The notes beneath the pieces are model-generated. The model did not search any database and had not been told where the DNA came from. It was given only the letters and a program-made list of their open reading frames with translations. Positions 1-64,000 of a stretch of DNA of 64,000 nt are shown here, piece by piece. The number at the start of each line of letters is the position of its first letter. Within the stretch, counting starts at the first letter, position 1. The stretch lies in assembly GCA_029210725.1 (NCBI GenBank), contig JARGFM010000004.1:62001-126000 (forward strand). The letters run 5' to 3'. The position numbers and the translations under genes are program-made. Source of the DNA: Bacteroidales bacterium (lineage in GTDB: Bacteria; Bacteroidota; Bacteroidia; Bacteroidales; GCA-2748055).

Positions 1-305
1 TCCAGGATCAGCTCACTGATAAAAACCCGGGGAGCCTCAGGATTCCCCGGAAGCTCATAGTGCCTGGCTCTCAATTTCTTCGCTTCAAAATGGTATTCGC
101 CGGCAGCCCGGTAACCTGCTTCGGTAAAAGGGCGGGCAATCACATCTATATGGACCCTGGGATCATCGAAGGTCCGGAAAGCCACATGGTCGTTGACGAC
201 TCTTTCTCCCTCTTTTACAAAAAGATCATGGATTTGCTGCACATGTGGATTTTCTCCTGCATATTGATCCCACAGGCGCATAAAAATAGTTTCTGTTTTC
301 ATCAT
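1..305 (-). CDS. DUF1338 family protein (partial, 3' end outside the window)
   Basis: The reverse strand reads an open frame of about 100 codons from an ATG at 305 to the window edge. The segment DHVAFRTFDDP, with an upstream RLWDQYAGENP, matches the N-terminal part of DUF1338. Members of that family characterised in other bacteria are 2-oxoadipate dioxygenase/decarboxylases (HglS type), iron enzymes of lysine breakdown. The His in DHVAFRTF is a likely metal ligand by family analogy. Tandem ATGs at 305 and 302, and another in-frame ATG at 314, leave the exact start open. The gene diverges from pta. The substrate here is unknown; the family call is fairly firm, the function is not. Confidence 0.72.
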   Translation of the reverse strand, partial: MMKTETIFMRLWDQYAGENPHVQQIHDLFVKEGERVVNDHVAFRTFDDPRVHIDVIARPFTEAGYRAAGEYHFEAKKLRARHYELPGNPEAPRVFISELIL

Positions 306-436
306 TTTCGGCATATTTATATGGATAACCATTCTGCTCTAAAAGTGTTGAAAAAGATGTTTTACCAGGATAGGACTATGCTTTTTTTAATTAACTTTAA
401 TGCCTGCATTCATATAACTCAAATTACTGATAATCA

Positions 437-1483
437 ATGGATTTAATTAATAGAATTAGGGATAAGGCCCGCCAGGATTGCCAGCGGATCGTGCTTCCGG
501 AAGGAAATGAAGAGAGAACAATTATGGCAGCAGATGCCATTATCAGGGAAAAACTCTGTTACATCTACCTGATTGCGGATCCCGAGCTGCTGGAGCAAAA
601 AGTGAAACAATACGGTCTGACAAATATTGAGAAGGCTACGATAATTAATCCCAAGGATCATCCTAAAAAACAGGCTTACACCGAGCTTCTTTACGAACTC
701 AGGAAATCCAAGGGAATGACGATGGAGGAGGCGGGCAGACTGGTGGAGGATCCGCTTTACCTGGGAACCCTGATGATCAAAGCCGGAGATGCCGATGGCG
801 AGGTTGCCGGAGCCTCCAATGCCACCAGCGATGTGTTGCGTCCTGCTTTTCAGATTGTTAAGACCTTGCCTGGTATCAGCATTGTTTCGGGAGCCTTTAT
901 CATGATCCTGCAGGACCGCTCCTTTGGAGAAGACGGGGTGCTCGTATTTGCCGATGGCGCCGTGCATCCGGATCCCGATGAAAAACAACTGGCTGAAATT
1001 GCCGTAGCTACAGCAGCCACCACGCGCTCCATCCTCGGTTTTGAACCCAGGATCGCCATGATCAGTTTTTCCACCAAAGGAAGTGCCAGTCACCCCATGG
1101 TTGACAAGGTGGCCAATGCAACCAGACTGGTCAGGGAGATGAATCCCTCGCTGATTATCGGCGGCGAAATGCAGGCCGACGCCGCTCTGGTTCCAGCCAT
1201 CGCTGCCAGCAAGGCACCTGACAGCCCCATCCAGGGCGACGCAAACGTATTGATCTTCCCCGACCTGAATGTGGGCAATACGGCCTATAAACTGGTTCAG
1301 CGACTGGCCAAAGCCGAAGCTATAGGTCCCGTTTTGCAAGGAATGGCTGCCCCCATCAATGATCTTTCCAGGGGCTGCTCCGTAAGCGATATCGTTAACC
1401 TGGTGGCCATTACCGCCAATCAGGCATCCGGAATAAAAAAATCAGAAATAGATTGTGAATCACAGAATTTAACAGACTTATAG
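437..1483 (+). CDS. pta: phosphate acetyltransferase
   Basis: Converts acetyl-CoA and phosphate to acetyl phosphate in the cytoplasm, the first step of acetate formation. The 348-residue protein is the short single-domain Pta form (PTA_PTB fold). It opens with [11 protein letters not shown] and [11 protein letters not shown], and carries the C-terminal [10 protein letters not shown] and [13 protein letters not shown] blocks typical of the family. The ATG at 437 follows an AT-rich leader of about 130 bases, and ackA starts two bases after the stop, so the two are surely co-transcribed. The paralog at 2779 is more divergent and is called Ptb. A large antisense frame (443-1339) is a codon-bias shadow. 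Confidence 0.93.
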
Positions 1484-1485
1484 TC

Positions 1486-2694
1486 ATGATTATATTAGTA
1501 TTAAACTGCGGGAGCTCATCCATTAAGTACCAGTTATTCAATATAGGTGAAAGGGAGGAGGTTCTCGCCAAAGGGATCGTGGAACGGATCGGGTTTACCG
1601 ATGCGGTGATCACTCATAAACCCACGGAGAAAACAAAGCACAAGCAGATACTTCCCATCATGGACCATAGCACGGGAATCAATCTGGTCATGGCTGCCCT
1701 GGTGGATACCGAACACGGGGTAATAAAAAACGTGGAGGAAATTTCCGCAGTGGGACACCGGGTGGTACAGGGTGGAGAGAAATACAAAGAAAGTGTGCTG
1801 ATTACCAAGGAGGTAATCCAGGATATTGAAGCCTGTATTGATCTGGCACCCCTGCATAATCCGGCCAACCTGAAGGGAATCATCTCCGTGGACGCCCTGC
1901 TGCCCGGAATCCCCCAGATCGCCGTATTTGACACTTCTTTTCACCAGAGCATGCCGCCTCATGCCTATATGTACGCCATCCCGCGCGAGTATTATGAAAA
2001 ATACGGGGTCCGGAAGTACGGCTACCATGGGACCAGCCACAAATTTGTATTCAAACAGGCCAGTAATATCCTTGGCAGGGATACCCGCGAGATGAAAGTG
2101 GTTTCCTGTCACCTGGGGAACGGTGCTTCGGTAACAGCCATTGAACATGGAAGATCCCTGGATACTTCCATGGGATTCACTCCGGTGGACGGACTGATCA
2201 TGGGCACCCGCACCGGCGACATTGATCCCGGTGTACTGCTCTTTCTGGCCGATAAGGAGCACCTGAGCCTGAAGGGGATCAGCAACCTGATCAACAAGCG
2301 CAGCGGCATGATGGGGATTTCCGAAATCTCATCCGATATGCGCGACCTGGAGCTGGCCTATTATGAAGGAAACGAGCGCGCCAACCTGGCCCTGACCATG
2401 TATGCCTACCGGGTCAAGAAATTCATCGGTGCCTACGCGGCTATTATGAACGGGCTCGACCTGGTGATCTTTACCGGAGGTATCGGAGAAAACGATTTTA
2501 ATATCCGGCGCATGATACTTCAGAATATGGAGTACCTGGGGCTCGATTTTGACGAGCCCGGGAACCATGGGGTAAAGGGAGAGGATAAAATTATCTCCAA
2601 ACCCGATTCAAAGGTGACTGCCATGGTGTTAAGAACCAATGAAGAGCTGGTTATAGCCACTGATACCTTTAAGATTCTGGAGAAGTGTTGCTAA
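1486..2694 (+). CDS. ackA: acetate kinase
   Basis: Transfers the phosphate of acetyl phosphate to ADP, yielding acetate and ATP. The 402-residue length is normal. The N-terminal VLNCGSSSIKYQLF phosphate-binding loop, AVFDTSFHQSMP, the HLGNGAS block, GTRTGDIDPG and the C-terminal FTGGIGEND are all visible, covering both halves of the ASKHA fold. It begins two bases after pta, and a strong intrinsic terminator lies 25 bases after its stop, which closes the pta-ackA unit. Confidence 0.96.
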   Translation: MIILVLNCGSSSIKYQLFNIGEREEVLAKGIVERIGFTDAVITHKPTEKTKHKQILPIMDHSTGINLVMAALVDTEHGVIKNVEEISAVGHRVVQGGEKYKESVLITKEVIQDIEACIDLAPLHNPANLKGIISVDALLPGIPQIAVFDTSFHQSMPPHAYMYAIPREYYEKYGVRKYGYHGTSHKFVFKQASNILGRDTREMKVVSCHLGNGASVTAIEHGRSLDTSMGFTPVDGLIMGTRTGDIDPGVLLFLADKEHLSLKGISNLINKRSGMMGISEISSDMRDLELAYYEGNERANLALTMYAYRVKKFIGAYAAIMNGLDLVIFTGGIGENDFNIRRMILQNMEYLGLDFDEPGNHGVKGEDKIISKPDSKVTAMVLRTNEELVIATDTFKILEKCC

Positions 2695-2718
2695 GGACAC
2701 AAATGTGTTGAATATCAT

Positions 2719-2760
2719 AAAGAAATGCCCGGTTTACACCGGGTATTTCTTTTTCTTTGT
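2719..2760 (+). terminator. intrinsic terminator after ackA
   Basis: The arms AAAGAAATGCCCGGT (2719-2733) and ACCGGGTATTTCTTT (2738-2752) form a 15-bp stem with a single G-U wobble and a 4-base loop, followed by a T-rich tract. It separates pta-ackA from ptb-buk and shows that an in-frame ATG at 2725 cannot be the ptb start. Confidence 0.88.
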
Positions 2761-2778
2761 CATGGAAAAATTAAGAAT

Positions 2779-3708
2779 ATGCTGACAGAACTTTCTCAAT
2801 TGCGCGACCTGCTGGACAGAAGCCACAAACCCAAGAAACTGGTACTGGCCGCCTCTGAAGATGCTCACTCCCTGAATGCGGTAGTGAATGCTGCCCTGGA
2901 AAAGATCATTCGCCCCATACTGGTCGGAGACCGGGAGAAAACCTATGGAATGGCAGAGATCCTGAATCTGGATATCAGCAAGTTTGATTTTATAGAGGCA
3001 GCCAGCCCTCTGGAGGCCATTGCCACTTCCGTAAAAATGGTTCATGATAAGAAGGCGGATGTACTGATGAAGGGAAAGGTAGGTACTTCCGATATGATGA
3101 GCTGTGTGCTGAACAGGGATTATGGGCTAAGAACCGGAAAACTCCTCTCCCATTTTGCCTATTTCGAGGTGGAAACCTATCACAAGCTGATTGCGGTGAC
3201 CGATGTGGCTATGAATATCGCTCCCAATCTGGCAGAAAAGATCCAGATTCTGAACAACTCCGTAAAAGTCCTGAATAACCTGGGCATAGCAAGGCCTAAA
3301 GTGGCTGTCCTTGGAGCTGTTGAGAAGGTCAATACCGAAATGAGCGCTACGATGGATGCTGCACTGCTCTCGAAAATGAACCAAAGGGATCAGATTCTTA
3401 ATTGCATTGTGGACGGTCCACTGGCCTTTGATAATGCGGTCTCTGTGGAGAGTGCCAGGCACAAAGAGATCAAAAGCGATGTGGCCGGAGATACAGATCT
3501 CTTATTGATGCCAGATATAGAAGTGGGGAATGTTCTATACAAATCACTGGTGTTTTTTGCCAAAGCCAAGGTAGCTTCCATGATTGTGGGTGCGGCAGCT
3601 CCCATCGTACTCACTTCCAGATCCGATTCTGAGCAGGCAAAATTCGATTCCATCCTCCTGGCGGCAGTAGCTGCCGAAAACTCAGGAAGCAAGGGAAAAC
3701 AGGACTAA
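2779..3708 (+). CDS. ptb: phosphate butyryltransferase (PTA_PTB family)
   Basis: Predicted to convert butyryl-CoA (or branched acyl-CoA) and phosphate to the acyl phosphate. The 309-residue protein starting MLTELSQL has the VLMKGKVGTSDMM block, LLSHFAYFEV, and a C-terminal LLMPDIEVGNVLYKS similar to Pta. The length and the immediately downstream butyrate kinase favour Ptb over Pta. The start at 2779 was chosen because the upstream in-frame ATG at 2725 lies inside the terminator stem. The buk gene follows after 13 bases. Substrate range (butyrate, isobutyrate, isovalerate) cannot be read from sequence. Confidence 0.87.
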   Translation: MLTELSQLRDLLDRSHKPKKLVLAASEDAHSLNAVVNAALEKIIRPILVGDREKTYGMAEILNLDISKFDFIEAASPLEAIATSVKMVHDKKADVLMKGKVGTSDMMSCVLNRDYGLRTGKLLSHFAYFEVETYHKLIAVTDVAMNIAPNLAEKIQILNNSVKVLNNLGIARPKVAVLGAVEKVNTEMSATMDAALLSKMNQRDQILNCIVDGPLAFDNAVSVESARHKEIKSDVAGDTDLLLMPDIEVGNVLYKSLVFFAKAKVASMIVGAAAPIVLTSRSDSEQAKFDSILLAAVAAENSGSKGKQD

Positions 3709-3721
3709 AAACAGTCTTAAA

Positions 3722-4816
3722 ATGGATATCTCTTACATACTGGTTGTCAACCCGGGCGCAACTTCCACGAAAATTGCGGTTTACAGGGACAACAAATCGG
3801 TTTTTCTTAAAACCATTCGTCACGATACGGGCGAACTCGATGCCTTCAGTAAAACCAGCGATCAGCTGGAATTCAGGCTTAATCTGGTGCTTTCCGAAGT
3901 GAAGGCAAACCATATCCCCTTCGACCAGGTAGGTATTATTATCGCCAGGGGAGGATTGATCCACCCGATTGAATCGGGTGTATATGAAGTGAACCAGGCC
4001 ATGATCCGGGATCTGGAGGCCGGGGTCATGGGAGACCATGCCAGTAATCTGGGTGGATTAATTGCCCACCGCTTACTTCAGACCTTTACCGGAGCCGGGG
4101 CCTTTATAGCCGATCCGGTGGTGGTGGATGAACTCCAGGATGTGGCCCGTATTTCCGGTCACCCCGAGTTTCAGAGAATATCCATCTTCCATGCCCTGAA
4201 CCAGAAATCGGTTGCCCGCACCTATGCCCAGTCCAGGGGGTTGGAATATGAGGACCTCAACCTGGTCATTGCCCACCTGGGGAGCGGTATCTCAGTTGGA
4301 GCCCATCAGAAAGGCCGGGTAATAGATGTGAACAACGCTCTGGATGGTGAAGGCCCCTTCGGTCCGGAGCGGTCCGGCACGCTGCCGGCCGGAGCACTGG
4401 CCAAGTATTGCCTGGAAAAGGAGGTGAGCTGGCCGGATGTAAAAAAGATGCTGACCGGAGAAGGCGGCCTTTTTGCCTACCTGGGTCACAAGGATGCCCA
4501 GAAGGTGGAGAAAGGTGCCCGGGAAGGTGATCTCCGGTCCATGCTGCTTCAGGAAGCCATGGCCTATCAGATCAGCAAGGAGATTGGTGCCATGGCCACC
4601 GTCCTGAACGGTCAGCTCGATGCCATCCTGATCACGGGAGGTATCGCCCATAACCCGGATCTGACAGGTCAGATTAAACAGCGGGTTGGATTTATTGCTC
4701 CGGTATTCATTTATCCCGGGGAAGATGAGATGAGGGCCCTGGCACAGAACGGTGCACTTTTGCTCAGTGGAAAGATGCGTGCGCGGAACTACACGGCAAA
4801 AAAAGAGCATTCATGA
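3722..4816 (+). CDS. buk: butyrate kinase
   Basis: Makes ATP from butyryl phosphate or another acyl phosphate; cytoplasmic, partner of ptb. The 364 residues match the family. VVNPGATSTKIAVY is the N-terminal phosphate loop, VIAHLGSGISVGAH the central block, DGEGPFGPERSGTLP is characteristic of Buk rather than AckA, and ILITGGIAHN closes the nucleotide site. It overlaps the next gene by four bases (ATGA). No butyryl-CoA synthesis genes are in the window, so branched-chain acids from amino acid breakdown are an equally good substrate guess. Confidence 0.92.
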   Translation: MDISYILVVNPGATSTKIAVYRDNKSVFLKTIRHDTGELDAFSKTSDQLEFRLNLVLSEVKANHIPFDQVGIIIARGGLIHPIESGVYEVNQAMIRDLEAGVMGDHASNLGGLIAHRLLQTFTGAGAFIADPVVVDELQDVARISGHPEFQRISIFHALNQKSVARTYAQSRGLEYEDLNLVIAHLGSGISVGAHQKGRVIDVNNALDGEGPFGPERSGTLPAGALAKYCLEKEVSWPDVKKMLTGEGGLFAYLGHKDAQKVEKGAREGDLRSMLLQEAMAYQISKEIGAMATVLNGQLDAILITGGIAHNPDLTGQIKQRVGFIAPVFIYPGEDEMRALAQNGALLLSGKMRARNYTAKKEHS

Positions 4817-5385
4817 AAAAATTCGCACTGCTGCTATTTCTGGCTGCTCTGACTTTTGCATCCAGGGCACAGGAGGATGCGACCGGCAGAAAAGGGAAAT
4901 TTTTCCTGGTTCCGGAGCTATGGCTCTCTTTCGGGACTACCACTTATATCGAAGTGGCGCCGATGCTGGGCTACCATGTGCTGGATCGCCTGGCTGTGGG
5001 CCTTGGTCCCCACTATTTCTATCAGTCGCAGAAGGCCTCCCCGGGCTTTCCCTTTGCCTATAAGACGCACTCATACGGGCTTAAAGGCTTTGCCCGGTTC
5101 TCCCTCCTTACAAATGCTGAGGAGTGGCTGCCCATAAAACTCTTCAGTGAACTGTTTGTGCATGCAGAATATGAAGTGCTAAGCCTGGAAAAGCAATACT
5201 ATGTTCCTCCCTATACGGATGAGGGACGGTTTATTTACCGGGGACTTTTACTGGGGGGAGGACTCTCACAGCGGGTAGGTATTTACAATACCGTCTCCTT
5301 TACTATACTCTGGGATATTAATGAATCGGTCATCTCACCCTATTCCAACCCGGTTTTCCGGGTCGGATTTAACTCCTATTTCTAA
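4813..5385 (+). CDS. predicted outer-membrane beta-barrel protein
   Basis: Not assigned to a named family. The 190-residue product starts with a clear signal peptide (MKKFALLLFLAALTFASRAQ), followed by alternating hydrophobic and aromatic segments and a C-terminal aromatic residue (GFNSYF), the pattern of small outer-membrane barrels. The start overlaps the buk stop (ATGA) and its stop overlaps the start of the antiporter gene (TAATG), so translation is probably coupled along buk, this gene and the antiporter. Nothing in the sequence points to a ligand. Confidence 0.7.
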   Translation: MKKFALLLFLAALTFASRAQEDATGRKGKFFLVPELWLSFGTTTYIEVAPMLGYHVLDRLAVGLGPHYFYQSQKASPGFPFAYKTHSYGLKGFARFSLLTNAEEWLPIKLFSELFVHAEYEVLSLEKQYYVPPYTDEGRFIYRGLLLGGGLSQRVGIYNTVSFTILWDINESVISPYSNPVFRVGFNSYF

Positions 5386-6617
5386 TGGAACACTTTGATT
5401 CGAACGGACTGGTCATTATCGGGTCCCTGATTATTATTATCTCCTATCTCTTTAACCTGGTAGCCAGCCGCTTCAGCATCCCCAGCGTACTCCTGCTGAT
5501 CATCCTGGGAGTAATCATGAAACTCGTGGTATCGGCAACCGGCATTAAAACCCCGGATCTCACCGGTATTCTCGAGGTTCTGGGTATCATCGGTTTAATT
5601 ATGATCGTTTTGGAGGCCTCTCTGGACCTGGAACTGGAAAAGGAGAAGCGAAAGGTGATCTCCAGGGCCTTCTTCACTTCCCTGGTCACCCTGCTGCTCT
5701 CGGCCATACTTATTGGTCTGGTGATGACGGTCTACCTGAAGGTGGACATGACCACCGGCCTGCTCTATGCCGTTCCTCTCTCCATCATGAGCTCGGCCAT
5801 CATTATCCCCAGCGTTTCGGCGCTCCATAGCAGCAAGCGGGAGTTCATGATCTATGAAAGTACCTTTTCAGATATCCTGGGCATTATGCTGTTCTATTTT
5901 CTGATCAGCAGCATGAAGGCAGAAAGTATTGGTCAAATGAGCCTGGAAGTGCTGCTGAACCTGAGCCTGACTGCCCTGGTCTCCATAGCTGCCAGTTATT
6001 TCCTGATCTTTCTCTTTCAGAAGGTCCGCACGGAGCTCAAGCTTTTTCTTTTAATTGCGGTATTGATTCTTTTGTATGCAATCAGTAAAGCATTCCATCT
6101 CTCCAGCCTGCTGATCATCCTGGTTTTTGGACTGATCCTTTCCAACCGCCATATTTTCTTTCCCGGAAAAATGAGCCGGTATCTGAACGAGGAGCAGATG
6201 ATCACCATTTTTAAGAATTTCAAAATGATCACCCTGGAATCCTCCTTTGTGGTGAGGACCTTCTTCTTCGTCATCTTTGGTTTTACCATCGTGTTGACCA
6301 GTCTGCTGAATCTGAAGGTCTGGCTGGTCAGCATATTGATCCTGGGCATCCTTTTCGGCATTCGTTTTATATGGTTCAGGCTGGTCTTCCGGAAAAATAT
6401 CTTCCCCGATATCTGGATGGCCCCCAGGGGCTTAATCACCATCCTGCTTTTTTACTCCATTCCCGAAACACTGGCCGTAAAGGAATTTAATGAGGGAATC
6501 CTCCTGCTGGTCATTCTCGCATCCAGCCTTCTTATGGCAGTCTCCCTGATCAGATACCGGAAAAGCGGACTGAAGGAGACAGAATTCGAGGTGAAAGATA
6601 CGCTGGTGGAAGAATAA
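5385..6617 (+). CDS. cation:proton antiporter (CPA family)
   Basis: Inner-membrane antiporter of 410 residues with about a dozen hydrophobic helices from residue 8 on. The start NGLVIIGSLIIIISYLFNLVASRF and the later helices LGIIGLIMIVLEASLDLEL and SIMSSAIIIPSVSAL fit the Na+/H+ exchanger fold of the NhaP/CPA type. A short charged tail (about 20 residues) ends the protein; no TrkA domain is present. The ion is not predictable. Its start codon overlaps the upstream stop. Coupling to the fermentation genes would suit pH control during acid production (inference). Confidence 0.82.
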   Translation: MEHFDSNGLVIIGSLIIIISYLFNLVASRFSIPSVLLLIILGVIMKLVVSATGIKTPDLTGILEVLGIIGLIMIVLEASLDLELEKEKRKVISRAFFTSLVTLLLSAILIGLVMTVYLKVDMTTGLLYAVPLSIMSSAIIIPSVSALHSSKREFMIYESTFSDILGIMLFYFLISSMKAESIGQMSLEVLLNLSLTALVSIAASYFLIFLFQKVRTELKLFLLIAVLILLYAISKAFHLSSLLIILVFGLILSNRHIFFPGKMSRYLNEEQMITIFKNFKMITLESSFVVRTFFFVIFGFTIVLTSLLNLKVWLVSILILGILFGIRFIWFRLVFRKNIFPDIWMAPRGLITILLFYSIPETLAVKEFNEGILLLVILASSLLMAVSLIRYRKSGLKETEFEVKDTLVEE

Positions 6618-6712
6618 TTTAAATAGTTGTTAAATAGATCCGGAGGGCTGCCGTTTCACTTCATAAAAAGAGAAATAATTCCTTTCTTTGCTTCTTCAAA
6701 AAATAAGAGAAC

Positions 6713-7306
6713 ATGATTGCTGAAAAAAATAGTGTTGTTTCTATTGTGTATGAACTCCGTGCAGGTTCAAAAGAGGGTGAAGTGGTGGAGTCGCTCAACA
6801 ACGATAATCCGCTTACTTTTCTTTTCGGAACGGGCGGATTGCTCCCCAAGTTTGAAGAACAACTGAATGGCCTGAAAACCGGAGATAGCTTCGAATTTCT
6901 GCTGAACAGCGAGGATGCTTACGGACCGGTGGTTGAAAATGCCATCGTGCATGTGCCCCAGTCGGTATTCGAAATTGACGGCCAAATCGATGAAAATTTG
7001 ATAAAGATCGGGAGTATGGTTCCCATGATGGATGCTGAAGGAAGGCGCCTGAACGGAAAAGTGATTGCCATTGAAGGCGACGCCGTCAGGATGGATTTCA
7101 ACCACCCCATGGCAGGAAATGATCTCTTTTTCAAAGGAGAGGTAACCGACATACGCAGTGCTACCGAGGAAGAGCTCTCACATGGTCATATTCATGCCGG
7201 CGGAGCTTGTGGTTGCGGCGGAAACGGTGAAAGTTCCTGCGAGGACGGCAACTGTGAGGATAAAGGTTCCTGCAGCGACGATGGCGGCCACGGATGCGGG
7301 TGCTAA
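6713..7306 (+). CDS. slyD: FKBP-type peptidyl-prolyl isomerase, SlyD-like
   Basis: Cytoplasmic prolyl isomerase and chaperone of 197 residues. The FKBP part has FLFGTGGLLPKFEEQLNGL and GDSFEFLLNSEDAYGP, then an insert-in-flap region, MDFNHPMAGNDLFF and EVTDIRSAT. After about residue 150 the protein ends in a tail rich in Cys, His, Gly and acidic residues (HGHIHAGGACGCGG up to HGCGC), as in SlyD, where it binds nickel and other metals. The gene is monocistronic and converges on the amidase gene with a 4-base gap. Confidence 0.92.
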   Translation: MIAEKNSVVSIVYELRAGSKEGEVVESLNNDNPLTFLFGTGGLLPKFEEQLNGLKTGDSFEFLLNSEDAYGPVVENAIVHVPQSVFEIDGQIDENLIKIGSMVPMMDAEGRRLNGKVIAIEGDAVRMDFNHPMAGNDLFFKGEVTDIRSATEEELSHGHIHAGGACGCGGNGESSCEDGNCEDKGSCSDDGGHGCGC

Positions 7307-7310
7307 GGCA

Positions 7311-8099
7311 TTACTGCTTCCAGCCGGGTTCAAAGTGATCCGCATCTTTCCACGCCGGGAATTTCTTTCTGAAATTCCTGAGTTTTTCCAGATTGAGTTC
7401 TGAGTATCCCAGTCCGGATGCAGCATTCATCCGGAGCATCTCCCCTCCCATGGGGTTTATGGAGCAGCTGCCCCCCAGGGACGGGATTCCTGTTCCATCG
7501 GTACCAACCCGGTTGACGCCCAGAAGATAACTCTGGTTCTCCATGGCCCGGGCCCTGCAAAGAGTCTCCCAGACCGGATGACGGGTGGCCGGCCAGTTGG
7601 CTACATAAAGCATCACATCATAATCGCCCCGGTTCCTGCTGAATACCGGGAAACGCAGATCGTAACATATCTGTGGCAGAATCCGGAAGGCACCCAGCCT
7701 GAAGATCTTTCGCTCTTCTCCCCGACTGAAGTTCTCCTTTTCCCCTCCCGGACGGAAGAGATGTCGTTTATCGTAAAAACCCTGGATTCCATCCGGTGAA
7801 ACCCACAGCAGACGATTATAGATCCGTCCGTCCTTTTCCCTGAATATCAGACTTCCGGACATATGGCACTGCTTTTCCCTGGCCATCCGCAGCAACCACC
7901 GGACGGCTTTCCCATCCTCCCCTTCCGCCAGTTGTACCGAGCGCATGGTAAAGCCCGTTGAGAACGTCTCAGGAAAAACCACCAGGCCAGTATCCTTTTC
8001 AAGCGTTTCCAGCATCCCTTCCATCAAATGCAGATTGGCTTCAATATTTTCCCAGACCAAATCTGCCTGTACCAGGCATACCTTTAATTGCTCCTTCAT
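7311..8099 (-). CDS. nitrilase-family amidohydrolase (omega-amidase-like)
   Basis: Carbon-nitrogen hydrolase of 262 residues. The catalytic triad is visible as Glu44 in VVFPETFSTGF, Lys111 in GFYDKRHLF and Cys145 in ILPQICYDLRFP. These contexts, especially FPETFSTGF and ICYDLRFP, resemble YafV/Nit2 omega-amidases, which hydrolyse alpha-ketoglutaramate or alpha-ketosuccinamate from glutamine or methionine salvage. The gene stands alone, between convergent slyD and the divergent phosphate transporter. The exact amide substrate is inferred from family only. Confidence 0.86.
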   Translation of the reverse strand: MKEQLKVCLVQADLVWENIEANLHLMEGMLETLEKDTGLVVFPETFSTGFTMRSVQLAEGEDGKAVRWLLRMAREKQCHMSGSLIFREKDGRIYNRLLWVSPDGIQGFYDKRHLFRPGGEKENFSRGEERKIFRLGAFRILPQICYDLRFPVFSRNRGDYDVMLYVANWPATRHPVWETLCRARAMENQSYLLGVNRVGTDGTGIPSLGGSCSINPMGGEMLRMNAASGLGYSELNLEKLRNFRKKFPAWKDADHFEPGWKQ

Positions 8100-8245
8100 C
8101 TTTGTATCCTTCCAACAGAACCTAAAAGTAATCGATTTTTTATACTTTTACATTTCGTATCATGCGGACATGAACTTAATATTAATTTAACATACCTTTT
8201 TCATTTTAACTCTATTTTTGGCTGGGAATCTAACAACTACTTTTC

Positions 8246-10501
8246 ATGGAGGCATACTACATTCTTATTGTTGCTGTTCTTTTTCTTCTGGCTGTATCAG
8301 ATCTGGTTGTCGGGGTAAGCAACGATGCGGTGAATTTTCTTAATTCGGCCATTGGATCCAAAGCTGCTCCCTTTAAAATCATCCTCACCATTGCTGCCGC
8401 CGGGGTCCTCGTAGGAGCTGTATTCTCCAACGGAATGATGGAAGTGGCCCGGAAAGGGATCTTCAATCCTCAGTTTTTCGCCTTTAACGAAATCATGATT
8501 ATTTTCCTGGCTGTGATGCTTACCGACATCCTGCTGCTGGATTTCTTCAATACCATTGGCCTGCCTACCTCTACCACCGTCTCTATTGTTTTTGAGATCC
8601 TGGGAGCGGCTGTTTCTGTGGCTATCTACAAGGTTTCCAGATCTGTTGACGGTTTGTATCAGATCAGTGATTATATCAATGTAGAGAGCTCCGTGATGAT
8701 TATTGCGGGGATTTTCCTTTCGGTGGTCATTGCATTCAGCGTGGGGACAATTATTCAGTGGATTGTCCGGCTTGCATTCTCCTTCAATGTCAAAAAGACC
8801 TTAAAATACTGGACCGGTGTATGGGGAGGTTTTGCGATCACCGCCATATTCTTCTTTCTGCTGATCAAGGGGGCCAAGGGATCAACCCTGATTTCGGCGG
8901 AGATGCTGGAAAACATCCAGGAGCACACCACCCGGGTGATGCTGATCAGCTTTGTGGGATGGACGCTCCTGTTCCAGCTGTTAACGATGTTTACCCGCGT
9001 GAATGTCCTGAAAATTACAGTACTGGTAGGTACTTTTGCCCTGGCCATGGCCTTTGCCGGCAACGACCTGGTGAATTTCATCGGAGTACCTCTGGCGGGT
9101 TTCGAATCCTTTAAAGCCTTTATGGCTTCCGGAAATGGTGATCCCTCGGGCTTCATGATGACCGCCCTGCAGGAAAAAGTGAATACCCCCCTTTATTTTC
9201 TGATCGCTGCCGGTTTGATCATGGTGCTTACCCTTCGTTTCTCAAAAAAGGCCAGGTCCGTGACCGCAACCACCATTGATCTGAGCCGGCAGGGCGAAGG
9301 ATCGGAACGTTTTGCATCCTCTTCCCTGGCCAGGTTTCTGGTAAGACGCGCCATGGAGACCAGCCATGGAATTGCCAGAATTACTCCTTCGAAAGTGGTG
9401 AGTTTTGTGCAAAGCAGGTTCGATTCTGAGAAGAACCAGCCCGTAAAAGATGAGAAGCTGGCCTTCGACCTGATCCGGGCCTCTGTAAACCTGGTGGTAG
9501 CCAGTATCCTGATTTCCATTGGAACCTTCTTGAAGCTGCCGCTTTCCACCACCTATGTAACCTTTATGGTGGCTATGGGAACTTCCCTGGCCGACGGAGC
9601 CTGGGGAAGGGAGAGCGCCGTTTACCGGATCACCGGGGTGCTTACAGTGATCGGCGGATGGTTCTTTACTGCCTTCAGCGCCTTTTTAGCCTCCTTCCTG
9701 ATTGCTTCGCTTATTTTCTTCGGGAAACTGCCGGTTATCCTGATTCTGATCGTTCTCGCCATCTTCATTTTGTTAAGGACACATGCCTTTCACAAGAGAC
9801 GGTCGGCAAAGAGGGAACCCTACGACAGTCATTTAATATCAGCATCATACGCCGTACTAAAATCATGTGATGATGAAGTAAAAGAATCTGTTCTCAAGGT
9901 TGCCAGGATTTTTAACTCGACCTATTCAGCCCTTCTGAAGGAAAATCACAAGGAACTGAAGCACTTAAAAAAAGAGGCCAAGCACCTTGGGAAAGAGATT
10001 ACCAAAATAAGAGAGAACATTCCCGAAAAGCTCCGGAAATTTGAAGAGACCGAACTTGAAAGCGGTCACCACTATGTTCAGGTGGTAGACCATATGAAAG
10101 AGATGAGCAACTCTCTGATGCATATTGTCCTGCCGGCCTTTAATCATCTGGATAACAATCACGCCATTGACAGGGAACAGCATGCATCCTTCCAGTCTTT
10201 TATTACTAAGTCGGGAGAATTCTTCAGTTTAATGCTGAATATTTTCAAAGACAAGAGCTTCGAAGGTATTCCCGAGCTGGTCAAGCAACGTGATGCGATC
10301 ATCGAAAATGCAAACTTTCTTTTGCTGCAGCGCATCAAGATTCTTAAGAAAACACAAAAAGGGGTTAAGGTGAGCATCACTTATATGGAGATGCTTTCTG
10401 AGACCAAGAACCTGTTCCTTAATGCGGTCCATCTTGCAAAAGCACATTCACAGCTGCACGAATCCATGGGGAAAAACGGCGTCATTGTCGAATCTGAGTA
10501 A
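8246..10501 (+). CDS. PiT-family inorganic phosphate transporter with C-terminal PhoU-like (DUF47) domain
   Basis: A 751-residue inner-membrane phosphate symporter. The two duplicated signature motifs are present: GVSNDAVNFLNSAIG near residue 25 and FAGNDLVNFIGVPLAG near residue 275. Hydrophobic helices run to about residue 515. The rest is a soluble, helical, charged region (for example KELKHLKKEAKHLGKEI) resembling DUF47/PhoU proteins, which in most bacteria are encoded by a separate gene next to pit. A TATTTTTG box at 8213-8220 could be the -7 promoter element, but no good -33 match was found. A porin and a lipoprotein follow and may help uptake. Confidence 0.9.
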   Translation: MEAYYILIVAVLFLLAVSDLVVGVSNDAVNFLNSAIGSKAAPFKIILTIAAAGVLVGAVFSNGMMEVARKGIFNPQFFAFNEIMIIFLAVMLTDILLLDFFNTIGLPTSTTVSIVFEILGAAVSVAIYKVSRSVDGLYQISDYINVESSVMIIAGIFLSVVIAFSVGTIIQWIVRLAFSFNVKKTLKYWTGVWGGFAITAIFFFLLIKGAKGSTLISAEMLENIQEHTTRVMLISFVGWTLLFQLLTMFTRVNVLKITVLVGTFALAMAFAGNDLVNFIGVPLAGFESFKAFMASGNGDPSGFMMTALQEKVNTPLYFLIAAGLIMVLTLRFSKKARSVTATTIDLSRQGEGSERFASSSLARFLVRRAMETSHGIARITPSKVVSFVQSRFDSEKNQPVKDEKLAFDLIRASVNLVVASILISIGTFLKLPLSTTYVTFMVAMGTSLADGAWGRESAVYRITGVLTVIGGWFFTAFSAFLASFLIASLIFFGKLPVILILIVLAIFILLRTHAFHKRRSAKREPYDSHLISASYAVLKSCDDEVKESVLKVARIFNSTYSALLKENHKELKHLKKEAKHLGKEITKIRENIPEKLRKFEETELESGHHYVQVVDHMKEMSNSLMHIVLPAFNHLDNNHAIDREQHASFQSFITKSGEFFSLMLNIFKDKSFEGIPELVKQRDAIIENANFLLLQRIKILKKTQKGVKVSITYMEMLSETKNLFLNAVHLAKAHSQLHESMGKNGVIVESE

Positions 10502-10576
10502 TTTGGCTGTTGTTAATCTGAAATTAACATTAAGTTAGTGGCTTCGTTGAAATTATTAACATCTTAACGCGGATCG

Positions 10577-11569
10577 ATGAGGCTGTTTTTTATCATGCTA
10601 TTTATCAGTGTTTTACCTTTTGTCTACGGAGAAGACAGTATCCCGGAAGAGCCTCCGCCCGGTGTTGTTTCGGCCAGAATCTTCAGCCATTTTAACTACA
10701 GCCTCGACCCGGAAAATCATGCCAGCGGCTTCGAAGTGAAACGAGCCTATTTCGCTTATAAGAGGGAACTGGACTCCCGATTTACAGCAGAAGTCAAACT
10801 GGATGTCGGAAGTATCGACGATGCTTCCGAATTTGCGCTGATCCGCAGGTATGCCTACTTCAAGAATGCTTACCTGGGATACAGGAAGGGAAAGCTGATG
10901 ACCTGGTTTGGCCTGATGGATATGTTGCAGTTTAAAGTCCAGGAAAAATTCTTCGGCTACCGGTACCTTTACAGGTCGTATCTGGATGAATACCGCTTCG
11001 GATCAAGTGCGGACCTGGGAGCCGGAATTCAGTACAGCCCTTCAGGGAAAGTTACAGCCGATCTGGTCCTGAGTAATGGCGAGGGCTATAAAAGCCTGCA
11101 GTTCGACAACGTTTACCGGCTGGGGGCGGGAATCACACTGTATCCCTCTGAGAAGCTCTTGTTCCGGGCCTATTATACCATACATACCACGAAAATTCCA
11201 CAGATGATCTTTTCCGGCTTTGCAGGATACCGTCTCGACCGATTCAGAATAGGCGCTGAATACAACCATCAGCTTAATTACCAGTTTTTTGAAAACCGGC
11301 AAAGGTATGGCTATTCTGTCTACTCCACCTTTACCTTTTCCGAAAAATGGGAGGTTTTTGCCCGTTACGACCAGGTCTATTCCAACATTCTGCCTGAACA
11401 GGAGCTTCCATGGAACCTGGGGAAAGACGGCAGTGCCATTATCAGTGGTATACAGTATACGCCCATTAAATTTGTCCGCCTGGCCCTGAATTACCAGGAT
11501 TGGGTGGAATATGCACAGAATGGCAGCTCCGAACCCTGTCTTTATCTGAATATTGAAATTGTCTTTTAG
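10577..11569 (+). CDS. outer-membrane porin (OprO/OprP-like)
   Basis: Predicted 16-strand-type porin of 330 residues. It has a signal peptide (MRLFFIMLFISVLPFVYG) and repeated amphipathic strands rich in Tyr and Phe. Segments such as RAYFAYKRELDSRFTAEVKLD and YFKNAYLGYRKGKLMTWFGL resemble phosphate-selective porins, and the protein ends in an aromatic residue (EIVF). It begins 75 bases after the phosphate transporter and precedes the lipoprotein by 18 bases, so phosphate passage is a reasonable inference from context; selectivity is unproven. Confidence 0.74.
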   Translation: MRLFFIMLFISVLPFVYGEDSIPEEPPPGVVSARIFSHFNYSLDPENHASGFEVKRAYFAYKRELDSRFTAEVKLDVGSIDDASEFALIRRYAYFKNAYLGYRKGKLMTWFGLMDMLQFKVQEKFFGYRYLYRSYLDEYRFGSSADLGAGIQYSPSGKVTADLVLSNGEGYKSLQFDNVYRLGAGITLYPSEKLLFRAYYTIHTTKIPQMIFSGFAGYRLDRFRIGAEYNHQLNYQFFENRQRYGYSVYSTFTFSEKWEVFARYDQVYSNILPEQELPWNLGKDGSAIISGIQYTPIKFVRLALNYQDWVEYAQNGSSEPCLYLNIEIVF

Positions 11570-11587
11570 ACCGATATTTCATGAATC

Positions 11588-12940
11588 ATGGATTTAAAAA
11601 ACAGAAATATAGCCCAGATTTCAATTATTCTCCTTCTGTCTGCCTGCCTGCTCTTTCCATCCTGCAGAAAGAGCGGCTACCTCATCGATAAGGTGGAAAG
11701 CATATCCGACCAGGGTGGCGGTACAGGAACGGTGACCTGGACCGCCGACAAGGAGTATCTGATCAACGGTTTTGTTTTTGTGAATGACGGGCAAACCCTG
11801 ACCATAGAGGCAGGAACAGTGATCAGGGGGCGTACCGGACAGGGAAGCCTGGCCAGTGCATTGATTGTGGCCAGGGGGGGGACCATCATTGCCGAAGGCA
11901 CTCAGCTTAAGCCCATTATTTTTACCGCGGAAGGGGATGACCTGGAAGGCAGTATTCCACTGGAAACTAGAGGTCTTTGGGGAGGTCTGATCATCCTGGG
12001 GAATGCCACCATCAATACGGAATCGGGTGAAGATCTCATTGAGGGAATACCCATCAGCGAACCCAGGGGGATTTACGGAGGATTTGATGATGATGATAAC
12101 TCCGGTATTTTGCGTTACCTCTCCATCCGGCATGGAGGAACCAATATTGGCGAAGGCAATGAGATAAATGGATTAACTCTGGCTGGAGTGGGGCGTCAGA
12201 CCATCATTGAATACGTGGAGGTGATATCCAATGCGGATGATGGGGTTGAGTTTTTCGGGGGGGATGTGAATTGCAGGAATATGGTCGTCTCCTTCTGCGG
12301 GGATGATGCCTTTGACATGGACCAGGGTTACCATGGGAAAGGTCAGTTCTGGCTGGGCATAAACAGCTCCGGCTCTGACAAATGTATGGAGATCAGCGGG
12401 GGCCTGCAGCCTGTCCCTGCGCTTCCTGACCTCATGCCCTTAATATACAATGCCACCCTGATTGGAAATAAGACTCCGGATGCCCATCCGTCCATCCTTT
12501 TCCTTCAATACGGGGGCGGACAGCTGCAAAACTCCATCTTCCTGGAACCGGGACCCGGTGTGGCCCTTCAGTATACCGGTCAGCCGGGTGATACCTGGTC
12601 CCTGTTTCAAACCGGACGGCTGACCCTGGAAAGCAATATCCTCTACCCGGCCACGGATCCGCTTCCATCCTATTTTACCTATTCTGAGCTGGGAATGGCT
12701 CTGGATGAAGAAAACCAGGTATTGTCCGATTCCTCTGCGGCCTGGTTAACCAGCTTCGAGGATCCCGGCATTTCAGCAAATGACGGATATAGGCTCCTCC
12801 CTCCATCTGCCGAATTCAGTAAGCTGGCTGCCTATTCGAATGATTGGTTCGAGAAGGTTCCTTATAAGGGGGCATTTGGCTCCAGCAACTGGATAGAGGG
12901 CTGGACCCTCCTGTATGAATCGGGCTATATTCAGGACTGA
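11588..12940 (+). CDS. lipoprotein with predicted right-handed beta-helix repeats
   Basis: Secreted lipoprotein of 450 residues. The lipobox LLFPSC places the lipidated Cys at about residue 26. Then come Gly- and Asp-rich segments (TIEAGTVIRGRTG, ALIVARGGTIIAEGTQLKPIIFTA, YVEVISNADDGVEFFGG, DDAFDMDQGYHG) of the pattern seen in parallel beta-helix proteins widespread in Bacteroidota. No catalytic motif was recognised. Position directly after the porin suggests a surface or periplasmic accessory role in the same operon. Its last 10 bases overlap the convergent DUF4301 gene. Confidence 0.7.
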   Translation: MDLKNRNIAQISIILLLSACLLFPSCRKSGYLIDKVESISDQGGGTGTVTWTADKEYLINGFVFVNDGQTLTIEAGTVIRGRTGQGSLASALIVARGGTIIAEGTQLKPIIFTAEGDDLEGSIPLETRGLWGGLIILGNATINTESGEDLIEGIPISEPRGIYGGFDDDDNSGILRYLSIRHGGTNIGEGNEINGLTLAGVGRQTIIEYVEVISNADDGVEFFGGDVNCRNMVVSFCGDDAFDMDQGYHGKGQFWLGINSSGSDKCMEISGGLQPVPALPDLMPLIYNATLIGNKTPDAHPSILFLQYGGGQLQNSIFLEPGPGVALQYTGQPGDTWSLFQTGRLTLESNILYPATDPLPSYFTYSELGMALDEENQVLSDSSAAWLTSFEDPGISANDGYRLLPPSAEFSKLAAYSNDWFEKVPYKGAFGSSNWIEGWTLLYESGYIQD

Positions 12941-14463
12941 TCCGGAATGGCTCTGTGTTCCTCCCGGAAAAGGTCAAAAACCGTTTTTACCGGAGAAAAG
13001 GTCTCCACGGGAACATCCACAAAGAGAGTAAGCCATCCTGCCATGGAGCCGTTCCAGAGACCGGGAAGCTCCAGGGCTTTCAGGGATCTGCCACCTTCCG
13101 ATTTTTCTGAGATAAAACCCGTATTGGAGTCCACAAACTGGCTCAGACTGAACTTCTCTCCCCGGTAATTGCGAAGACTGCAAACCAGATCCACCGGATT
13201 AAAGTGGGTGGATCCGCGGACCAGGACCGCCTTCTCCGAATCCTCCATATCAATCTGGGAGGCCTCTACAATCTGCAGGCCGATTTCTCCCGATTCGTTC
13301 CGCACGTAGAAGGGGCCTCCTCCTGGTTCTCCCTGGTTCCGGACCATGCCACATACCCTTAAAGGCCGGTTCATGGCAGACACAAGCCAAAGCTTCAATT
13401 CACCGGCATCCCGGCTCTCCAGCATCTCCGGTATGGCAATTCCCAGATCTTCATGCAGGTAAGTTACCATGCTGGCCAGCTGCGACTTCCCGGGTATCTC
13501 CTCTCCATCGAGTTGCTGCAGGTAGTTAAATATCTTCGAACGGATCTCCAGCAATACCCCTCCAAGCACCTGTTTCTGTTCCACTCTCAGAGGCTTCAGC
13601 CGGTCGGGTGCCACATTGTCGATGTTGCTTATAAACACCAGATCCCCGTCCAGGGCATCCAGGTTCCTTATCAGTGCCCCATGTCCGCCCGGTCTGAATA
13701 ACAAGGTGCCATCCGGCTTCCGGAAAGGTTCATTTTCCGGATCCACGGCAATGGTATCTGTTTCCGGCTTTTGAAAAGAAAAGGAAAGATGGATGCGTAC
13801 TCCCATCTCCCGCTCTATCTTTGGCAGAATTCGAGCGGCCTCCGTCTGGAAGCCGTCCAGGTGATCGGGCGAAACAGTCAGGTGGATTCTGACGATCCCC
13901 TCGCGGTCCGCGCAATACTCAAGTGCTTCCCGGACATGTTCCTCAAAGGCAGTTCTCCGGTCCGATGCCTGGTACTTATGGAACTTCAGCAGGCCTTTGG
14001 GCTTGCCTGCGTAGTGGAGCCCCTCGCTGCCCAGTATCTGAGCCAGTATGGCAACGGGCTCCACCCCTTCCTGCAGAGACAGGTCCTCGTAAAAGGGGTA
14101 ATGTTTCAGATTCATAAAAAAGCCTGCGAGGTCCTTCTTTTCTGAGATCCATGCCTGCTGCTCCTCCGCGTCTTTATCTTCCAGCATTTCAAGTGCATTA
14201 AAGAGGTCTTTAAACATCCGGGAGGCCGCTCCTGAGGCAGGAACAAAGCGAATAATACGCTCATCGGGAGCCTTATTTAAAAAAACATTCCGGTAGTGCT
14301 CCTGGTCGCCTTCTGCCAGCAGCATGATACCTGTTCCGGGCGTGGCCGGCATGGTGATATCCGCAGGGGGAAAGCCGGTCTGGAAATGCTTGATTTGTTG
14401 ATGGATAGTTTCGACACTAATTCCCTTGGAACTTATTTGCTTAAGGTCTTTTTGCGTAAACAT
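12931..14463 (-). CDS. DUF4301 family protein
   Basis: A 510-residue protein matching DUF4301, a family I know mainly from Bacteroidota, of unestablished biochemical role. The motif RFVPASGAASRMFKDLFNAL and the later LFRPGGHGALIRNLDALDGDLVFISNIDN resemble sugar-nucleotide or phosphate-binding loops, so a nucleotidyltransferase-like activity is possible but not shown. The start MFTQKDLKQI at 14463 was preferred to a longer frame from 14535 that would run back into iorB. The 3' end overlaps the convergent lipoprotein gene by 10 bases. Confidence 0.84.
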   Translation of the reverse strand: MFTQKDLKQISSKGISVETIHQQIKHFQTGFPPADITMPATPGTGIMLLAEGDQEHYRNVFLNKAPDERIIRFVPASGAASRMFKDLFNALEMLEDKDAEEQQAWISEKKDLAGFFMNLKHYPFYEDLSLQEGVEPVAILAQILGSEGLHYAGKPKGLLKFHKYQASDRRTAFEEHVREALEYCADREGIVRIHLTVSPDHLDGFQTEAARILPKIEREMGVRIHLSFSFQKPETDTIAVDPENEPFRKPDGTLLFRPGGHGALIRNLDALDGDLVFISNIDNVAPDRLKPLRVEQKQVLGGVLLEIRSKIFNYLQQLDGEEIPGKSQLASMVTYLHEDLGIAIPEMLESRDAGELKLWLVSAMNRPLRVCGMVRNQGEPGGGPFYVRNESGEIGLQIVEASQIDMEDSEKAVLVRGSTHFNPVDLVCSLRNYRGEKFSLSQFVDSNTGFISEKSEGGRSLKALELPGLWNGSMAGWLTLFVDVPVETFSPVKTVFDLFREEHRAIPDQS

Positions 14464-14506
14464 ATAAAGAGGATTTATTCTATAACGCCGGTCCTGCCGA
14501 ATTGTT

Positions 14507-15082
14507 TCAGATCCTGAGCGCGTTCCGGCCCGCATTCAGGGCCTCGATATTGAGCTGCACCACATCCTCCCCTTTAGGTCCGAAAAGCGCGTATAAAGCA
14601 GCTTCCAGTCGTTCCTGCTCGATTCCCAGATAGCCGGAGGCGGCTCCGAGCATTACCATATTGGAGACCTTCTGGGAGCCGATCTCCCGGGCGATGGAAT
14701 AGGCATCTATAATCATATGATTCTCTACTTTACGGATCTCCCGGAAAAGGTCCTCCGCAGCAGGATAATCCTGAATGTTCTCAAAGCTTTTACTGCTGGT
14801 TATCAGCCAGCCCTCCGGTGCCAGGAAAGGAAGATAGCGTAAGGCCTCCATGGGTTCCACAGAAAGGATCATATCACAGCGGCCCACGGGAATTAAGTCG
14901 GACGAAACAGGCTGATCCGAAATGCGCAGATGTGACTGAACATCCCCTCCCCGCTGACTCATTCCATGCACCTCGGCCTGTTTCAGATAGAGTCCCGATT
15001 CAACAGCTGCCATCCCGATTACCGCTGCTATGGAGAGGATCCCCTGTCCCCCGACCCCTGCCAGTATAATGTCTCTTTTCAT
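14507..15082 (-). CDS. iorB: indolepyruvate:ferredoxin oxidoreductase, beta subunit
   Basis: The gamma-type subunit (191 residues) of the thiamine-dependent enzyme that oxidatively decarboxylates aryl pyruvates to aryl-acetyl-CoA, reducing ferredoxin. The start MKRDIILAGVGGQGILSIA is the family signature; KQAEVHGMSQRGGDVQSHLR follows. The start at 15082 overlaps the iorA stop (ATGA), so translation is coupled. A longer in-frame reading from 15139 would lie inside iorA and is rejected. Confidence 0.92.
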   Translation of the reverse strand: MKRDIILAGVGGQGILSIAAVIGMAAVESGLYLKQAEVHGMSQRGGDVQSHLRISDQPVSSDLIPVGRCDMILSVEPMEALRYLPFLAPEGWLITSSKSFENIQDYPAAEDLFREIRKVENHMIIDAYSIAREIGSQKVSNMVMLGAASGYLGIEQERLEAALYALFGPKGEDVVQLNIEALNAGRNALRI

Positions 15083-16692
15083 GTCGATGCTTTTTTGCTT
15101 TTTTCCTTTCGAAGTCGCCTGCCGGCGGTCTGGATACATTCCCGCTGGGAAATAATCACAGAAACACCCTCATAGGCCAGCTCCTCAGAAAGCATCATCC
15201 TGCTTTCCTCGTGGTGCTTCCTCAGGGGATTCATCACCCTCATATGTTCCTCTTCCACTCCGATTCCACGACAAATATCCAACAGGCGGTTGGTGGCATG
15301 CGATTTCTGTCCTCCCGTCATTCCGGTGGTGGAATTGTCTGAAATTATAACAGTCAGAGGGGTCTGTTCCACGACTGCATCCAGCAATCCGGTCATCCCC
15401 GAATGGGTAAAGGTGGAATCTCCGATAACGGCCACTGCCGGACGAAGACCTGCATCGGATGCACCCTTGGCCATGGTCACCGATGCTCCCATATCCACAC
15501 AGGAGTTGATCGCATTGTAAGGCGGAAGTGCTCCCAGGGTATAGCAGCCGATATCAGAAAAGACCCGGCCCGGGCTATAAGGCTCCAGGGCCTCATTCAG
15601 GGCATTGTACATGTCTATATGGCTGCAGCCCTTGCAGAGTGCCGGAGGCCTGTTTTTTACAATTTCCGGGACCGCACGTACAGCTTCAACGGGCAGACCC
15701 AGTGCTTTCTTTACCAGCAGAGGATCCAGTTCACCATCCCGGGGCAGCAGTCCATTCAGGCGCCCCCCGATCCGATAGTCATTCTCCAGGATACCCGTAA
15801 GTGACTCCTCCATCAGCGGAGCCCCCTCTTCGAGGACCACGACCCTGTCCACCTGTTTGACAAAATCATTAAGCAGTCCGGCAGGTACCGGGTACTGGGA
15901 TATTTTAAGCAGGGGATGTTTCAGACCTGCATCCGCGGCCACCTCCTGGTAGTAGTTGTAGGAGAGTCCGCATGCGATAATTCCCAGGGATGTATCCTCC
16001 TCTTGCTCCAGGCGGTTCAATCCTGAATCAAGACTTTCCATCTCCAGCTTTTCCTGCGTGGATAAGAGCAGTTTATATCTCTTCCGTGCCAGGGCAGGCA
16101 GCAGGATGAACTGTTTCAGATCGGCAGGCAGCCTGACATCGTTTTCCTTCCGGACTTCCGAGCGTTTCACTGCAGAGCGGGAGTGGGCCAGGCGCGTGGT
16201 GATTCGCAGCATCACAGGCAATCTGAACTTCTCGGAAAGGGCAAAGCCGTAAGGGGTCATTTGATAGGCCTCCTGCTGGGTGGCAGGCTCCAGAACAGGG
16301 ACCATGGCAAACTTTCCGTAAAACCTGGAATCCTGTTCGTTCTGCGAGGAGTGCATGGAAGGGTCATCGGCCACCACCACCACCAAGCCCCCGTTGACAC
16401 CGGTCATTCCCGCATTTATAAAGGCATCAGCAGCCACATTTAGTCCCACATGCTTCATACATACCAGGGCCCGCTTGCCGGCGTAGGACATGCCCAATCC
16501 CGCCTCCATGGCCGTTTTCTCATTGGCAGACCACTGGGCGTGGACATTTCTCTCTCCCGCCTCTTTCGATCGCTGTATATATTCGCATATTTCGGTGGAG
16601 GGGGTACCCGGGTAGGCATAGACCCCTGAAAGGCCCGCATCCAGTGCTCCCTGGCCAATAGCTTCATCTCCAAGCAATACCAATTCCTTCAT
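15079..16692 (-). CDS. iorA: indolepyruvate:ferredoxin oxidoreductase, alpha subunit, without C-terminal ferredoxin domain
   Basis: Large subunit of 537 residues. The pyrimidine-binding domain (VYAYPGTPSTEI) is at the N-terminus, the middle carries PPALCKGCSHI, and the thiamine-pyrophosphate domain has FSDIGCYTLG and IGDSTFTHSGMTGLLDAV followed by DNSTTGMTGGQ. Family members commonly end in two [4Fe-4S] clusters (CxxCxxCxxxCP), but here the protein stops soon after ISQRECIQTAGRRLRK and has no such motif. Electron transfer would need another protein or a cluster bound elsewhere. It is upstream of iorB in the same operon and formerly followed yjbQ directly. Confidence 0.92.
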   Translation of the reverse strand: MKELVLLGDEAIGQGALDAGLSGVYAYPGTPSTEICEYIQRSKEAGERNVHAQWSANEKTAMEAGLGMSYAGKRALVCMKHVGLNVAADAFINAGMTGVNGGLVVVVADDPSMHSSQNEQDSRFYGKFAMVPVLEPATQQEAYQMTPYGFALSEKFRLPVMLRITTRLAHSRSAVKRSEVRKENDVRLPADLKQFILLPALARKRYKLLLSTQEKLEMESLDSGLNRLEQEEDTSLGIIACGLSYNYYQEVAADAGLKHPLLKISQYPVPAGLLNDFVKQVDRVVVLEEGAPLMEESLTGILENDYRIGGRLNGLLPRDGELDPLLVKKALGLPVEAVRAVPEIVKNRPPALCKGCSHIDMYNALNEALEPYSPGRVFSDIGCYTLGALPPYNAINSCVDMGASVTMAKGASDAGLRPAVAVIGDSTFTHSGMTGLLDAVVEQTPLTVIISDNSTTGMTGGQKSHATNRLLDICRGIGVEEEHMRVMNPLRKHHEESRMMLSEELAYEGVSVIISQRECIQTAGRRLRKEKSKKAST

Positions 16693-16784
16693 GAAAAACA
16701 GGTTTTATATGACTCTAAAATATACAAAATAAGAACGGCAGGAAGCTATTCTATAACATGAACGAACAACAGGAAAGCAGCTGT

Positions 16785-16943
16785 TCAGGCGCTAATGGTG
16801 ATCACCAGGCGACGCGAGCCTCCGCGATTTCTGAATTCGCAAAGGTAGATCCCCTGCCAGGTTCCCAGATTCAGTCTCCCGCGGGTGATGGGGATGCTGA
16901 GCGAACTCCCGGTCAGGGATGCTTTCAGGTGAGCCGGGATATT
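16785..16943 (-). pseudogene. displaced 3' end of the original yjbQ gene
   Basis: Read on the minus strand this stretch encodes NIPAHLKASLTG, then IPIT, RLNLGTWQGIYLCEFRN, GGSR and VITISA, ending in TGA at 16785-16787. It aligns without gaps to the last 50 residues of the YjbQ protein encoded at 19871-20281; by hand count 36 of 50 residues are identical, while the DNA differs at many third positions. There is no start codon or 5' part: upstream of the Ile codon (16938-16940) the sequence becomes AT-rich and unrelated. Its base composition fits the host neighbours. It is best read as the original gene end, cut off by the mer insert. Confidence 0.85.
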
Positions 16944-16946
16944 ATA
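16936..16946. other. left junction of the mer insert (att-like)
   Basis: Forward sequence GGGATATTATA. To the left is host-like yjbQ 3' sequence; to the right AT-rich insert. Aligned by codon with the right junction (GGAATATCATC at 20022-20032), the two share the pattern GGRATATYAT, so crossover probably fell within the shared ATAT or next to it. Confidence 0.5.
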
Positions 16947-17072
16947 GTTAATATATATTAATACATATTAAACATCTGCGTTAGGCTTTGAATATTAACA
17001 TCATAGCATATGTAATCTTCAACTGAAATTTCTTTTTTGTCAGGAATAACTTATTTGTAGGACCAAAAGGGT

Positions 17073-17115
17073 ATATTTAAGTATTTGCTTAATATATAAA
17101 ATAACGCTATATTTG
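17073..17115 (+). promoter_or_regulatory. mer promoter with overlapping ArsR-type operator
   Basis: A Bacteroides-type promoter: -33 TTTG at 17084-17087, a 20-base spacer, and -7 TATATTTG at 17108-17115, 28 bases before the regulator start. An inverted repeat TTAAG-N6-CTTAA (17077-17092) with AT-rich flanks lies exactly over the -33 box, the arrangement expected when an ArsR-family repressor blocks RNA polymerase. Confidence 0.72.
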
Positions 17116-17142
17116 CCATGTAGAATCAGAAAAGGGTGAACA

Positions 17143-17520
17143 ATGGAAAGTAATCAATCATGTACAAGGGTATTTGCTGACCAAGAACAAATTAAAGAAT
17201 GCAAAGACAAATTACAGTCAAATGCGCATGCTTTTAACGAATTGAGTAGTGTACTGGCATTAGCAGGAAATGAGGTAAGACTTAAGATTATGTTCTTACT
17301 TGAAGAAGAAGGGGAACTCTGTCCATGTGACCTTGCAGACATTTTAGGAATGAGTATCCCTGCTGTTTCGCAACACTTAAGAAAGATGAAAGACGGTTAT
17401 GTAATTGAAGCGAGACGAGAAGGACAGACTATTTTTTATTCTTTAATGAAGGTTCAACTTGGATTGCTTCGTCCATTTTTCGATTACGTTCTTCAAAACT
17501 CAAAAAAGGAACTCGTATGA
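17143..17520 (+). CDS. ArsR/SmtB-family metal-responsive repressor of the mer operon
   Basis: A 125-residue winged-helix regulator. AGNEVRLKIMFLLEEEGELC starts the fold, and SIPAVSQHLRKMKDGYVIEARREGQ is the recognition helix and wing. Cys60 and Cys62 in ELCPCDLAD sit at the alpha-3 metal site used by thiolate-sensing ArsR proteins; Cys7 and Cys20 could add ligands. It replaces the classical MerR, which is unrelated in fold. The gene overlaps the MerTP gene (ATGA), so it is the first gene of its own operon and probably represses itself until mercury binds (inference from family and operator). Confidence 0.87.
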   Translation: MESNQSCTRVFADQEQIKECKDKLQSNAHAFNELSSVLALAGNEVRLKIMFLLEEEGELCPCDLADILGMSIPAVSQHLRKMKDGYVIEARREGQTIFYSLMKVQLGLLRPFFDYVLQNSKKELV

Positions 17521-18140
17521 AATCAAAAAATAAATTTTCGAAATCAGGAAAACTTGCTGGAGCGAGTATCCTGACAGCAATTGCTTCTTCACTGTGCTGC
17601 ATTACACCTGTCTTAGCACTTATATCTGGTGCTACTGGTGTAGCATCCTCATTTTCATGGTTGGAACCACTCAGACCATACTTAATTGGTGTTACGGTAT
17701 TGGTGCTGGGATTTGCATGGTATCAAAAACTAAAACCAAGAACCGCAGATGAAATTGCCTGTGATTGCGATGAGGATGAAAAGAAACCATTTATGCAAAC
17801 AAAAACATTTCTCGGGATTGTCACGGTTTTTGCAGCGTTGATGCTGACATTCCCTTATTACTCATCCATCTTTTATCCCGACAATAAAAAGGAAGTAGTA
17901 ATTGTTAATGCGTTTGACATTCAATCGCTACAACTTGATGTTGAAGGAATGACCTGTGAGGCTTGCGATAGTCATGTTGTACATGCTGCACAAGAAGTTG
18001 AGGGAGTAACAGAGGCTCGTGCTGACCATAAAACAGGTAAAGCAATGGTGGAGTTCGACAAAAGTAAAACTTCCAAGGATGCCATCATTCAATCCATAAA
18101 TGCGACCAGTTACAAAGTAGTTGGAGAAAATATTAAATGA
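17517..18140 (+). CDS. merTP: mercuric transport protein, MerT-MerP fusion
   Basis: A 207-residue inner-membrane protein that would bring Hg(II) into the cell. The MerT-like part has an early helix ending in the paired Cys27-Cys28 (ASSLCCITPVLAL), further helices near 52-70 and 97-118, and a cytoplasmic-loop pair Cys82/Cys84 (ACDCDED). After a short linker, residues 138-207 form a heavy-metal-associated domain with GMTCEAC (Cys147, Cys150), equivalent to periplasmic MerP. The fused form is known from Bacteroidota mer operons. It overlaps the regulator by 4 bases and merA follows 13 bases later. Confidence 0.91.
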   Translation: MKSKNKFSKSGKLAGASILTAIASSLCCITPVLALISGATGVASSFSWLEPLRPYLIGVTVLVLGFAWYQKLKPRTADEIACDCDEDEKKPFMQTKTFLGIVTVFAALMLTFPYYSSIFYPDNKKEVVIVNAFDIQSLQLDVEGMTCEACDSHVVHAAQEVEGVTEARADHKTGKAMVEFDKSKTSKDAIIQSINATSYKVVGENIK

Positions 18141-18153
18141 AATTCTTACTAAA

Positions 18154-19800
18154 ATGAAATTTGCAGAATTTAAAATAGCAGGTATGACTTGCGACCATTG
18201 CGCCCAAAATATTACTAAGAGGTTCGAAGGTAAAGAAGGTGTTAAATCAAAGAACGTTAGTTATCCTGACGGTACTGGTAGATTTGAATATGACCCTGAG
18301 AAAATAAGCAAAGATGAAATTGCTGACATTATTAATATCGGTGGGCATTACAGGGTTTCAGGAAACCTTCCTGATGAGAGCCACCAATCAAATCATTTCG
18401 ATTTAATTATTATTGGCGGTGGTTCGGCAGCATTCTCAGCAGCCATAAAGGCAGAGGATTTAGGACTTAGTACTCTGATGGTTAACGGTGGTTTGAACTT
18501 TGGAGGTACTTGTGTAAACGTTGGTTGTGTTCCATCCAAGAATCTGATTCGGGCAGCCGAAACAGTGTATCATGCCTCGCATTCCAACTTCAGTGGAATT
18601 AAACCCAGAGGTGCTGATTTTAACTTTTCCCAAATAATAAAGGACAAGAAAAAATTGGTTGCTACCCTGCAAGAAAAAAAGTACATGGATGTAGTTAGTG
18701 ATTTTAAGAGCCTTACAATGATAAAAGGTTGGGCAGAATTCGTAGACAATAAGACAATTATTGTTGACGGTAATGAAAAATATACCGCTTTGAAATTTCT
18801 CATTGCTACAGGTGCTAAAACTAACATACCAAACATTGAAGGGCTAAATGAGGTCGGTTATCTGACCAATGCTACACTTTTTGACATAGAAGAAAAACCT
18901 GAAAGCATAACCATAATGGGAGCAGGTTACATTGGTTTGGAAATCGCAATGGCTTACAATCGTTTGGGAGTTAAGGTTCGTATAATTGAATTTACAGACA
19001 GAGTATTACGAACTCAAACATCCGACATAAGCGAGGCATTGGAAACTCAAATGCAAAAAGAAGGTATTGAACTCCTGCCAAACTATCGAGCAGTTAAATT
19101 CGAAAAGAGCGGAAATGAAACCATTATTCACTGCAAGAATCCTGACGGGAAAATCATACAACTTGTGGAAAAAGGAGAAATCGTAGTTGCGACTGGCACA
19201 AAACCCAATACACAAAATTTAGGATTGCAGAATATTGGTCTGCAACTAACCAATAGCGGACACATTGCAGTGAATGCTGAAATGGAAACAAATCTTCCAA
19301 ATGTCTATGGTGCAGGTGATGTAATAAATACTCCTGCCTACGTTTATACAGCAGCATATGAGGGGAAAGTTGCCATAGAAAATGCATTTGGCGGAGCAGG
19401 ACGCAAAGTAGACTATTCATCATTACCTTGGGTTGTATTTACCGACCCACAAATTGCAGGTGCAGGTTTGGACGAAACACAAGCAGAAGCAAGAAACATT
19501 CCCTTTGAAGTTTCGAAATTGGAGTTGAAAGATGTGCCACGTGCCATAGCAGCCAACGACATGAGGGGTTTTATTAAACTCATTCGAAATACCGAGAATG
19601 ACCAATTAGTTGGTGCAAGAGTAGTTGCTCCAGAAGGCGGTGAACTGATTCAGCAATTGAGTATGGCAATAAAACATGGAATTACTGTCAAAGAATTAGC
19701 AGATAGTTTTTACCCATACCTGACCTTGGGAGAAGGAATAAAATTAGCAGCCATTACATTCGGTCAAGATGTTTCAAAATTAAGTTGTTGTGCAAGTTGA
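18154..19800 (+). CDS. merA: mercuric reductase
   Basis: Flavoprotein of 548 residues reducing Hg(II) to volatile Hg(0) with NADPH in the cytoplasm. An N-terminal heavy-metal domain carries GMTCDHC (Cys13, Cys16). The FAD site is IIIGGGSAAFSAA, the redox pair is Cys120/Cys125 in GGTCVNVGCVPSK, the NAD(P) loop is IMGAGYIGLEIA, and the C-terminus ends with the vicinal Cys545-Cys546 (KLSCCAS) needed to hand mercury to the active site. The ATG at 18154 was preferred to an in-frame TTG at 18121 that overlaps merTP. No merB was seen, so resistance should be to inorganic mercury only. Confidence 0.96.
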   Translation: MKFAEFKIAGMTCDHCAQNITKRFEGKEGVKSKNVSYPDGTGRFEYDPEKISKDEIADIINIGGHYRVSGNLPDESHQSNHFDLIIIGGGSAAFSAAIKAEDLGLSTLMVNGGLNFGGTCVNVGCVPSKNLIRAAETVYHASHSNFSGIKPRGADFNFSQIIKDKKKLVATLQEKKYMDVVSDFKSLTMIKGWAEFVDNKTIIVDGNEKYTALKFLIATGAKTNIPNIEGLNEVGYLTNATLFDIEEKPESITIMGAGYIGLEIAMAYNRLGVKVRIIEFTDRVLRTQTSDISEALETQMQKEGIELLPNYRAVKFEKSGNETIIHCKNPDGKIIQLVEKGEIVVATGTKPNTQNLGLQNIGLQLTNSGHIAVNAEMETNLPNVYGAGDVINTPAYVYTAAYEGKVAIENAFGGAGRKVDYSSLPWVVFTDPQIAGAGLDETQAEARNIPFEVSKLELKDVPRAIAANDMRGFIKLIRNTENDQLVGARVVAPEGGELIQQLSMAIKHGITVKELADSFYPYLTLGEGIKLAAITFGQDVSKLSCCAS

Positions 19801-19870
19801 GTTAGCACCAAAGATTTGATGCCATACCATAGTTAATGGTAATATCAATTGTAATAGTATAATCAATAAA

Positions 19871-20281
19871 CTAACTGACGATTGTTACTACAATACTTCT
19901 GCTTCCCCCGTGATTTCGAAATTCGCATAGATAAATTCCCTGCCATGTGCCCAGATTAAGACGGTGATTTGTAATGGGGATGGTCAGTTCAGCACCAAAT
20001 AATGAACTCTTAATATGTGCAGGAATATCATCGGCTCCCTCATATATATGGGTATAAAGGGGATGGTTTTCCGGCACCATCTGGTTCATAAAGGCTTCGA
20101 AATCCTGCCGCACAGAAGGATCGGCGTTCTCGTTCAGGGTCAGGCCCGCTGAAGTATGCTGTATCAGAATATGCATGATCCCGGTCTCCGGAAGCTCTCC
20201 TACTGCATCCTCCACCTTCCGGGTGATCAGGTGGTAACCCCTTGGGAAGGGTGGCAGGCTCAGGAATTTCTGTATGATCAT
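19871..20281 (-). CDS. yjbQ: YjbQ family protein (secondary thiamine-phosphate synthase type), chimeric
   Basis: A 136-residue protein of the YjbQ/UPF0047 family, small trimeric enzymes with side activity in thiamine phosphate synthesis. HTSAGLTLNENADPSVRQD and the C-terminal RLNLGTWQGIYLCEFRNHGG are the conserved blocks, with His and Glu residues expected at the site. The gene is a mosaic: codons 1-85 are host-like, while codons 86-136 are AT-rich and came with the mer insert. The original end lies at 16785-16943. The reading frame is unbroken, so the protein is probably functional. Confidence 0.88.
   Translation of the reverse strand: MIIQKFLSLPPFPRGYHLITRKVEDAVGELPETGIMHILIQHTSAGLTLNENADPSVRQDFEAFMNQMVPENHPLYTHIYEGADDIPAHIKSSLFGAELTIPITNHRLNLGTWQGIYLCEFRNHGGSRSIVVTIVS
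20022..20032. other. right junction of the mer insert (att-like)
   Basis: Forward sequence GGAATATCATC, yjbQ codons 84-86 on the minus strand. On the left the codons of yjbQ are AT-rich like the mer genes; on the right they are GC-richer like the host. This composition switch inside a single gene marks the crossover. Confidence 0.5.
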
Positions 20282-20358
20282 AGGAATGTAACTGTTAATA
20301 TTTCACAAAAATACTCCTTAAAAGCGGCTGCCGGCTCTGTTCCCGCTGTTTTTTTCTC

Positions 20359-20366
20359 TATTTTTG
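20359..20366 (+). promoter_or_regulatory. possible -7 promoter box just upstream of the start at 20371
   Basis: TATTTTTG matches TAnnTTTG, with TCTG 19 bases upstream as a weak -33. It ends only four bases before the ATG at 20371, so transcription would begin about at that codon. This argues for leaderless translation or for initiation at the in-frame ATG at 20410. Confidence 0.4.
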
Positions 20367-20370
20367 CCGC

Positions 20371-21048
20371 ATGTTTTCGGGCAGATACAAAGCAGGCAGG
20401 CGGATTCTGATGGTTTTTTTAATCCTGGCGACATTTTCCATGCATACCGATGCCCAGAGAAGAAAGGAGCAGGAGAAAGAGCTGGATGAGCACCTGGTTC
20501 AGTTCTCGGGAATGGTCAGGGACCTGGAACACCGTCCCCTGTCTGAGGTGAATATCATTATACTTACAGAGAAACGCGGGACCACATCCGACAGCCGCGG
20601 GATGTTCTCCTTTGTGGTAAGGCCCAACGATACCATACTCTTCAGTCATATGGGCCATAAAGGAACCATTCATGTCATTCCGGATTCTCTCGGGGGACAG
20701 CAGTATCCTGCCGATATTTTTATGGTCAGTGACACCTTTCAGCTGGCAGAGGTCAGGATCTACCCCTGGAAAACCTACCAGGAATTCAAAGAGGCCTTTC
20801 TGGCCCTGGAACTGCCCGACGACGATGAAAAGCGTGCCTATCATAACATCGCCCTGATCAAGACTCAGATAAAAATGAATGATTTCGGCCCCAGTCCCAA
20901 TATAAACTTCAGGGAAGTTATGAAACAACAGTACAACCAGCTGTATACAGCAGGACAGACCCCTTACTACACCATCTTCGACCCCATGCGCTGGGCCAAG
21001 TTTTTTGAAGCCCTGAAACGTGGGGATTTCAAAGAGGAGGATGATTAA
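20371..21048 (+). CDS. secreted protein with carboxypeptidase-regulatory-like domain
   Basis: A 225-residue exported protein: basic start, hydrophobic stretch (MVFLILATFSM), cleavage likely after TDAQ. Residues about 45-120 (VQFSGMVRDLEHRPLSEVNIIIL, TTSDSRGMFSFVVRPNDTILFS) fit the CarboxypepD_reg-like fold that also begins TonB receptors. The remainder is acidic and unassigned. It lies 66 bases upstream of a TonB-dependent receptor with the same kind of domain, so the two may work together at the outer membrane. The start could instead be 20410. Confidence 0.72.
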   Translation: MFSGRYKAGRRILMVFLILATFSMHTDAQRRKEQEKELDEHLVQFSGMVRDLEHRPLSEVNIIILTEKRGTTSDSRGMFSFVVRPNDTILFSHMGHKGTIHVIPDSLGGQQYPADIFMVSDTFQLAEVRIYPWKTYQEFKEAFLALELPDDDEKRAYHNIALIKTQIKMNDFGPSPNINFREVMKQQYNQLYTAGQTPYYTIFDPMRWAKFFEALKRGDFKEEDD

Positions 21049-21114
21049 GAATCTGCACAATTTTCCTTCACATTCCTTAGTTAGTACTATATTCGGAAAA
21101 CTTCTCTCGTAAAT

Positions 21115-23571
21115 ATGCGCCTGCTCCTGTTATCGCTTGTTCTGATTGTCGCTTCCGCTGTCAGGGGACAGGATACAGGAGTGCTGACAGGGAGTATCAG
21201 GGACAGTACCGGGCAGCCGGTTGAATTTGCCAGTATAAGCCTGCTGGGCACCCGGCAGGGGACCATGAGCAATCCGGAGGGAAGCTATGATCTGAAGGTT
21301 CCGGCCGGTCGCTCCTACACGGTGATTATCTCCTGTGTTGGATACCGGACCAGGCAATTTGCCGTACGCCTGGAAGAGGGAGAGACCAGAACACAGGATA
21401 TTTCGCTGATGAGGGATATCCGGGCCATCCGGGAGATTTCGGTCAGCGCCCGCCAGGAGAGAGGCAGTACCTTTCACCGGATTGATGTGGAGGAGCTCAA
21501 CTATATGCCCACCACCACCGGAAAGGTCGAGACCATCATCAAATCCCAGGCCGGTGTCAGTTCCAACAACGAACTGAGTTCCCAGTATTCTGTAAGGGGT
21601 GGGAATTTCGACGAAAACATGGTCTATGTGAACGATATCGAAATCTACCGTCCCTTCCTGGTTCGATCCGGACAGCAGGAAGGGCTGAGCTTTGTGAACT
21701 CGGACCTGGTCTCTTCCATCAAATTCTCCGCCGGGGGGTACGATGCCCGGTACGGCGATAAAATGTCCTCCGCCCTGGATATCACCTATAAGCGCCCCGG
21801 GGCGTTCCGGAGGTCGTCCTCTGTCAGCCTGCTGGGTGCCGCTGCTCACATAGAGGGTGCTTCCAGGAAGGGACGTTTTACTTACCTGGCCGGTTACCGG
21901 TATAAAACCACTTCCTACCTCCTGAATACCATGGAGACCAGCGGAGATTACAAGCCTCAGTTTTCCGATTTCCAAAGCCTGCTTACCTGGCAGCTCTCCC
22001 GCACCCTGGAGCTGAGTTTCCTGGGCAACTGGTCGTCCAGTACCTACCAGTTCATCCCCAGCACCCGGAATACGGAATTCGGGACCAAGGATCTGCCCCT
22101 GAATCTGAAAATTTATTACGATGGCCAGGAAGTGGACAAGTTCGACACTTACCTGGGCGCCCTCTCCTTCCATTGGAAACCTGTAAAAGGTCTCTCCCTG
22201 AAACTTATCGGGTCGGCCTTCCGGACCTCTGAACGGGAAACCTTCGATATTTTGGGGCAATACTGGATCAACGAACTGGACAATACCATTGATTCAGAAA
22301 CTTATGGGGACTCTATCCTGAATATTGGGGTGGGCACGGTATTAAGCCATGCGCGTAACTACCTGGATGCCTACGTGATATCTGTTTCCCACCTGGGCGC
22401 TTACCGCAGCGGATACAATCATTTTCAATGGGGCCTCTCCTACCAGAACCAGGATTTCTACGACCGCATCAATGAGTGGGAGCTGATCGACTCGGCCGGC
22501 TATGTGATTCCCTATAACGGAGAGCTGCTGGAGCTGACCAGCTCCAGCCGGTCCGAAAATCATATCTCCTATGACCAGTTTACCGGTTTTTTTCAGAACA
22601 CCAGCGAGATCAGCGGAAAGAAGGCAGATCTGTTTATCACTGCCGGAATCCGCGGAACAGTCTGGAACTTCAGGCGAACCACCCTGCTGAGTCCGCGACT
22701 GACCATCAGCACCCAGCCCAACTGGGAACGGGATATGATGTTTCACCTGTCGGCTGGCTACTACTTCCAGCCCCCCTTCTATAAGGAGATGCGTATGCCA
22801 GACGGCCGGATCAATCAGGAGATCGAACCCCAGCGATCGATCCACCTGCTGCTTGGAGGCGACTATATTTTCAGCCTCTGGGACCGGCCATTCAAACTGT
22901 CCGGGGAAGCCTATTATAAATGGCTCAGCAACCTGATTCCCTATAAGATAGAGAACATAAGGCTATCCTATGCGGGAGAAAATATCTCCGAAGGCTTTGC
23001 CCGGGGAATAGACTTCAAGCTGAATGGGGAATTCGTTCACGGAGCGGAATCGTGGCTGACCCTGTCCCTGCTGCAAACCAGGGAGAATGTGGAGAACGAT
23101 CTTATCCAGGTATGGAACGGAAGCGAATATGTCACCGCCCCGGCCGGCGAATTTTCCCGGCCCACCGATCAGCTCTTTACAGCCGGAATCTATTTCCAGG
23201 ACTACTTTCCCAACAATCCGGGCTACAAGGTACATCTGAATGCATTTTACGGAACCGGCATCCCCCTGAGCAGTCCCATCGATGAGCAATACTATACCCG
23301 GCTCCGGATGCGCCCCTACCGCCGTGTCGATATCGGGTTCTCCAAGGTGATCAAGCGGGAAACAGATATGTGGGGAGAACGCAATCCCCTGCGCTTCTTT
23401 GAAAGCATCTGGATCAGCGGAGAGATATTTAATCTTTTGGGAATCAAGAATGAAGCATCTTATCTCTGGATAAGGACCATCTCTGACCAGGAGGGAATCC
23501 CGGGCATGTACGGAATACCCAACTACCTGACCGGCAGAAGATTCAACTTAAAGATTTCTGTCAGTTTCTAA
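21115..23571 (+). CDS. TonB-dependent outer-membrane receptor
   Basis: An 818-residue receptor. Signal peptide at residues 1-18 (MRLLLLSLVLIVASAVRG), then a carboxypeptidase-regulatory-like domain (LTGSIRDSTGQPVEFASISLLGT, YDLKVPAGRSYTVIISCVGY), a plug domain with SQYSVRGGNFDENMVYVNDIEIYRPF, and a long beta-barrel ending in an aromatic residue (NLKISVSF). No SusD partner follows, so this is not a standard glycan locus; ligand unknown. The next gene converges with a 2-base gap. Confidence 0.9.
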   Translation: MRLLLLSLVLIVASAVRGQDTGVLTGSIRDSTGQPVEFASISLLGTRQGTMSNPEGSYDLKVPAGRSYTVIISCVGYRTRQFAVRLEEGETRTQDISLMRDIRAIREISVSARQERGSTFHRIDVEELNYMPTTTGKVETIIKSQAGVSSNNELSSQYSVRGGNFDENMVYVNDIEIYRPFLVRSGQQEGLSFVNSDLVSSIKFSAGGYDARYGDKMSSALDITYKRPGAFRRSSSVSLLGAAAHIEGASRKGRFTYLAGYRYKTTSYLLNTMETSGDYKPQFSDFQSLLTWQLSRTLELSFLGNWSSSTYQFIPSTRNTEFGTKDLPLNLKIYYDGQEVDKFDTYLGALSFHWKPVKGLSLKLIGSAFRTSERETFDILGQYWINELDNTIDSETYGDSILNIGVGTVLSHARNYLDAYVISVSHLGAYRSGYNHFQWGLSYQNQDFYDRINEWELIDSAGYVIPYNGELLELTSSSRSENHISYDQFTGFFQNTSEISGKKADLFITAGIRGTVWNFRRTTLLSPRLTISTQPNWERDMMFHLSAGYYFQPPFYKEMRMPDGRINQEIEPQRSIHLLLGGDYIFSLWDRPFKLSGEAYYKWLSNLIPYKIENIRLSYAGENISEGFARGIDFKLNGEFVHGAESWLTLSLLQTRENVENDLIQVWNGSEYVTAPAGEFSRPTDQLFTAGIYFQDYFPNNPGYKVHLNAFYGTGIPLSSPIDEQYYTRLRMRPYRRVDIGFSKVIKRETDMWGERNPLRFFESIWISGEIFNLLGIKNEASYLWIRTISDQEGIPGMYGIPNYLTGRRFNLKISVSF

Positions 23572-23573
23572 GC

Positions 23574-24131
23574 CTATTTGCATTTACCCTGAACCAGGAA
23601 CTTACTGATCTCCATACGGGTGCGCTGCCGCTCCTCCCAGGCAGCCACCTTTTTCGGAAGCCGGGCAGGATCGCCCTTATAGCCGATGGCCATCATGGCC
23701 GTGGGTTCATAACGGGTCGGAATCACCAGGGTTTCCTTGGCCCGGTCCACATCATAACCTCCCATCTGGTGAACCATCAGACCCATGGCAGTGGCCTGTG
23801 CCAGAAGGTTTCCCACGGCCATTCCAGTCTCATAAAAAGCCAGCCTGTTGGGCCGGTTCTTGTAGATGGAAATCACCTGGGCAAGCGGCAGAACGAGCAA
23901 GGGGGCCGTGGAGGCCCAGACCTGGTTAGGCTTATCCAGCAGATCCAGCAACACCTTGTAATCAGACATCTCCCTGGTGGCAATTATAAAGCGCCAGGGT
24001 TGTGCATTTCTGCCGGAAGGAGCCCATTTCGCGGCTTCAAAAAGCAGCTGTATCTTGTCATAGTCCACTGCCTGGTCGTCAAAAGCCACCGGGCTCCACC
24101 GGTCACTTATTAAATGATGTACTTTATCCAT
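23574..24131 (-). CDS. nitroreductase family protein
   Basis: FMN-dependent oxidoreductase of 185 residues. The typical opening (SDRWSPVAFDDQAVDYDKIQLLFEAAKWAPSGRNAQPWRF) supplies the FMN-phosphate and ring contacts. MAVGNLLAQATAMGLMVHQMGGYD and the late MAIGYKGDP are also family blocks. Physiological substrate unknown. It is a single gene, divergent from rocD and convergent with the TonB receptor. Confidence 0.88.
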   Translation of the reverse strand: MDKVHHLISDRWSPVAFDDQAVDYDKIQLLFEAAKWAPSGRNAQPWRFIIATREMSDYKVLLDLLDKPNQVWASTAPLLVLPLAQVISIYKNRPNRLAFYETGMAVGNLLAQATAMGLMVHQMGGYDVDRAKETLVIPTRYEPTAMMAIGYKGDPARLPKKVAAWEERQRTRMEISKFLVQGKCK

Positions 24132-24245
24132 GGTGCATTTATAAGTAAATGATGAGAATACTCTATTATAACAGTCACACCTTGAAATATGTTTTATTAC
24201 CTTTATCCCTTCAATATTACTAATAATCTCTGAACCGAATCAATT

Positions 24246-25460
24246 ATGAATACAAAAGATTACATCCAGCGTGAAGATACCTATGGTGCACACAATTATC
24301 ACCCGCTTCCCGTGGTGCTCGACCGTGGAGAAGGAGTCCATGTCTGGGACGTAGAAGGCAAGAGGTATTATGATTTCCTCTCTGCCTATTCAGCGGTAAA
24401 CCAGGGACACTGTCACCCGAAAATTATTGCTGCCATGACCGAGCAGGCCAAAAAACTGACCCTTACTTCCAGGGCATTCTACAACAGCCTGCTGGGTGAG
24501 TTTGAACAGTATATCACCGAGTATTTCGGATATGATAAGGTCCTCCCCATGAACTCCGGGGCCGAGGGCGATGAAACCGCTTTAAAGCTTTGCCGCAAAT
24601 GGGCTTACGAAAAGAAAGGCATTCCCGAGAACGAGGCCAAAATCGTTGTTTGTGAAGGGAATTTTCATGGCCGGACCATTACCATCATCTCCATGTCGAC
24701 CGATCCCGATTCCTATAAAGGATTTGGTCCGTATACTCCGGGCTTTATTACGATCCCCTATAACGACACCGATGCCCTAGCAGAGGCTCTGGAAGATCCG
24801 AATGTGGCCGGGTTCCTGGTGGAGCCCATCCAGGGGGAGGCCGGGGTCTATGTGCCCGACGAAGGCTTCCTCAGTAAAGCTTACGAGCTCTGCAAAGAGA
24901 AGAACGTCCTCTTTATTGCAGATGAGGTTCAGACCGGACTGGCCCGGACCGGCAAGTTACTGGCCTGCGACCACGAGGAGGTCCGGCCCGATATCCTGAT
25001 CCTGGGCAAGGCCCTTTCCGGCGGCGTCTATCCGGTATCCGTGGTGCTGGCAGATGATGAGATCATGCTCTGCATCAAGCCCGGCGAGCACGGGTCCACC
25101 TATGGGGGGAACCCGCTGGCGGCCAAAGTGGCCATGGCTGCCCTGGCGGTCCTGAAGGAGGAGAATCTGGCCGAACGGGCCGAGGAGCTGGGAAAGAAAT
25201 TCAGGGCCGAACTGAAAAAAATTGATTCTCCCATGATCGAGCTGGTCAGGGGCAAGGGATTACTCAATGCCATCGTGATCAAACCCACCAACGGCAAGAC
25301 CGCCTGGGATGTCTGCGTGGCGCTGAAAGAGAACGGACTGCTGGCCAAGCCCACCCACGAACACATCATCCGCTTTGCTCCTCCCCTGGTAATCACCGAA
25401 GAGCAGCTGATGGAGTGTGTGGAAATCATCAGGGAAACCATTACATCCTTCGAGGCCTAG
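24246..25460 (+). CDS. rocD: ornithine--oxo-acid aminotransferase
   Basis: PLP-dependent class III aminotransferase of 404 residues converting ornithine and 2-oxoglutarate to glutamate semialdehyde and glutamate. [17 protein letters not shown] binds the PLP phosphate, [16 protein letters not shown] and [20 protein letters not shown] are the substrate and cofactor regions, and the Lys in [14 protein letters not shown] forms the Schiff base. [19 protein letters not shown] is also characteristic. The start [20 protein letters not shown] is close to eukaryotic-type OAT. Monocistronic. Confidence 0.93.
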
Positions 25461-25494
25461 GCGCTTAAGTTCACCATTCAAACTTTAGCTCCGT

Positions 25495-28086
25495 CTATCT
25501 CTTGATATACTTCAGGGTTTCATCCGTATCCGGACCTTCCAGCCGGATGAAATAGAGGCCATCGCCGGCGCCTGAAAGATGGATCGTTCTGGCACCGCCG
25601 GAGGATATAAATGCTTCCTTCAGAATCAATCTGCCATCGGCAGCAAAGACCCTCAGCTCATATTCCCCGGCTGCCGGAAGGTCCATCATGATTAAACCGG
25701 GACCGGGATTCGGATAGATGGTAAGCTCCTCGTTTTCAAGCAAAGACATGCCCACCGGATAACCAATGTATATGCCTTCTTCGCCGATGGTATAATTCAG
25801 TCCGGAAACAATCTGGTTTCCGGCTATGGTAACATCATGGATTTGCAGCATCTCCAGTCCGGTTACCTCCACATGGAGGAGATATTCCCCGTCGGGTACA
25901 TCGCTAAAGCTGAACATCCCGAATTCATCGGTCTCCACATAAGCCACCACCTCACCGGCCAGGGTCGATTTCTTGTTCTTCTTCAGCAATATGACGGATG
26001 ATTTCGGAGATGGACGCGCCCGGGTCCCTTTCAGGGCATCATCCAGGGTTTCTTCCAGGGAAATGGTCCCGGACATGCTGCCCAGGCCCGAACCTGAGGG
26101 ATCCACATCCACCAGTTGTATATGCATGGTATTTGAAGTGTATTTGGGAACAAGATCCTGAAACAGGGCACTTTTCCAGCCGGTCTCATTCCCATAGTAG
26201 GTTGGCAGGGCTCCCGGATACTGTTCCCTGTCCGGCACGGCCAGTAAGGCATAATTCCCGGGATACAGGCCTTCAAACAGATAGCTTCCATCGTCCTTCA
26301 GCCATACCGAATCGACCCGTGGATAGATTCCCCACCAGGTGGATTTCATGGCCTTCACATAACCCGGGTAAACCGGGTTCGCACCGGCATCGGTCACCAC
26401 TCCTCCCAACGTCACATCTGAAGCGAGCTCCAGCAGCCAGCTTGTATAAGCCGATGCCCCGGTGCTTAAACGTGATTCGCCAATAACCAGTTCATTGCTT
26501 GCCTGTAATTTCACAGAGCTGAATACCTCTCCATCGGGCAGGACCTCCAGATCCACTCCATAAAGATCGCTGTATGGCTCAGTCAACAGGCTGGTATTGC
26601 TGTACCAGAGAGGTTTTCCATGGTAATCAAGTCCCACATGAAACAGAAAGCCACCGGCCACCACGGCTGGAGAAACAATCCCGTCCAGATCCTGGGAGGC
26701 GTAGTTATATCCCATGAGCGATACATTTCCGGACCGGTCCACATCAAAGCCGTATATCTTGGCATCATCGGACGATAGCGCATAACCCCAAAGGTCTGAG
26801 CCATCCCATATATCCAGTGCAGCCACATAAATACCGGTTGGGTAGCTCAGGTTCATCGGCACAGCATTCACTGCAAAAACCTGGTTTTTAAAAGGGGCTG
26901 TCAGGTAAAGTATCCGGTTTTTCCAGCTTAAAGCATCGTAATAAATATTGTTATCCAGTACCTCGCTCGCTGTTGATTTTTTCTTTCCTTCCTGCGAAGG
27001 CCCCTGGCTGTCAAAGGGCCTTTTCCAGACAGGGTTTCCTGAGGCATCGATCCGGAACACAAACTGGTTATTGGAGGATGCATCTGCAAAACTGAATTCT
27101 GTCTCCCCCAGTTTGTAATAGCCCGTACTGGTGTTACCGGCCAGAACAAAATCACCTCCCGGCAGGGGAAAAGCCTTGAAAATCCGGGTGGAATAAGCGA
27201 AGCCGTTTATCACACCGTCCAGCACCCACCGGGACTGACCGCTCCAGTCAAGCGATACCGCGAATGTTGCCTTTGTATCGCTATAGGACGGAAGGGATCT
27301 GCCATGAATCAGGGGACTGCTTTCGCTTCCATAGCTTCCCGTAATCAATACCCCGCCGTCATGACCCGGAAAAACCTGGATCCGGTCATAAGAGGGAGAG
27401 GTCCCCGACTGATCCAGATCGAAGCCCGCCTGGTAAACCCATTCAAGATCCAGGCTGTGGTCATACTTGATCAGATAGAAGTAGCTGTTAGGCGTTTCCA
27501 GATTTTTGGCCATAGTCCCGAAACCCCTGTGTTCCACGGGCATACTGGCCTTCCCATATACATATATGGAACCGTCTTCGGGATCCATAACCGCCTCGGA
27601 GTTCATAAATTGATTGTCCGTCAGGGCCCAGATATTGATGATCCTCACCAGCTGGCAATCCGGATCGTAGCTGGCCAGAAACTCCACTTCGCTGGCACTG
27701 GGAATGGGAATGATGGTTCCGCTGGCATCCACCTCCAGATCCGCACTTGCCATCAGGGTGAACCCGCCCTGGTATGACCCGGCATAGACCGGAGTATTGG
27801 TTCCCTTCACGTAATTGGATTTCAGGGGTGTTCCCTCCTTGTCGTACTTGATAAAGTAGATGGTTTGGGCATCGGGATTAACCGCCTCACCCAACAGGGG
27901 ATGGTCCGAGCTTGTATACGAAGCCCCCGACACCCTGTAAAAACTTCCGGCATCAGCCTCAAGCAGGTAGGCATCCTGGGGATAGACGCCCAGGCGCACC
28001 ACATCATGGGTTCCGAGAACAAGCTGTTGAGCGGCCACAGAGCCGGCCAGCAATAAAATCAGGGCTGTAAATAGATCTTTTTTCAT
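25495..28086 (-). CDS. secreted protein with type IX secretion C-terminal sorting domain
   Basis: An 863-residue exported protein of unknown job. Signal peptide (MKKDLFTALILLLAGSVAAQ), then long Trp/Tyr/Gly-rich segments without a recognised catalytic domain. At about 565-640 and 665-760 it has two stretches like carnitine/SdrD B-type or carboxypeptidase-regulatory Ig folds (DDGSYLFEGLYPGNYALLAVPD; DEFGMFSFSDVPDGEYLLHVEV). The last 80 residues are a T9SS sorting domain: LTIYPNPGPGLIMMDL, YELRVFAADGRLI, GDGLYFIRLEG. It follows the propeller-phosphatase gene by 12 bases on the same strand, so both are probably one transcript. Confidence 0.8.
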   Translation of the reverse strand: MKKDLFTALILLLAGSVAAQQLVLGTHDVVRLGVYPQDAYLLEADAGSFYRVSGASYTSSDHPLLGEAVNPDAQTIYFIKYDKEGTPLKSNYVKGTNTPVYAGSYQGGFTLMASADLEVDASGTIIPIPSASEVEFLASYDPDCQLVRIINIWALTDNQFMNSEAVMDPEDGSIYVYGKASMPVEHRGFGTMAKNLETPNSYFYLIKYDHSLDLEWVYQAGFDLDQSGTSPSYDRIQVFPGHDGGVLITGSYGSESSPLIHGRSLPSYSDTKATFAVSLDWSGQSRWVLDGVINGFAYSTRIFKAFPLPGGDFVLAGNTSTGYYKLGETEFSFADASSNNQFVFRIDASGNPVWKRPFDSQGPSQEGKKKSTASEVLDNNIYYDALSWKNRILYLTAPFKNQVFAVNAVPMNLSYPTGIYVAALDIWDGSDLWGYALSSDDAKIYGFDVDRSGNVSLMGYNYASQDLDGIVSPAVVAGGFLFHVGLDYHGKPLWYSNTSLLTEPYSDLYGVDLEVLPDGEVFSSVKLQASNELVIGESRLSTGASAYTSWLLELASDVTLGGVVTDAGANPVYPGYVKAMKSTWWGIYPRVDSVWLKDDGSYLFEGLYPGNYALLAVPDREQYPGALPTYYGNETGWKSALFQDLVPKYTSNTMHIQLVDVDPSGSGLGSMSGTISLEETLDDALKGTRARPSPKSSVILLKKNKKSTLAGEVVAYVETDEFGMFSFSDVPDGEYLLHVEVTGLEMLQIHDVTIAGNQIVSGLNYTIGEEGIYIGYPVGMSLLENEELTIYPNPGPGLIMMDLPAAGEYELRVFAADGRLILKEAFISSGGARTIHLSGAGDGLYFIRLEGPDTDETLKYIKR

Positions 28087-28098
28087 GGTAGACAGAGT

Positions 28099-31000
28099 TT
28101 AATTCTTCAAATAACGGATGCCTATGACCAGAATATCATCCACCTGAGGCTCCTCACCCATCCAGTTCCTCAGCTCATTTTCCAGCGTACCGGCCTGTTT
28201 CCTGACCACCTCGCTGCTGATCCTGATCAGCAGATTTTTAAAAGGTCTGGCTTTATACTTACCCACTTTCTCTCCTCCGAACTGGTCGGGAAATCCATCG
28301 GAATAGAGATAGATCATATCTCTGTCCTCCAGCTGCACCCGGTGGTTGGTAAATGATCTTTCTTCCACAATATGTTTTCCAACGGGCATATTATCCCCCT
28401 TATATTCAATTAGTTCTCCTTTGCGGATCAGGATCATGGGATTATAGGCCCCGGCAAATTCAAGCATATCCAGCTGCGGGTCGATCACCACCAGGGCCAG
28501 GTCCATTCCGTCCTTGGCCTGTTCCGCTTCATCCTTGTGGGACATAGCCCGGATTATATTGCTTCGCAGGCGGTTCAGGATTTCCGAAGCCTTCAGGACC
28601 CCCTCATGATTCACAATCTCATTGAGAAAGGTCAGTCCCAGCAGGCTCATAAAAGCACCGGGAACCCCGTGACCCGTGCAGTCGGCCGCACACACCACAA
28701 TCAGCTCCTCTTTCTTTTCCACCCAGTAAAAATCCCCACTTACGATATCCCTGGGCTTAAAGAAGATAAAATGCTCCGGCAGGACTTTCTCCAGGGTTCT
28801 TTTTCCGGGAAGCACGGCGTGCTGTATTCTCCTGGCATACTGGATGCTGGAAGTAATCTCCGTGTTCTTCTCCTCAATTTCAATCTTTTGAGCCTCTATT
28901 TCCCTGGTCCGTCCCTTAACTTTTGCTTCCAGTATCCGTTTCTCTCTGATCAACTGCCGCTCCCTGTATTTGAAGGTGCCGTATATCAGGGCCAGACCGG
29001 TGAGCACCTCCAGAAAGATGAACCAGAAGGTTTTCCAGAGGGGAGGCTTAATGGTGAATGCAAAACTGGCCTCCTGTTCGACCTCCACTCCATCCAGGTT
29101 AAATGCCTTTACCCTGAACATATAATGCCCGTTGGGAAGCCTCATATAGGGAGCGGTCCGTTCGTTCCCCGGAAGCGACCAATCCTCGTCAAATCCTTCC
29201 AGGAACCACGAGAAACTGTTCCTGGAAGGATTGAGCGTATGAATCCCGGTAAAATTGAACTCCAGGGAATTTTTGCTGTAGGGAAAGGTCATCTCTCCGG
29301 GAAAGACCCCGCTGATGTCCGAAGCTCCTTCGGGTGATCCCCTGCAAATAATTCCATCCACCACCGGGGGATAGAGAACCAGCTCCGGTGGATTTGGGTC
29401 CCTGATATCATAGCGGGGATCGTAGTGAACCAGTCCCTCCACCGTACCAATCCACAACTCACCCCCCTCCCCTTTGGATATGGCTCTTTCATAGGTTTCC
29501 AGGGGGTAGAAACCCTCATCATCCCCATAGAGGGAGAATTCACCGGTCTCCATATGGAGTACATTGATGCCCAGGTTGGTCCCGATCCAGAGTGAAACAC
29601 TATCCCTGAACTCCACAAAATAAGTAGAGTTAGAGACCATCCCATCGGTCGTATTGAAATTTTCCACAGCCTCCGGCAAACTCAGGTCAATCCTGGTGAT
29701 CCCCCGGCTCTTCGTAGCCACCCAGAGATTATTCTTTGTATCACAGGCCACATCCAGGCACACCGCGGAAGCCAGACCATCCTCTTCGGTATAGTTCCTG
29801 ATATGCTGCCCGGACCGGTCAAAGAGTGAGAGACCGCCTTCCGTGGCGCAGCAGATCAACTGATCCATCTGCAACATGCTGTTTACCTTCAGATTAACCA
29901 GACCATCCTCCAATCCCAGGTGGCGGAATTCGCCCTGATGGAGTATATGGACTCCTGAATCTGTGCCACACCAAAGCTGCTGATCGTTTGTATAGAGCAA
30001 ACTGTTGATGGTGGCCTTAAGGCCGGCCTCCCGGATGGAACTACCATTGTACATGAACAATTCGAAACCTGTTCCGATATACACATTCCGCTGCCCGTCC
30101 TCCGCAAAACAGAGCGGATGGTAATCCTCGGGGTAACCCTCTTCGGCTCCGAAGGTTTTCAACTCATCACCCCGGATGCTCACTAAATTGCCATGCGCCC
30201 CCAGCCAGATTCTTCCCTGAGAATCATAATAAACGGCCTGAATGGAGTTGGCCGGCAATCCAAAGTCCAGGTCATATACCTCAAAAATGGCCCTGCCATA
30301 CTTGGAAACACCTCCCATGGTCCCGATCCAGATACTCCCGAACCTGTCCTCGAAAATAGTATTCACATTGTTGTGCACCAGGTTATTTGCGATGTTAAAA
30401 TGTTTCAGGTACTGGTCATCCAGCATCCATACTCCGTCATCAAATCCTGCAATCCAGATTCGTCCACGGCTGTCTTCCACCAGCTCTCTGGCAATCGGAT
30501 CATAACTGCCCCGGGGCCGGATATGGTTAAACCTTTCGTTTTCATAAATAAACAGTCCCTCCGCGTAGGTTCCGCACCAGATCCTTCCCTGGCTGTCGCG
30601 GAGCATGCTCAGTACGATCTCATCGGCCAGTCCGTCTTCCGTTCCCAGCCTTCTCTCCTTCCCCTCTTCCATCACCAGGATGCCTGATCCCTGAGTGGCA
30701 TACCATATCTCTCCCGGATCCGCCTCAATGATATCGCGAACAATCTGCTCCTGAGGCAGTTTCACAAAAGTGTAAGGATCCTTGAAAATGGTAATTCCCG
30801 GGCTGAAGTAAGTAGCCAGGTGAACCCATCCCCGGGAGTCCACAAAGGCTTTCTGAACATTGTTGTCTGTCAGCGCATCCTTTTTGGAGTAAGAAAGAAT
30901 GGTATCCGGAGTAATCACCGATATCCCGTAGGCGGTCCATATCCAGATATTACCGGCCAGGTCCTCGATCATTCCATCGACCCGGTCATCGATCAGTCCC

Positions 31001-31371
31001 TTATCTTTGGTAATCTGTTTAAAACTCTCTCCATCATAGATCCCGATTCCTCCCTGGGTTCCAAACCAGATCCTCCCGCTTTGGTCCACCAGGATACAGT
31101 TTACTTCATCATCTGGCAATCCGTGGGAGAAATTGAAATGCTCGAAGGTGTAGCCGTCGTAGCGGGCCACCCCCACCTGCGTGGAAAACCAGATATATCC
31201 TTTTGGATCCTGGTCAATATCACTTACCGTATTCTGGGGCAATCCGGTCTTCAGGGTATGGTTCTCGAGGGCATATTTCTGAGCCTGAAGCCCGGAATAA
31301 GGAAGCAATGCCAACAGCATGCAGCTTAGCCCCAGGTATAGGGTAAACGCGAATCTTTTTCTAACTTGCAT
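28099..31371 (-). CDS. beta-propeller sensor fused to a SpoIIE/PP2C-type serine phosphatase
   Basis: A 1090-residue membrane protein. After a signal segment (FTLYLGLSCMLLALL) come about twelve repeats with the pattern DSxGRIWxGT, forming two periplasmic seven-bladed propellers as in Bacteroidota hybrid two-component sensors, then a Y_Y_Y domain (LEFNFTGIHTLNPSRNSFSWFLEG). One transmembrane helix (FWFIFLEVLTGLALIYG) and a coiled coil (EIEAQKIEIEEKNTEI) lead to a SpoIIE phosphatase with metal-binding VSGDFYW and CAADCTGHGVPGAFMS. There is no histidine kinase. It would dephosphorylate a Ser/Thr target in response to an outside signal. Start ATG at 31371; the next gene starts 25 bases away in the opposite direction. 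Confidence 0.88.
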   Translation of the reverse strand: MQVRKRFAFTLYLGLSCMLLALLPYSGLQAQKYALENHTLKTGLPQNTVSDIDQDPKGYIWFSTQVGVARYDGYTFEHFNFSHGLPDDEVNCILVDQSGRIWFGTQGGIGIYDGESFKQITKDKGLIDDRVDGMIEDLAGNIWIWTAYGISVITPDTILSYSKKDALTDNNVQKAFVDSRGWVHLATYFSPGITIFKDPYTFVKLPQEQIVRDIIEADPGEIWYATQGSGILVMEEGKERRLGTEDGLADEIVLSMLRDSQGRIWCGTYAEGLFIYENERFNHIRPRGSYDPIARELVEDSRGRIWIAGFDDGVWMLDDQYLKHFNIANNLVHNNVNTIFEDRFGSIWIGTMGGVSKYGRAIFEVYDLDFGLPANSIQAVYYDSQGRIWLGAHGNLVSIRGDELKTFGAEEGYPEDYHPLCFAEDGQRNVYIGTGFELFMYNGSSIREAGLKATINSLLYTNDQQLWCGTDSGVHILHQGEFRHLGLEDGLVNLKVNSMLQMDQLICCATEGGLSLFDRSGQHIRNYTEEDGLASAVCLDVACDTKNNLWVATKSRGITRIDLSLPEAVENFNTTDGMVSNSTYFVEFRDSVSLWIGTNLGINVLHMETGEFSLYGDDEGFYPLETYERAISKGEGGELWIGTVEGLVHYDPRYDIRDPNPPELVLYPPVVDGIICRGSPEGASDISGVFPGEMTFPYSKNSLEFNFTGIHTLNPSRNSFSWFLEGFDEDWSLPGNERTAPYMRLPNGHYMFRVKAFNLDGVEVEQEASFAFTIKPPLWKTFWFIFLEVLTGLALIYGTFKYRERQLIREKRILEAKVKGRTREIEAQKIEIEEKNTEITSSIQYARRIQHAVLPGKRTLEKVLPEHFIFFKPRDIVSGDFYWVEKKEELIVVCAADCTGHGVPGAFMSLLGLTFLNEIVNHEGVLKASEILNRLRSNIIRAMSHKDEAEQAKDGMDLALVVIDPQLDMLEFAGAYNPMILIRKGELIEYKGDNMPVGKHIVEERSFTNHRVQLEDRDMIYLYSDGFPDQFGGEKVGKYKARPFKNLLIRISSEVVRKQAGTLENELRNWMGEEPQVDDILVIGIRYLKN

Positions 31372-31396
31372 CGCCAATCTCTTATTCCGAAAATTT

Positions 31397-32872
31397 ATGA
31401 AAAAATATCTATCACTTCTCATTTACTTATTAATAGCGTCCTCCTGCACCCATCCGGGGGGAAGAACCTGGATGATTCCTGTAAACATCGATCCTTCCGA
31501 TCTGGATTATACGCCATCGCTTATGGAAAGTTTCGAGGAAAGACGGGCGCAGTTGCTTGATTCTTTGAATGGTGACTATATCATCCTGAGATCGGCAGAC
31601 CAGGGTAGTTCGAACCGCCACGAATTCAGGCCCAACAACTACTTTTACTACCTGACCGGCTATGCAGCACGGGGCTCTTATGCCGTGCTGAGTGCGGACT
31701 CCGGTCTGTCCTACACCCTGTCGGTACCTCCGCAAAGCGTCCGTACCCTGATTTATGAGGGAGAAGAGCTTGAAGAAGAGGAACTCCGGGAGCGCTTCGG
31801 TCCCGACAGGACCCTCTCTTACGGGGAGATGAGAGCACTGATTGACAGTATTGTGCAGACAGGAGCCAGCCTCTATATGGACCGTTCCGACCGCACCTTT
31901 CTGGCAGACCTGCAGAGGATGGCAGGAGAAAACGGAAATCCGGATTTCAGGCATATTGGTGAGCTGGCCGATGAGCTCCGGGTGATTAAGGAGCCCCTGG
32001 AGGTGGAATTCCTGCAGAAGGCCTGCAATATTACTGCCAGGGCACTGACCAGGGTGATGAAGGAATGCCGACCGGACAGGTATGAATTTGAGATGGAGGC
32101 GGTGATCGAAGGAACCTTCCTGGAATATGGATCCTCCATGCCCGGCTTCAGTTCCATTGTGGGCTCGGGTCCCAATGCCACCATCCTGCACTACGAACCG
32201 AATACCCGGCTTATGAAGGACGGGGACCTCCTGTTAATGGACATAGGGGCCGAATATGGTTATTATACGGCCGATATTACGCGCACCATTCCTGTAAACG
32301 GAAAATTCTCACAAGAGCAGCGCACCATCTATCAGCTGGTCCTGGATGCCCAGCTGGCCGCCATCGAAAAGATGAAACCAGGTTCCATGCTCATGGACGG
32401 ACACATGGCCGCCAAGGAGGTGATTGTAGAGGGACTGACACAGCTGGGCCTGATTACCGATCCGGACTCCCCCTGGCAGATTAAATTCTACATCCTCTAT
32501 CCCTCTTCCCACTACCTGGGCCTGGATGTTCACGACGTGGGAGATATGCAGGGAAGCTTTTCACAATTTATGGAGCAGACTCCGCAGGAATCGCAGGAGA
32601 GCCGTTTGCTGGAGCCCGGAATGGTGCTCACCATCGAGCCCGGGCTCTATTTCCGGGAGAAGGGTCTGGAGCAGCTGCATGAGATCTTTGGAGAGGAAGC
32701 GGACAGCACTGAACTGGAGCAGTTTATAGAAAAAGTGGGACCCGTCTACGAACAATACAAGAATATCGGGGTTCGTATAGAGGACGATATCCTGATCACC
32801 ACCGGGGGCAACATTAACCTCTCCAGGTACGCTCCCAAAGAAATGGAAGATATTGAACAGATAATGAGATAA
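31397..32872 (+). CDS. lipoprotein Xaa-Pro aminopeptidase (M24B)
   Basis: Metallopeptidase of 491 residues removing N-terminal residues before proline. The start at 31397 gives a lipoprotein signal with lipobox IASSC (Cys17), so the enzyme is anchored in an envelope membrane. The N-terminal AMP_N domain ([18 protein letters not shown]) is followed by the pita-bread domain with all metal ligands in place: [17 protein letters not shown] (two Asp), GLDVHDVGD (His), TIEPGLYF (Glu) and [11 protein letters not shown] (Glu). A longer reading from 31319 would overlap the divergent phosphatase gene and lose the lipobox position. Confidence 0.9.
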
Positions 32873-32889
32873 TAATTAAACTGAAAATC

Positions 32890-33324
32890 ATGAGTAAAGC
32901 AGAGATCCACACCCAAAAGGGGATTATGAAGGTGGAATTTTATGACCAGGATGCCCCTGGTACGGTGGAAAACTTTATTAAACTGTCCAAAGAGGGTTTT
33001 TATGACGGCCTGACCTTTCACCGGGTAATACCCGATTTTGTCATCCAGGGAGGCTGTCCCGACGGGAATGGAATGGGTGGACCCGGCTACAGCATCAAGT
33101 GTGAACTGGATGGCGGAAATCAATACCATAATCGCGGTGTGCTCTCGATGGCTCATGCAGGAAAAGATACAGGAGGATCCCAGTTTTTCATCTGCCACTC
33201 CCGCAATAATACCTCGCATCTGGACCGGGTGCATACCTGCTTTGGTAAAGTATTTGAGGGCCTGGAAGTGATTGACGATATCCGCCAGGGCGATAAGATC
33301 GAAAAAATCGTCGTCGGAGAGTAG
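32890..33324 (+). CDS. cyclophilin-type peptidyl-prolyl isomerase
   Basis: A 144-residue cytoplasmic cyclophilin without signal peptide. The core motifs are [16 protein letters not shown] (catalytic Arg), [10 protein letters not shown] and [20 protein letters not shown]. It is short because it lacks extensions outside the barrel, as is common in bacteria. It begins 17 bases after the aminopeptidase, a plausible pairing of two proline-acting enzymes, although one is secreted and the other is not. It converges on hisIE. Confidence 0.93.
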
Positions 33325-33356
33325 TTTGCCCGTGCGAAAAGTAACAGGATAAATCT

Positions 33357-33959
33357 TTACCGTTGTCTCTGTTCCAGGACGGAGACCACCTCCCGGATAT
33401 CCTTTCCCTTTGCGGATAACAGTACCAGCAGATGATACAGCAGGTCGGCTGCCTCATTGAGGAAGAGCTCATCGTTGCTGTCTTTGGATTCAATTAACAG
33501 TTCAACGGCCTCCTCTCCCACCTTCCGGGCGATCCGGTTGATCCCGTCCCGGAACAGGGAGGTGGTGTAAGAACCTGCGGGCATCTCCGCTTTGCGCTTA
33601 TGGATCAGTTGCTGGAGCTCCTGGATAAAAGCCATTTTATTCCTGTCCGGGGTGGCTTTGTTCTGCTCATCAAAGCAGGTGTCATTTCCGGTATGGCAGA
33701 CCGGTCCGGCCGGGTTGGCCTTAATCAACAAGGTGTCCCTATCGCAGTCTTCCAGGATTTCCACAACATGCAGGAAATTCCCGCTCTCCTCCCCTTTGGT
33801 CCAAAGCCTGTTTTTCGTACGGCTGAAAAAGGTAACCTTCCCCTCCTGCCTGGTCTTTTCCAGGGCTTCGGGGTTCATAAAACCTAGCATTAACACAATA
33901 TCTGTTTCGGCATCCTGTATAATGGCTGGCACGATCCCATTTAGTTTCTGAAAGTCCAT
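33357..33959 (-). CDS. hisIE: bifunctional phosphoribosyl-AMP cyclohydrolase / phosphoribosyl-ATP pyrophosphatase
   Basis: Steps 2 and 3 of histidine synthesis in one 200-residue protein. The HisI part (1-105) has VLMLGFMNPEAL, FSRTKNRLWTKGEESGN and the metal-binding CDRDTLL and GPVCHTGNDTCF. The HisE part (about 115-200) has SYTTSLFRDGINRIARKVGEEAVELLIESK, an all-alpha pyrophosphatase. Last gene of the his operon, one base after hisF. Confidence 0.96.
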   Translation of the reverse strand: MDFQKLNGIVPAIIQDAETDIVLMLGFMNPEALEKTRQEGKVTFFSRTKNRLWTKGEESGNFLHVVEILEDCDRDTLLIKANPAGPVCHTGNDTCFDEQNKATPDRNKMAFIQELQQLIHKRKAEMPAGSYTTSLFRDGINRIARKVGEEAVELLIESKDSNDELFLNEAADLLYHLLVLLSAKGKDIREVVSVLEQRQR

Positions 33960-33960
33960 A

Positions 33961-34713
33961 TTATCTGATTGTTATATGATTTTTCTTTAAGTACTCCTTC
34001 AATTCAGGAACAGGAATCTCATTGTAGTGGAAAATGGATGCTGCCAGAGCAGCATCGGCTTTGCCCTGTTCAAACACCTCCACAAAATGTTCCCTTTTTC
34101 CGGCTCCTCCTGAAGCAATCACCGGAATGGTCAGCTGCTCCGACAACTCCCTCAAAGCTTCGCACGCAAAACCATTCTTGGTCCCATCGTGATTCATGGA
34201 AGTAAACAGGATCTCCCCTGCGCCACGCTCCTGTACCTCCCTGGCCCAGCTAAAGAGCTCCCTGCCGGTGGGGATCCTCCCACCGTTGATAAAGACGGTC
34301 CAGCGCTCCTCCTTCCAGCGGGCATCGATGGCCACCACCACAAACTGGTTTCCGAAACCTTTGGCTATACGGTCGACCAGTCCGGGATCCCGCACAGCCG
34401 ATGAATTAATACTTACCTTATCGGCTCCTGCCGACAGCAGCAGTTCTGCATCTCCCACCTGGTCGATGCCGCCCCCCACGGTAAAGGGGATATTCAGCTC
34501 CTCCGAGATACGCCTCACCAGATCGGCAAAGAGTTTTCGCCCCTCGTGGGTGGCCGTGATATCCAGATAGACCAGCTCATCGGCGCCATCGCGGGCATAC
34601 CTGGCCCCCAGTTCCACGGGATCACCCACATCCACCACATTTTCGAAGTTGATCCCCTTTACGGTCTTCCCGTTTCGGATATCCAGGCAGGGTATGATCC
34701 TTTTAGCCAGCAT
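33961..34713 (-). CDS. hisF: imidazole glycerol phosphate synthase, cyclase subunit
   Basis: TIM-barrel cyclase of 250 residues making imidazole glycerol phosphate and AICAR from PRFAR with ammonia from HisH. It opens [20 protein letters not shown], with the catalytic Asp in CLDI and the later Asp in [13 protein letters not shown]; the phosphate loops VGGGI and [11 protein letters not shown] are present. One base separates it from hisA and one from hisIE. Confidence 0.97.
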
Positions 34714-34714
34714 G

Positions 34715-35443
34715 TCAGCGTTGATTTAAAATATAAGTTTCAAGAGTTTTCAAGGGGATTTTTCCCTCATAGATCGCCTTACCGACAATGGCCCCGTCGA
34801 TTCCCTCTTTCTCCAGGAGCTCCAGATCGTCCATCCCGCTAATCCCGCCACTGGCCACCAGGTGCAGCTCCCCGTCGCTGGCTTTAAGCTCCTTATAAAT
34901 CTCCAGCGAAGGTCCCTCCAGCATTCCGTCCCTTTCAATATCGGTACAGATAACCTTTTTAATTCCTTCGGAACGATAAGCGGCAATAAACGCCCCCAGT
35001 TCGAGAGAAGTGTCTTCGTTCCATCCTGAAACCGCCAGCTTACCTTCCCTGAAATCGGCCCCCAGGATAATCCTGTCTGCCCCGTAGCGCTCCAGCCATC
35101 CAAGAAAGAGATCCCGCTCCCTGACAGCTACGCTTCCCCCGGTTATCATGTGGGCGCCCGAGTCAAATACGATCTTCAGATCCTTATCGCTCCGTATTCC
35201 CCCGCCCGCGTCGATCACCAGGGATGTCCGGGAAGCGATCCTCTCGAGGATCCGGTAGTTCACCACCCTGTTTTCCCTGGCCCCGTCCAGATCTACCAGG
35301 TGCAGTCTCCTGATCCCGTGATCCTCGAACAGCAGGGCCATTTCAAAGGGATCGCCATACTCCTTTTTCCGCCCGTAGTCGCCCCTGGTAAGACGGACAC
35401 AACGCCCTTCAATAATATCTATGGCTGGTATAATCTCCATCAT
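34715..35443 (-). CDS. hisA: ProFAR isomerase
   Basis: TIM-barrel isomerase of 242 residues acting on 5'-ProFAR, step 4 of the pathway. The start [20 protein letters not shown] contains the catalytic Asp; [15 protein letters not shown] carries the second one, and [11 protein letters not shown] the phosphate loop. It overlaps hisH by four bases (ATGA). Confidence 0.96.
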
Positions 35444-36024
35444 AGTTTCAAAAATTGTTTCAGTATCAACTCTCCCGGATCTCCGCTCTTTTCGGGATGG
35501 AACTGGGTGGCATAAAAATTATCTTTCTGCATGGCGGCACTGAAAGGAACGATATAATCGGTTTTCGCTGCGGTATCTTCACCCACCGGTACATAGTAAG
35601 AATGCACGAAATAAACATAAGCGCCCCGGAGTTCACCGGGAATCAGCTTCCCGTTCACCCAATCGAGGCTGTTCCAGCCCATATGCGGCACTTTTAGTCC
35701 GCCCGAAGGAAAACGCCTCACCGGCGCATCAAAGATGCCAATACAGGACGTATCACCCTCCTCCGACCAGCTGCACATCAGCTGTTGCCCCAGGCAGATT
35801 CCCAGAACCGGACAGCGAAGTTCCTTCAGCAATTTATCCAGCTCCCGCTCCTTCAGGTACTCCATGGTACCGGAGGCCTCGCCCACACCGGGAAAGATCA
35901 CCCTGTCGGCCGAAAGAATCGTTGCAGGGTCGTCCGTAATCTTTGCTTCCACCCCCAATCTTCTGAGGGCATGGTCCACCGAGCGGATATTCCCTGCATT
36001 GTATTTAATAATGGCCAGCTTCAT
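35440..36024 (-). CDS. hisH: imidazole glycerol phosphate synthase, glutamine amidotransferase subunit
   Basis: Class I glutaminase of 194 residues supplying ammonia to HisF. Nucleophile Cys in VLGICLGQQLM; the His and Glu of the triad are in ATQFHPEKSGDPG. Oxyanion region RVIFPGVGEA is clear. It overlaps hisA and starts 13 bases after hisB. Confidence 0.96.
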   Translation of the reverse strand: MKLAIIKYNAGNIRSVDHALRRLGVEAKITDDPATILSADRVIFPGVGEASGTMEYLKERELDKLLKELRCPVLGICLGQQLMCSWSEEGDTSCIGIFDAPVRRFPSGGLKVPHMGWNSLDWVNGKLIPGELRGAYVYFVHSYYVPVGEDTAAKTDYIVPFSAAMQKDNFYATQFHPEKSGDPGELILKQFLKL

Positions 36025-36037
36025 TCAGTGTTGCTTT

Positions 36038-37162
36038 TTAAAGTTTCCCTTTGGTGCTTGGCAGGCGCATACTCTCAGGATCCAGTTTAACCGCCTTTGC
36101 CAGGGCCCTGGCAAAGGCCTTGAAAAGGCCCTCGATTTTATGGTGTTCGTTTTTGCCTTTCACCTCCATGTTCAGGTTGCATTTTGCCGCATCGGAAAAA
36201 CTCTTGAAAAAATGATAGAACATCTCCGTGGGCATATCACCGATTTTATCCCGACTGAATTTCGCGTTCCATTCGATCCATGGCCTTCCGCCAAAATCAA
36301 TGGCCACGCTGGCCAGGGAATCATCCATGGGTAAGACAAAAGCATAACGCTCTATGCCCCGCTTATCTCCCAGTGCCTGCAGAAAGGCCTCTCCCAGAGC
36401 AATGGCGGTATCCTCAATGGTATGATGCTCATCCACATGCAGATCCCCTCTCACCTCAATGTCCAGATCCATTCCCCCGTGACGGCCGATCTGATCCAGC
36501 ATGTGATCGAAAAATCCGAGTCCTGTGGAGATGGCAGTACGCCCCTCTCCATCCAGGGAAAGCCTGACTGAAATCTCCGTTTCGCTGGTCGAGCGCCGCA
36601 CTGTGGCACTCCGCTGCCTGGTCCGGATAAAGTGATAGATCTCGTCCCATTCCTGGCAGATCAGAGATACATATCCGGCTACTCCGGCAGATTCCATCTC
36701 CTCAGCAGCTTCCTCCGTATTCAGAAAAATTCCCCTGGCCCCCAGGTTTTTAGCAAGCTCCATATCGGTGATCCGGTCGCCGATTACAAAAGAATTCTCC
36801 AGATCGTATTCTCCCTGCATATAGGAACTCAGCATTCCGGTCCGGGGTTTCCGTTTGGGTGAGTTCTCTTCCGGCAGGGAGGGATCCAGGTGAATGGCAT
36901 CAAACTCCACCCCCTCATTCCTGAATGCTTGAAGGAATTTCTCATGGGGTGCCCGGAAATCTTCTTCCGGGAAAGCAGCGGTTCCCAATCCATCCTGATT
37001 GCTGACCACCACCAGCTCATAGTCCGTGTATTGCCTCAGCTTATACAGGTTTCTGAAAACGCCGGGCATAAACACCAGCTTTTCCAGGGAATCCACCTGG
37101 AAATCCACCGGGGGCTCCTTAATCAGGGTTCCGTCCCTGTCGATGAAAAGGACTTTCTTCAT
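36038..37162 (-). CDS. hisB: bifunctional histidinol-phosphatase / imidazoleglycerol-phosphate dehydratase
   Basis: A 374-residue fusion. Residues 1-170 are a HAD phosphatase ([14 protein letters not shown] nucleophile Asp, [23 protein letters not shown]). Residues 180-374 are the dehydratase, with manganese-binding [20 protein letters not shown] and [11 protein letters not shown], then [16 protein letters not shown]. The fused form is as in enterobacteria and Bacteroidota. It overlaps hisC by four bases. Confidence 0.97.
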
Positions 37163-38205
37163 GAATGATAGGTTTTAAGGGCACTGATCAATGCCCGGTT
37201 CTCTTCCGCTTTTCCTATGGTGATACGCAGGCTCCCCCCGCAAAGGGGTACCGACGAGCGGTCCCGGACAATAATGCCCTTGTTCATAAGATACCGGTAT
37301 ATGGCTGAGGGCTTGTCCACCCGGACCAGCAGAAAATTGGCATCCGAAGGATACACCTGCTTCACAAAGGGGAGTCCTTCCAGCTCCAGGGCCATCCGCT
37401 TACGCTCCTCCAAAATCGTTCCGATCCATGCCCGGGTCCGGTCCCTGTCCTCCAGGGCTTTCAGGGCCGCCTCCATGCTCAGGCTGTTAATGTTGTAGGG
37501 ATACTTTACAGCGGACAGATAGGCGATGAGCTCCGGATGGGCAAAGAGCATGCCCAGGCGTATCCCTGCCAGTCCCCAGGCTTTCGAGAGGGTCTGTAAA
37601 AGCACCAGATTGGGCTTCTCCTTCAACAGGGGAAGAAGTCCGGGACCACTACTGAAATCGATGTAGGCCTCATCCAGCACCACCATGCAATGTACCCCGT
37701 CCACGATCTTTAAGATCGCCTCCCGCTCAAAGGAGTTGGAGCTTGGATTATTGGGCGAACACAGAAATATAAGTTTGGTCTGCTCGTTCAATGCCTCCAG
37801 CACGGCCCCGGGGTTCAGGCTGAAATCCCTGTTCAGCAATACGCTTCGCCGTTCCACTCCGTTGATCTCCGCACAAACCCCGTACATGCCATAAGTAGGG
37901 TCTGCGGTAATGACATTATCCACTCCCGGTTCACAAAGTACCCTGAATAAAATATCGATCCCCTCATCGCTGCCGTTACCCAGAAAAATCTGCTCCGTGT
38001 TTACGCCTTTGATCTCTGCAATCCGGCCTTTCAGTTTCTGCTGACCCGGGTCCGGGTAACGGTTCAGCGGAGCATTAAAAGGATTTTCGTTGGCATCCAG
38101 AAACACGGAGGCCGAACCGGAGAATTCATCCCGGGCCGACGAATAGGGATGCAGATTCCGGATATTGGGCCTGACCCGGGATGCTATGCTAAATATCTCA
38201 GCCAC
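37159..38205 (-). CDS. hisC: histidinol-phosphate aminotransferase
   Basis: PLP class I/II aminotransferase of 348 residues. [18 protein letters not shown] is the family opening, [13 protein letters not shown] the phosphate region, [10 protein letters not shown] and [11 protein letters not shown] bind PLP, and the Lys of [17 protein letters not shown] forms the Schiff base. It overlaps hisD by 8 bases and hisB by 4. Confidence 0.96.
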
Positions 38206-39487
38206 CTTCTCCGGAACTTAAGCGGATGGAGACCGCATTGCTGTGCGCCTGAAGCTCTTCTGCCTCAGCCATGGCCATAATGGCATCCCCGATATTCACC
38301 AGTCCGTATTTGCTGATCTCCTGGAAGGTGATCTTTTTATAGAAACTATCCATATTGATCCCGCTGTAGGAACGGGCCCAGCCGTTGGTGGGAAGAGTAT
38401 GATTGGTTCCGGATGCATAATCTCCGGCACTCTCGGGGCTATAGTCGCCCAGGAAAACCGATCCCGCATTCTCTACCTGTTCGGCCAGGTCCGGATAATT
38501 TTTGGTCACAATAATCAGGTGTTCCGGAGCATAGAGATTGACCATCTCCATAATCTCCTTCTGAGTCTTAAGAAGCACCATCTTGCTGTTATCCAGAGCC
38601 TTGGATGCTATCTCCTTCCTGGGAAGGTCTTTCAGCTGCTTCTGAAGCTCAGCCTGTACCCGCTCAATCATATCGGAAGAGTCGGTGAGCAGCAACACCT
38701 GGCTATCGGGGCCATGTTCGGCCTGGGAAAGCAGGTCGGAGGCTATAAAGGCCGGATTGGCCGCACTATCTGCCACCACCGTTAATTCGGATGGTCCGGC
38801 AGGCAAATCGATGGCCACCGTATCGAGGCTCACTATCTGCTTGGCTTTGGTCACGTACTGGTTACCGGGACCGAAGATCTTACTGACTGCAGGAATGCTT
38901 TCCGTTCCGTAAGCCATGGCTGCAATGGCCTGTGCTCCGCCAACCTTAAAGACCCGGTCGATCCCCAGCAGATCGGCGATATAGAGGATGGAGGGGCTAA
39001 TCCTGCCGGCACTGTCGGGCGGCGTGCAAAGAATTACCTCCCCGCAACCCGCCAGCTTGGCGGGGATCCCCAGCATCAGGACAGTGGAAAGCAATGGTGC
39101 CGAGCCACCAGGGATGTAGAGCCCCACACTGCTCATGGGAACCGGTTTTCTCCAGCAGCGGACCCCGGCAGTGGTGACAATGACTTCGCTGTGCTGTATC
39201 TGCTTTTTATGGAAGGTCTGGATATTCCAGTGCGCTTCGTCAATGGCCTTCTTCAATCTGGGGCTCACTTCGTCCCGGGCTGCCAGGATCTCCTCCCCGC
39301 TTACCTCCATGGATACGGAATCATACCCGTCAAACTCCCGGGTAAAGGCCACTACGGCAGCATCCCTCTTCCTGGCCACTTCATCAATAATTTTCTGGAC
39401 CTGGTCTTCCAGAGTATCATGATTCAGCCGGGGCCGCTGAAGCAGTTCTGCCCATTTGCTTTTTTCAGGATAACGAAGAATATTCAT
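38198..39487 (-). CDS. hisD: histidinol dehydrogenase
   Basis: Zinc- and NAD-dependent enzyme of 429 residues for the last two oxidations to histidine. KPVPMSSVGLYIPGGSAPLLSTVLM, the long block KIFGPGNQYVTKAKQ, ASDLLSQAEHGPDSQ (zinc Gln and His) and YAPEHLIIVT are all conserved. It starts 15 bases after hisG. Confidence 0.97.
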   Translation of the reverse strand: MNILRYPEKSKWAELLQRPRLNHDTLEDQVQKIIDEVARKRDAAVVAFTREFDGYDSVSMEVSGEEILAARDEVSPRLKKAIDEAHWNIQTFHKKQIQHSEVIVTTAGVRCWRKPVPMSSVGLYIPGGSAPLLSTVLMLGIPAKLAGCGEVILCTPPDSAGRISPSILYIADLLGIDRVFKVGGAQAIAAMAYGTESIPAVSKIFGPGNQYVTKAKQIVSLDTVAIDLPAGPSELTVVADSAANPAFIASDLLSQAEHGPDSQVLLLTDSSDMIERVQAELQKQLKDLPRKEIASKALDNSKMVLLKTQKEIMEMVNLYAPEHLIIVTKNYPDLAEQVENAGSVFLGDYSPESAGDYASGTNHTLPTNGWARSYSGINMDSFYKKITFQEISKYGLVNIGDAIMAMAEAEELQAHSNAVSIRLSSGEGG

Positions 39488-39502
39488 AGTTATATGTGTT
39501 GG

Positions 39503-40360
39503 TTAGACAATCATTTTCTCAATGGGTATAACCAGAATCCCCTGGGCACCCAGTTCCCGGAGGCGGTCGATGACTCCCCAGAACTCCTTTTCGCTTAATA
39601 CCGAGTGAACCGAGCTCCACCCCTCTTCAGCCAGCGGCATTACGGTGGGACTCTTCATTCCGGGGATGGTTTCAATAATCTGCCGGAGGTTTTCATTAGG
39701 GGCATTCAGCAGAATGTATCTGTTACTGGAAGCGGCCATGACACTGCGGATCCTGAAGATCAGATCGTTCAGCACCAGCTGTATATCCTTCTCCATATCC
39801 CGGTTGGCAATGATCACGGCCTCCGACTTCATGACCACCTCCACCTCTTTCAGACCGTTGCTGATCAGGGTGCTTCCCGAGCTGACAATATCAAAAATGG
39901 CATCAGCCATCCCGATGGAAGGGGCCAGCTCCACCGAGCCGCTCAATACATGGATATCGGCCTTTACCCCGTGTTCCTGCAGGTACCTCTCCAGGATGAC
40001 CGGGTAGGAAGTAGCGATCCTTTTTCCCTTCAGATCCTCCAGGCCGGAGTAGCTCTCTGATTTGGGAACGGCAATGGAGAGCCTGCAGCGCGAGTATCCC
40101 AGTCTTTCCAGCAGATCTACCTGACACTCTTTTTCCGCATATTCATTCTCCCCGACGATCCCGATGTGGGCCACTCCGTCCTCCACATACCGGGGGATAT
40201 CATCATCCCGGAGGTAGATCACCTCCAGGGGAAAGGTCTGGGCCACCGACCTCAGTTTCCTGGAACCATTATTCAGGGAGATTCCGGCCTCTTTCAGAAG
40301 CAGTAAAGATTTCTCGCTGAGACGGCCCGATTTCTGTATGGCGATTCTTAGTTTTTTCAT
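39503..40360 (-). CDS. hisG: ATP phosphoribosyltransferase, long form
   Basis: First and committed enzyme of histidine synthesis, 285 residues. It is the long form with a C-terminal ACT-like regulatory domain (from about residue 215, MKSPTVMPLAEEGWSSVHSVL), so feedback inhibition by histidine is expected and no HisZ is needed. Catalytic core: RIAIQKSGRLSE, GVAHIGIVGENE and DIVSSGSTLISNGL. First structural gene of the operon, 15 bases downstream of the attenuator. Confidence 0.96.
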   Translation of the reverse strand: MKKLRIAIQKSGRLSEKSLLLLKEAGISLNNGSRKLRSVAQTFPLEVIYLRDDDIPRYVEDGVAHIGIVGENEYAEKECQVDLLERLGYSRCRLSIAVPKSESYSGLEDLKGKRIATSYPVILERYLQEHGVKADIHVLSGSVELAPSIGMADAIFDIVSSGSTLISNGLKEVEVVMKSEAVIIANRDMEKDIQLVLNDLIFRIRSVMAASSNRYILLNAPNENLRQIIETIPGMKSPTVMPLAEEGWSSVHSVLSEKEFWGVIDRLRELGAQGILVIPIEKMIV

Positions 40361-40374
40361 GCCGATTGTTTTAA

Positions 40375-40405
40375 CAAAAAAAGGTCTGCAGTATCTGCAA
40401 ACCTC
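40375..40405 (-). terminator. his operon attenuator terminator
   Basis: On the minus strand AGGTTTGCAG (40404-40395) and CTGCAGACCT (40391-40382) form a 10-bp stem with one G-U pair and a 3-base loop, followed at once by seven T. It lies between the leader peptide and hisG, so it should stop transcription when histidine is plentiful. A convincing antiterminator partner was not found by eye. Confidence 0.85.
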
Positions 40406-40444
40406 TTAACTTTTTATCCGGATTACAATGTACTACACAGCTTC

Positions 40445-40504
40445 CTAACCAAACACATGGTGATGGTGGTGGTGATGAACGCTATGTTGCCTGTAAAACC
40501 TCAT
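40445..40504 (-). CDS. hisL: his operon leader peptide
   Basis: A 19-codon frame on the minus strand, starting ATG at 40504 and ending TAG at 40445. It encodes MRFYRQHSV, then seven consecutive histidines (CAT and CAC codons, 40477-40457), then VFG. Together with the His at codon 7 there are eight His in 19 residues. Position (12 bases after the predicted transcription start region, 40 bases before a terminator hairpin, followed by hisG) makes it a histidine-sensing leader peptide: ribosome stalling at the His codons should prevent the terminator from forming. Confidence 0.92.
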   Translation of the reverse strand: MRFYRQHSVHHHHHHHVFG

Positions 40505-40521
40505 GCTTTTAAAATGTTTTG

Positions 40522-40552
40522 CAATATTAGCGAATAATATCTAAAATTCAAA
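40522..40552 (-). promoter_or_regulatory. his operon promoter
   Basis: On the minus strand TTTG (40552-40549), a 19-base spacer, and TAATATTG (40529-40522), one base from the TAnnTTTG consensus. It is placed 18 bases before the leader-peptide start. Confidence 0.68.
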
Positions 40553-40587
40553 CGGCTGGGAGGAATAATTTAAACCGGAGCAGGGAA

Positions 40588-41886
40588 TCAAAGATCCTTC
40601 AGCAGGATATTGGAGGGCGACTCCTTGATGGAATGCAGGATATGCTCATGGATCCGGGTAATCTTACGGAGCTCGTCAGACTCGGTCACAATCATATGGT
40701 CGCCACCCACCAGTTCCATTTGTTTGTAAATATACTCCACGGTGATCTTATTGATATCCACCGCAGGCTGGTAAGAACGCTCCTTGGGATTATCGGCCGC
40801 CAGCTCGGCCAGGATGCCGGCCTCCACCAGCTCATATACCAGTTCATTGACCAGGCGGATGGGGATGCCCAGTTCATGACTGAGCGTTTCTGAATTCCAG
40901 GGCTCGTTCCCCTCCTCGAAGTTCCGGATAATCTGATAGGAGATCAGCAGGGTCAGTATCCGCTTATTGTTATGGCTCAGATTCAGGGCATTTTCCTCAA
41001 ACTCGTAATTCTCGATATTCTGATAGGCGAAGGAGAGTTCGGCACCCATCAGAACAATCAGCCAGGTGATCTGCAACCACATAAGAAAAAGCGGGATAAA
41101 GGCAATGGTCCCGTAGAGGGTCCCCCACCGGAGCACGCCCAGCTGCAGGGTCTGATAAAGCGACTGAAATATCAGGGCAATGGTGCCGGCTATCACCCCT
41201 GCAATCAGCGCATATTTAAACTTCACCTTGGTATTGGGCATCACGATATAGACAATGGTAAAAAGAATCCAGATCGAGACATAAGGGACCGATTTGATCA
41301 GGGTAACAATCAGCGGTTTAAAGAGCTCGATTTCATTGGCCGCACTTTGTATTTTTACCATGAAGCTTCCGGAAAGCCCAATGGCGAAAGGGCTCAGGAT
41401 CATGATGGCCAGGTAATCTGAAAATTTTCGCATGGGGCTGCGGGCCTTGCGGATCTGCCAGATATCGTTGAAAGAAGCCTCGATATTGTTCAATACCTGG
41501 ATCACCGACCAGAAAAGGATCACTCCCCCCACACCGGCGATGACCCCTTCCCTGGTTTCCGACAGGAGATTGTCCACCATACCGGTTACCCACTTCATCA
41601 CCTCCTCCTGCTCCTTCATATTGCTATTGATGAAGTTATGCAGCATATCTTCAAAGCCGAAGTTCCGGGCAATAGCAAAAGCAATGGCAAAAATGGGCAC
41701 CATAGAGAGCATGGTGAAATAGGTAAGCGCAGCGGCCCTTACGGCCGCCCTGTCCTCAAAAAACCCTTTAAATGCCAGTATGTATATCTTTGACTGCCTG
41801 ATCAGAAAGTTCCGGCGGCGGGACTTGGAGGTGAGGTCATGGGACCAGATCTCCTCCTTGAAGAAAATCTTGAGCTTCTGAAGCAT
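40588..41886 (-). CDS. YihY/BrkB-family inner-membrane protein
   Basis: A 432-residue protein. After a basic start, RAAALTYFTMLSMVPIFAIAFAIARN begins a set of about six transmembrane helices (WSVIQVLNNIEASFNDIW, LAIMILSPFAIGLSG, ITWLIVLMGAELSFAYQNIENYEFE), the YihY family pattern, up to about residue 285. A C-terminal cytoplasmic part of roughly 140 residues looks like a winged-helix (LLISYQIIRNFEEGNEPWNSETLSHELGIPIRLVNELVYELVEAGIL) as seen in some family members. Molecular function is unknown; it is not an RNase despite the old RbnN name. Confidence 0.88.
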   Translation of the reverse strand: MLQKLKIFFKEEIWSHDLTSKSRRRNFLIRQSKIYILAFKGFFEDRAAVRAAALTYFTMLSMVPIFAIAFAIARNFGFEDMLHNFINSNMKEQEEVMKWVTGMVDNLLSETREGVIAGVGGVILFWSVIQVLNNIEASFNDIWQIRKARSPMRKFSDYLAIMILSPFAIGLSGSFMVKIQSAANEIELFKPLIVTLIKSVPYVSIWILFTIVYIVMPNTKVKFKYALIAGVIAGTIALIFQSLYQTLQLGVLRWGTLYGTIAFIPLFLMWLQITWLIVLMGAELSFAYQNIENYEFEENALNLSHNNKRILTLLISYQIIRNFEEGNEPWNSETLSHELGIPIRLVNELVYELVEAGILAELAADNPKERSYQPAVDINKITVEYIYKQMELVGGDHMIVTESDELRKITRIHEHILHSIKESPSNILLKDL

Positions 41887-41903
41887 GGATTAGCTTTGGC
41901 AAA

Positions 41904-41911
41904 CAAATATA
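41904..41911 (-). promoter_or_regulatory. -7 promoter box for the YihY-family gene
   Basis: The minus strand reads TATATTTG, a full match to TAnnTTTG, 18 bases before the start codon. No clear TTTG was found at the right distance upstream. Confidence 0.45.
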
Positions 41912-41916
41912 ATAAA

Positions 41917-41949
41917 CTTGCACAAAGGTACAGGGAAAAACTATCTTTG
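41917..41949 (+). promoter_or_regulatory. promoter of the TlpA-like gene
   Basis: CTTG (41917-41920), a 21-base spacer, then TATCTTTG (41942-41949), a full -7 match, 17 bases before the ATG at 41967. It is interleaved with the opposite promoter of the YihY gene within 80 bases. Confidence 0.6.
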
Positions 41950-41966
41950 CATGAAAATCTGAAAAA

Positions 41967-42578
41967 ATGACCAAACTGAAAGAACGTTTTACCAAATGGA
42001 AAGAGAACAGGTCCATCTGGCAGAAAACCGGCGATATCCTGTTCTGGGTTTTGATCATTCTGTTCCTGATTCCGGGTCCGAGGAAAGCCATTCTCACCAA
42101 CCTGAACAGGGTGGTTCTGAATGTGAAAGCACCCCGGATCATGGATGAAGAGAAACAGGCCATGCTGACCGATCTGGATTATAACTGGTTTCTTGCCTGG
42201 GAGGAAAATGAACCCTTCTATTTCAGTAATTTCAGGGATGAGGTGGTGTTCATCAACTTCTGGGCCACCTGGTGCCCGCCCTGTGTGGCCGAGATGCCCG
42301 AAATACAGTCCCTCTACAAGAAATGGGGGGATAAGGTGGCCTTTATGCTGATCACCGGCGAGCATCCGGATGTGGTAAAGCCCTTTATGGAAAAAAACAA
42401 TTACCAGATGCCCGTTTTTTATATGGCCGGTGCTCAGCCACCCGAACCACTCTCCTTCAAAGCCTATCCAACCACATTTATCATATCCCGGGAAGGGCGC
42501 GTGGTGAGCAAAAAAACCGGGGCAGCCAACTGGGACTCCAAAGCCACCGAAAAGATTTTCGAAGAGCTGCTTAAGTAG
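41967..42578 (+). CDS. membrane-anchored TlpA-like thioredoxin protein
   Basis: A 203-residue protein with one N-terminal membrane helix (residues 24-37, ILFWVLIILFLIPG) and an extracytoplasmic thioredoxin domain. INFWATWCPPCVAEMPEIQSL holds the redox pair Cys103/Cys106, and the cis-Pro is in FKAYPTTFII. It probably reduces envelope disulfides, for instance in cytochrome maturation or thiol repair. The TAG stop is formed by the flanking TA plus the first base of the IS element, so the original 3' end or terminator of the gene may have been altered. Confidence 0.88.
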   Translation: MTKLKERFTKWKENRSIWQKTGDILFWVLIILFLIPGPRKAILTNLNRVVLNVKAPRIMDEEKQAMLTDLDYNWFLAWEENEPFYFSNFRDEVVFINFWATWCPPCVAEMPEIQSLYKKWGDKVAFMLITGEHPDVVKPFMEKNNYQMPVFYMAGAQPPEPLSFKAYPTTFIISREGRVVSKKTGAANWDSKATEKIFEELLK

Positions 42579-42593
42579 TGTCTGCAAGAAAAC
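42578..42593 (+). repeat. left terminal inverted repeat of the IS
   Basis: GTGTCTGCAAGAAAAC; matches the reverse complement of the right end at 13 of 16 positions. Confidence 0.72.
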
Positions 42594-42747
42594 TTACAAT
42601 TAATTGTCACACAATAGATTAATGTTGAAAACTTGTTTGAATGTATCGCGGCTTTCGCTTGCTTGATTCACCGAAAATACAGATATTCAGTGTATTAAGC
42701 AAAGGAGATTCGGATATTTCCGATAAACCATCAAACGAGGTTCACCA

Positions 42748-44026
42748 ATGAGAAAGAGATTCGAGCAACAATTCATACTGGGCCACCTGCCCATCCATGA
42801 GACTCCGGTTCCCAAAGGACCGAGAGGAGGAGCGCTACCCAAATTAGTTGCAGCATTGAAAGAGATCTATGTCACCCCAAAGTGGAACGAGCGGGTTTTC
42901 GAGATACTGGAGTCAAAAATAACTGTCGGCAAGAAGCAGACCGGCCGTCCCGGCATGGATCTGTGGCAGATTTTTGTATTGGCACAAGTACGGTTAGTCC
43001 AGAATATAGGCTACGATGAACTTCTCGATCTGGCAAATTATCACACTTTGATCCGTCAGCTCATGGGCGTTGAGAGCGGCTTTGGTTATGAGAAGTACCA
43101 GTTTGAGTATCAGAATATTTATGATAATGTAACGCTATTGGATGATGAGACCGTACGTGAGTTGAACCAGGTGATCCTGGAGTTCGGTCATGAGGTGTTT
43201 AAAAAAAAAAGAGGCGGCAGCATTGTGCTTAAAGACCGATAGCTTCGTTGTAGAGAGCAATGTACACTTCCCAACAGATTACAATCTGATGTGGGATAGT
43301 GGCCGCAAAGGACTTGATATCATCGGCAAATTCATGGCAAAGTATCCGGGCGAGGTTAAAGGATGGAGAAAGATACACGACTGGTATCGCCGGATGAAAA
43401 ACGCAATGAGAGCTGTAGGAAAAGCAAGCTCATCGGGAGGCAGGAACAAGGAAGATCGGATCGGGCATGAAGAAAAGGTCTTCTCCATTTTTGAGGAATA
43501 TACCGAATGGGTTACCAAAGGGAAACTGCATCCCAATGTGGAACTGGGGAAAAAGCTGTCTATTACTACAGACCAGTATCATCTGATTGTTGATTACCGT
43601 ATCATGGAGAACCATTCCGACTCTGAGGTGGTAAAGCCGATTGTAGAAGATATGACAGAGAAATATAATCTCAGAAGTTGGAGCTTTGACAAAGGCTACT
43701 GGCACAAAGACAACAAGGCACTGCTGGAAGAGCATGTCGAAAGGGTTGTGATGCCCAAGAAGGGCAAGCCCAATAAGCAGGAAAAGGAGGAGGAGGGCCA
43801 TCGACAGTTCAAGCTTTTGAGAAATAAGCACAGTGCCGTGGAATCTAACATCAATGAACTTGAAAACAGGGGATTGGACCGGTGTCCAGATCGGGGATAT
43901 ATGCACTTCAAACGGTATGTTGGCCTGGCAATCTCAGCCTATAACCTGAGAAGAATTGGACAGAAGTTGATTGAGATCCAGCGAAAAAGGGAACTGGCCG
44001 AACGAGAGTTAAGGGCGGCAGCCTAA
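42748..44026 (+). pseudogene. transposase in two frames joined at an A10 run
   Basis: The first frame (42748-43242) gives an N-terminal DNA-binding part (GKKQTGRPGMDLWQIFVLAQVRLVQNIGYDELLDLANY). The second (open from before 43190 to 44026) gives the catalytic part with LKTDSFVVESNVHFPTD, ITTDQYHLIVDY, SWSFDKGYW and HSAVESNINELENRG, the DDE-type core. The frames meet at ten A (43201-43210). One A fewer would make a single continuous protein (EVFKKKEAAALCLKTD). So it is either a recent 1-base insertion that killed the gene, or transcript slippage on the A run makes a little active enzyme. The needed shift is +1 (or -2), not the usual -1. Confidence 0.82.
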
Positions 44027-44214
44027 AAGCTGTACCGAAATATATGATCAGATCGTCCCATAGATGGGAATGGTATGTCCTTGAAGGCGAAATTATGATC
44101 ATAATTGTGAAATCCGCGGTGACGGAAACCGGAAACTGAGGAAAAAAGGTTCGCTCTGGGTCTTCAGAAGCATAGAGGACAAGAGCCGCCTAAACAGAAA
44201 TTGAAAAAACAGGT

Positions 44215-44230
44215 GTTTTCTTAGAGGCAC
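44215..44230 (-). repeat. right terminal inverted repeat of the IS
   Basis: Reverse complement GTGCCTCTAAGAAAAC, 13 of 16 identical to the left end. Confidence 0.72.
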
Positions 44231-44324
44231 TATTTATGGAGAAAAAAATAATAATTGTATCTTTCGAGCCATTGAAATGAATATCCTGAAGCAGTTTAAA
44301 ATACAATCATACAATATTTTAACT

Positions 44325-46091
44325 ATGAAAAACATCCTTTTTCTCCTCCCCCTGGCCCTGCTGTTTGCCTGCAGGCCCGGATTTGAAGAGGAGATTACCA
44401 TTGCGGAAATTGAAGGCCATTTCACCTATCTGGCTTCCGATGAATTAAAAGGACGCTACCCCGGAACCGCTGAGGACCAGCAGCTCGCTGAATACCTCTC
44501 TGCCGAATTTAAAAAAGCAGGACTGCAACTCTATGAAAAAACAGGGCTGCAGCATTTTGATATTGTCAGCGAAATTGAAGCGGGACCGGAAAACCTTTTT
44601 CAATGGGACGATGTGGAACTATCGCTGGGAACAGACTACTCCCTCTTCCCCTTTAGCCATGCCGGAACGGTCCGTGGCGAAGTGGTCTTCGCGGGTTATG
44701 GCTTCCAGGTCGATAAGGAGGAGCTGAAGTGGGACGATTATGCCTCTCTGGATGTGAAAGGCAAGTGGGTGATGATCCTCCGGGGTGTACCCGGATCGCA
44801 GGAGGCCACATCGCCCTATATGAATTACAGCGAGGACCGGGGAAAGGCCCTCCTGGCCTCTGATCTGGGTGCCTCGGGTGTTATTTTCCTTTCGGGAAGT
44901 TCCCTGGATCCGGATGATCAGCTGGTTGAGCTAAAAGGAAAACAGCACCCTCTGGCTATTCCCGTGGTACATATGAGCCGGGAGGCTGCCGACCGGCTTC
45001 TTAGTTCGGCCGGACAGGACAGTCTGTCCCGGATCGATGACCGTTTAAGCTCATCCCGGCAGGCCTCCTCCTTTCATACGGGGGTGGAGGTGAATATCAG
45101 CGTGGACCTTCAACCCAAAAAGATGGAAACATCGAATGTGATCGCCACCCTTGAAGGATCGCATGCTGATCTGAAAGATGAGTATGTGCTTATCGGCGCC
45201 CACCACGACCACCTGGGCCTGGGCGGTCCGGAGAGTTCCTCCCGGGCACCTGATACCCTGGCGGTACATTATGGAGCGGACGATAATGCTTCGGGAGTGG
45301 CCGGTGTGCTGGAAGCCTCAGAATGGTTAAGCGCCCATACCCCTGCAAGGAGTGTACTGTTCGCTACTTTTGGAGCGGAGGAGATGGGTCTGATCGGATC
45401 CAAATACCTGGCAGAAAACCCGCCTGTTGATATGGAAAAGATCCAGGTGATGATCAACCTGGATATGATCGGGAGACTCAATGAAGATCGCCAGTTGCAG
45501 GTTGGAGGTGTGGGAACATCACCGGGTTTTAAAATCCTCCTGGAATCGATCAACAGCAACTACGGCTTCAATCTGAAATTCGCCAACGAAGGCTTCGGTC
45601 CCTCCGATCATGCCGCCTTTTATGCCAAAGATGTACCGGTATTGTTTATCTCCACCGGCGCCCATTCTGATTATCATACTCCGGACGATCAGCCCGCCGC
45701 AATCAACCTGGAGGGAACCCGGGAGGTAATCTCCTTTGTTTCCGAGATAGCAGCCGCCCTGGCAAACCAGCATGAACGTGTTGCCTTTACCGAAGCAGGT
45801 CCCAAGGTAAGAGGTTCATCAAAGGGAAGGCGGGGCGGAATCACTCTGGGACTTATGCCTGATATGACCTATGATGGCAGTGAGGGGATGCCCGTGATGT
45901 TTGTGACCGAAGGAAGACCCGCTGCGGTGGGTGGTATCCAGAAAGGGGATGTCATCGTAGCCATTGAAGGAAAGAGCGTTGGAAATGTTTACGACTACAT
46001 GGCCCGGCTCGACGGCTTGAAGGAGGGAATGTCCATCGTGGTCCAGGTAAAACGGGACGGTGATCTCATCGACCTGCTAATCCGAATTTAA
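44325..46091 (+). CDS. lipoprotein M28-family zinc peptidase with PDZ domain
   Basis: A 588-residue envelope aminopeptidase. The start at 44325 gives a lipoprotein signal with lipobox LLFAC. A protease-associated domain (about 110-230) is inserted ahead of the catalytic part. Zinc ligands and catalytic residues are seen in GAHHDHLGLGG, HYGADDNASG, FGAEEMGLIGS, NLDMIGRL and HSDYHTPDDQ. The last 90 residues form a PDZ domain (VMFVTEGRPAAVGGIQKGDVIVAIEG). A possible promoter (TTTA-N21-TATCTTTC, ending at 44265) lies just outside the IS end. The next gene begins 18 bases later. Confidence 0.9.
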   Translation: MKNILFLLPLALLFACRPGFEEEITIAEIEGHFTYLASDELKGRYPGTAEDQQLAEYLSAEFKKAGLQLYEKTGLQHFDIVSEIEAGPENLFQWDDVELSLGTDYSLFPFSHAGTVRGEVVFAGYGFQVDKEELKWDDYASLDVKGKWVMILRGVPGSQEATSPYMNYSEDRGKALLASDLGASGVIFLSGSSLDPDDQLVELKGKQHPLAIPVVHMSREAADRLLSSAGQDSLSRIDDRLSSSRQASSFHTGVEVNISVDLQPKKMETSNVIATLEGSHADLKDEYVLIGAHHDHLGLGGPESSSRAPDTLAVHYGADDNASGVAGVLEASEWLSAHTPARSVLFATFGAEEMGLIGSKYLAENPPVDMEKIQVMINLDMIGRLNEDRQLQVGGVGTSPGFKILLESINSNYGFNLKFANEGFGPSDHAAFYAKDVPVLFISTGAHSDYHTPDDQPAAINLEGTREVISFVSEIAAALANQHERVAFTEAGPKVRGSSKGRRGGITLGLMPDMTYDGSEGMPVMFVTEGRPAAVGGIQKGDVIVAIEGKSVGNVYDYMARLDGLKEGMSIVVQVKRDGDLIDLLIRI

Positions 46092-46109
46092 AAAGAAACA
46101 AACAGCCAT

Positions 46110-46967
46110 ATGAAACTGAAAAAGGTATTGTTCTGGGTCCTGGCCGTAGTCATTTCGCTGGCCGCCATGTTTTACCAGCGTATGACCGGTCCCACTTATC
46201 CGAAAATATATGAAATAAATTATCAGAATGAAGCGTATCGCTTCGATCTTCCCCGTTCCAGCAACGGAAGGCCCGGCGATTACCCGGTGGAGATCGAGCT
46301 TCCTGAAATCTTTTCCGCCAGGCTGATCTGGCGGCTCTTCCCCACAGATAATCCCTGGGATACGCTGGTTATGGAAAGGCAGGGAGATATTCTGAGGACC
46401 ACCCTCCCCCACCAGCCTCCGGCAGGCAAGATTGAATACCACCTGGAGCTGATGGCCGAAGGCACGCTCATTGACCTTCACGAAGAGGAGAATGTGGTCA
46501 TCCGCTTCCGGGGCGATGTACCTGCCTGGGCGCTGCTTCCCCATGTACTGATGATGGTCCTGACGGTGATCTGGTCCATGGCTACCATCATTTTTGCCCT
46601 GGCTGGTATTCCCTCGTACAAGAAACATATGGGAGTCACCATCATCTTCCTGCTGATCGGCGGATTCATTCTGGGCCCCATTGTTCAGAAGTATTCCTTC
46701 GGACAGTTCTGGACCGGATGGCCGCTGGGTGAAGATATGACCGATAATAAGGTACTGTTCGCACTGATTGCCTACCTGGTTGCCTGGTTCCTCAGGAAGA
46801 AGTCCTACGGGAAGTGGCTGGCCATTGGCGCCGCCCTGGTGATGATGGCGGTCTACCTGATCCCCCACAGCCTGAACGGATCCGAACTGGATGTGGAGAC
46901 GGGCGAAGTGATAACCGGATCTTTGCTGATTCTGGCCGGGAGGATGGGAATAAAACGAATTAATTAA
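46110..46967 (+). CDS. membrane protein of unknown function
   Basis: Not recognised. The 285-residue protein has one N-terminal helix ([17 protein letters not shown]), a periplasmic domain of about 120 residues with beta-rich pattern ([32 protein letters not shown]), then four helices ([74 protein letters not shown]). It sits 18 bases after the M28 peptidase gene and 20 bases before rubredoxin. Confidence 0.75.
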
Positions 46968-46987
46968 ACACTAGTTCCACTCTGAAC

Positions 46988-47149
46988 ATGCAAAAATACC
47001 AGTGTAAAGTTTGCGGTTATGTATACGACCCGGAAGAGGGCGATCCCGACAGCGGCATAGCTCCAGGCACCTCATTTGAAGATGTTCCGGAGGATTGGCA
47101 CTGCCCTGTATGCGGGGTTTACAAAAACGACTTCGAAGCCGTAGAATAA
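46988..47149 (+). CDS. rubredoxin
   Basis: A 53-residue protein with the two iron-binding pairs of a rubredoxin: [10 protein letters not shown] near the N-terminus and [12 protein letters not shown] near the end, with DWHCPVC and SFEDVPEDW in the usual places. A one-iron electron carrier, often serving peroxide or superoxide reduction in anaerobes. It is the last gene of the run from the M28 peptidase and converges on pepD with a 10-base gap. Confidence 0.96.
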
Positions 47150-47159
47150 ATCCCGATTG

Positions 47160-48620
47160 TTAGGCCTTTGGAGCCTGTTTTAACATCTCCAGGAGAAAGA
47201 GCCAGAATTTGTCCACGGTATCGGTTTTGATCCGCTCATCGGGTGTATGGGCCCCCTTGATCGTGGGGCCGAAGGAAATCATATCCAGATCGGGATACTT
47301 CTGCAGGAACAGTCCGCACTCCAGTCCGGCATGGATCGCTTTGATATCAGGTTCCTGCCTGAACAGCCCTTTGTAGACCTTTTCGGATATCTTCAGAACC
47401 TCCGAAGAAGTATCGGGCTTCCAACCGGGATATCCTCCGGAATGCCTGACAGAGGCTCCCAGAAGTGTGAACAGGGATCCCATCCGATCTGAAATATCCT
47501 GCTTGGCCGACTCCACACTGCTGCGCTGACTGGTCACAATCTCCAGGACATCCTCGCTGGTATGTCTTACAGAGGCCAGGTTGGTCGAGGTTTCCACCAG
47601 TCCGGGAATGGCCTGGCTCATGGCAATGACCCCGTGCGGACAGGCATAAAGGGCATTAAAAAGTCGTCGCTGGAATTTCTTTCGCATCACCAGCTCCGGT
47701 GTCGGGACCGGTTCCATGATCATGGAAAAGTCAGGTTCCACCAGCGCCATCTCTTCCTGAAGGATCTGAACAAAAGAATCAAAATAAACCCGGATCAGTT
47801 CCTGGCTGCTTGCAGGGGCCACAATGACGGCTTCCGCTTCCCTGGGGATGGCATTTCTGGCCTTTCCACCCTCCAGGGATGCCAGCCTGATACTAAAGCG
47901 CTGATCTGCATTCCAGAGGAAACGGTTGAGTATCTTGACAGAGTTACCGAAACCGCGATGAATCTCATCGCCCGAATGTCCGCCCTGCAGTCCGCCTACA
48001 ATCACCTTCAGGGCAATCCAGTTTCTTTTGAGTCTGCTCCTCTTGTAGTTAAAGCTAGCCACCGTATCGATGCCTCCAGCACAACCAATGAAGATCTCCC
48101 CTTCATCCTCTGAATCCAGGTTCAGCAACACCGAGCCCTGCAAAAACGCCGGCTGCAAACCCAGGGCACCTGTCATCCCACTCTCTTCATCTACCGTGAA
48201 GAGGCACTCCAGAGGGCCATGTTCGATGGTTTCCGAAGCCAGGATGGCCATGGAAGCAGCAATCCCGATTCCGTCATCGGCACCCAGGGTCGTTCCCCGG
48301 GCCCTGACCCATCCATCTTCCAGGTAGGCCTCGATGGGATCCTTATCAAAATCGTGACGGACCCCCGCATTTTTCTCTCCAACCATATCGGCATGCGACT
48401 GCAGGATTACTCCTTTCCTGCGCTCCATGCCGGCAGTAGCAGACTTGGAAATCAACAGGTTACCTACCTGATCCTGTTTATAGTCCAGATGGTGTTTTTT
48501 CGCAAATCCAATCAGGTGAGCGATAATTTTATCTTCTTTTTTCGAGATCCTTGGAATCTCCAGTATCTCATGGAAATAAGCCCATACCTCTGCCGGTTTA
48601 AGCTCTGTTATTTTTTGCAT
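47160..48620 (-). CDS. pepD: aminoacyl-histidine dipeptidase (PepD, M20 family)
   Basis: Cytoplasmic dinuclear zinc dipeptidase of 486 residues with broad action on Xaa-His dipeptides. LQSHADMVGEKN (His, Asp), RGTTLGADDGIGIA (bridging Asp), FTVDEESGMTGA (catalytic Glu) and LDSEDEGE are in order, then the lid domain (IVGGLQGGHSGDEIHRG). The full length matches PepD. A TATCTTTG box on the minus strand at 48723-48716 could be its promoter. Confidence 0.95.
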   Translation of the reverse strand: MQKITELKPAEVWAYFHEILEIPRISKKEDKIIAHLIGFAKKHHLDYKQDQVGNLLISKSATAGMERRKGVILQSHADMVGEKNAGVRHDFDKDPIEAYLEDGWVRARGTTLGADDGIGIAASMAILASETIEHGPLECLFTVDEESGMTGALGLQPAFLQGSVLLNLDSEDEGEIFIGCAGGIDTVASFNYKRSRLKRNWIALKVIVGGLQGGHSGDEIHRGFGNSVKILNRFLWNADQRFSIRLASLEGGKARNAIPREAEAVIVAPASSQELIRVYFDSFVQILQEEMALVEPDFSMIMEPVPTPELVMRKKFQRRLFNALYACPHGVIAMSQAIPGLVETSTNLASVRHTSEDVLEIVTSQRSSVESAKQDISDRMGSLFTLLGASVRHSGGYPGWKPDTSSEVLKISEKVYKGLFRQEPDIKAIHAGLECGLFLQKYPDLDMISFGPTIKGAHTPDERIKTDTVDKFWLFLLEMLKQAPKA

Positions 48621-48759
48621 GTAAGAGTTGAAAAGTTGGCTTTATGTTTTGCAATATCTTTTATCTCAAATATGATCTTCGGGCATAAAAGAGATGGATT
48701 AAAATTCTATTTTCGCAAAGATAATATTTCTACTACCTCACTCTATACTGTTTATAAAC

Positions 48760-49950
48760 ATGCAGAAACGAACCATTGTAGTGCTTCCCGGGGACGGTAT
48801 CGGGAGAGTTGTCCTAGAAGAAACCATCAGGGTACTGGAAAAAGCCGGATTTAACGCCGGATATGTGGAAGGAGATATTGGCTGGGAATTCTGGAAATCA
48901 GAAGGAAATCCCCTGCCCGACCGTACTGTTTCCTTACTGGAAGAACATAAGATCGGCCTTTTCGGGGCGATCACCAGCAAACCCAAAGATGCTGCTGCCG
49001 CAGAACTGGATCCGGCCCTCGCCGGTAAAGGATTGATCTATTCCAGTCCCATCGTTGGCCTCAGGCAACATTTCAACCTGGATATCTGTATCAGACCCTG
49101 CCACACCTATAAAGGAAATCCACTTAACTTCATTCGCAGGGGAGCCGGAGACAGTATCGAGGAACCAGAGGTGGATGTGGTGATCTTCCGCCAGAATACC
49201 GAAGGGCTCTACGGGGGAGTGGAATGGAGCAATCCTCCCGATATCGTATACCAGGGACTGCGTTCCCATCCCAAATTTGTGAAGAACTTCGGGGATGTTC
49301 CCGTGGAGGAGCTCTCCATCTCCACCCGGATCTTTACCAAAAAGGCCACCGGCCGGATCCTTCGGGCTGCGTTTGAATATGCCAGGAAGTTTGGCTATAA
49401 GAGTGTGACCGTCTGCGAGAAGCCCAATGTGATCCGTGAGACCTCTGGAATGATGTATAAAATGGCCCAGGAAATACAGGCCACCGGGTTCAAAGAGATT
49501 GAACTCTGGAACACCAACATCGATGCCCAGATGATGTGGCTGACCAAAAATCCGGAAAACTACGGGGTCATTGTAGCCGGAAATATGTTTGGTGATATTG
49601 TCTCGGACGGATTTGCGGGACTGATCGGGGGACTTGGTTTTGCCTGCAGCGCCAATCTGGGCGAGGAGGTCTCCGTCTTTGAACCCACCCACGGCTCGGC
49701 CCCCAAGTATGCCGGTTACCCTGTGAGTATTGTGAATCCCATAGCCATGATGGAGTCGGCCTGCATGATGCTGGATCATATCTCTGAAGCAGAAATGGCC
49801 CTTCAGATCCGGAAGGCCATCGCCGGCGTGATCCTGGAAGGAAAGGTGCGTACCTATGATATGAAAAAAATGGCCGGACGGCCCGATGTCATTGAAAAAG
49901 GCGCTGCCTCCACCAGGCAGATGGCTGATGCCATCATTGCAAAGCTGTAA
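48760..49950 (+). CDS. isocitrate/isopropylmalate-type dehydrogenase
   Basis: Beta-decarboxylating dehydrogenase of 396 residues. VLPGDGIGRVVLEETI, the substrate Arg region LDICIRPCHTYKG, FRQNTEGLYGGVEW, the catalytic Tyr/Lys area, and NMFGDIVSDGFAGLIGGLG with EPTHGSAPKYAG are clear. Sequence alone does not separate NAD-isocitrate, 3-isopropylmalate and homoisocitrate dehydrogenase; absence of leu genes nearby and the PNVIRETSGM phrase favour isocitrate. Probably in one operon with the following HD-like gene, 25 bases on. Confidence 0.82.
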   Translation: MQKRTIVVLPGDGIGRVVLEETIRVLEKAGFNAGYVEGDIGWEFWKSEGNPLPDRTVSLLEEHKIGLFGAITSKPKDAAAAELDPALAGKGLIYSSPIVGLRQHFNLDICIRPCHTYKGNPLNFIRRGAGDSIEEPEVDVVIFRQNTEGLYGGVEWSNPPDIVYQGLRSHPKFVKNFGDVPVEELSISTRIFTKKATGRILRAAFEYARKFGYKSVTVCEKPNVIRETSGMMYKMAQEIQATGFKEIELWNTNIDAQMMWLTKNPENYGVIVAGNMFGDIVSDGFAGLIGGLGFACSANLGEEVSVFEPTHGSAPKYAGYPVSIVNPIAMMESACMMLDHISEAEMALQIRKAIAGVILEGKVRTYDMKKMAGRPDVIEKGAASTRQMADAIIAKL

Positions 49951-49975
49951 TAACCCTGTAAGCAAAATAACACCT

Positions 49976-50533
49976 ATGGCAAGCATAAATCCGGAGGTCC
50001 TGAAACTATGGCCCGAGCTGGACTGGATTAAAAACCAGGAGCTGCGTGAAAAAACAGCAATGGTATGGGAGAACGCGCTGGAAAAGAGTGTGCTCACCCC
50101 TGCCGATCTGAACAGGATCCCCTTTACCCTCTTATGCGGACCCGGTCTGAAAGTCACCTTTATGGAGCACAAAAGAGCCGTGGTTCATATTGCCCGGGAC
50201 AGCGGAAACAAGATGAATGAATTTTTTGGCGATGAACTGCCGGTGGATATGGATGTGCTGATCGCAGGAGCGATTCTGGCCGATGTGGGCAAGCTGCTGG
50301 AATATGTGCTGGACGAGAACGGGAAAGCAGTGCAGGGTTCCTATGGAAAATACCTCCGCCACCCCTTCTCCGGGGTCTCCCTGGCCGAAAGTTGCGGAGT
50401 TCCCCCGGAGGTTTGCCATATTATTGCAGCCCATGCAGGGGAAGGAAACATGGTCCGGCGGAGCACCGAAGCCTTTATCGTGCACCATGCCGATTTTATG
50501 ACCTTTCTGCCCTTTAAGCAGCGGGCTTCCTGA
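49976..50533 (+). CDS. degenerate HD-domain protein
   Basis: A 185-residue protein with the layout of an HD phosphohydrolase: His71 in AVVHIARD, the helix AGAILADVGKLLEY where the HD pair reads Ala102-Asp103, then HPFSGVSLAESCGVPPEV, IIAAHAGEG and VHHADF. The His of the HD pair is therefore lost, which should weaken metal binding; the others remain. The start MASINPEV at 49976 was chosen because earlier in-frame ATGs lie inside the dehydrogenase gene. Substrate unknown. Confidence 0.75.
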   Translation: MASINPEVLKLWPELDWIKNQELREKTAMVWENALEKSVLTPADLNRIPFTLLCGPGLKVTFMEHKRAVVHIARDSGNKMNEFFGDELPVDMDVLIAGAILADVGKLLEYVLDENGKAVQGSYGKYLRHPFSGVSLAESCGVPPEVCHIIAAHAGEGNMVRRSTEAFIVHHADFMTFLPFKQRAS

Positions 50534-50620
50534 AGTGAAAACCTGCTTAGGGAAATGACCTGGTTTTGTTTTATGAAACTCCTGTTTTGAATTGCTGTTT
50601 GATGGAAAGCCCTTTTATAA

Positions 50621-51445
50621 TCAGAGCTCATTCAGTATAATTTTCCGTTTCTTACCCGCTTCAAACTCCCGTTTCAGATCCAGACGGGTGATTTTGCTGT
50701 TATCCAGCTGGTATACCAGGACAAACTCCAGATCAGATACATTGATAAAGCTCGAATAGAGGGTCCCGCCCGTCCGTCCGTCTTCATCCTTCCGGGGTAA
50801 CTGGACCGCTCCGGCCATGGTCCTGCCAAGAACCTTTAAATTCATGGTCTGCCTGGACTCTTCCACCAAATTCAGCTGGCTCTGAATATATTGATAACGC
50901 GGACAGGGATGGTTCCCCCGGCTGGGATCAGAAAGAAGAAAGTTGGTCATCACCAGGCGGTTGTTATACATTGGCACGACCTTTCGTTCCCCGTCCAGCC
51001 ACTCCACCAACACCGAATTTCCGTTGCCGTCCCCGATCATCATATGGGCAGAGTTCAGGAATATCTCCTTCTGCTCCAATAAGGCCAGGGCCTCATCCAC
51101 CGTCCGGCAGGAGGCCAGCAGTTCATCCCCAAGGTTCCCCTTTGGTCCGCTCCTTCCCTCCGGCATATCCTGTTCCGGGGTCACCGCTCCATCGAAGAAC
51201 AGTCCCGCTTCATTAATTCCCCCCTGGGCAAAATGATCCCAGCCATACCAGAGACGGGCCAGCTTCTTACCTGAACCCGGAACAATCTGAATATAAGCCT
51301 TTACATCATACCAGTAATCCTCATTACTGGCTGCATAAATCTTCCCGGATTGGGGATCCATATAGTAAAGAACCGAGCAGGCCCTGGTTTCCCGGCCGAC
51401 TATAAGTCCGCACAGGATCAGAAATATGATTGCCAATTTTCGCAT
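50621..51445 (-). CDS. exported Ntn hydrolase, penicillin V acylase / choloylglycine hydrolase-like
   Basis: A 274-residue protein with a signal peptide ending ETRA, exposing Cys23 (ACSVLYYMDP) as the N-terminal nucleophile, the hallmark of cysteine Ntn hydrolases. ASNEDYWYDVKAYI, NEAGLFFDG and the later YNNRLVMTNFLLSDP fit linear amide hydrolases such as bile-salt hydrolase or acylases acting on N-acyl amino acids. Product and substrate are not predictable. The neighbouring gene upstream is another Ntn hydrolase, 10 bases away. Confidence 0.78.
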   Translation of the reverse strand: MRKLAIIFLILCGLIVGRETRACSVLYYMDPQSGKIYAASNEDYWYDVKAYIQIVPGSGKKLARLWYGWDHFAQGGINEAGLFFDGAVTPEQDMPEGRSGPKGNLGDELLASCRTVDEALALLEQKEIFLNSAHMMIGDGNGNSVLVEWLDGERKVVPMYNNRLVMTNFLLSDPSRGNHPCPRYQYIQSQLNLVEESRQTMNLKVLGRTMAGAVQLPRKDEDGRTGGTLYSSFINVSDLEFVLVYQLDNSKITRLDLKREFEAGKKRKIILNEL

Positions 51446-51455
51446 CTCCGGATGT

Positions 51456-52457
51456 CTAATCCTTAAATATGGCTACGATCCGTTCTCCCTCCGAATTCCC
51501 ATAGGCCCGGAACATCCCACTGGTATTGGTCACCATGGCAGGACGGCCGTACTTGTCCAGGCAGATCACGCCACCTTCTCCTCCAACTTCCACCAGGGTT
51601 TTTTCCACTAATTCCCTGGCAGCCTGCTCCACAGGGTATTCTTTGTATTCCATCAGCACCGAGATCTGGTGGGCCACGGTCCACCGGATAAAATACTCCC
51701 CGTGACCGGTGGCTGAAACGCCGCAGGTGGCATTATTGGCATAGGTACCGGCCCCGATAATAGGAGAATCCCCGATACGCCCGTATTTCTTATTGGTCAT
51801 TCCACCCGTGGAAGTCCCCGCACAAAGGTTCCCGGACTGATCCAGCGCCACACATCCCACCGTTCCATGCTTATCTTTAGCGACCGCTTTTTGAAAGGAC
51901 TCATAACGGTCCTTGGTGAAAAAATAGGCAGGATCCACGAGCTCCAGTCCCGCCTGTTCTGCAAAAACCGATGCCCCGTGCCCGGCCATCATCACATGCT
52001 CCGATTGCTCCATCACCGCCCTGGCGGCCGAAATGGGGTGTTTGATATCCGTTACACCTGCCACGGCACCTGCATTGAGGTCCTGTCCGGTCATAATGGA
52101 TGCATCCAGCTCATTTTTCCCTTCGCTGGTAAAAACCGCTCCTTTCCCGGCATTGAACAGCGGATTATCCTCCATGTACCGGATCACGGTCTCCACCGCA
52201 TCCAGGCTGGAACCCCCTCTTTCCAGCACATCCAGTCCCCGTTGCAGGGCGCTGTCCAGTGCAAGTTCGTATGTTTCCTGGTAAGGCTCAGGCATATTCT
52301 GAAAATTCATTTTTCCCGCCCCGCCATGCAGCACCAGGGCATATTCGTAAGGTTCCGGATCAGGTGTTTTTTCAACGGACTGCTCCGTGGGACCTTTGCA
52401 GGAGCTGATCAGAACCGATATATAAAGCAAAATGGATAAAATCGTTCGGTGTTTCAT
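51456..52457 (-). CDS. lipoprotein isoaspartyl peptidase / L-asparaginase (Ntn type)
   Basis: A 333-residue plant-type asparaginase. Lipobox LISSC (Cys20) means envelope anchoring. The precursor carries LVLHGGAGKMN and EGKNELDASIMTG, and cleaves itself before the Thr of KHGTVGCVALD; the beta part has AGTSTGGMTNKKYGRIGDSPIIGAGTYA and SATGHGEYFIR. It removes isoaspartyl residues from peptides or hydrolyses asparagine. First gene of a two-gene unit with the acylase-like gene. Confidence 0.92.
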   Translation of the reverse strand: MKHRTILSILLYISVLISSCKGPTEQSVEKTPDPEPYEYALVLHGGAGKMNFQNMPEPYQETYELALDSALQRGLDVLERGGSSLDAVETVIRYMEDNPLFNAGKGAVFTSEGKNELDASIMTGQDLNAGAVAGVTDIKHPISAARAVMEQSEHVMMAGHGASVFAEQAGLELVDPAYFFTKDRYESFQKAVAKDKHGTVGCVALDQSGNLCAGTSTGGMTNKKYGRIGDSPIIGAGTYANNATCGVSATGHGEYFIRWTVAHQISVLMEYKEYPVEQAARELVEKTLVEVGGEGGVICLDKYGRPAMVTNTSGMFRAYGNSEGERIVAIFKD

Positions 52458-52703
52458 ATCTGGAGCTTATTAGAGATTGCAGAACAGAACCTAAAATATG
52501 AAATTTTCTGATCAAGCCTCTCGATAACTTCTCTTTTTCAAGGAAATATTGGCTTATAAGTCCATAAGAGGTGCCAGGGGTGAATTGATTCTCCTCGCAG
52601 CAAGCTGCGAGGAATCATCGATTAATTGTTTATTTTAAATGTGCTCGCTTACCCCGGGTTTTTGATTTGATTTATTCTCTGCAGAAGAAATCTTAATTTA
52701 TAA
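52458..52703. other. non-coding stretch between the isoaspartyl peptidase and DUF4097 genes
   Basis: About 250 bases without a credible gene on either strand. It includes the presumed promoter area of the peptidase gene and a GC-rich palindrome; the rest is AT-rich with no further pattern I can support. Confidence 0.6.
52587..52616. repeat. REP-like palindrome
   Basis: CCTCGCAGC-AA-GCTGCGAGG (52593-52612) is a perfect 9-bp inverted repeat, extended by GATT/AATC outside a 2-base bulge. There is no T tract on either side, so it does not look like a simple terminator. I saw only one copy in the window. Confidence 0.7.
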
Positions 52704-52744
52704 ATTAAACATCCCAGAATGATTAAAATTCCGGGATGTTTAAT
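52704..52744 (-). terminator. hairpin terminator after the sigma/DUF4097 operon
   Basis: ATTAAACATCCC (52704-52715) pairs perfectly with GGGATGTTTAAT (52733-52744), with an inner GAAT/ATTC step and a 7-base loop. It lies 25 bases past the stop at 52769 and is followed on the minus strand by AT-rich sequence. Confidence 0.75.
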
Positions 52745-52768
52745 GACTTCCAGGATATTATCCTGTAT

Positions 52769-53821
52769 CTATTCAAAAGTGGAGTTTCCGTATTTGGTGA
52801 TTACGCGGATGCTGGATTTGGGGCTGGAGCCCACATTGCCCCAGATCCTTACATAATTGTTCTCCTTGGTTTTGCTCATCCGCTCGCTGGTGTCAATATG
52901 GACACTCCCGTATTTGGCTTCCCCTTCAAATTTAAAAGCAGCGCCCGATTCCAGTCCCACTGTGAGATTGCCGTAGACAAGTTCTGCATCCACCTTATCA
53001 AATCCCTTGGTCAGCGTTCCGATCTAGGCCCCCGTATAGGCCGAATGCAGGCTGAAAGTCTTGTTCAGCCTTTCAATCTTCACACCCGAATACTTCAGTT
53101 CCGCCACGAAGCTGTCCGTTTCCTCAAAGGTATATTTATCGTACATTCCTTCGGTAACGATCCCTCCGGCTTTTTCACCGAGCAGCTTGGAATATTTACT
53201 GTCCACAAAAAGCATGTTTGAGACATTAATCTCCATATCGCTGTAGGCAATGTCCAGTCCGAGCCAGCCGGCTTCGTCCACGGTCCCGTGTGAATAAACC
53301 AGAGAAAGCGCATTATAGGGCTTCTCATTGCCTCTGGAAAAACTACCTGCCTTCAGGTTTCCGTATTTCATGTCGACCTGCACCAGTCCGCTGGCCTCCT
53401 GGATAAACAGATCGCCATAGGAGCTTTCCATATCCAGGTTCATCCAGGCAGGAGCTTTGATGGTAATTTCGATGGAAGTCTTCACATTCCTCGACCAGCC
53501 GTTTTCCATCTCGGTTTCCAGGTATATGTTGTTCCCCGATTTGCTGATCTTTACTTCCACTTTACTTAAGGCCTCCTCTGCCCTGCTCCTGGAAGAGGCA
53601 TCCACCTCCACCACCGCAAGGATATCCACCACATTCTGATCCCAGGTAATCAACTCCACATCCGAATACTTGGTGTCGCTGTTCAGGGTGACCCCCTTAC
53701 TCACATCATAGCGTTCGGAGTACTCTTTCCTGGCTTCCTGGGCAGAAAGAGAAAAGCTTACTGTAACAATCAGGAGCAGTGACAGGAGCAAACTTTTCGA
53801 TTTAAATACTCTCTTTTTCAT
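52769..53821 (-). pseudogene. DUF4097-like surface protein with an in-frame TAG
   Basis: Reads as one gene of 350 codons interrupted by TAG at 53024-53026, after residue 265. Before the stop: signal peptide (SLLLSLLLIVTVSFSLSAQ) and repeated beta-strand units (MESSYGDLFIQEASGLVQVDMKYGNL, VYSHGTVDEAG) typical of adhesin-like DUF4097 proteins. After it, in the same frame, IGTLTKGFDKVDAELVYGNLTVGLES and GEAKYGSVHID continue the same repeat pattern up to the natural stop at 52769. The fault is a single base (for example CAG to TAG). The start overlaps the anti-sigma gene by 20 bases. Confidence 0.78.
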
Positions 53822-54356
53822 GGTTTTCAGATATGATTGTTTTCACTTGATTCAATTGGGCAATGATCTGGTCCAGCACTTCCAGTTTAAGCTGGTAATG
53901 ACGGATCAGGGCACTAAGCACCCGATCATCGTTGGGATTGGCTTTCAGGTCTTTCATTAATTGCTGATGGTAATTCTCCAGGTCCTTCAATTCTTTAAGC
54001 AGAAGCGCCTTCTCTTCCGCATCACCAAAATCAATTCCGCTGATCTCTTCATAACGGGCATCGACCTCTGAGGCATAATAGACATCAGCTTCCATCACGG
54101 CTGCCGGAATCTCCTGCTGAGCTACCTTGCTGCCTCTATTGTCCTTTTTAACCAGCACAATGGCAGAGGTAAGTATAAGGGCCACCGATGCTGCCACCTG
54201 GATGGCATGCCTGAAACGGATCCTGCGAACCGGACGCCCGACAGGCAATCTCTCGAGCTTCTGACGAAACCGGTCTTCGTGTCCCTTACGGGGACGGTCG
54301 GAATCGAGCAGCAGCCTTTGCTCTTTGATCTGTTTTTCTATATCACTCATGGTCAT
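53802..54356 (-). CDS. putative membrane anti-sigma factor
   Basis: A 184-residue protein between an ECF sigma gene and a surface-protein gene. It has a cytoplasmic N-terminus of about 48 residues, one membrane helix (IQVAASVALILTSAIVLV) and a helical extracytoplasmic part (ALLLKELKDLENYHQQLMKDL, YQLKLEVLDQIIAQL). No zinc anti-sigma motif (HxxxCxxC) is present. The anti-sigma role is inferred from topology and from the overlap with the sigma gene (14 bases). The frame is intact, unlike its two neighbours. Confidence 0.62.
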   Translation of the reverse strand: MTMSDIEKQIKEQRLLLDSDRPRKGHEDRFRQKLERLPVGRPVRRIRFRHAIQVAASVALILTSAIVLVKKDNRGSKVAQQEIPAAVMEADVYYASEVDARYEEISGIDFGDAEEKALLLKELKDLENYHQQLMKDLKANPNDDRVLSALIRHYQLKLEVLDQIIAQLNQVKTIISENHEKESI

Positions 54357-54918
54357 TATTATTATCCTCTAACAGTTCGATCAGTCTCTTTTTCGCCCTG
54401 TGGTACTGGGTCCTCGATGTGGCATTGGAGATATTCAGTATGCTTGAAACCTCTTCGTGGTCGTATCCTTCCAGAAGGATCAGCGATAGTACGATCCGGT
54501 ACCCTTCCGGCAGCCTGTAGATCGCTTTTCTAATCTCCTCTGCCTTATATTCCACCTCTCGATTATCCTCCGGCTCATCTGCCATCTCTCCAATTTCACC
54601 GGCATCTTCCAGGGAAAGGTTCTCTTTCTTCAATCGTAAAAAATCAAGGGCCTTGTTAATCACAATGCGCTTCAGCCAGGCCCCGAAACTTACCTCTCCC
54701 CGGTAGCTGTCCAGTTTTAAAAATGCCTTTAAGAACGCTTCCTGCATGACGTCTTCTGCATCATCGGAATCCCCTACTATTCGCAGGGTCGTGTTGTACA
54801 TGGCCATATGATAGAGCCTGTACAATTCGAATTAAGCTTTCTGGTCCCCTTTTTTACACGCTTTTATCAGATCCTGGTGTCTGGGTATAAAGGATCCAGA
54901 TTTCTCATTTTCTGCCAC
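54343..54918 (-). pseudogene. ECF sigma-70 factor with an in-frame TAA
   Basis: Region 2 (DAEDVMQEAFLKAFLKLDSYRGEVSFGAWLKRIVINKALDFLR) and region 4 (LPEGYRIVLSLILLEGYDHEEVSSILNISNATSRTQYHRAKKRL) are intact in the open part. Upstream in the same frame the minus strand encodes LIKACKKGDQKA, then TAA (54834-54832), then FELYRLYHMAMYNTTLRI. ECF factors normally have Gln here (KAQFELY), so CAA to TAA is the simplest explanation. The open N-terminal extension reaches back to a GTG at 54918. A shortened protein from ATGs at 54807 or 54801 would lack part of region 2. Confidence 0.75.
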
Positions 54919-54967
54919 AATGACGAGGGATTAGTTGAAATGTTGCACCTAAGATATAAAAAAGCAC

Positions 54968-56518
54968 TTATTTGCTGACCTGCCGCACCACATCGATCAC
55001 GGTGCCATCGACCCACTTGATGGCTGCCACCACATTTTCCTCCAGGGCAGGAGCAGCGGGCAGGCCGCAGATCCGGTCGGCCCCGGCCTTCAGCTCCTCG
55101 ATGCTTTTGATGGGTAAGCCGCTGTTTCTGGTTGCATCTATCAGATCTCTGCGCAGCGGATTGATGGCGATGCCCCGTTCGGTAACAATCACATCAATCA
55201 GTTCACCGGGTCCGCACAGGGTGGTCACCCGGTCGCGGATAACCGGAACGCGGTCCCGGAAAAGCGGGATGGGCAGGATTACGGTTTTGGAGAAGAGACA
55301 GTTCTGCCATCCCCCGATCCCGTGCAGCAGGTAGCCGTCGGAATGGCTTACCACATTGGCATTAAACTCCAGGTCGACCTCGGTGGCTCCCAGGATCACC
55401 ACATCCACCAGCTGGGCAAAGTTTCCTTTACCATGGTAATTGTAGGAGGTAAAGGGGCTGGTCCATACATGACCCGGGTTTTCGGCCATGGAGCGAACCC
55501 CGTCCAGGTCAAAGGTTTGTCCGTCGAGAATAAAATCCACCAGGCCCTCCTCCAGCATGGAAACCAGGTATTTATTGCTTCCTCCACGTGCAAAGCGGGC
55601 CTTGATCCCCTCCTTTTTCATGATTTCCCGGAAATACTCCCCGACGGCCAGGGAGGTGCCGCCTGCCCCCGACTGGAAGCTGAATCCCTCCCGGACAATC
55701 CCCGCTGCCTGGCAGAATTTTGCCGTTAGTTCGGCCAAAAGCAGGCGGTCGGGCGATCTGGTGATTTCCGTGGTTCCGGAGATAATCTGAGAGGGATCGC
55801 CCAGCTTCTCCACATGAACCACATAATCCACATAATTGCCCTGGATCTGCCAGGGGATGCAGGGGAAGGGCACCGGGTTATCGGTGGCAATAATCACCTT
55901 TTCGGCATACTGTGAATCGGCCAGGGCAAAGCCCAGTAATCCGCAGGCAGAATCGCCCGAGAGGCCATGGGCATTTCCAAACTCATCGGCAGCCGGAGCC
56001 CCGATCACCGTTATATCCACCTTCACCTCTCCATCCTGTATGGCCTGGTACCTCCCGCCGTGGGAACGCAGCACCCCGCATCCTTCCATGCCCCCTTCGG
56101 AGACAAAGCGGCCCAGGGGTCCGTTCATGCTCCCTTCGATGCGCTGAATGGTACCGTCCTGCAGGTACCGGATCAGGTGTTCGTGGCAGGGAAAGGAGGC
56201 CGAGGGAAACCAGCGGAGCCCCTTCACTCCCATCTCTTTGGCTATATCAAAGACCTGGTTGACCAGAAAGTCCCCGTTGCGGAAATGGTGGTGGGTGGAG
56301 ATAGTCATCCCGTCGCTGAGACCCGCCTTTTCCAGGGCCGTGCGCAAATTCTTTACGACCTTATTTCCATCGGCCGGATAATCGCTGCAACTGGAGATGG
56401 AAGGAGCATGTTTCTTTCCTTTCGCTTTATACTTTCCAACTCCCTTAAAAGGGATGGCTGCTTCCCCGTTGATCTCAGACAGCACCTGGCGCCCTGCGGC
56501 ATTGCTAATCATTTTCAT
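54968..56518 (-). CDS. citF: citrate lyase alpha subunit (citrate CoA-transferase)
   Basis: A 516-residue CoA-transferase that moves citrate onto the acyl-carrier of citrate lyase. It opens KMISNAAGRQVLSEINGEAAIPFKGVG; STHHHFRNGDFLVNQVFDIA, IEGSMNGPLGRFVSEGG and FSFQSGAGGTSLAVGEYF are family blocks. Last gene of the mmd-cit operon, 10 bases after citDE. Without CitC, CitX and CitG in the window, their genes must lie elsewhere for the enzyme to be active. Confidence 0.93.
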   Translation of the reverse strand: MKMISNAAGRQVLSEINGEAAIPFKGVGKYKAKGKKHAPSISSCSDYPADGNKVVKNLRTALEKAGLSDGMTISTHHHFRNGDFLVNQVFDIAKEMGVKGLRWFPSASFPCHEHLIRYLQDGTIQRIEGSMNGPLGRFVSEGGMEGCGVLRSHGGRYQAIQDGEVKVDITVIGAPAADEFGNAHGLSGDSACGLLGFALADSQYAEKVIIATDNPVPFPCIPWQIQGNYVDYVVHVEKLGDPSQIISGTTEITRSPDRLLLAELTAKFCQAAGIVREGFSFQSGAGGTSLAVGEYFREIMKKEGIKARFARGGSNKYLVSMLEEGLVDFILDGQTFDLDGVRSMAENPGHVWTSPFTSYNYHGKGNFAQLVDVVILGATEVDLEFNANVVSHSDGYLLHGIGGWQNCLFSKTVILPIPLFRDRVPVIRDRVTTLCGPGELIDVIVTERGIAINPLRRDLIDATRNSGLPIKSIEELKAGADRICGLPAAPALEENVVAAIKWVDGTVIDVVRQVSK

Positions 56519-56528
56519 ACAAATAGAA

Positions 56529-57728
56529 TTAGGATTTTAGTTTCCCGGCAAGTTCCAGGATCTTAAGCGCCCTCTTTACCACGGGGGGATCAATCATTTT
56601 ACTTCCCAGGGCCACAACCCCCGATCCCTGCGCTTCGGCCTCCCTGAAAGCTTCCACAATCCGGCCGGCTTTTTCAATTTCTTCCTCCGTGGGGGTAAAG
56701 GCCTCCCTGATCACCGGAACCTGCCGGGGATGGATGCAGCCCATGCCTTCAAAACCCAGGGACCTGGAAGTCTCCACATTCTTCCGGAGTCCGTCCATAT
56801 CGGCCACATCCGAATAAACCGAATCGATGGGCTGTATGCCGGCTGCCTTGCAGGCATTGACCAGCCTGGTACGGGCATAGAACGACTCCTCGCCCGATTC
56901 GCTGCGCTTCACGCCCAGATCGGCTGTATAGTCCTCCAGTCCGATGGCCATGGCTACCACGGAATCCGAGGCTGTGGCAATCTCAAAGGCATTCTCCACT
57001 CCCAGAGCACTTTCGATGATGGGCATCAGGTAGATCTCCCTTTCCTGCCTGTGTGCCTTCAGGATATTCTGAATCCGTTCTGCCACCTTCTCCACCTGGG
57101 AAGAATGCTCACATTTGGGAAGCAGGACCAGATGCAAATAATGGGGGACCACTGCATTCAGATCCTTCAGTCCTGCCGGCAGCTGATTGATCCGTACCAT
57201 GCGTTCGGCCCCGTAAAAATCGACCTGGCACAGGGCATTACGGACCAGCAAACGGGCTTCCGCCTTCCGGTCGGGGGCCACCGAATCCTCCAGGTCCAGA
57301 ATAATGCCATCGGGTTGATGAATCCCCGCATTCAGCATCATGCCGGGGGTATTGCCGGGAAGGTAGAGGCGGGAGAACCGGAAACGTTCCCGCGAACTTT
57401 CATACCTGTTTTGCTCAATCACCGGGGGGGTCCAGTTGAGATCTGTCTCCCTGAGCTGTTTCACGGCCGCCTCGATCCTGGCCCCGATTACAAAAGGAAG
57501 TGCCCCCGTATCATCGATCTCCAGCCGCGCATGGCTGATACCAAGCGATTCAAGCACTTCCTCGGCCTGTTGCCTGATCTGTTCGCCAAACATCCGTTCC
57601 ACCTTGCTGTTTAATTTGATCTTTATGCCCCCCTTCTCCGGGAGCTGCAGTTTTACCTGGCAGTCGGACCGGATCCGGTCCCCGTGGTTTCCTGTAAGTG
57701 CGCTTTGTTTCATGCTCTGTCCGTTCAT
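56529..57728 (-). CDS. citrate lyase acyl carrier protein-beta subunit fusion (CitD-CitE)
   Basis: A 399-residue fusion. Residues about 6-95 are CitD-like (KQSALTG, IKIKLNSKVERMFGEQIRQQAEEVLESLGI, GALPFVIGARIEAAV). The residue for the phosphoribosyl-dephospho-CoA arm is probably Ser21 in RIRSDCQV, though a 3-4 residue insertion precedes it compared with classical CitD. Residues from about 115 are CitE, a TIM-barrel lyase (RLYLPGNTPGMMLNAG, GIILDLEDSVAPDRKAEAR, MPIIESALGVENA, AMAIGLEDYTADLG, GMGCIHPRQV) with the Asp/Glu metal ligands and catalytic Arg. Classical operons have separate citD and citE. It begins 7 bases after mmdB. Confidence 0.88.
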   Translation of the reverse strand: MNGQSMKQSALTGNHGDRIRSDCQVKLQLPEKGGIKIKLNSKVERMFGEQIRQQAEEVLESLGISHARLEIDDTGALPFVIGARIEAAVKQLRETDLNWTPPVIEQNRYESSRERFRFSRLYLPGNTPGMMLNAGIHQPDGIILDLEDSVAPDRKAEARLLVRNALCQVDFYGAERMVRINQLPAGLKDLNAVVPHYLHLVLLPKCEHSSQVEKVAERIQNILKAHRQEREIYLMPIIESALGVENAFEIATASDSVVAMAIGLEDYTADLGVKRSESGEESFYARTRLVNACKAAGIQPIDSVYSDVADMDGLRKNVETSRSLGFEGMGCIHPRQVPVIREAFTPTEEEIEKAGRIVEAFREAEAQGSGVVALGSKMIDPPVVKRALKILELAGKLKS

Positions 57729-57735
57729 ATCATCG

Positions 57736-59136
57736 TTACCATAAGAAGCTCAATAAAATACCGGCAGCCACTGCAGAACCGATCACACCGGCCACATTGG
57801 GTGCCATGGCATGCATCAGCAGGTGATTGGTGGGATCCTCTTTCAGTCCCATATTCTGCACCACCCGGGCGCTGTCGGGCACTGCCGACACTCCGGCCGC
57901 CCCGATCAGGGGATTCAGCTTGTTATCTGCTTTTGAAAACAGATTCATCACTTTGGCAAATATAATCCCCCCGGCAGTAGCTGCCATAAAGGAAAGGGCT
58001 CCCAGTCCGAAAATAACCAGGGAATCGGTGGTAAGGAAGCGGTCCGCCTGGGTGGAGGCCCCGACAGTAAGTCCCAGCATGATGGTCACTATATCGATCA
58101 GGCTGTTACGGGCCGTATCAGCCAGCCGCTTGGTTACGCCCGACTCCTTCAGCAGATTGCCAAAGAAAAGCATCCCCAGCAAAGGAAGCGAGTTGGGAGA
58201 GATAAAGGTGGTCACCAGCAGGCCGATCAAAGGAAAAAGAATCTTTTCCAGCCTGGAAACGGCCCGGGGCGGTTTCATGCGGATCAGGCGCTCTTCCCGG
58301 GTAGTGAGCAGGCGCATGATGGGCGGCTGGATAACCGGTACCAGGGCCATGTAGGAGTAGGCCGCGATGGCAATGGGCCCAATCAGGTTCTTTACAATAA
58401 TGGGATCGCCATTGGCTGCCTGGCCAATCACATTTACCCCGTTGGCAAGCCTGGATGAAAGAAAAATAGCTGTGGGCCCGTCAGCTCCTCCAATAATCCC
58501 AATGGCACCGGCCTCCTGTGGATAGAAGCCCAGGGCCAGGGCTCCCAGGAAGGTCAGGAAGATCCCCACCTGGGCTGCGGCTCCCAGCAACATCAGTTTG
58601 GGTTTGCTGATCAGGGAGGAGAAATCGGTCATTGCTCCGATTCCCAAGAAGATAAGAGGTGGATAAACCCCTTTCAAAACCCCGAAATAGAGATAATTCA
58701 GTACACTCCCCTCCTGGTAGATGCCGATCTGCATATTCATTCCCTCCTCCTGAAAGAAGGGGATGTTCCCGAAAATGATCCCGATGCCGATGGGGATCAG
58801 CAGCAATGGTTCGTAGTCATAGCGAATGGCCAGGAAAATAAAGAACAGTCCCACCGCAATCATGATCAGGTGACCCGCTGTGGCATTACGAAAACCGGAG
58901 AACCTGATAAATTTCCGGATCCCCTTCCCGGCCAGCTCGAGAACACTCTCCTGCTCCTCCTCCCCGGACAACTCCGCCGTTCCAGGCTGATCCTGCAGGA
59001 CCTCCGCTCCGGCAATGACTTTTTCCGTTTCTGCCGGATGGTCCGCCATGGAACCCGAGGCCTGCCCGGGGAAGGCCACCCATCGCGCCAGTACTATAAT
59101 CAGGAAAACAGCTGTAAGTGTAAGGGCTCTTTTCAT
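57736..59136 (-). CDS. mmdB: sodium-pumping decarboxylase beta subunit
   Basis: Inner-membrane subunit of 466 residues that couples decarboxylation of the biotin-bound carboxyl group to Na+ export. Helices with GADGPTAIFLSSRLA (Na+/carboxybiotin site Asp), SYMALVPVIQPPIMRLLTTREERLIRM, LPLLGMLFFGNLLKESG and GAAGVSAVPDSARVVQ match OadB/MmdB/GcdB. A signal-like helix and about 80 extra residues precede the conserved part. The start at 59136 follows mmdC by one base. It is shared in type among oxaloacetate, methylmalonyl-CoA and glutaconyl-CoA decarboxylases, so the gene next to it (MmdA type) decides the call. Confidence 0.92.
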   Translation of the reverse strand: MKRALTLTAVFLIIVLARWVAFPGQASGSMADHPAETEKVIAGAEVLQDQPGTAELSGEEEQESVLELAGKGIRKFIRFSGFRNATAGHLIMIAVGLFFIFLAIRYDYEPLLLIPIGIGIIFGNIPFFQEEGMNMQIGIYQEGSVLNYLYFGVLKGVYPPLIFLGIGAMTDFSSLISKPKLMLLGAAAQVGIFLTFLGALALGFYPQEAGAIGIIGGADGPTAIFLSSRLANGVNVIGQAANGDPIIVKNLIGPIAIAAYSYMALVPVIQPPIMRLLTTREERLIRMKPPRAVSRLEKILFPLIGLLVTTFISPNSLPLLGMLFFGNLLKESGVTKRLADTARNSLIDIVTIMLGLTVGASTQADRFLTTDSLVIFGLGALSFMAATAGGIIFAKVMNLFSKADNKLNPLIGAAGVSAVPDSARVVQNMGLKEDPTNHLLMHAMAPNVAGVIGSAVAAGILLSFLW

Positions 59137-59137
59137 A

Positions 59138-59560
59138 TCAGACGATCTCCATGATGATATCCCCCTGCAGCACTGAATCGCCCGGCTGCACCCGGATGTT
59201 CTCAACCACACCTGCCCTGTCGGCCAGAACCTGATTCTCCATCTTCATGGCTTCCATAATCAGTAATATCTGACCCTTCTTCACGATATCTCCCTTTCCG
59301 ACTTCCAGCTTGCTGATGGAACCGGGCAGCGGGGCCAGGACGGGATACGACGATCCCCCCTCGCGCTTTTCTATCTGCGGTTTTGCTTCCTGCCTGATGG
59401 CCGAACGGACCAGGGTCGGGGTTTTGGAAGCCTTGATGGCCCGGTGCAGCTCCACCTGGTAGGGAGTCCCGTTGACCTCCAGCCGTGCCAGGTTATCTTC
59501 GATACCATGCATGTCCACGTTGTAGTCGTTTCCGTTTATGGTAAATTTGAACTTCTTCAT
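59138..59560 (-). CDS. mmdC: biotin carboxyl carrier subunit
   Basis: A 140-residue protein with a C-terminal biotinyl domain; biotin Lys in LIMEAMKMENQV. The N-terminal part (KFTINGNDYNVDM, VNGTPYQVEL) and a short linker are usual for the carrier of Na+-pumping decarboxylases in Bacteroidota. It shuttles the carboxyl group from MmdA to MmdB. Confidence 0.93.
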   Translation of the reverse strand: MKKFKFTINGNDYNVDMHGIEDNLARLEVNGTPYQVELHRAIKASKTPTLVRSAIRQEAKPQIEKREGGSSYPVLAPLPGSISKLEVGKGDIVKKGQILLIMEAMKMENQVLADRAGVVENIRVQPGDSVLQGDIIMEIV

Positions 59561-59571
59561 CTTCGATCCGT

Positions 59572-59937
59572 TTAGATGCGGTTAAACTGATTTCTTACCG
59601 CATAAATTTTTGAACTCCAGGGGGAGTAAACCCTGGAAATCTGTTTAATGGTCAGCACCCCGCTCTCCTTATCATGTATCTCATCCAGGTAGAGGTAGAG
59701 CGCCACGGAGATCGCTGCGGTGGCTTCCCCGGAAATGGACTCTCCCTCAATAATCACAGGGGCTTTCCCCTGGCGCCCCCCTCTCCTGATCTTCCCCATG
59801 GAGATCAGTCTGGGAACCATGGAGAAAAGCCAGAACAGCAGGACCAGGGCGGAAAATACAATGAGGTAACCCGCAAGGGCAATCACCAGGGATTCCAGAT
59901 CGATTTTACTCTTTAAAAGGACAAACAGACTTTCCAT
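59572..59937 (-). CDS. decarboxylase gamma-like membrane subunit (OadG family)
   Basis: A 121-residue protein with one membrane helix near residues 18-40 (VIALAGYLIVFSALVLLFWLF) and a charged soluble tail (YLDEIHDKESGVLTIKQISR). Size, topology and position between mmdA and mmdC fit the OadG/MmdD assembly subunit, although similarity is weak. Its stop and start are within a base of neighbouring genes. Confidence 0.72.
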   Translation of the reverse strand: MESLFVLLKSKIDLESLVIALAGYLIVFSALVLLFWLFSMVPRLISMGKIRRGGRQGKAPVIIEGESISGEATAAISVALYLYLDEIHDKESGVLTIKQISRVYSPWSSKIYAVRNQFNRI

Positions 59938-61496
59938 CAGAGCGGAATATTGGTATGTTTCCTGGGTGGATTTACCTCTTTCTTGGATGCCAGGGTCCGC
60001 AGGGCCCTGATGATGCGAAACCGGGTGTTACGGGGCTCAATCACATCATCGATATAGCCGTAGCGGGCAGCTTCATAGGGATTGGCAAATTTCTCCTTGT
60101 ACTCCTGCTCCTTCTCTTCAATGAAACGCTGGGCTTCTTCACGCTCCTCCATGCTCTTCAGGGCTTTGCCCTCCAGAATTTCGATGGCTCCCTTTGGGCC
60201 CATCACGGCAATTTCGGCCGTGGGCCAGGCGTAGTTGATATCGCCCCGGAGTTGTTTGGAACTCATCACATCATGAGCCCCTCCGTACGACTTACGCAAA
60301 GTAATGGTGACCTTAGGTACAGTGGCTTCGCCATAAGCGAACATTAACTTGGCCCCGTGAAGGATGATTCCACCATGTTCCTGGGCACTTCCCGGCAGAA
60401 AACCGGGGACATCCACCAGGGTCACGATGGGAATATTGAAGCAATCGCAAAAACGTACAAAACGTGCCGCCTTCCGGGACGAATTAATATCCAGTACCCC
60501 GGCCATGTGATTGGGCTGATTGGCTACCACCCCCACGGGCATCCCGTTGAATTTGGCAAAGCCCACGATGATATTCATGGCATACTGCCTGTGTATCTCA
60601 AAAAACTCGTTGTTATCGACCAGTGAAAAAATCACATCCTTCATGTCGTAAGGCTCATTGGAATGATCGGGAATAACCTCGTTCAGGGCATCGTCGAGCC
60701 GGTCGACGGGGTCGTTACACCCGGTAACGGGAGGATCCTCCAGATTATTCTGGGGCATGTAAGAGAGCAGTTTCCGGATCATCAAGAGACCTTCCTCCTC
60801 ATCTTCTGCCAGCAGATGAGCCACTCCCGAGCGACTGGCATGCATCTGGGCACCGCCCAGCGCTTCGGTGGATATGGTCTCCCCGGTCACGGTTTTGGTC
60901 ACACGCGGTCCGGTTACAAACATATAGGAGGTCTGATCACTCATCAGAATAAAATCGGTCAGAGCCGGGGAGTAGACCGCTCCCCCTGCACAGGGGCCAA
61001 AAATGGCAGAAATCTGCGGAATGACACCGGATGCCAGGATATTGCGTTCAAAAATCTCCGCATAGGCTGCCAGACTCCTGACCCCCTCCTGGATCCGTGC
61101 CCCGCCACTGTCGTTGATACCGATGACCGGAGCCCCTACTTTCATGGCCTGGTCCATGATCTTGCATATCTTGGCAGCATGTGTCTCTGAAAGAGACCCC
61201 CCGAAAACAGTGAAATCCTGGGCATAGACATAAACCACGCGACCGTCGATGGTTCCATGGCCCGTAATGACCCCGTCGCCCAGGTAATGCTCGTCCTCGA
61301 GACCGAAATCGTGGGAACGGTGAGTGACAAACATGTCGTATTCCTCGAAGCTGCCTTCATCCAGAAGGATCTGGATCCTCTCCCGGGCCGTGTGCTTACC
61401 CTTGGAATGCTGCACCCCCACCCGTTTATCTCCACCGCCCTTACGGGCCTGCTCACGCCGGTCGATCAGTTTCTGAATCTTATCCCTGCTACTCAT
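59937..61496 (-). CDS. mmdA: methylmalonyl-CoA decarboxylase / acyl-CoA carboxyltransferase alpha subunit
   Basis: Carboxyltransferase of 519 residues that moves the carboxyl group of methylmalonyl-CoA to biotin. [59 protein letters not shown] and the later [20 protein letters not shown] are the two crotonase-like halves with CoA- and biotin-binding oxyanion loops. It belongs to the PccB/MmdA family, not to oxaloacetate decarboxylase alpha. Overlaps mce by 8 bases. Confidence 0.94.
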
Positions 61497-61893
61497 GACC
61501 GCAGAATTCAGTTAATACGCCCTGGGTTGATCCGGGATGCAAAAAGCCAATCTGAAGGCCTTCGGCACCCAAGCGGGGCTGCACGTCTATTAAGCGGACT
61601 CCCTGGGAAGCGGCGTGCAACAATGCTTCGCCCACATGGTCCACCGCAAAGGCCAGGTGGTGGACACCCGGCCCCCTCTTTTCAATGAATTTCCCGATGG
61701 GTCCCTCCGGATCCGTGCTTTCCAGCAACTCGATCTTGGTATCGCCCACCCTGAAAAAAGCAGTTCGCACCTTCTGATCGGCCACCTCCTCGATCTGATA
61801 GCACTCCAGTCCGAGCACCTTTTCATAATAGGGAATCGCCTCCTCCAGGCTGGTGACGGCAATTCCGATGTGTTCAATATGTGTAGGTTTCAT
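61489..61893 (-). CDS. mce: methylmalonyl-CoA epimerase
   Basis: A 134-residue VOC-fold enzyme interconverting R- and S-methylmalonyl-CoA. [25 protein letters not shown] provides the first metal His, [12 protein letters not shown] the second and LTEFCG the terminal Glu; [17 protein letters not shown] is typical. First gene of the operon, supplying the stereoisomer used by MmdA. Confidence 0.95.
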
Positions 61894-61922
61894 AGTATGT
61901 AAAAGTATCCTTTGAAATTACA

Positions 61923-61930
61923 CAAAGCTA
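61923..61930 (-). promoter_or_regulatory. -7 promoter box of the mmd-cit operon
   Basis: The minus strand reads TAGCTTTG, a full match to TAnnTTTG, 29 bases before the mce start. A matching -33 TTTG at the right distance was not found. Confidence 0.48.
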
Positions 61931-61999
61931 GCTCTATCATGCTGTTGAAATCATGATAATTATCAAACATGGAGAGAATTCACCCCTGTTATGGAGCAT

Positions 62000-64000
62000 C
62001 TAATCCATGAGGGCATTGTAGATCACCTGCTGCACATCGGTGCGCACGTTCATATCAATCAGCAGATTATTGCCCATATCGGGATGTACACGGTTGGAAA
62101 GAAAGATATAAACCAGTTCGTAAGCCGGATCGGCCCATGCCAGGGTCCCTGTAAATCCGGAGTGTCCAAAACTGAGCGGGGAGGCACTGTTGCAGGCAGG
62201 CCCTGCATCTTCCTCCCAGAACACGGGTTTATTAAATCCGAAACCCCGGTGGTTCTTCTCCTCACAATTGTAGCAGGAAGTATAGAGTTTCAGGGTGGAC
62301 TCCCGGATATACCGTCGCTGTCCGTAGAGTCCCCCGTTCATAAACATCTGCATCAGCTTGGCCAGATCGTTGGCAGAGCCAAACAGGCCCGCATTGCCCG
62401 ATACTCCGCCAAGCATGGCGGCCGCCTGATCATGCACATGTCCCTGCAGTAACTGTTTGCGGTAGAAATTATCATTTTCTGTAGGTACTATTCGCTCCCG
62501 GGGAAAGCGGCTCAAAGGTTTGTAGCCCAGGGTCTGAGCCCCCATGGGATTGTAAAAGTTGTGCCAGACATAAGGGTAAAGCATGGTATCGGTGGCAGCT
62601 TCGATGATCTGCTGGAACATCAGGAAACCCAGTCCGCTGTACCGGTACTCCCTGGAGAGCAGTTCCGAGTCATAAACCCTTTTATAAATGGTATCCCTCA
62701 GGTCGGCCCGCATATAAAACTTTTCGGCTGCCTGGTAAGGATATTCCGGGGAATAGTGATCCTGGTAAACACTGTCGACATACTTCACATGACGGTTAAA
62801 ATAGGCCCCTTCCCCGATCTTCAGCGGATGGGTCCTGGAAAAGCTGGCTCTGAGCAGGGTCTGTGAAGTATCCAGGGGCTCCAGGGTCTCATAGTAGAAA
62901 GGAATATAGGGGATCATGCCACTCTGGTGGGCCAGCACATCGGCCACCAGTAATCCGGCCTTGTTGGAGCTGTCAGGAATGGGCTCGTAGGCTCCCAGTA
63001 GAGAATCTTCGTGAAACTTGCCCAGATCATGCAGGCGCATCAGGGCCGCAGTAATGGAAGCCATCTTCGTGATCGAGGCCAGGTCGTAAATATCATCGGC
63101 CTGTACGGCCCTCTTCCGCTGGTAGGTATGGTGCCCGTAAGTCCGGTGCCACACCACTTTTCCACGGCGTGCCACCAGCACCTGGCATCCTGGCATGGCC
63201 TTTTCCCTGAGGGCCCGGTGGATAATCTCCTCCATCTTTAAAAGGGTATCGGGGTGAAGCCCCACATCCAGCGGGGAAGCATATCCCAGCCTGGAGGCAG
63301 GCCCGGTGTCCGCACCTTCCCCTGCGGCCAGATAGCTTCCGGCAGACACCGGCATCCGCCCGGAAAAAGAGGCTCCTCCGAAGATGGCCTGCAGGGCCAG
63401 GTCCTGATAAAGCGAATCGTCTTTGTGTGACAGAACCAGGGCATCAAGGTGCTCCAGTCCGGAAAAACGTCCCAAGGCATAGGGTACGCCGGACACATTT
63501 ACAATCAGTTTGACCGAAGGATCGAGCTGCTCCAGAAAAAGGAGTGTCTGATCGGTGATTCCATAATTCCGGGAAGCCCTGCTGCTGGTGTTCAGCACGT
63601 TTACGATCACTGTATTGTACTTATCCAGTTTCTGAATCAATTCCGACTGTTCGGAGAGAATGGCGGAGGAGGACAGGGTAAAATGATCGCCCTCCAGGAA
63701 TTTATCGGTAGTACGCAGAGGCTCCGCTTTCCCCTCCTTGCTGATAGTTACCGTGGCCAGGAGGGTGCGTTCCAGTTCTTCAACGGGCAGCACTCCGTCC
63801 GCGTTCTTTGCCAGAATCAGCGAATGTTCCACCAGTTTTCTGAACAAAGGCTGGTAAGCCGGACTGTTCAGATCATCCAACAGGGAATCTATCCGGATGA
63901 TTTCACGCCGGTGTGCCCCTGTCCAGTATTTGGCCTGAAGGATCTTCCGGCAACTCCCATTAATCTCCTCTTCAGAAATGCTTCCCTGCCTGACCGCCCT
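62000..64000 (-). CDS. glycoside hydrolase family 3-type / serine hydrolase fusion (partial, 5' end outside the window)
   Basis: The frame is open for 667 codons from the window edge to TAG at 62000-62002. The first 210 or so residues resemble the C-terminal domain of GH3 beta-N-acetylglucosaminidases (HSLILAKNADGVLPV, VNVSGVPYALGRFSG). From about residue 245 a serine beta-lactamase/D-Ala-D-Ala peptidase-like domain follows: SxxK in LASITKMASI, the Tyr of YRYSGLGFL at the YxN position, and the late GHSGFTGT. The missing N-terminus should hold the GH3 barrel. Such fusions in Bacteroidota are thought to act on peptidoglycan; this is inferred. Confidence 0.84.
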   Translation of the reverse strand, partial: RAVRQGSISEEEINGSCRKILQAKYWTGAHRREIIRIDSLLDDLNSPAYQPLFRKLVEHSLILAKNADGVLPVEELERTLLATVTISKEGKAEPLRTTDKFLEGDHFTLSSSAILSEQSELIQKLDKYNTVIVNVLNTSSRASRNYGITDQTLLFLEQLDPSVKLIVNVSGVPYALGRFSGLEHLDALVLSHKDDSLYQDLALQAIFGGASFSGRMPVSAGSYLAAGEGADTGPASRLGYASPLDVGLHPDTLLKMEEIIHRALREKAMPGCQVLVARRGKVVWHRTYGHHTYQRKRAVQADDIYDLASITKMASITAALMRLHDLGKFHEDSLLGAYEPIPDSSNKAGLLVADVLAHQSGMIPYIPFYYETLEPLDTSQTLLRASFSRTHPLKIGEGAYFNRHVKYVDSVYQDHYSPEYPYQAAEKFYMRADLRDTIYKRVYDSELLSREYRYSGLGFLMFQQIIEAATDTMLYPYVWHNFYNPMGAQTLGYKPLSRFPRERIVPTENDNFYRKQLLQGHVHDQAAAMLGGVSGNAGLFGSANDLAKLMQMFMNGGLYGQRRYIRESTLKLYTSCYNCEEKNHRGFGFNKPVFWEEDAGPACNSASPLSFGHSGFTGTLAWADPAYELVYIFLSNRVHPDMGNNLLIDMNVRTDVQQVIYNALMD

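Follow-up and report, generated by a model that had tools for sequence, protein, structure and literature searches.

The window, a 64,000-nucleotide stretch of a Bacteroidales bacterium genome (contig JARGFM010000004.1, positions 62,001 to 126,000), carries on its minus strand a complete histidine operon of eight genes, hisGDC(NB)HAF(IE), whose open reading frames (ORFs) overlap or nearly abut one another (hisD to hisIE spanning 33357..39487). Ahead of hisG lie a promoter, a short histidine-rich ORF and a hairpin followed by a run of T, together with the segments designated here as regions 1 to 3. The features, with the evidence for each, are as follows.

40522..40552, minus strand: promoter of the Bacteroidota type, with TTTG at 40552-40549, N19, and TAATATTG at 40529-40522 (sequence)
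40445..40504, minus strand: leader peptide ORF MRFYRQHSVHHHHHHHVFG*, 19 codons, ATG at 40504 (sequence)
40481..40501, minus strand: region 1, codons 2-8 of the leader, AGGUUUUACAGGCAACAUAGC (minimum free energy fold; putative function)
40420..40440, minus strand: region 2, CUGUGUAGUACAUUGUAAUCC, with its core UUGUAAUCC at 40428-40420 (conserved non-coding sequence; predicted duplex)
40395..40404, minus strand: region 3, AGGUUUGCAG, the 5' arm of the terminator and the target of region 2 (17-genome alignment)
40376..40407, minus strand: intrinsic terminator, hairpin AAGAGGUUUGCAG-AUA-CUGCAGACCUUUU plus U7 tract (sequence and conservation)
39503..40360, minus strand: hisG, ATP phosphoribosyltransferase, long form, the first regulated gene (TIGR00070 and TIGR03455 above cut-off)
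39487-38198, minus strand: hisD (NCBIfam above cut-off)
38205-37159, minus strand: hisC (NCBIfam above cut-off)
37162-36038, minus strand: hisB, bifunctional (NCBIfam above cut-off)
36024-35440, minus strand: hisH (NCBIfam above cut-off)
35443-34715, minus strand: hisA (NCBIfam above cut-off)
34713-33961, minus strand: hisF (NCBIfam above cut-off)
33959-33357, minus strand: hisIE (NCBIfam above cut-off)

Beyond the neighbours of the operon, two overlapping ORFs of 164 and 278 amino acids in different frames (42748-44026) look like a single transposase-like gene split by a frameshift.

Direct reading of the minus strand, which the initial annotation had left unstated, confirmed its TTTG-N19-TAATATTG promoter and its 19-codon ORF with histidine at position 7 and positions 10-16. 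The promoter is one that we take to be of the Bacteroidota type from a generally known consensus; across 17 genus-level upstream regions the TAATATTGCA box is near-invariant, with variable sequence around it. Eight of the 19 leader codons specify histidine, namely codon 7 and the seven consecutive codons 10-16 (40477-40457), which read CAT CAC CAC CAC CAT CAC CAT. The His7 codon (40484-40486), set two to four codons ahead of the His run, recurs in most leaders of the genus and family. Roughly 40 nt after the leader ORF comes the hairpin (as DNA, GGTTTGCAG-ATA-CTGCAGACC, 40407-40379), the stem of which has nine pairs including one G-U, or ten, as previously described, when the flanking A-T is counted, or 13 when the A/T flank is included in the terminator scan; the seven T (40382-40376) and the 15-nt gap before the hisG start codon (ATG at 40360) likewise agree with the earlier description. 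The segment 40370-40520 has a lower folding energy than 199 of 200 dinucleotide shuffles (-39.9 versus -28.9 kcal/mol, z -3.1). In the fold predicted for the untranslated leader, region 1, which is similar to region 3, pairs with region 2.

Upstream regions of hisG were gathered by protein search of relatives' whole genomes and from named genomes, and the closest named records proved to be uncultured Bacteroidales or Bacteroidota metagenome-assembled genomes (MAGs), several of them of the CSMAG series. All 17 hisG-bearing genomes sampled from the genus possess a His-rich leader and a near-invariant terminator. Most of these leaders take the form MR-x-Y-R-x-H-S-V-H-H-H-H-H-H-x-x-G and end approximately 82-91 nt upstream of hisG (75 nt in two), and the terminator is almost letter for letter AGGTTTGCAGATACTGCAGACCTTTTTT. 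All eight further family members likewise have a leader rich in His and a terminator of the AGGTTTGCAGATNCTGCAGACCTTTTTT type, following the same design with altered peptides (e.g., MKFYPVHQAHHVHHHFTNE and MKVISAHTNSRHHHHHGMNG), and in the 17 genus and eight family members the spacing from the leader stop codon to region 3 is 30-42 nt. Region 3 is invariant or nearly so in the 17 aligned genomes, and the few changes in the terminator stem within genus and family preserve pairing through G-U/A-U exchanges; because the stem is nearly invariant, covariation within it is uninformative at the genus level.

For the wider comparison, 84 hisG upstream regions from across the phylum, the window's genus included, were assembled from the best 30 HisG matches per search, a sample biased toward those matches and leaving out genomes with divergent HisG (E ~1e-30). 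An ORF with at least four His in six residues was found in 67 of these 84 best-match upstream regions, compared with 0.12% of 1680 dinucleotide shuffles, and one with at least five His in six residues in 36/84, compared with 0/1680 shuffles. The threshold of at least four in six was retained as the headline criterion, and that of at least three in six was dropped because the C-terminal IHEHILHSI of an upstream YihY-family gene may be enough to pass it. A hairpin-T-tract at or below -12 kcal/mol was present in 70 of the 84 (best HisG matches) versus 2/252 shuffles. Named examples include Bacteroides nordii (MKYTTHHHHHFPNE), Phocaeicola coprophilus (MIFTATHHHHHHHYLTNER), Draconibacterium orientale, Labilibacter, Maribellus, and Schleiferia thermophila; the leader or terminator is absent from some of the Bacteroidota hisG upstream regions sampled, for example Paludibacter-like loci and several rumen Bacteroidaceae/Prevotellaceae MAGs. 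Phylum-wide, the richness in His and its position are kept, and the peptide length, the arrangement of the His residues and the remaining sequence vary freely. The comparative alignment upstream of hisG that the initial annotation had proposed as a check thus recovers the same architecture, built from different sequences, across the phylum.

Folding, put forward there as the means of finding an antiterminator, gave a more divided answer, in that the duplex between regions 2 and 3 is conserved and covarying among relatives but is not significant against shuffles in the window alone (p 0.23). Between the leader stop codon and the terminator, the motif CUGUGYAGU...UGUAAYCC is conserved in the genus although non-coding, and the A-rich flank 3' of it is not conserved. 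The core of region 2, UUGUAAUCC, matches the terminator arm GGUUUGCAG by complementarity; in the window a single U-U mismatch interrupts the match, and several relatives of the same family have the uninterrupted complementary run UUGUAAAC. The pairs of region 2 and arm covary by lineage (UUGUAAUCC with GGUUUGCAG, GGURGGCC with GGCUUGCC, and UCAGGCGRG with CCCGUCUGA), and in other Bacteroidota the equivalent of region 2 overlaps the last leader codons and the stop codon. When tested from the last His codon onward, the 2:3 duplex is better than 95% of shuffles at 44 of the 74 de-replicated loci; in a test confined to the spacer between stop codon and terminator the signal is weaker, with 23.5% of loci reaching p 0.05, because in most other lineages region 2 extends into the last part of the leader ORF. 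In an arm-swap comparison with main effects removed, region 2 pairs better with its own arm than with the arms of other lineages (mean -2.15 kcal/mol, permutation sd 0.24), a difference reached by 0/5000 permutations, the loci not being fully independent. Judged from the aligned sequences, this signal is covariation between predicted alternative structures, as expected of an attenuator but not of an ordinary terminator. The evidence for the antiterminator comes from this comparison, since the window sequence by itself is weak.

These features make it highly probable that the locus is a ribosome-mediated (leader-peptide) transcription attenuator controlling the complete eight-gene his operon, and very probably one that turns the his genes on as histidine runs short. 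We infer that the promoter is used, that the leader is translated, that ribosomes stall on it, and that the operon responds to histidine through the charging of histidyl-tRNA. RNA polymerase would start approximately 10-15 nt upstream of the leader ORF, with a ribosome translating the 19-codon peptide behind it. Were histidyl-tRNA plentiful, the ribosome would clear the His run and leave, regions 1 and 2 would pair, and the hairpin formed by region 3 and the 3' arm of the terminator (region 4), together with the U7 tract, would terminate transcription ahead of hisG. Were charged histidyl-tRNA scarce, the ribosome would stall at His7 or within His10-16 and cover region 1 (a stall at His7 would cover it fully), leaving region 2 available for pairing with the emerging region 3; no terminator would then form, and the operon would be transcribed. 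This scheme was explored with a masking model, thermodynamic and without kinetics, in which transcripts were cut at the end of region 3 and a ribosome footprint was stepped over the codons. With early His codons masked (from His7 on), region 3 is predicted to be sequestered by region 2 more than it is without a ribosome in many loci, rising from 0.17 to 0.79 in L004, 0.30 to 0.76 in L006, 0.28 to 0.85 in L014, and 0.12 to 0.70 in L025, with clear increases also in L007 and L026. For the window the separation is weak, at 0.52 without a ribosome, 0.65-0.74 at the early His codons, and 0.79 at the stop codon. The model thus supports the mechanism without proving it.

Departures from the single-attenuator layout were observed at two sets of loci. 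In five loci of the Carboxylicivirga group (L099, L100, L101, L102, and L104), as well as in L098, L027, and L142, two His attenuators are arranged in series within approximately 400 nt upstream of hisG, in the order leader 1, terminator 1, leader 2, terminator 2, hisG; those of L100, for example, have the leaders MGNFTHHHHHFLLQSW and MTTVQFHIHHHHFLSRRMG. The Salmonella mgtCBR leader contains tandem attenuators with two short ORFs (PMC3641672), in comparison with which two histidine sensors in series would be another arrangement. A second set, comprising L059, L063, L069, L074, and L076 of the window's class and the similar L040, has His-rich leaders that lie approximately 100-150 nt before hisG and end in HHFHHSS or alike; a perfect palindrome, TTCCTC-YTRA-GAGGAA, spans their stop codon. 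These six loci have no hairpin-T terminator before hisG, and their output step must differ. Taken across the phylum, attenuation is probably old and general among Bacteroidota with long-form HisG, its RNA parts turning over while the design is kept, and probably diversified into tandem and terminator-less forms.

Related leaders occur elsewhere in the window's own genome. A trpE-like gene (contig C13) follows a Trp-rich leader, MTLIRTNWWWHSFFRQTGA, and a terminator, AGGGCTTCC...GGAAGCTTTTTTTT, and pheA (contig C14) follows a Phe/Tyr-rich leader, MHPIVSYMAFRSTVYYFYFFTCR (...VYYFYFFTCR), and the terminator CCCGGCTGTTGAGTCGGGTTTTTTG; on sequence grounds, both are likely to be further attenuators. 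Inspection of the ilvB, thrA, and lysC upstream regions of the same genome revealed no convincing leader. Judging by the trpE and pheA leaders, this genome therefore appears to make general use of leader-peptide attenuation.

Other explanations of the locus were weighed against these observations. The leader and hairpin could both be real with control exerted mainly on translation or via Rho, such that the His run senses histidine and the switch lies elsewhere; the palindrome-bearing loci, in which a His leader lacks a hairpin-T tract, do show that other outputs exist, but the hairpin and U-tract form the most conserved element in the genus and family, and the frequency of the terminator in the phylum sample (70/84 among the best HisG matches versus 2/252 shuffles) also argues against this account, which we consider improbable. 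Seven contiguous His could bind metal ions, and the ORF might accordingly encode a functional His-rich micropeptide (e.g., a metal-binding one), with the terminator merely ending an upstream transcript. This is very improbable, as nothing of the peptide but its richness in His and its position persists across the phylum, the antiterminator covaries with the terminator, and in the same genome trpE and pheA have leaders rich in Trp and Phe/Tyr instead. The scantest probability falls to control by a T-box, a riboswitch or another known structured RNA with the His ORF incidental, a reading in favour of which no observation was found. A scan of the whole window against Rfam at the gathering threshold returned no match, T-box included, and permissive scans of five hisG loci returned neither the His leader, up to E 5, nor a T-box, yielding solely sub-threshold matches (e.g., Thr_leader at 24.9 bits versus a cut-off of 55). 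Known RNA families, the T-box and the micropeptide were rejected on the Rfam negatives, the free variation of the peptide, and the covarying antiterminator. The ribosome-mediated attenuation originally suggested for the locus is supported, with the His run, terminator, and antiterminator conserved in both genus and family.

Leader-peptide attenuation is textbook enterobacterial biology, and the hisL leader of Escherichia coli and Salmonella combines seven consecutive His codons, a terminator before hisG, an alternative RNA structure, and a compact his operon. The locus in the window resembles hisL in its short seven-His leader, its intrinsic terminator before hisG, its alternative structure, and its compact operon; it differs in its Bacteroidota promoter, the additional conserved His7, its other RNA arms, the position of region 2 on the 3' side of the leader stop codon, and the lack of any similarity seen with Rfam models.

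Published surveys place leader-peptide attenuation chiefly in Proteobacteria, Actinobacteria, and part of the Firmicutes. According to Naville and Gautheret (2010; PMC2965389), such systems had been known only from Proteobacteria and Actinobacteria until those authors added Firmicutes, and the Firmicutes set was extended in 2022 (PMC9413887). His-leader attenuators have been described in the Bacillus cereus group, Peptostreptococcaceae, and Erysipelotrichales (PMC9413887) and for hisS/hisZ (PMC2965389). Like the Bacteroidota examples, the Firmicutes ones comprise a His-codon leader, a terminator, and an antiterminator recognized by comparative genomics; their His runs are three to five codons long and they occur in scattered lineages, whereas occurrence is near-general among the Bacteroidota hisG upstream regions sampled. 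Within Bacteroidota, strong clues to leader-peptide attenuation of amino-acid operons come from a transcriptome study of Flavobacterium psychrophilum published in 2021, which also describes structured elements, conserved among Flavobacteriaceae, ahead of hisG and pheA (PMC9723704). The hisG element shares the phylum, the gene, and the proposed mechanism with the present one and is based on mapped transcripts; it comes from a different lineage of the phylum, and the main text gives no sequence for it (PMC9723704). The statement in the initial annotation that such attenuation is little described in Bacteroidota is therefore fair, although it is not undescribed (PMC9723704). A paper on the his genes of Bacteroidota and sister phyla speaks of attenuation in enterobacteria only (PMC8305728), and a transcriptome map of Bacteroides thetaiotaomicron describes short ORFs in leaders that are reminiscent of attenuators, without naming his (PMC7366714). 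No phylum-wide description for Bacteroidota was found in the openly readable literature; the comparative survey of Lopatovskaya et al. (2010), cited in PMC4833913, might hold part of one. The mechanism is thus known and, within the phylum, already reported for one genus or family; its broad distribution and covarying antiterminators seem to be undocumented in the openly readable literature.

The attenuator in the window follows an ordinary mechanism, well supported, and its main use is as an entry to the phylum-wide set. Attenuation in most of the Bacteroidota hisG upstream regions sampled and their covarying antiterminators would amount to a set of small ORFs and RNA switches, so far without annotation, on the scale of the phylum, and to a sound basis for an Rfam family. 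Were attenuation in Bacteroidota so old and general, ribosomes there would have to stay close behind RNA polymerase on these leaders. The leaders would provide a natural assay of transcription-translation coupling in the phylum, including gut Bacteroides and Phocaeicola.
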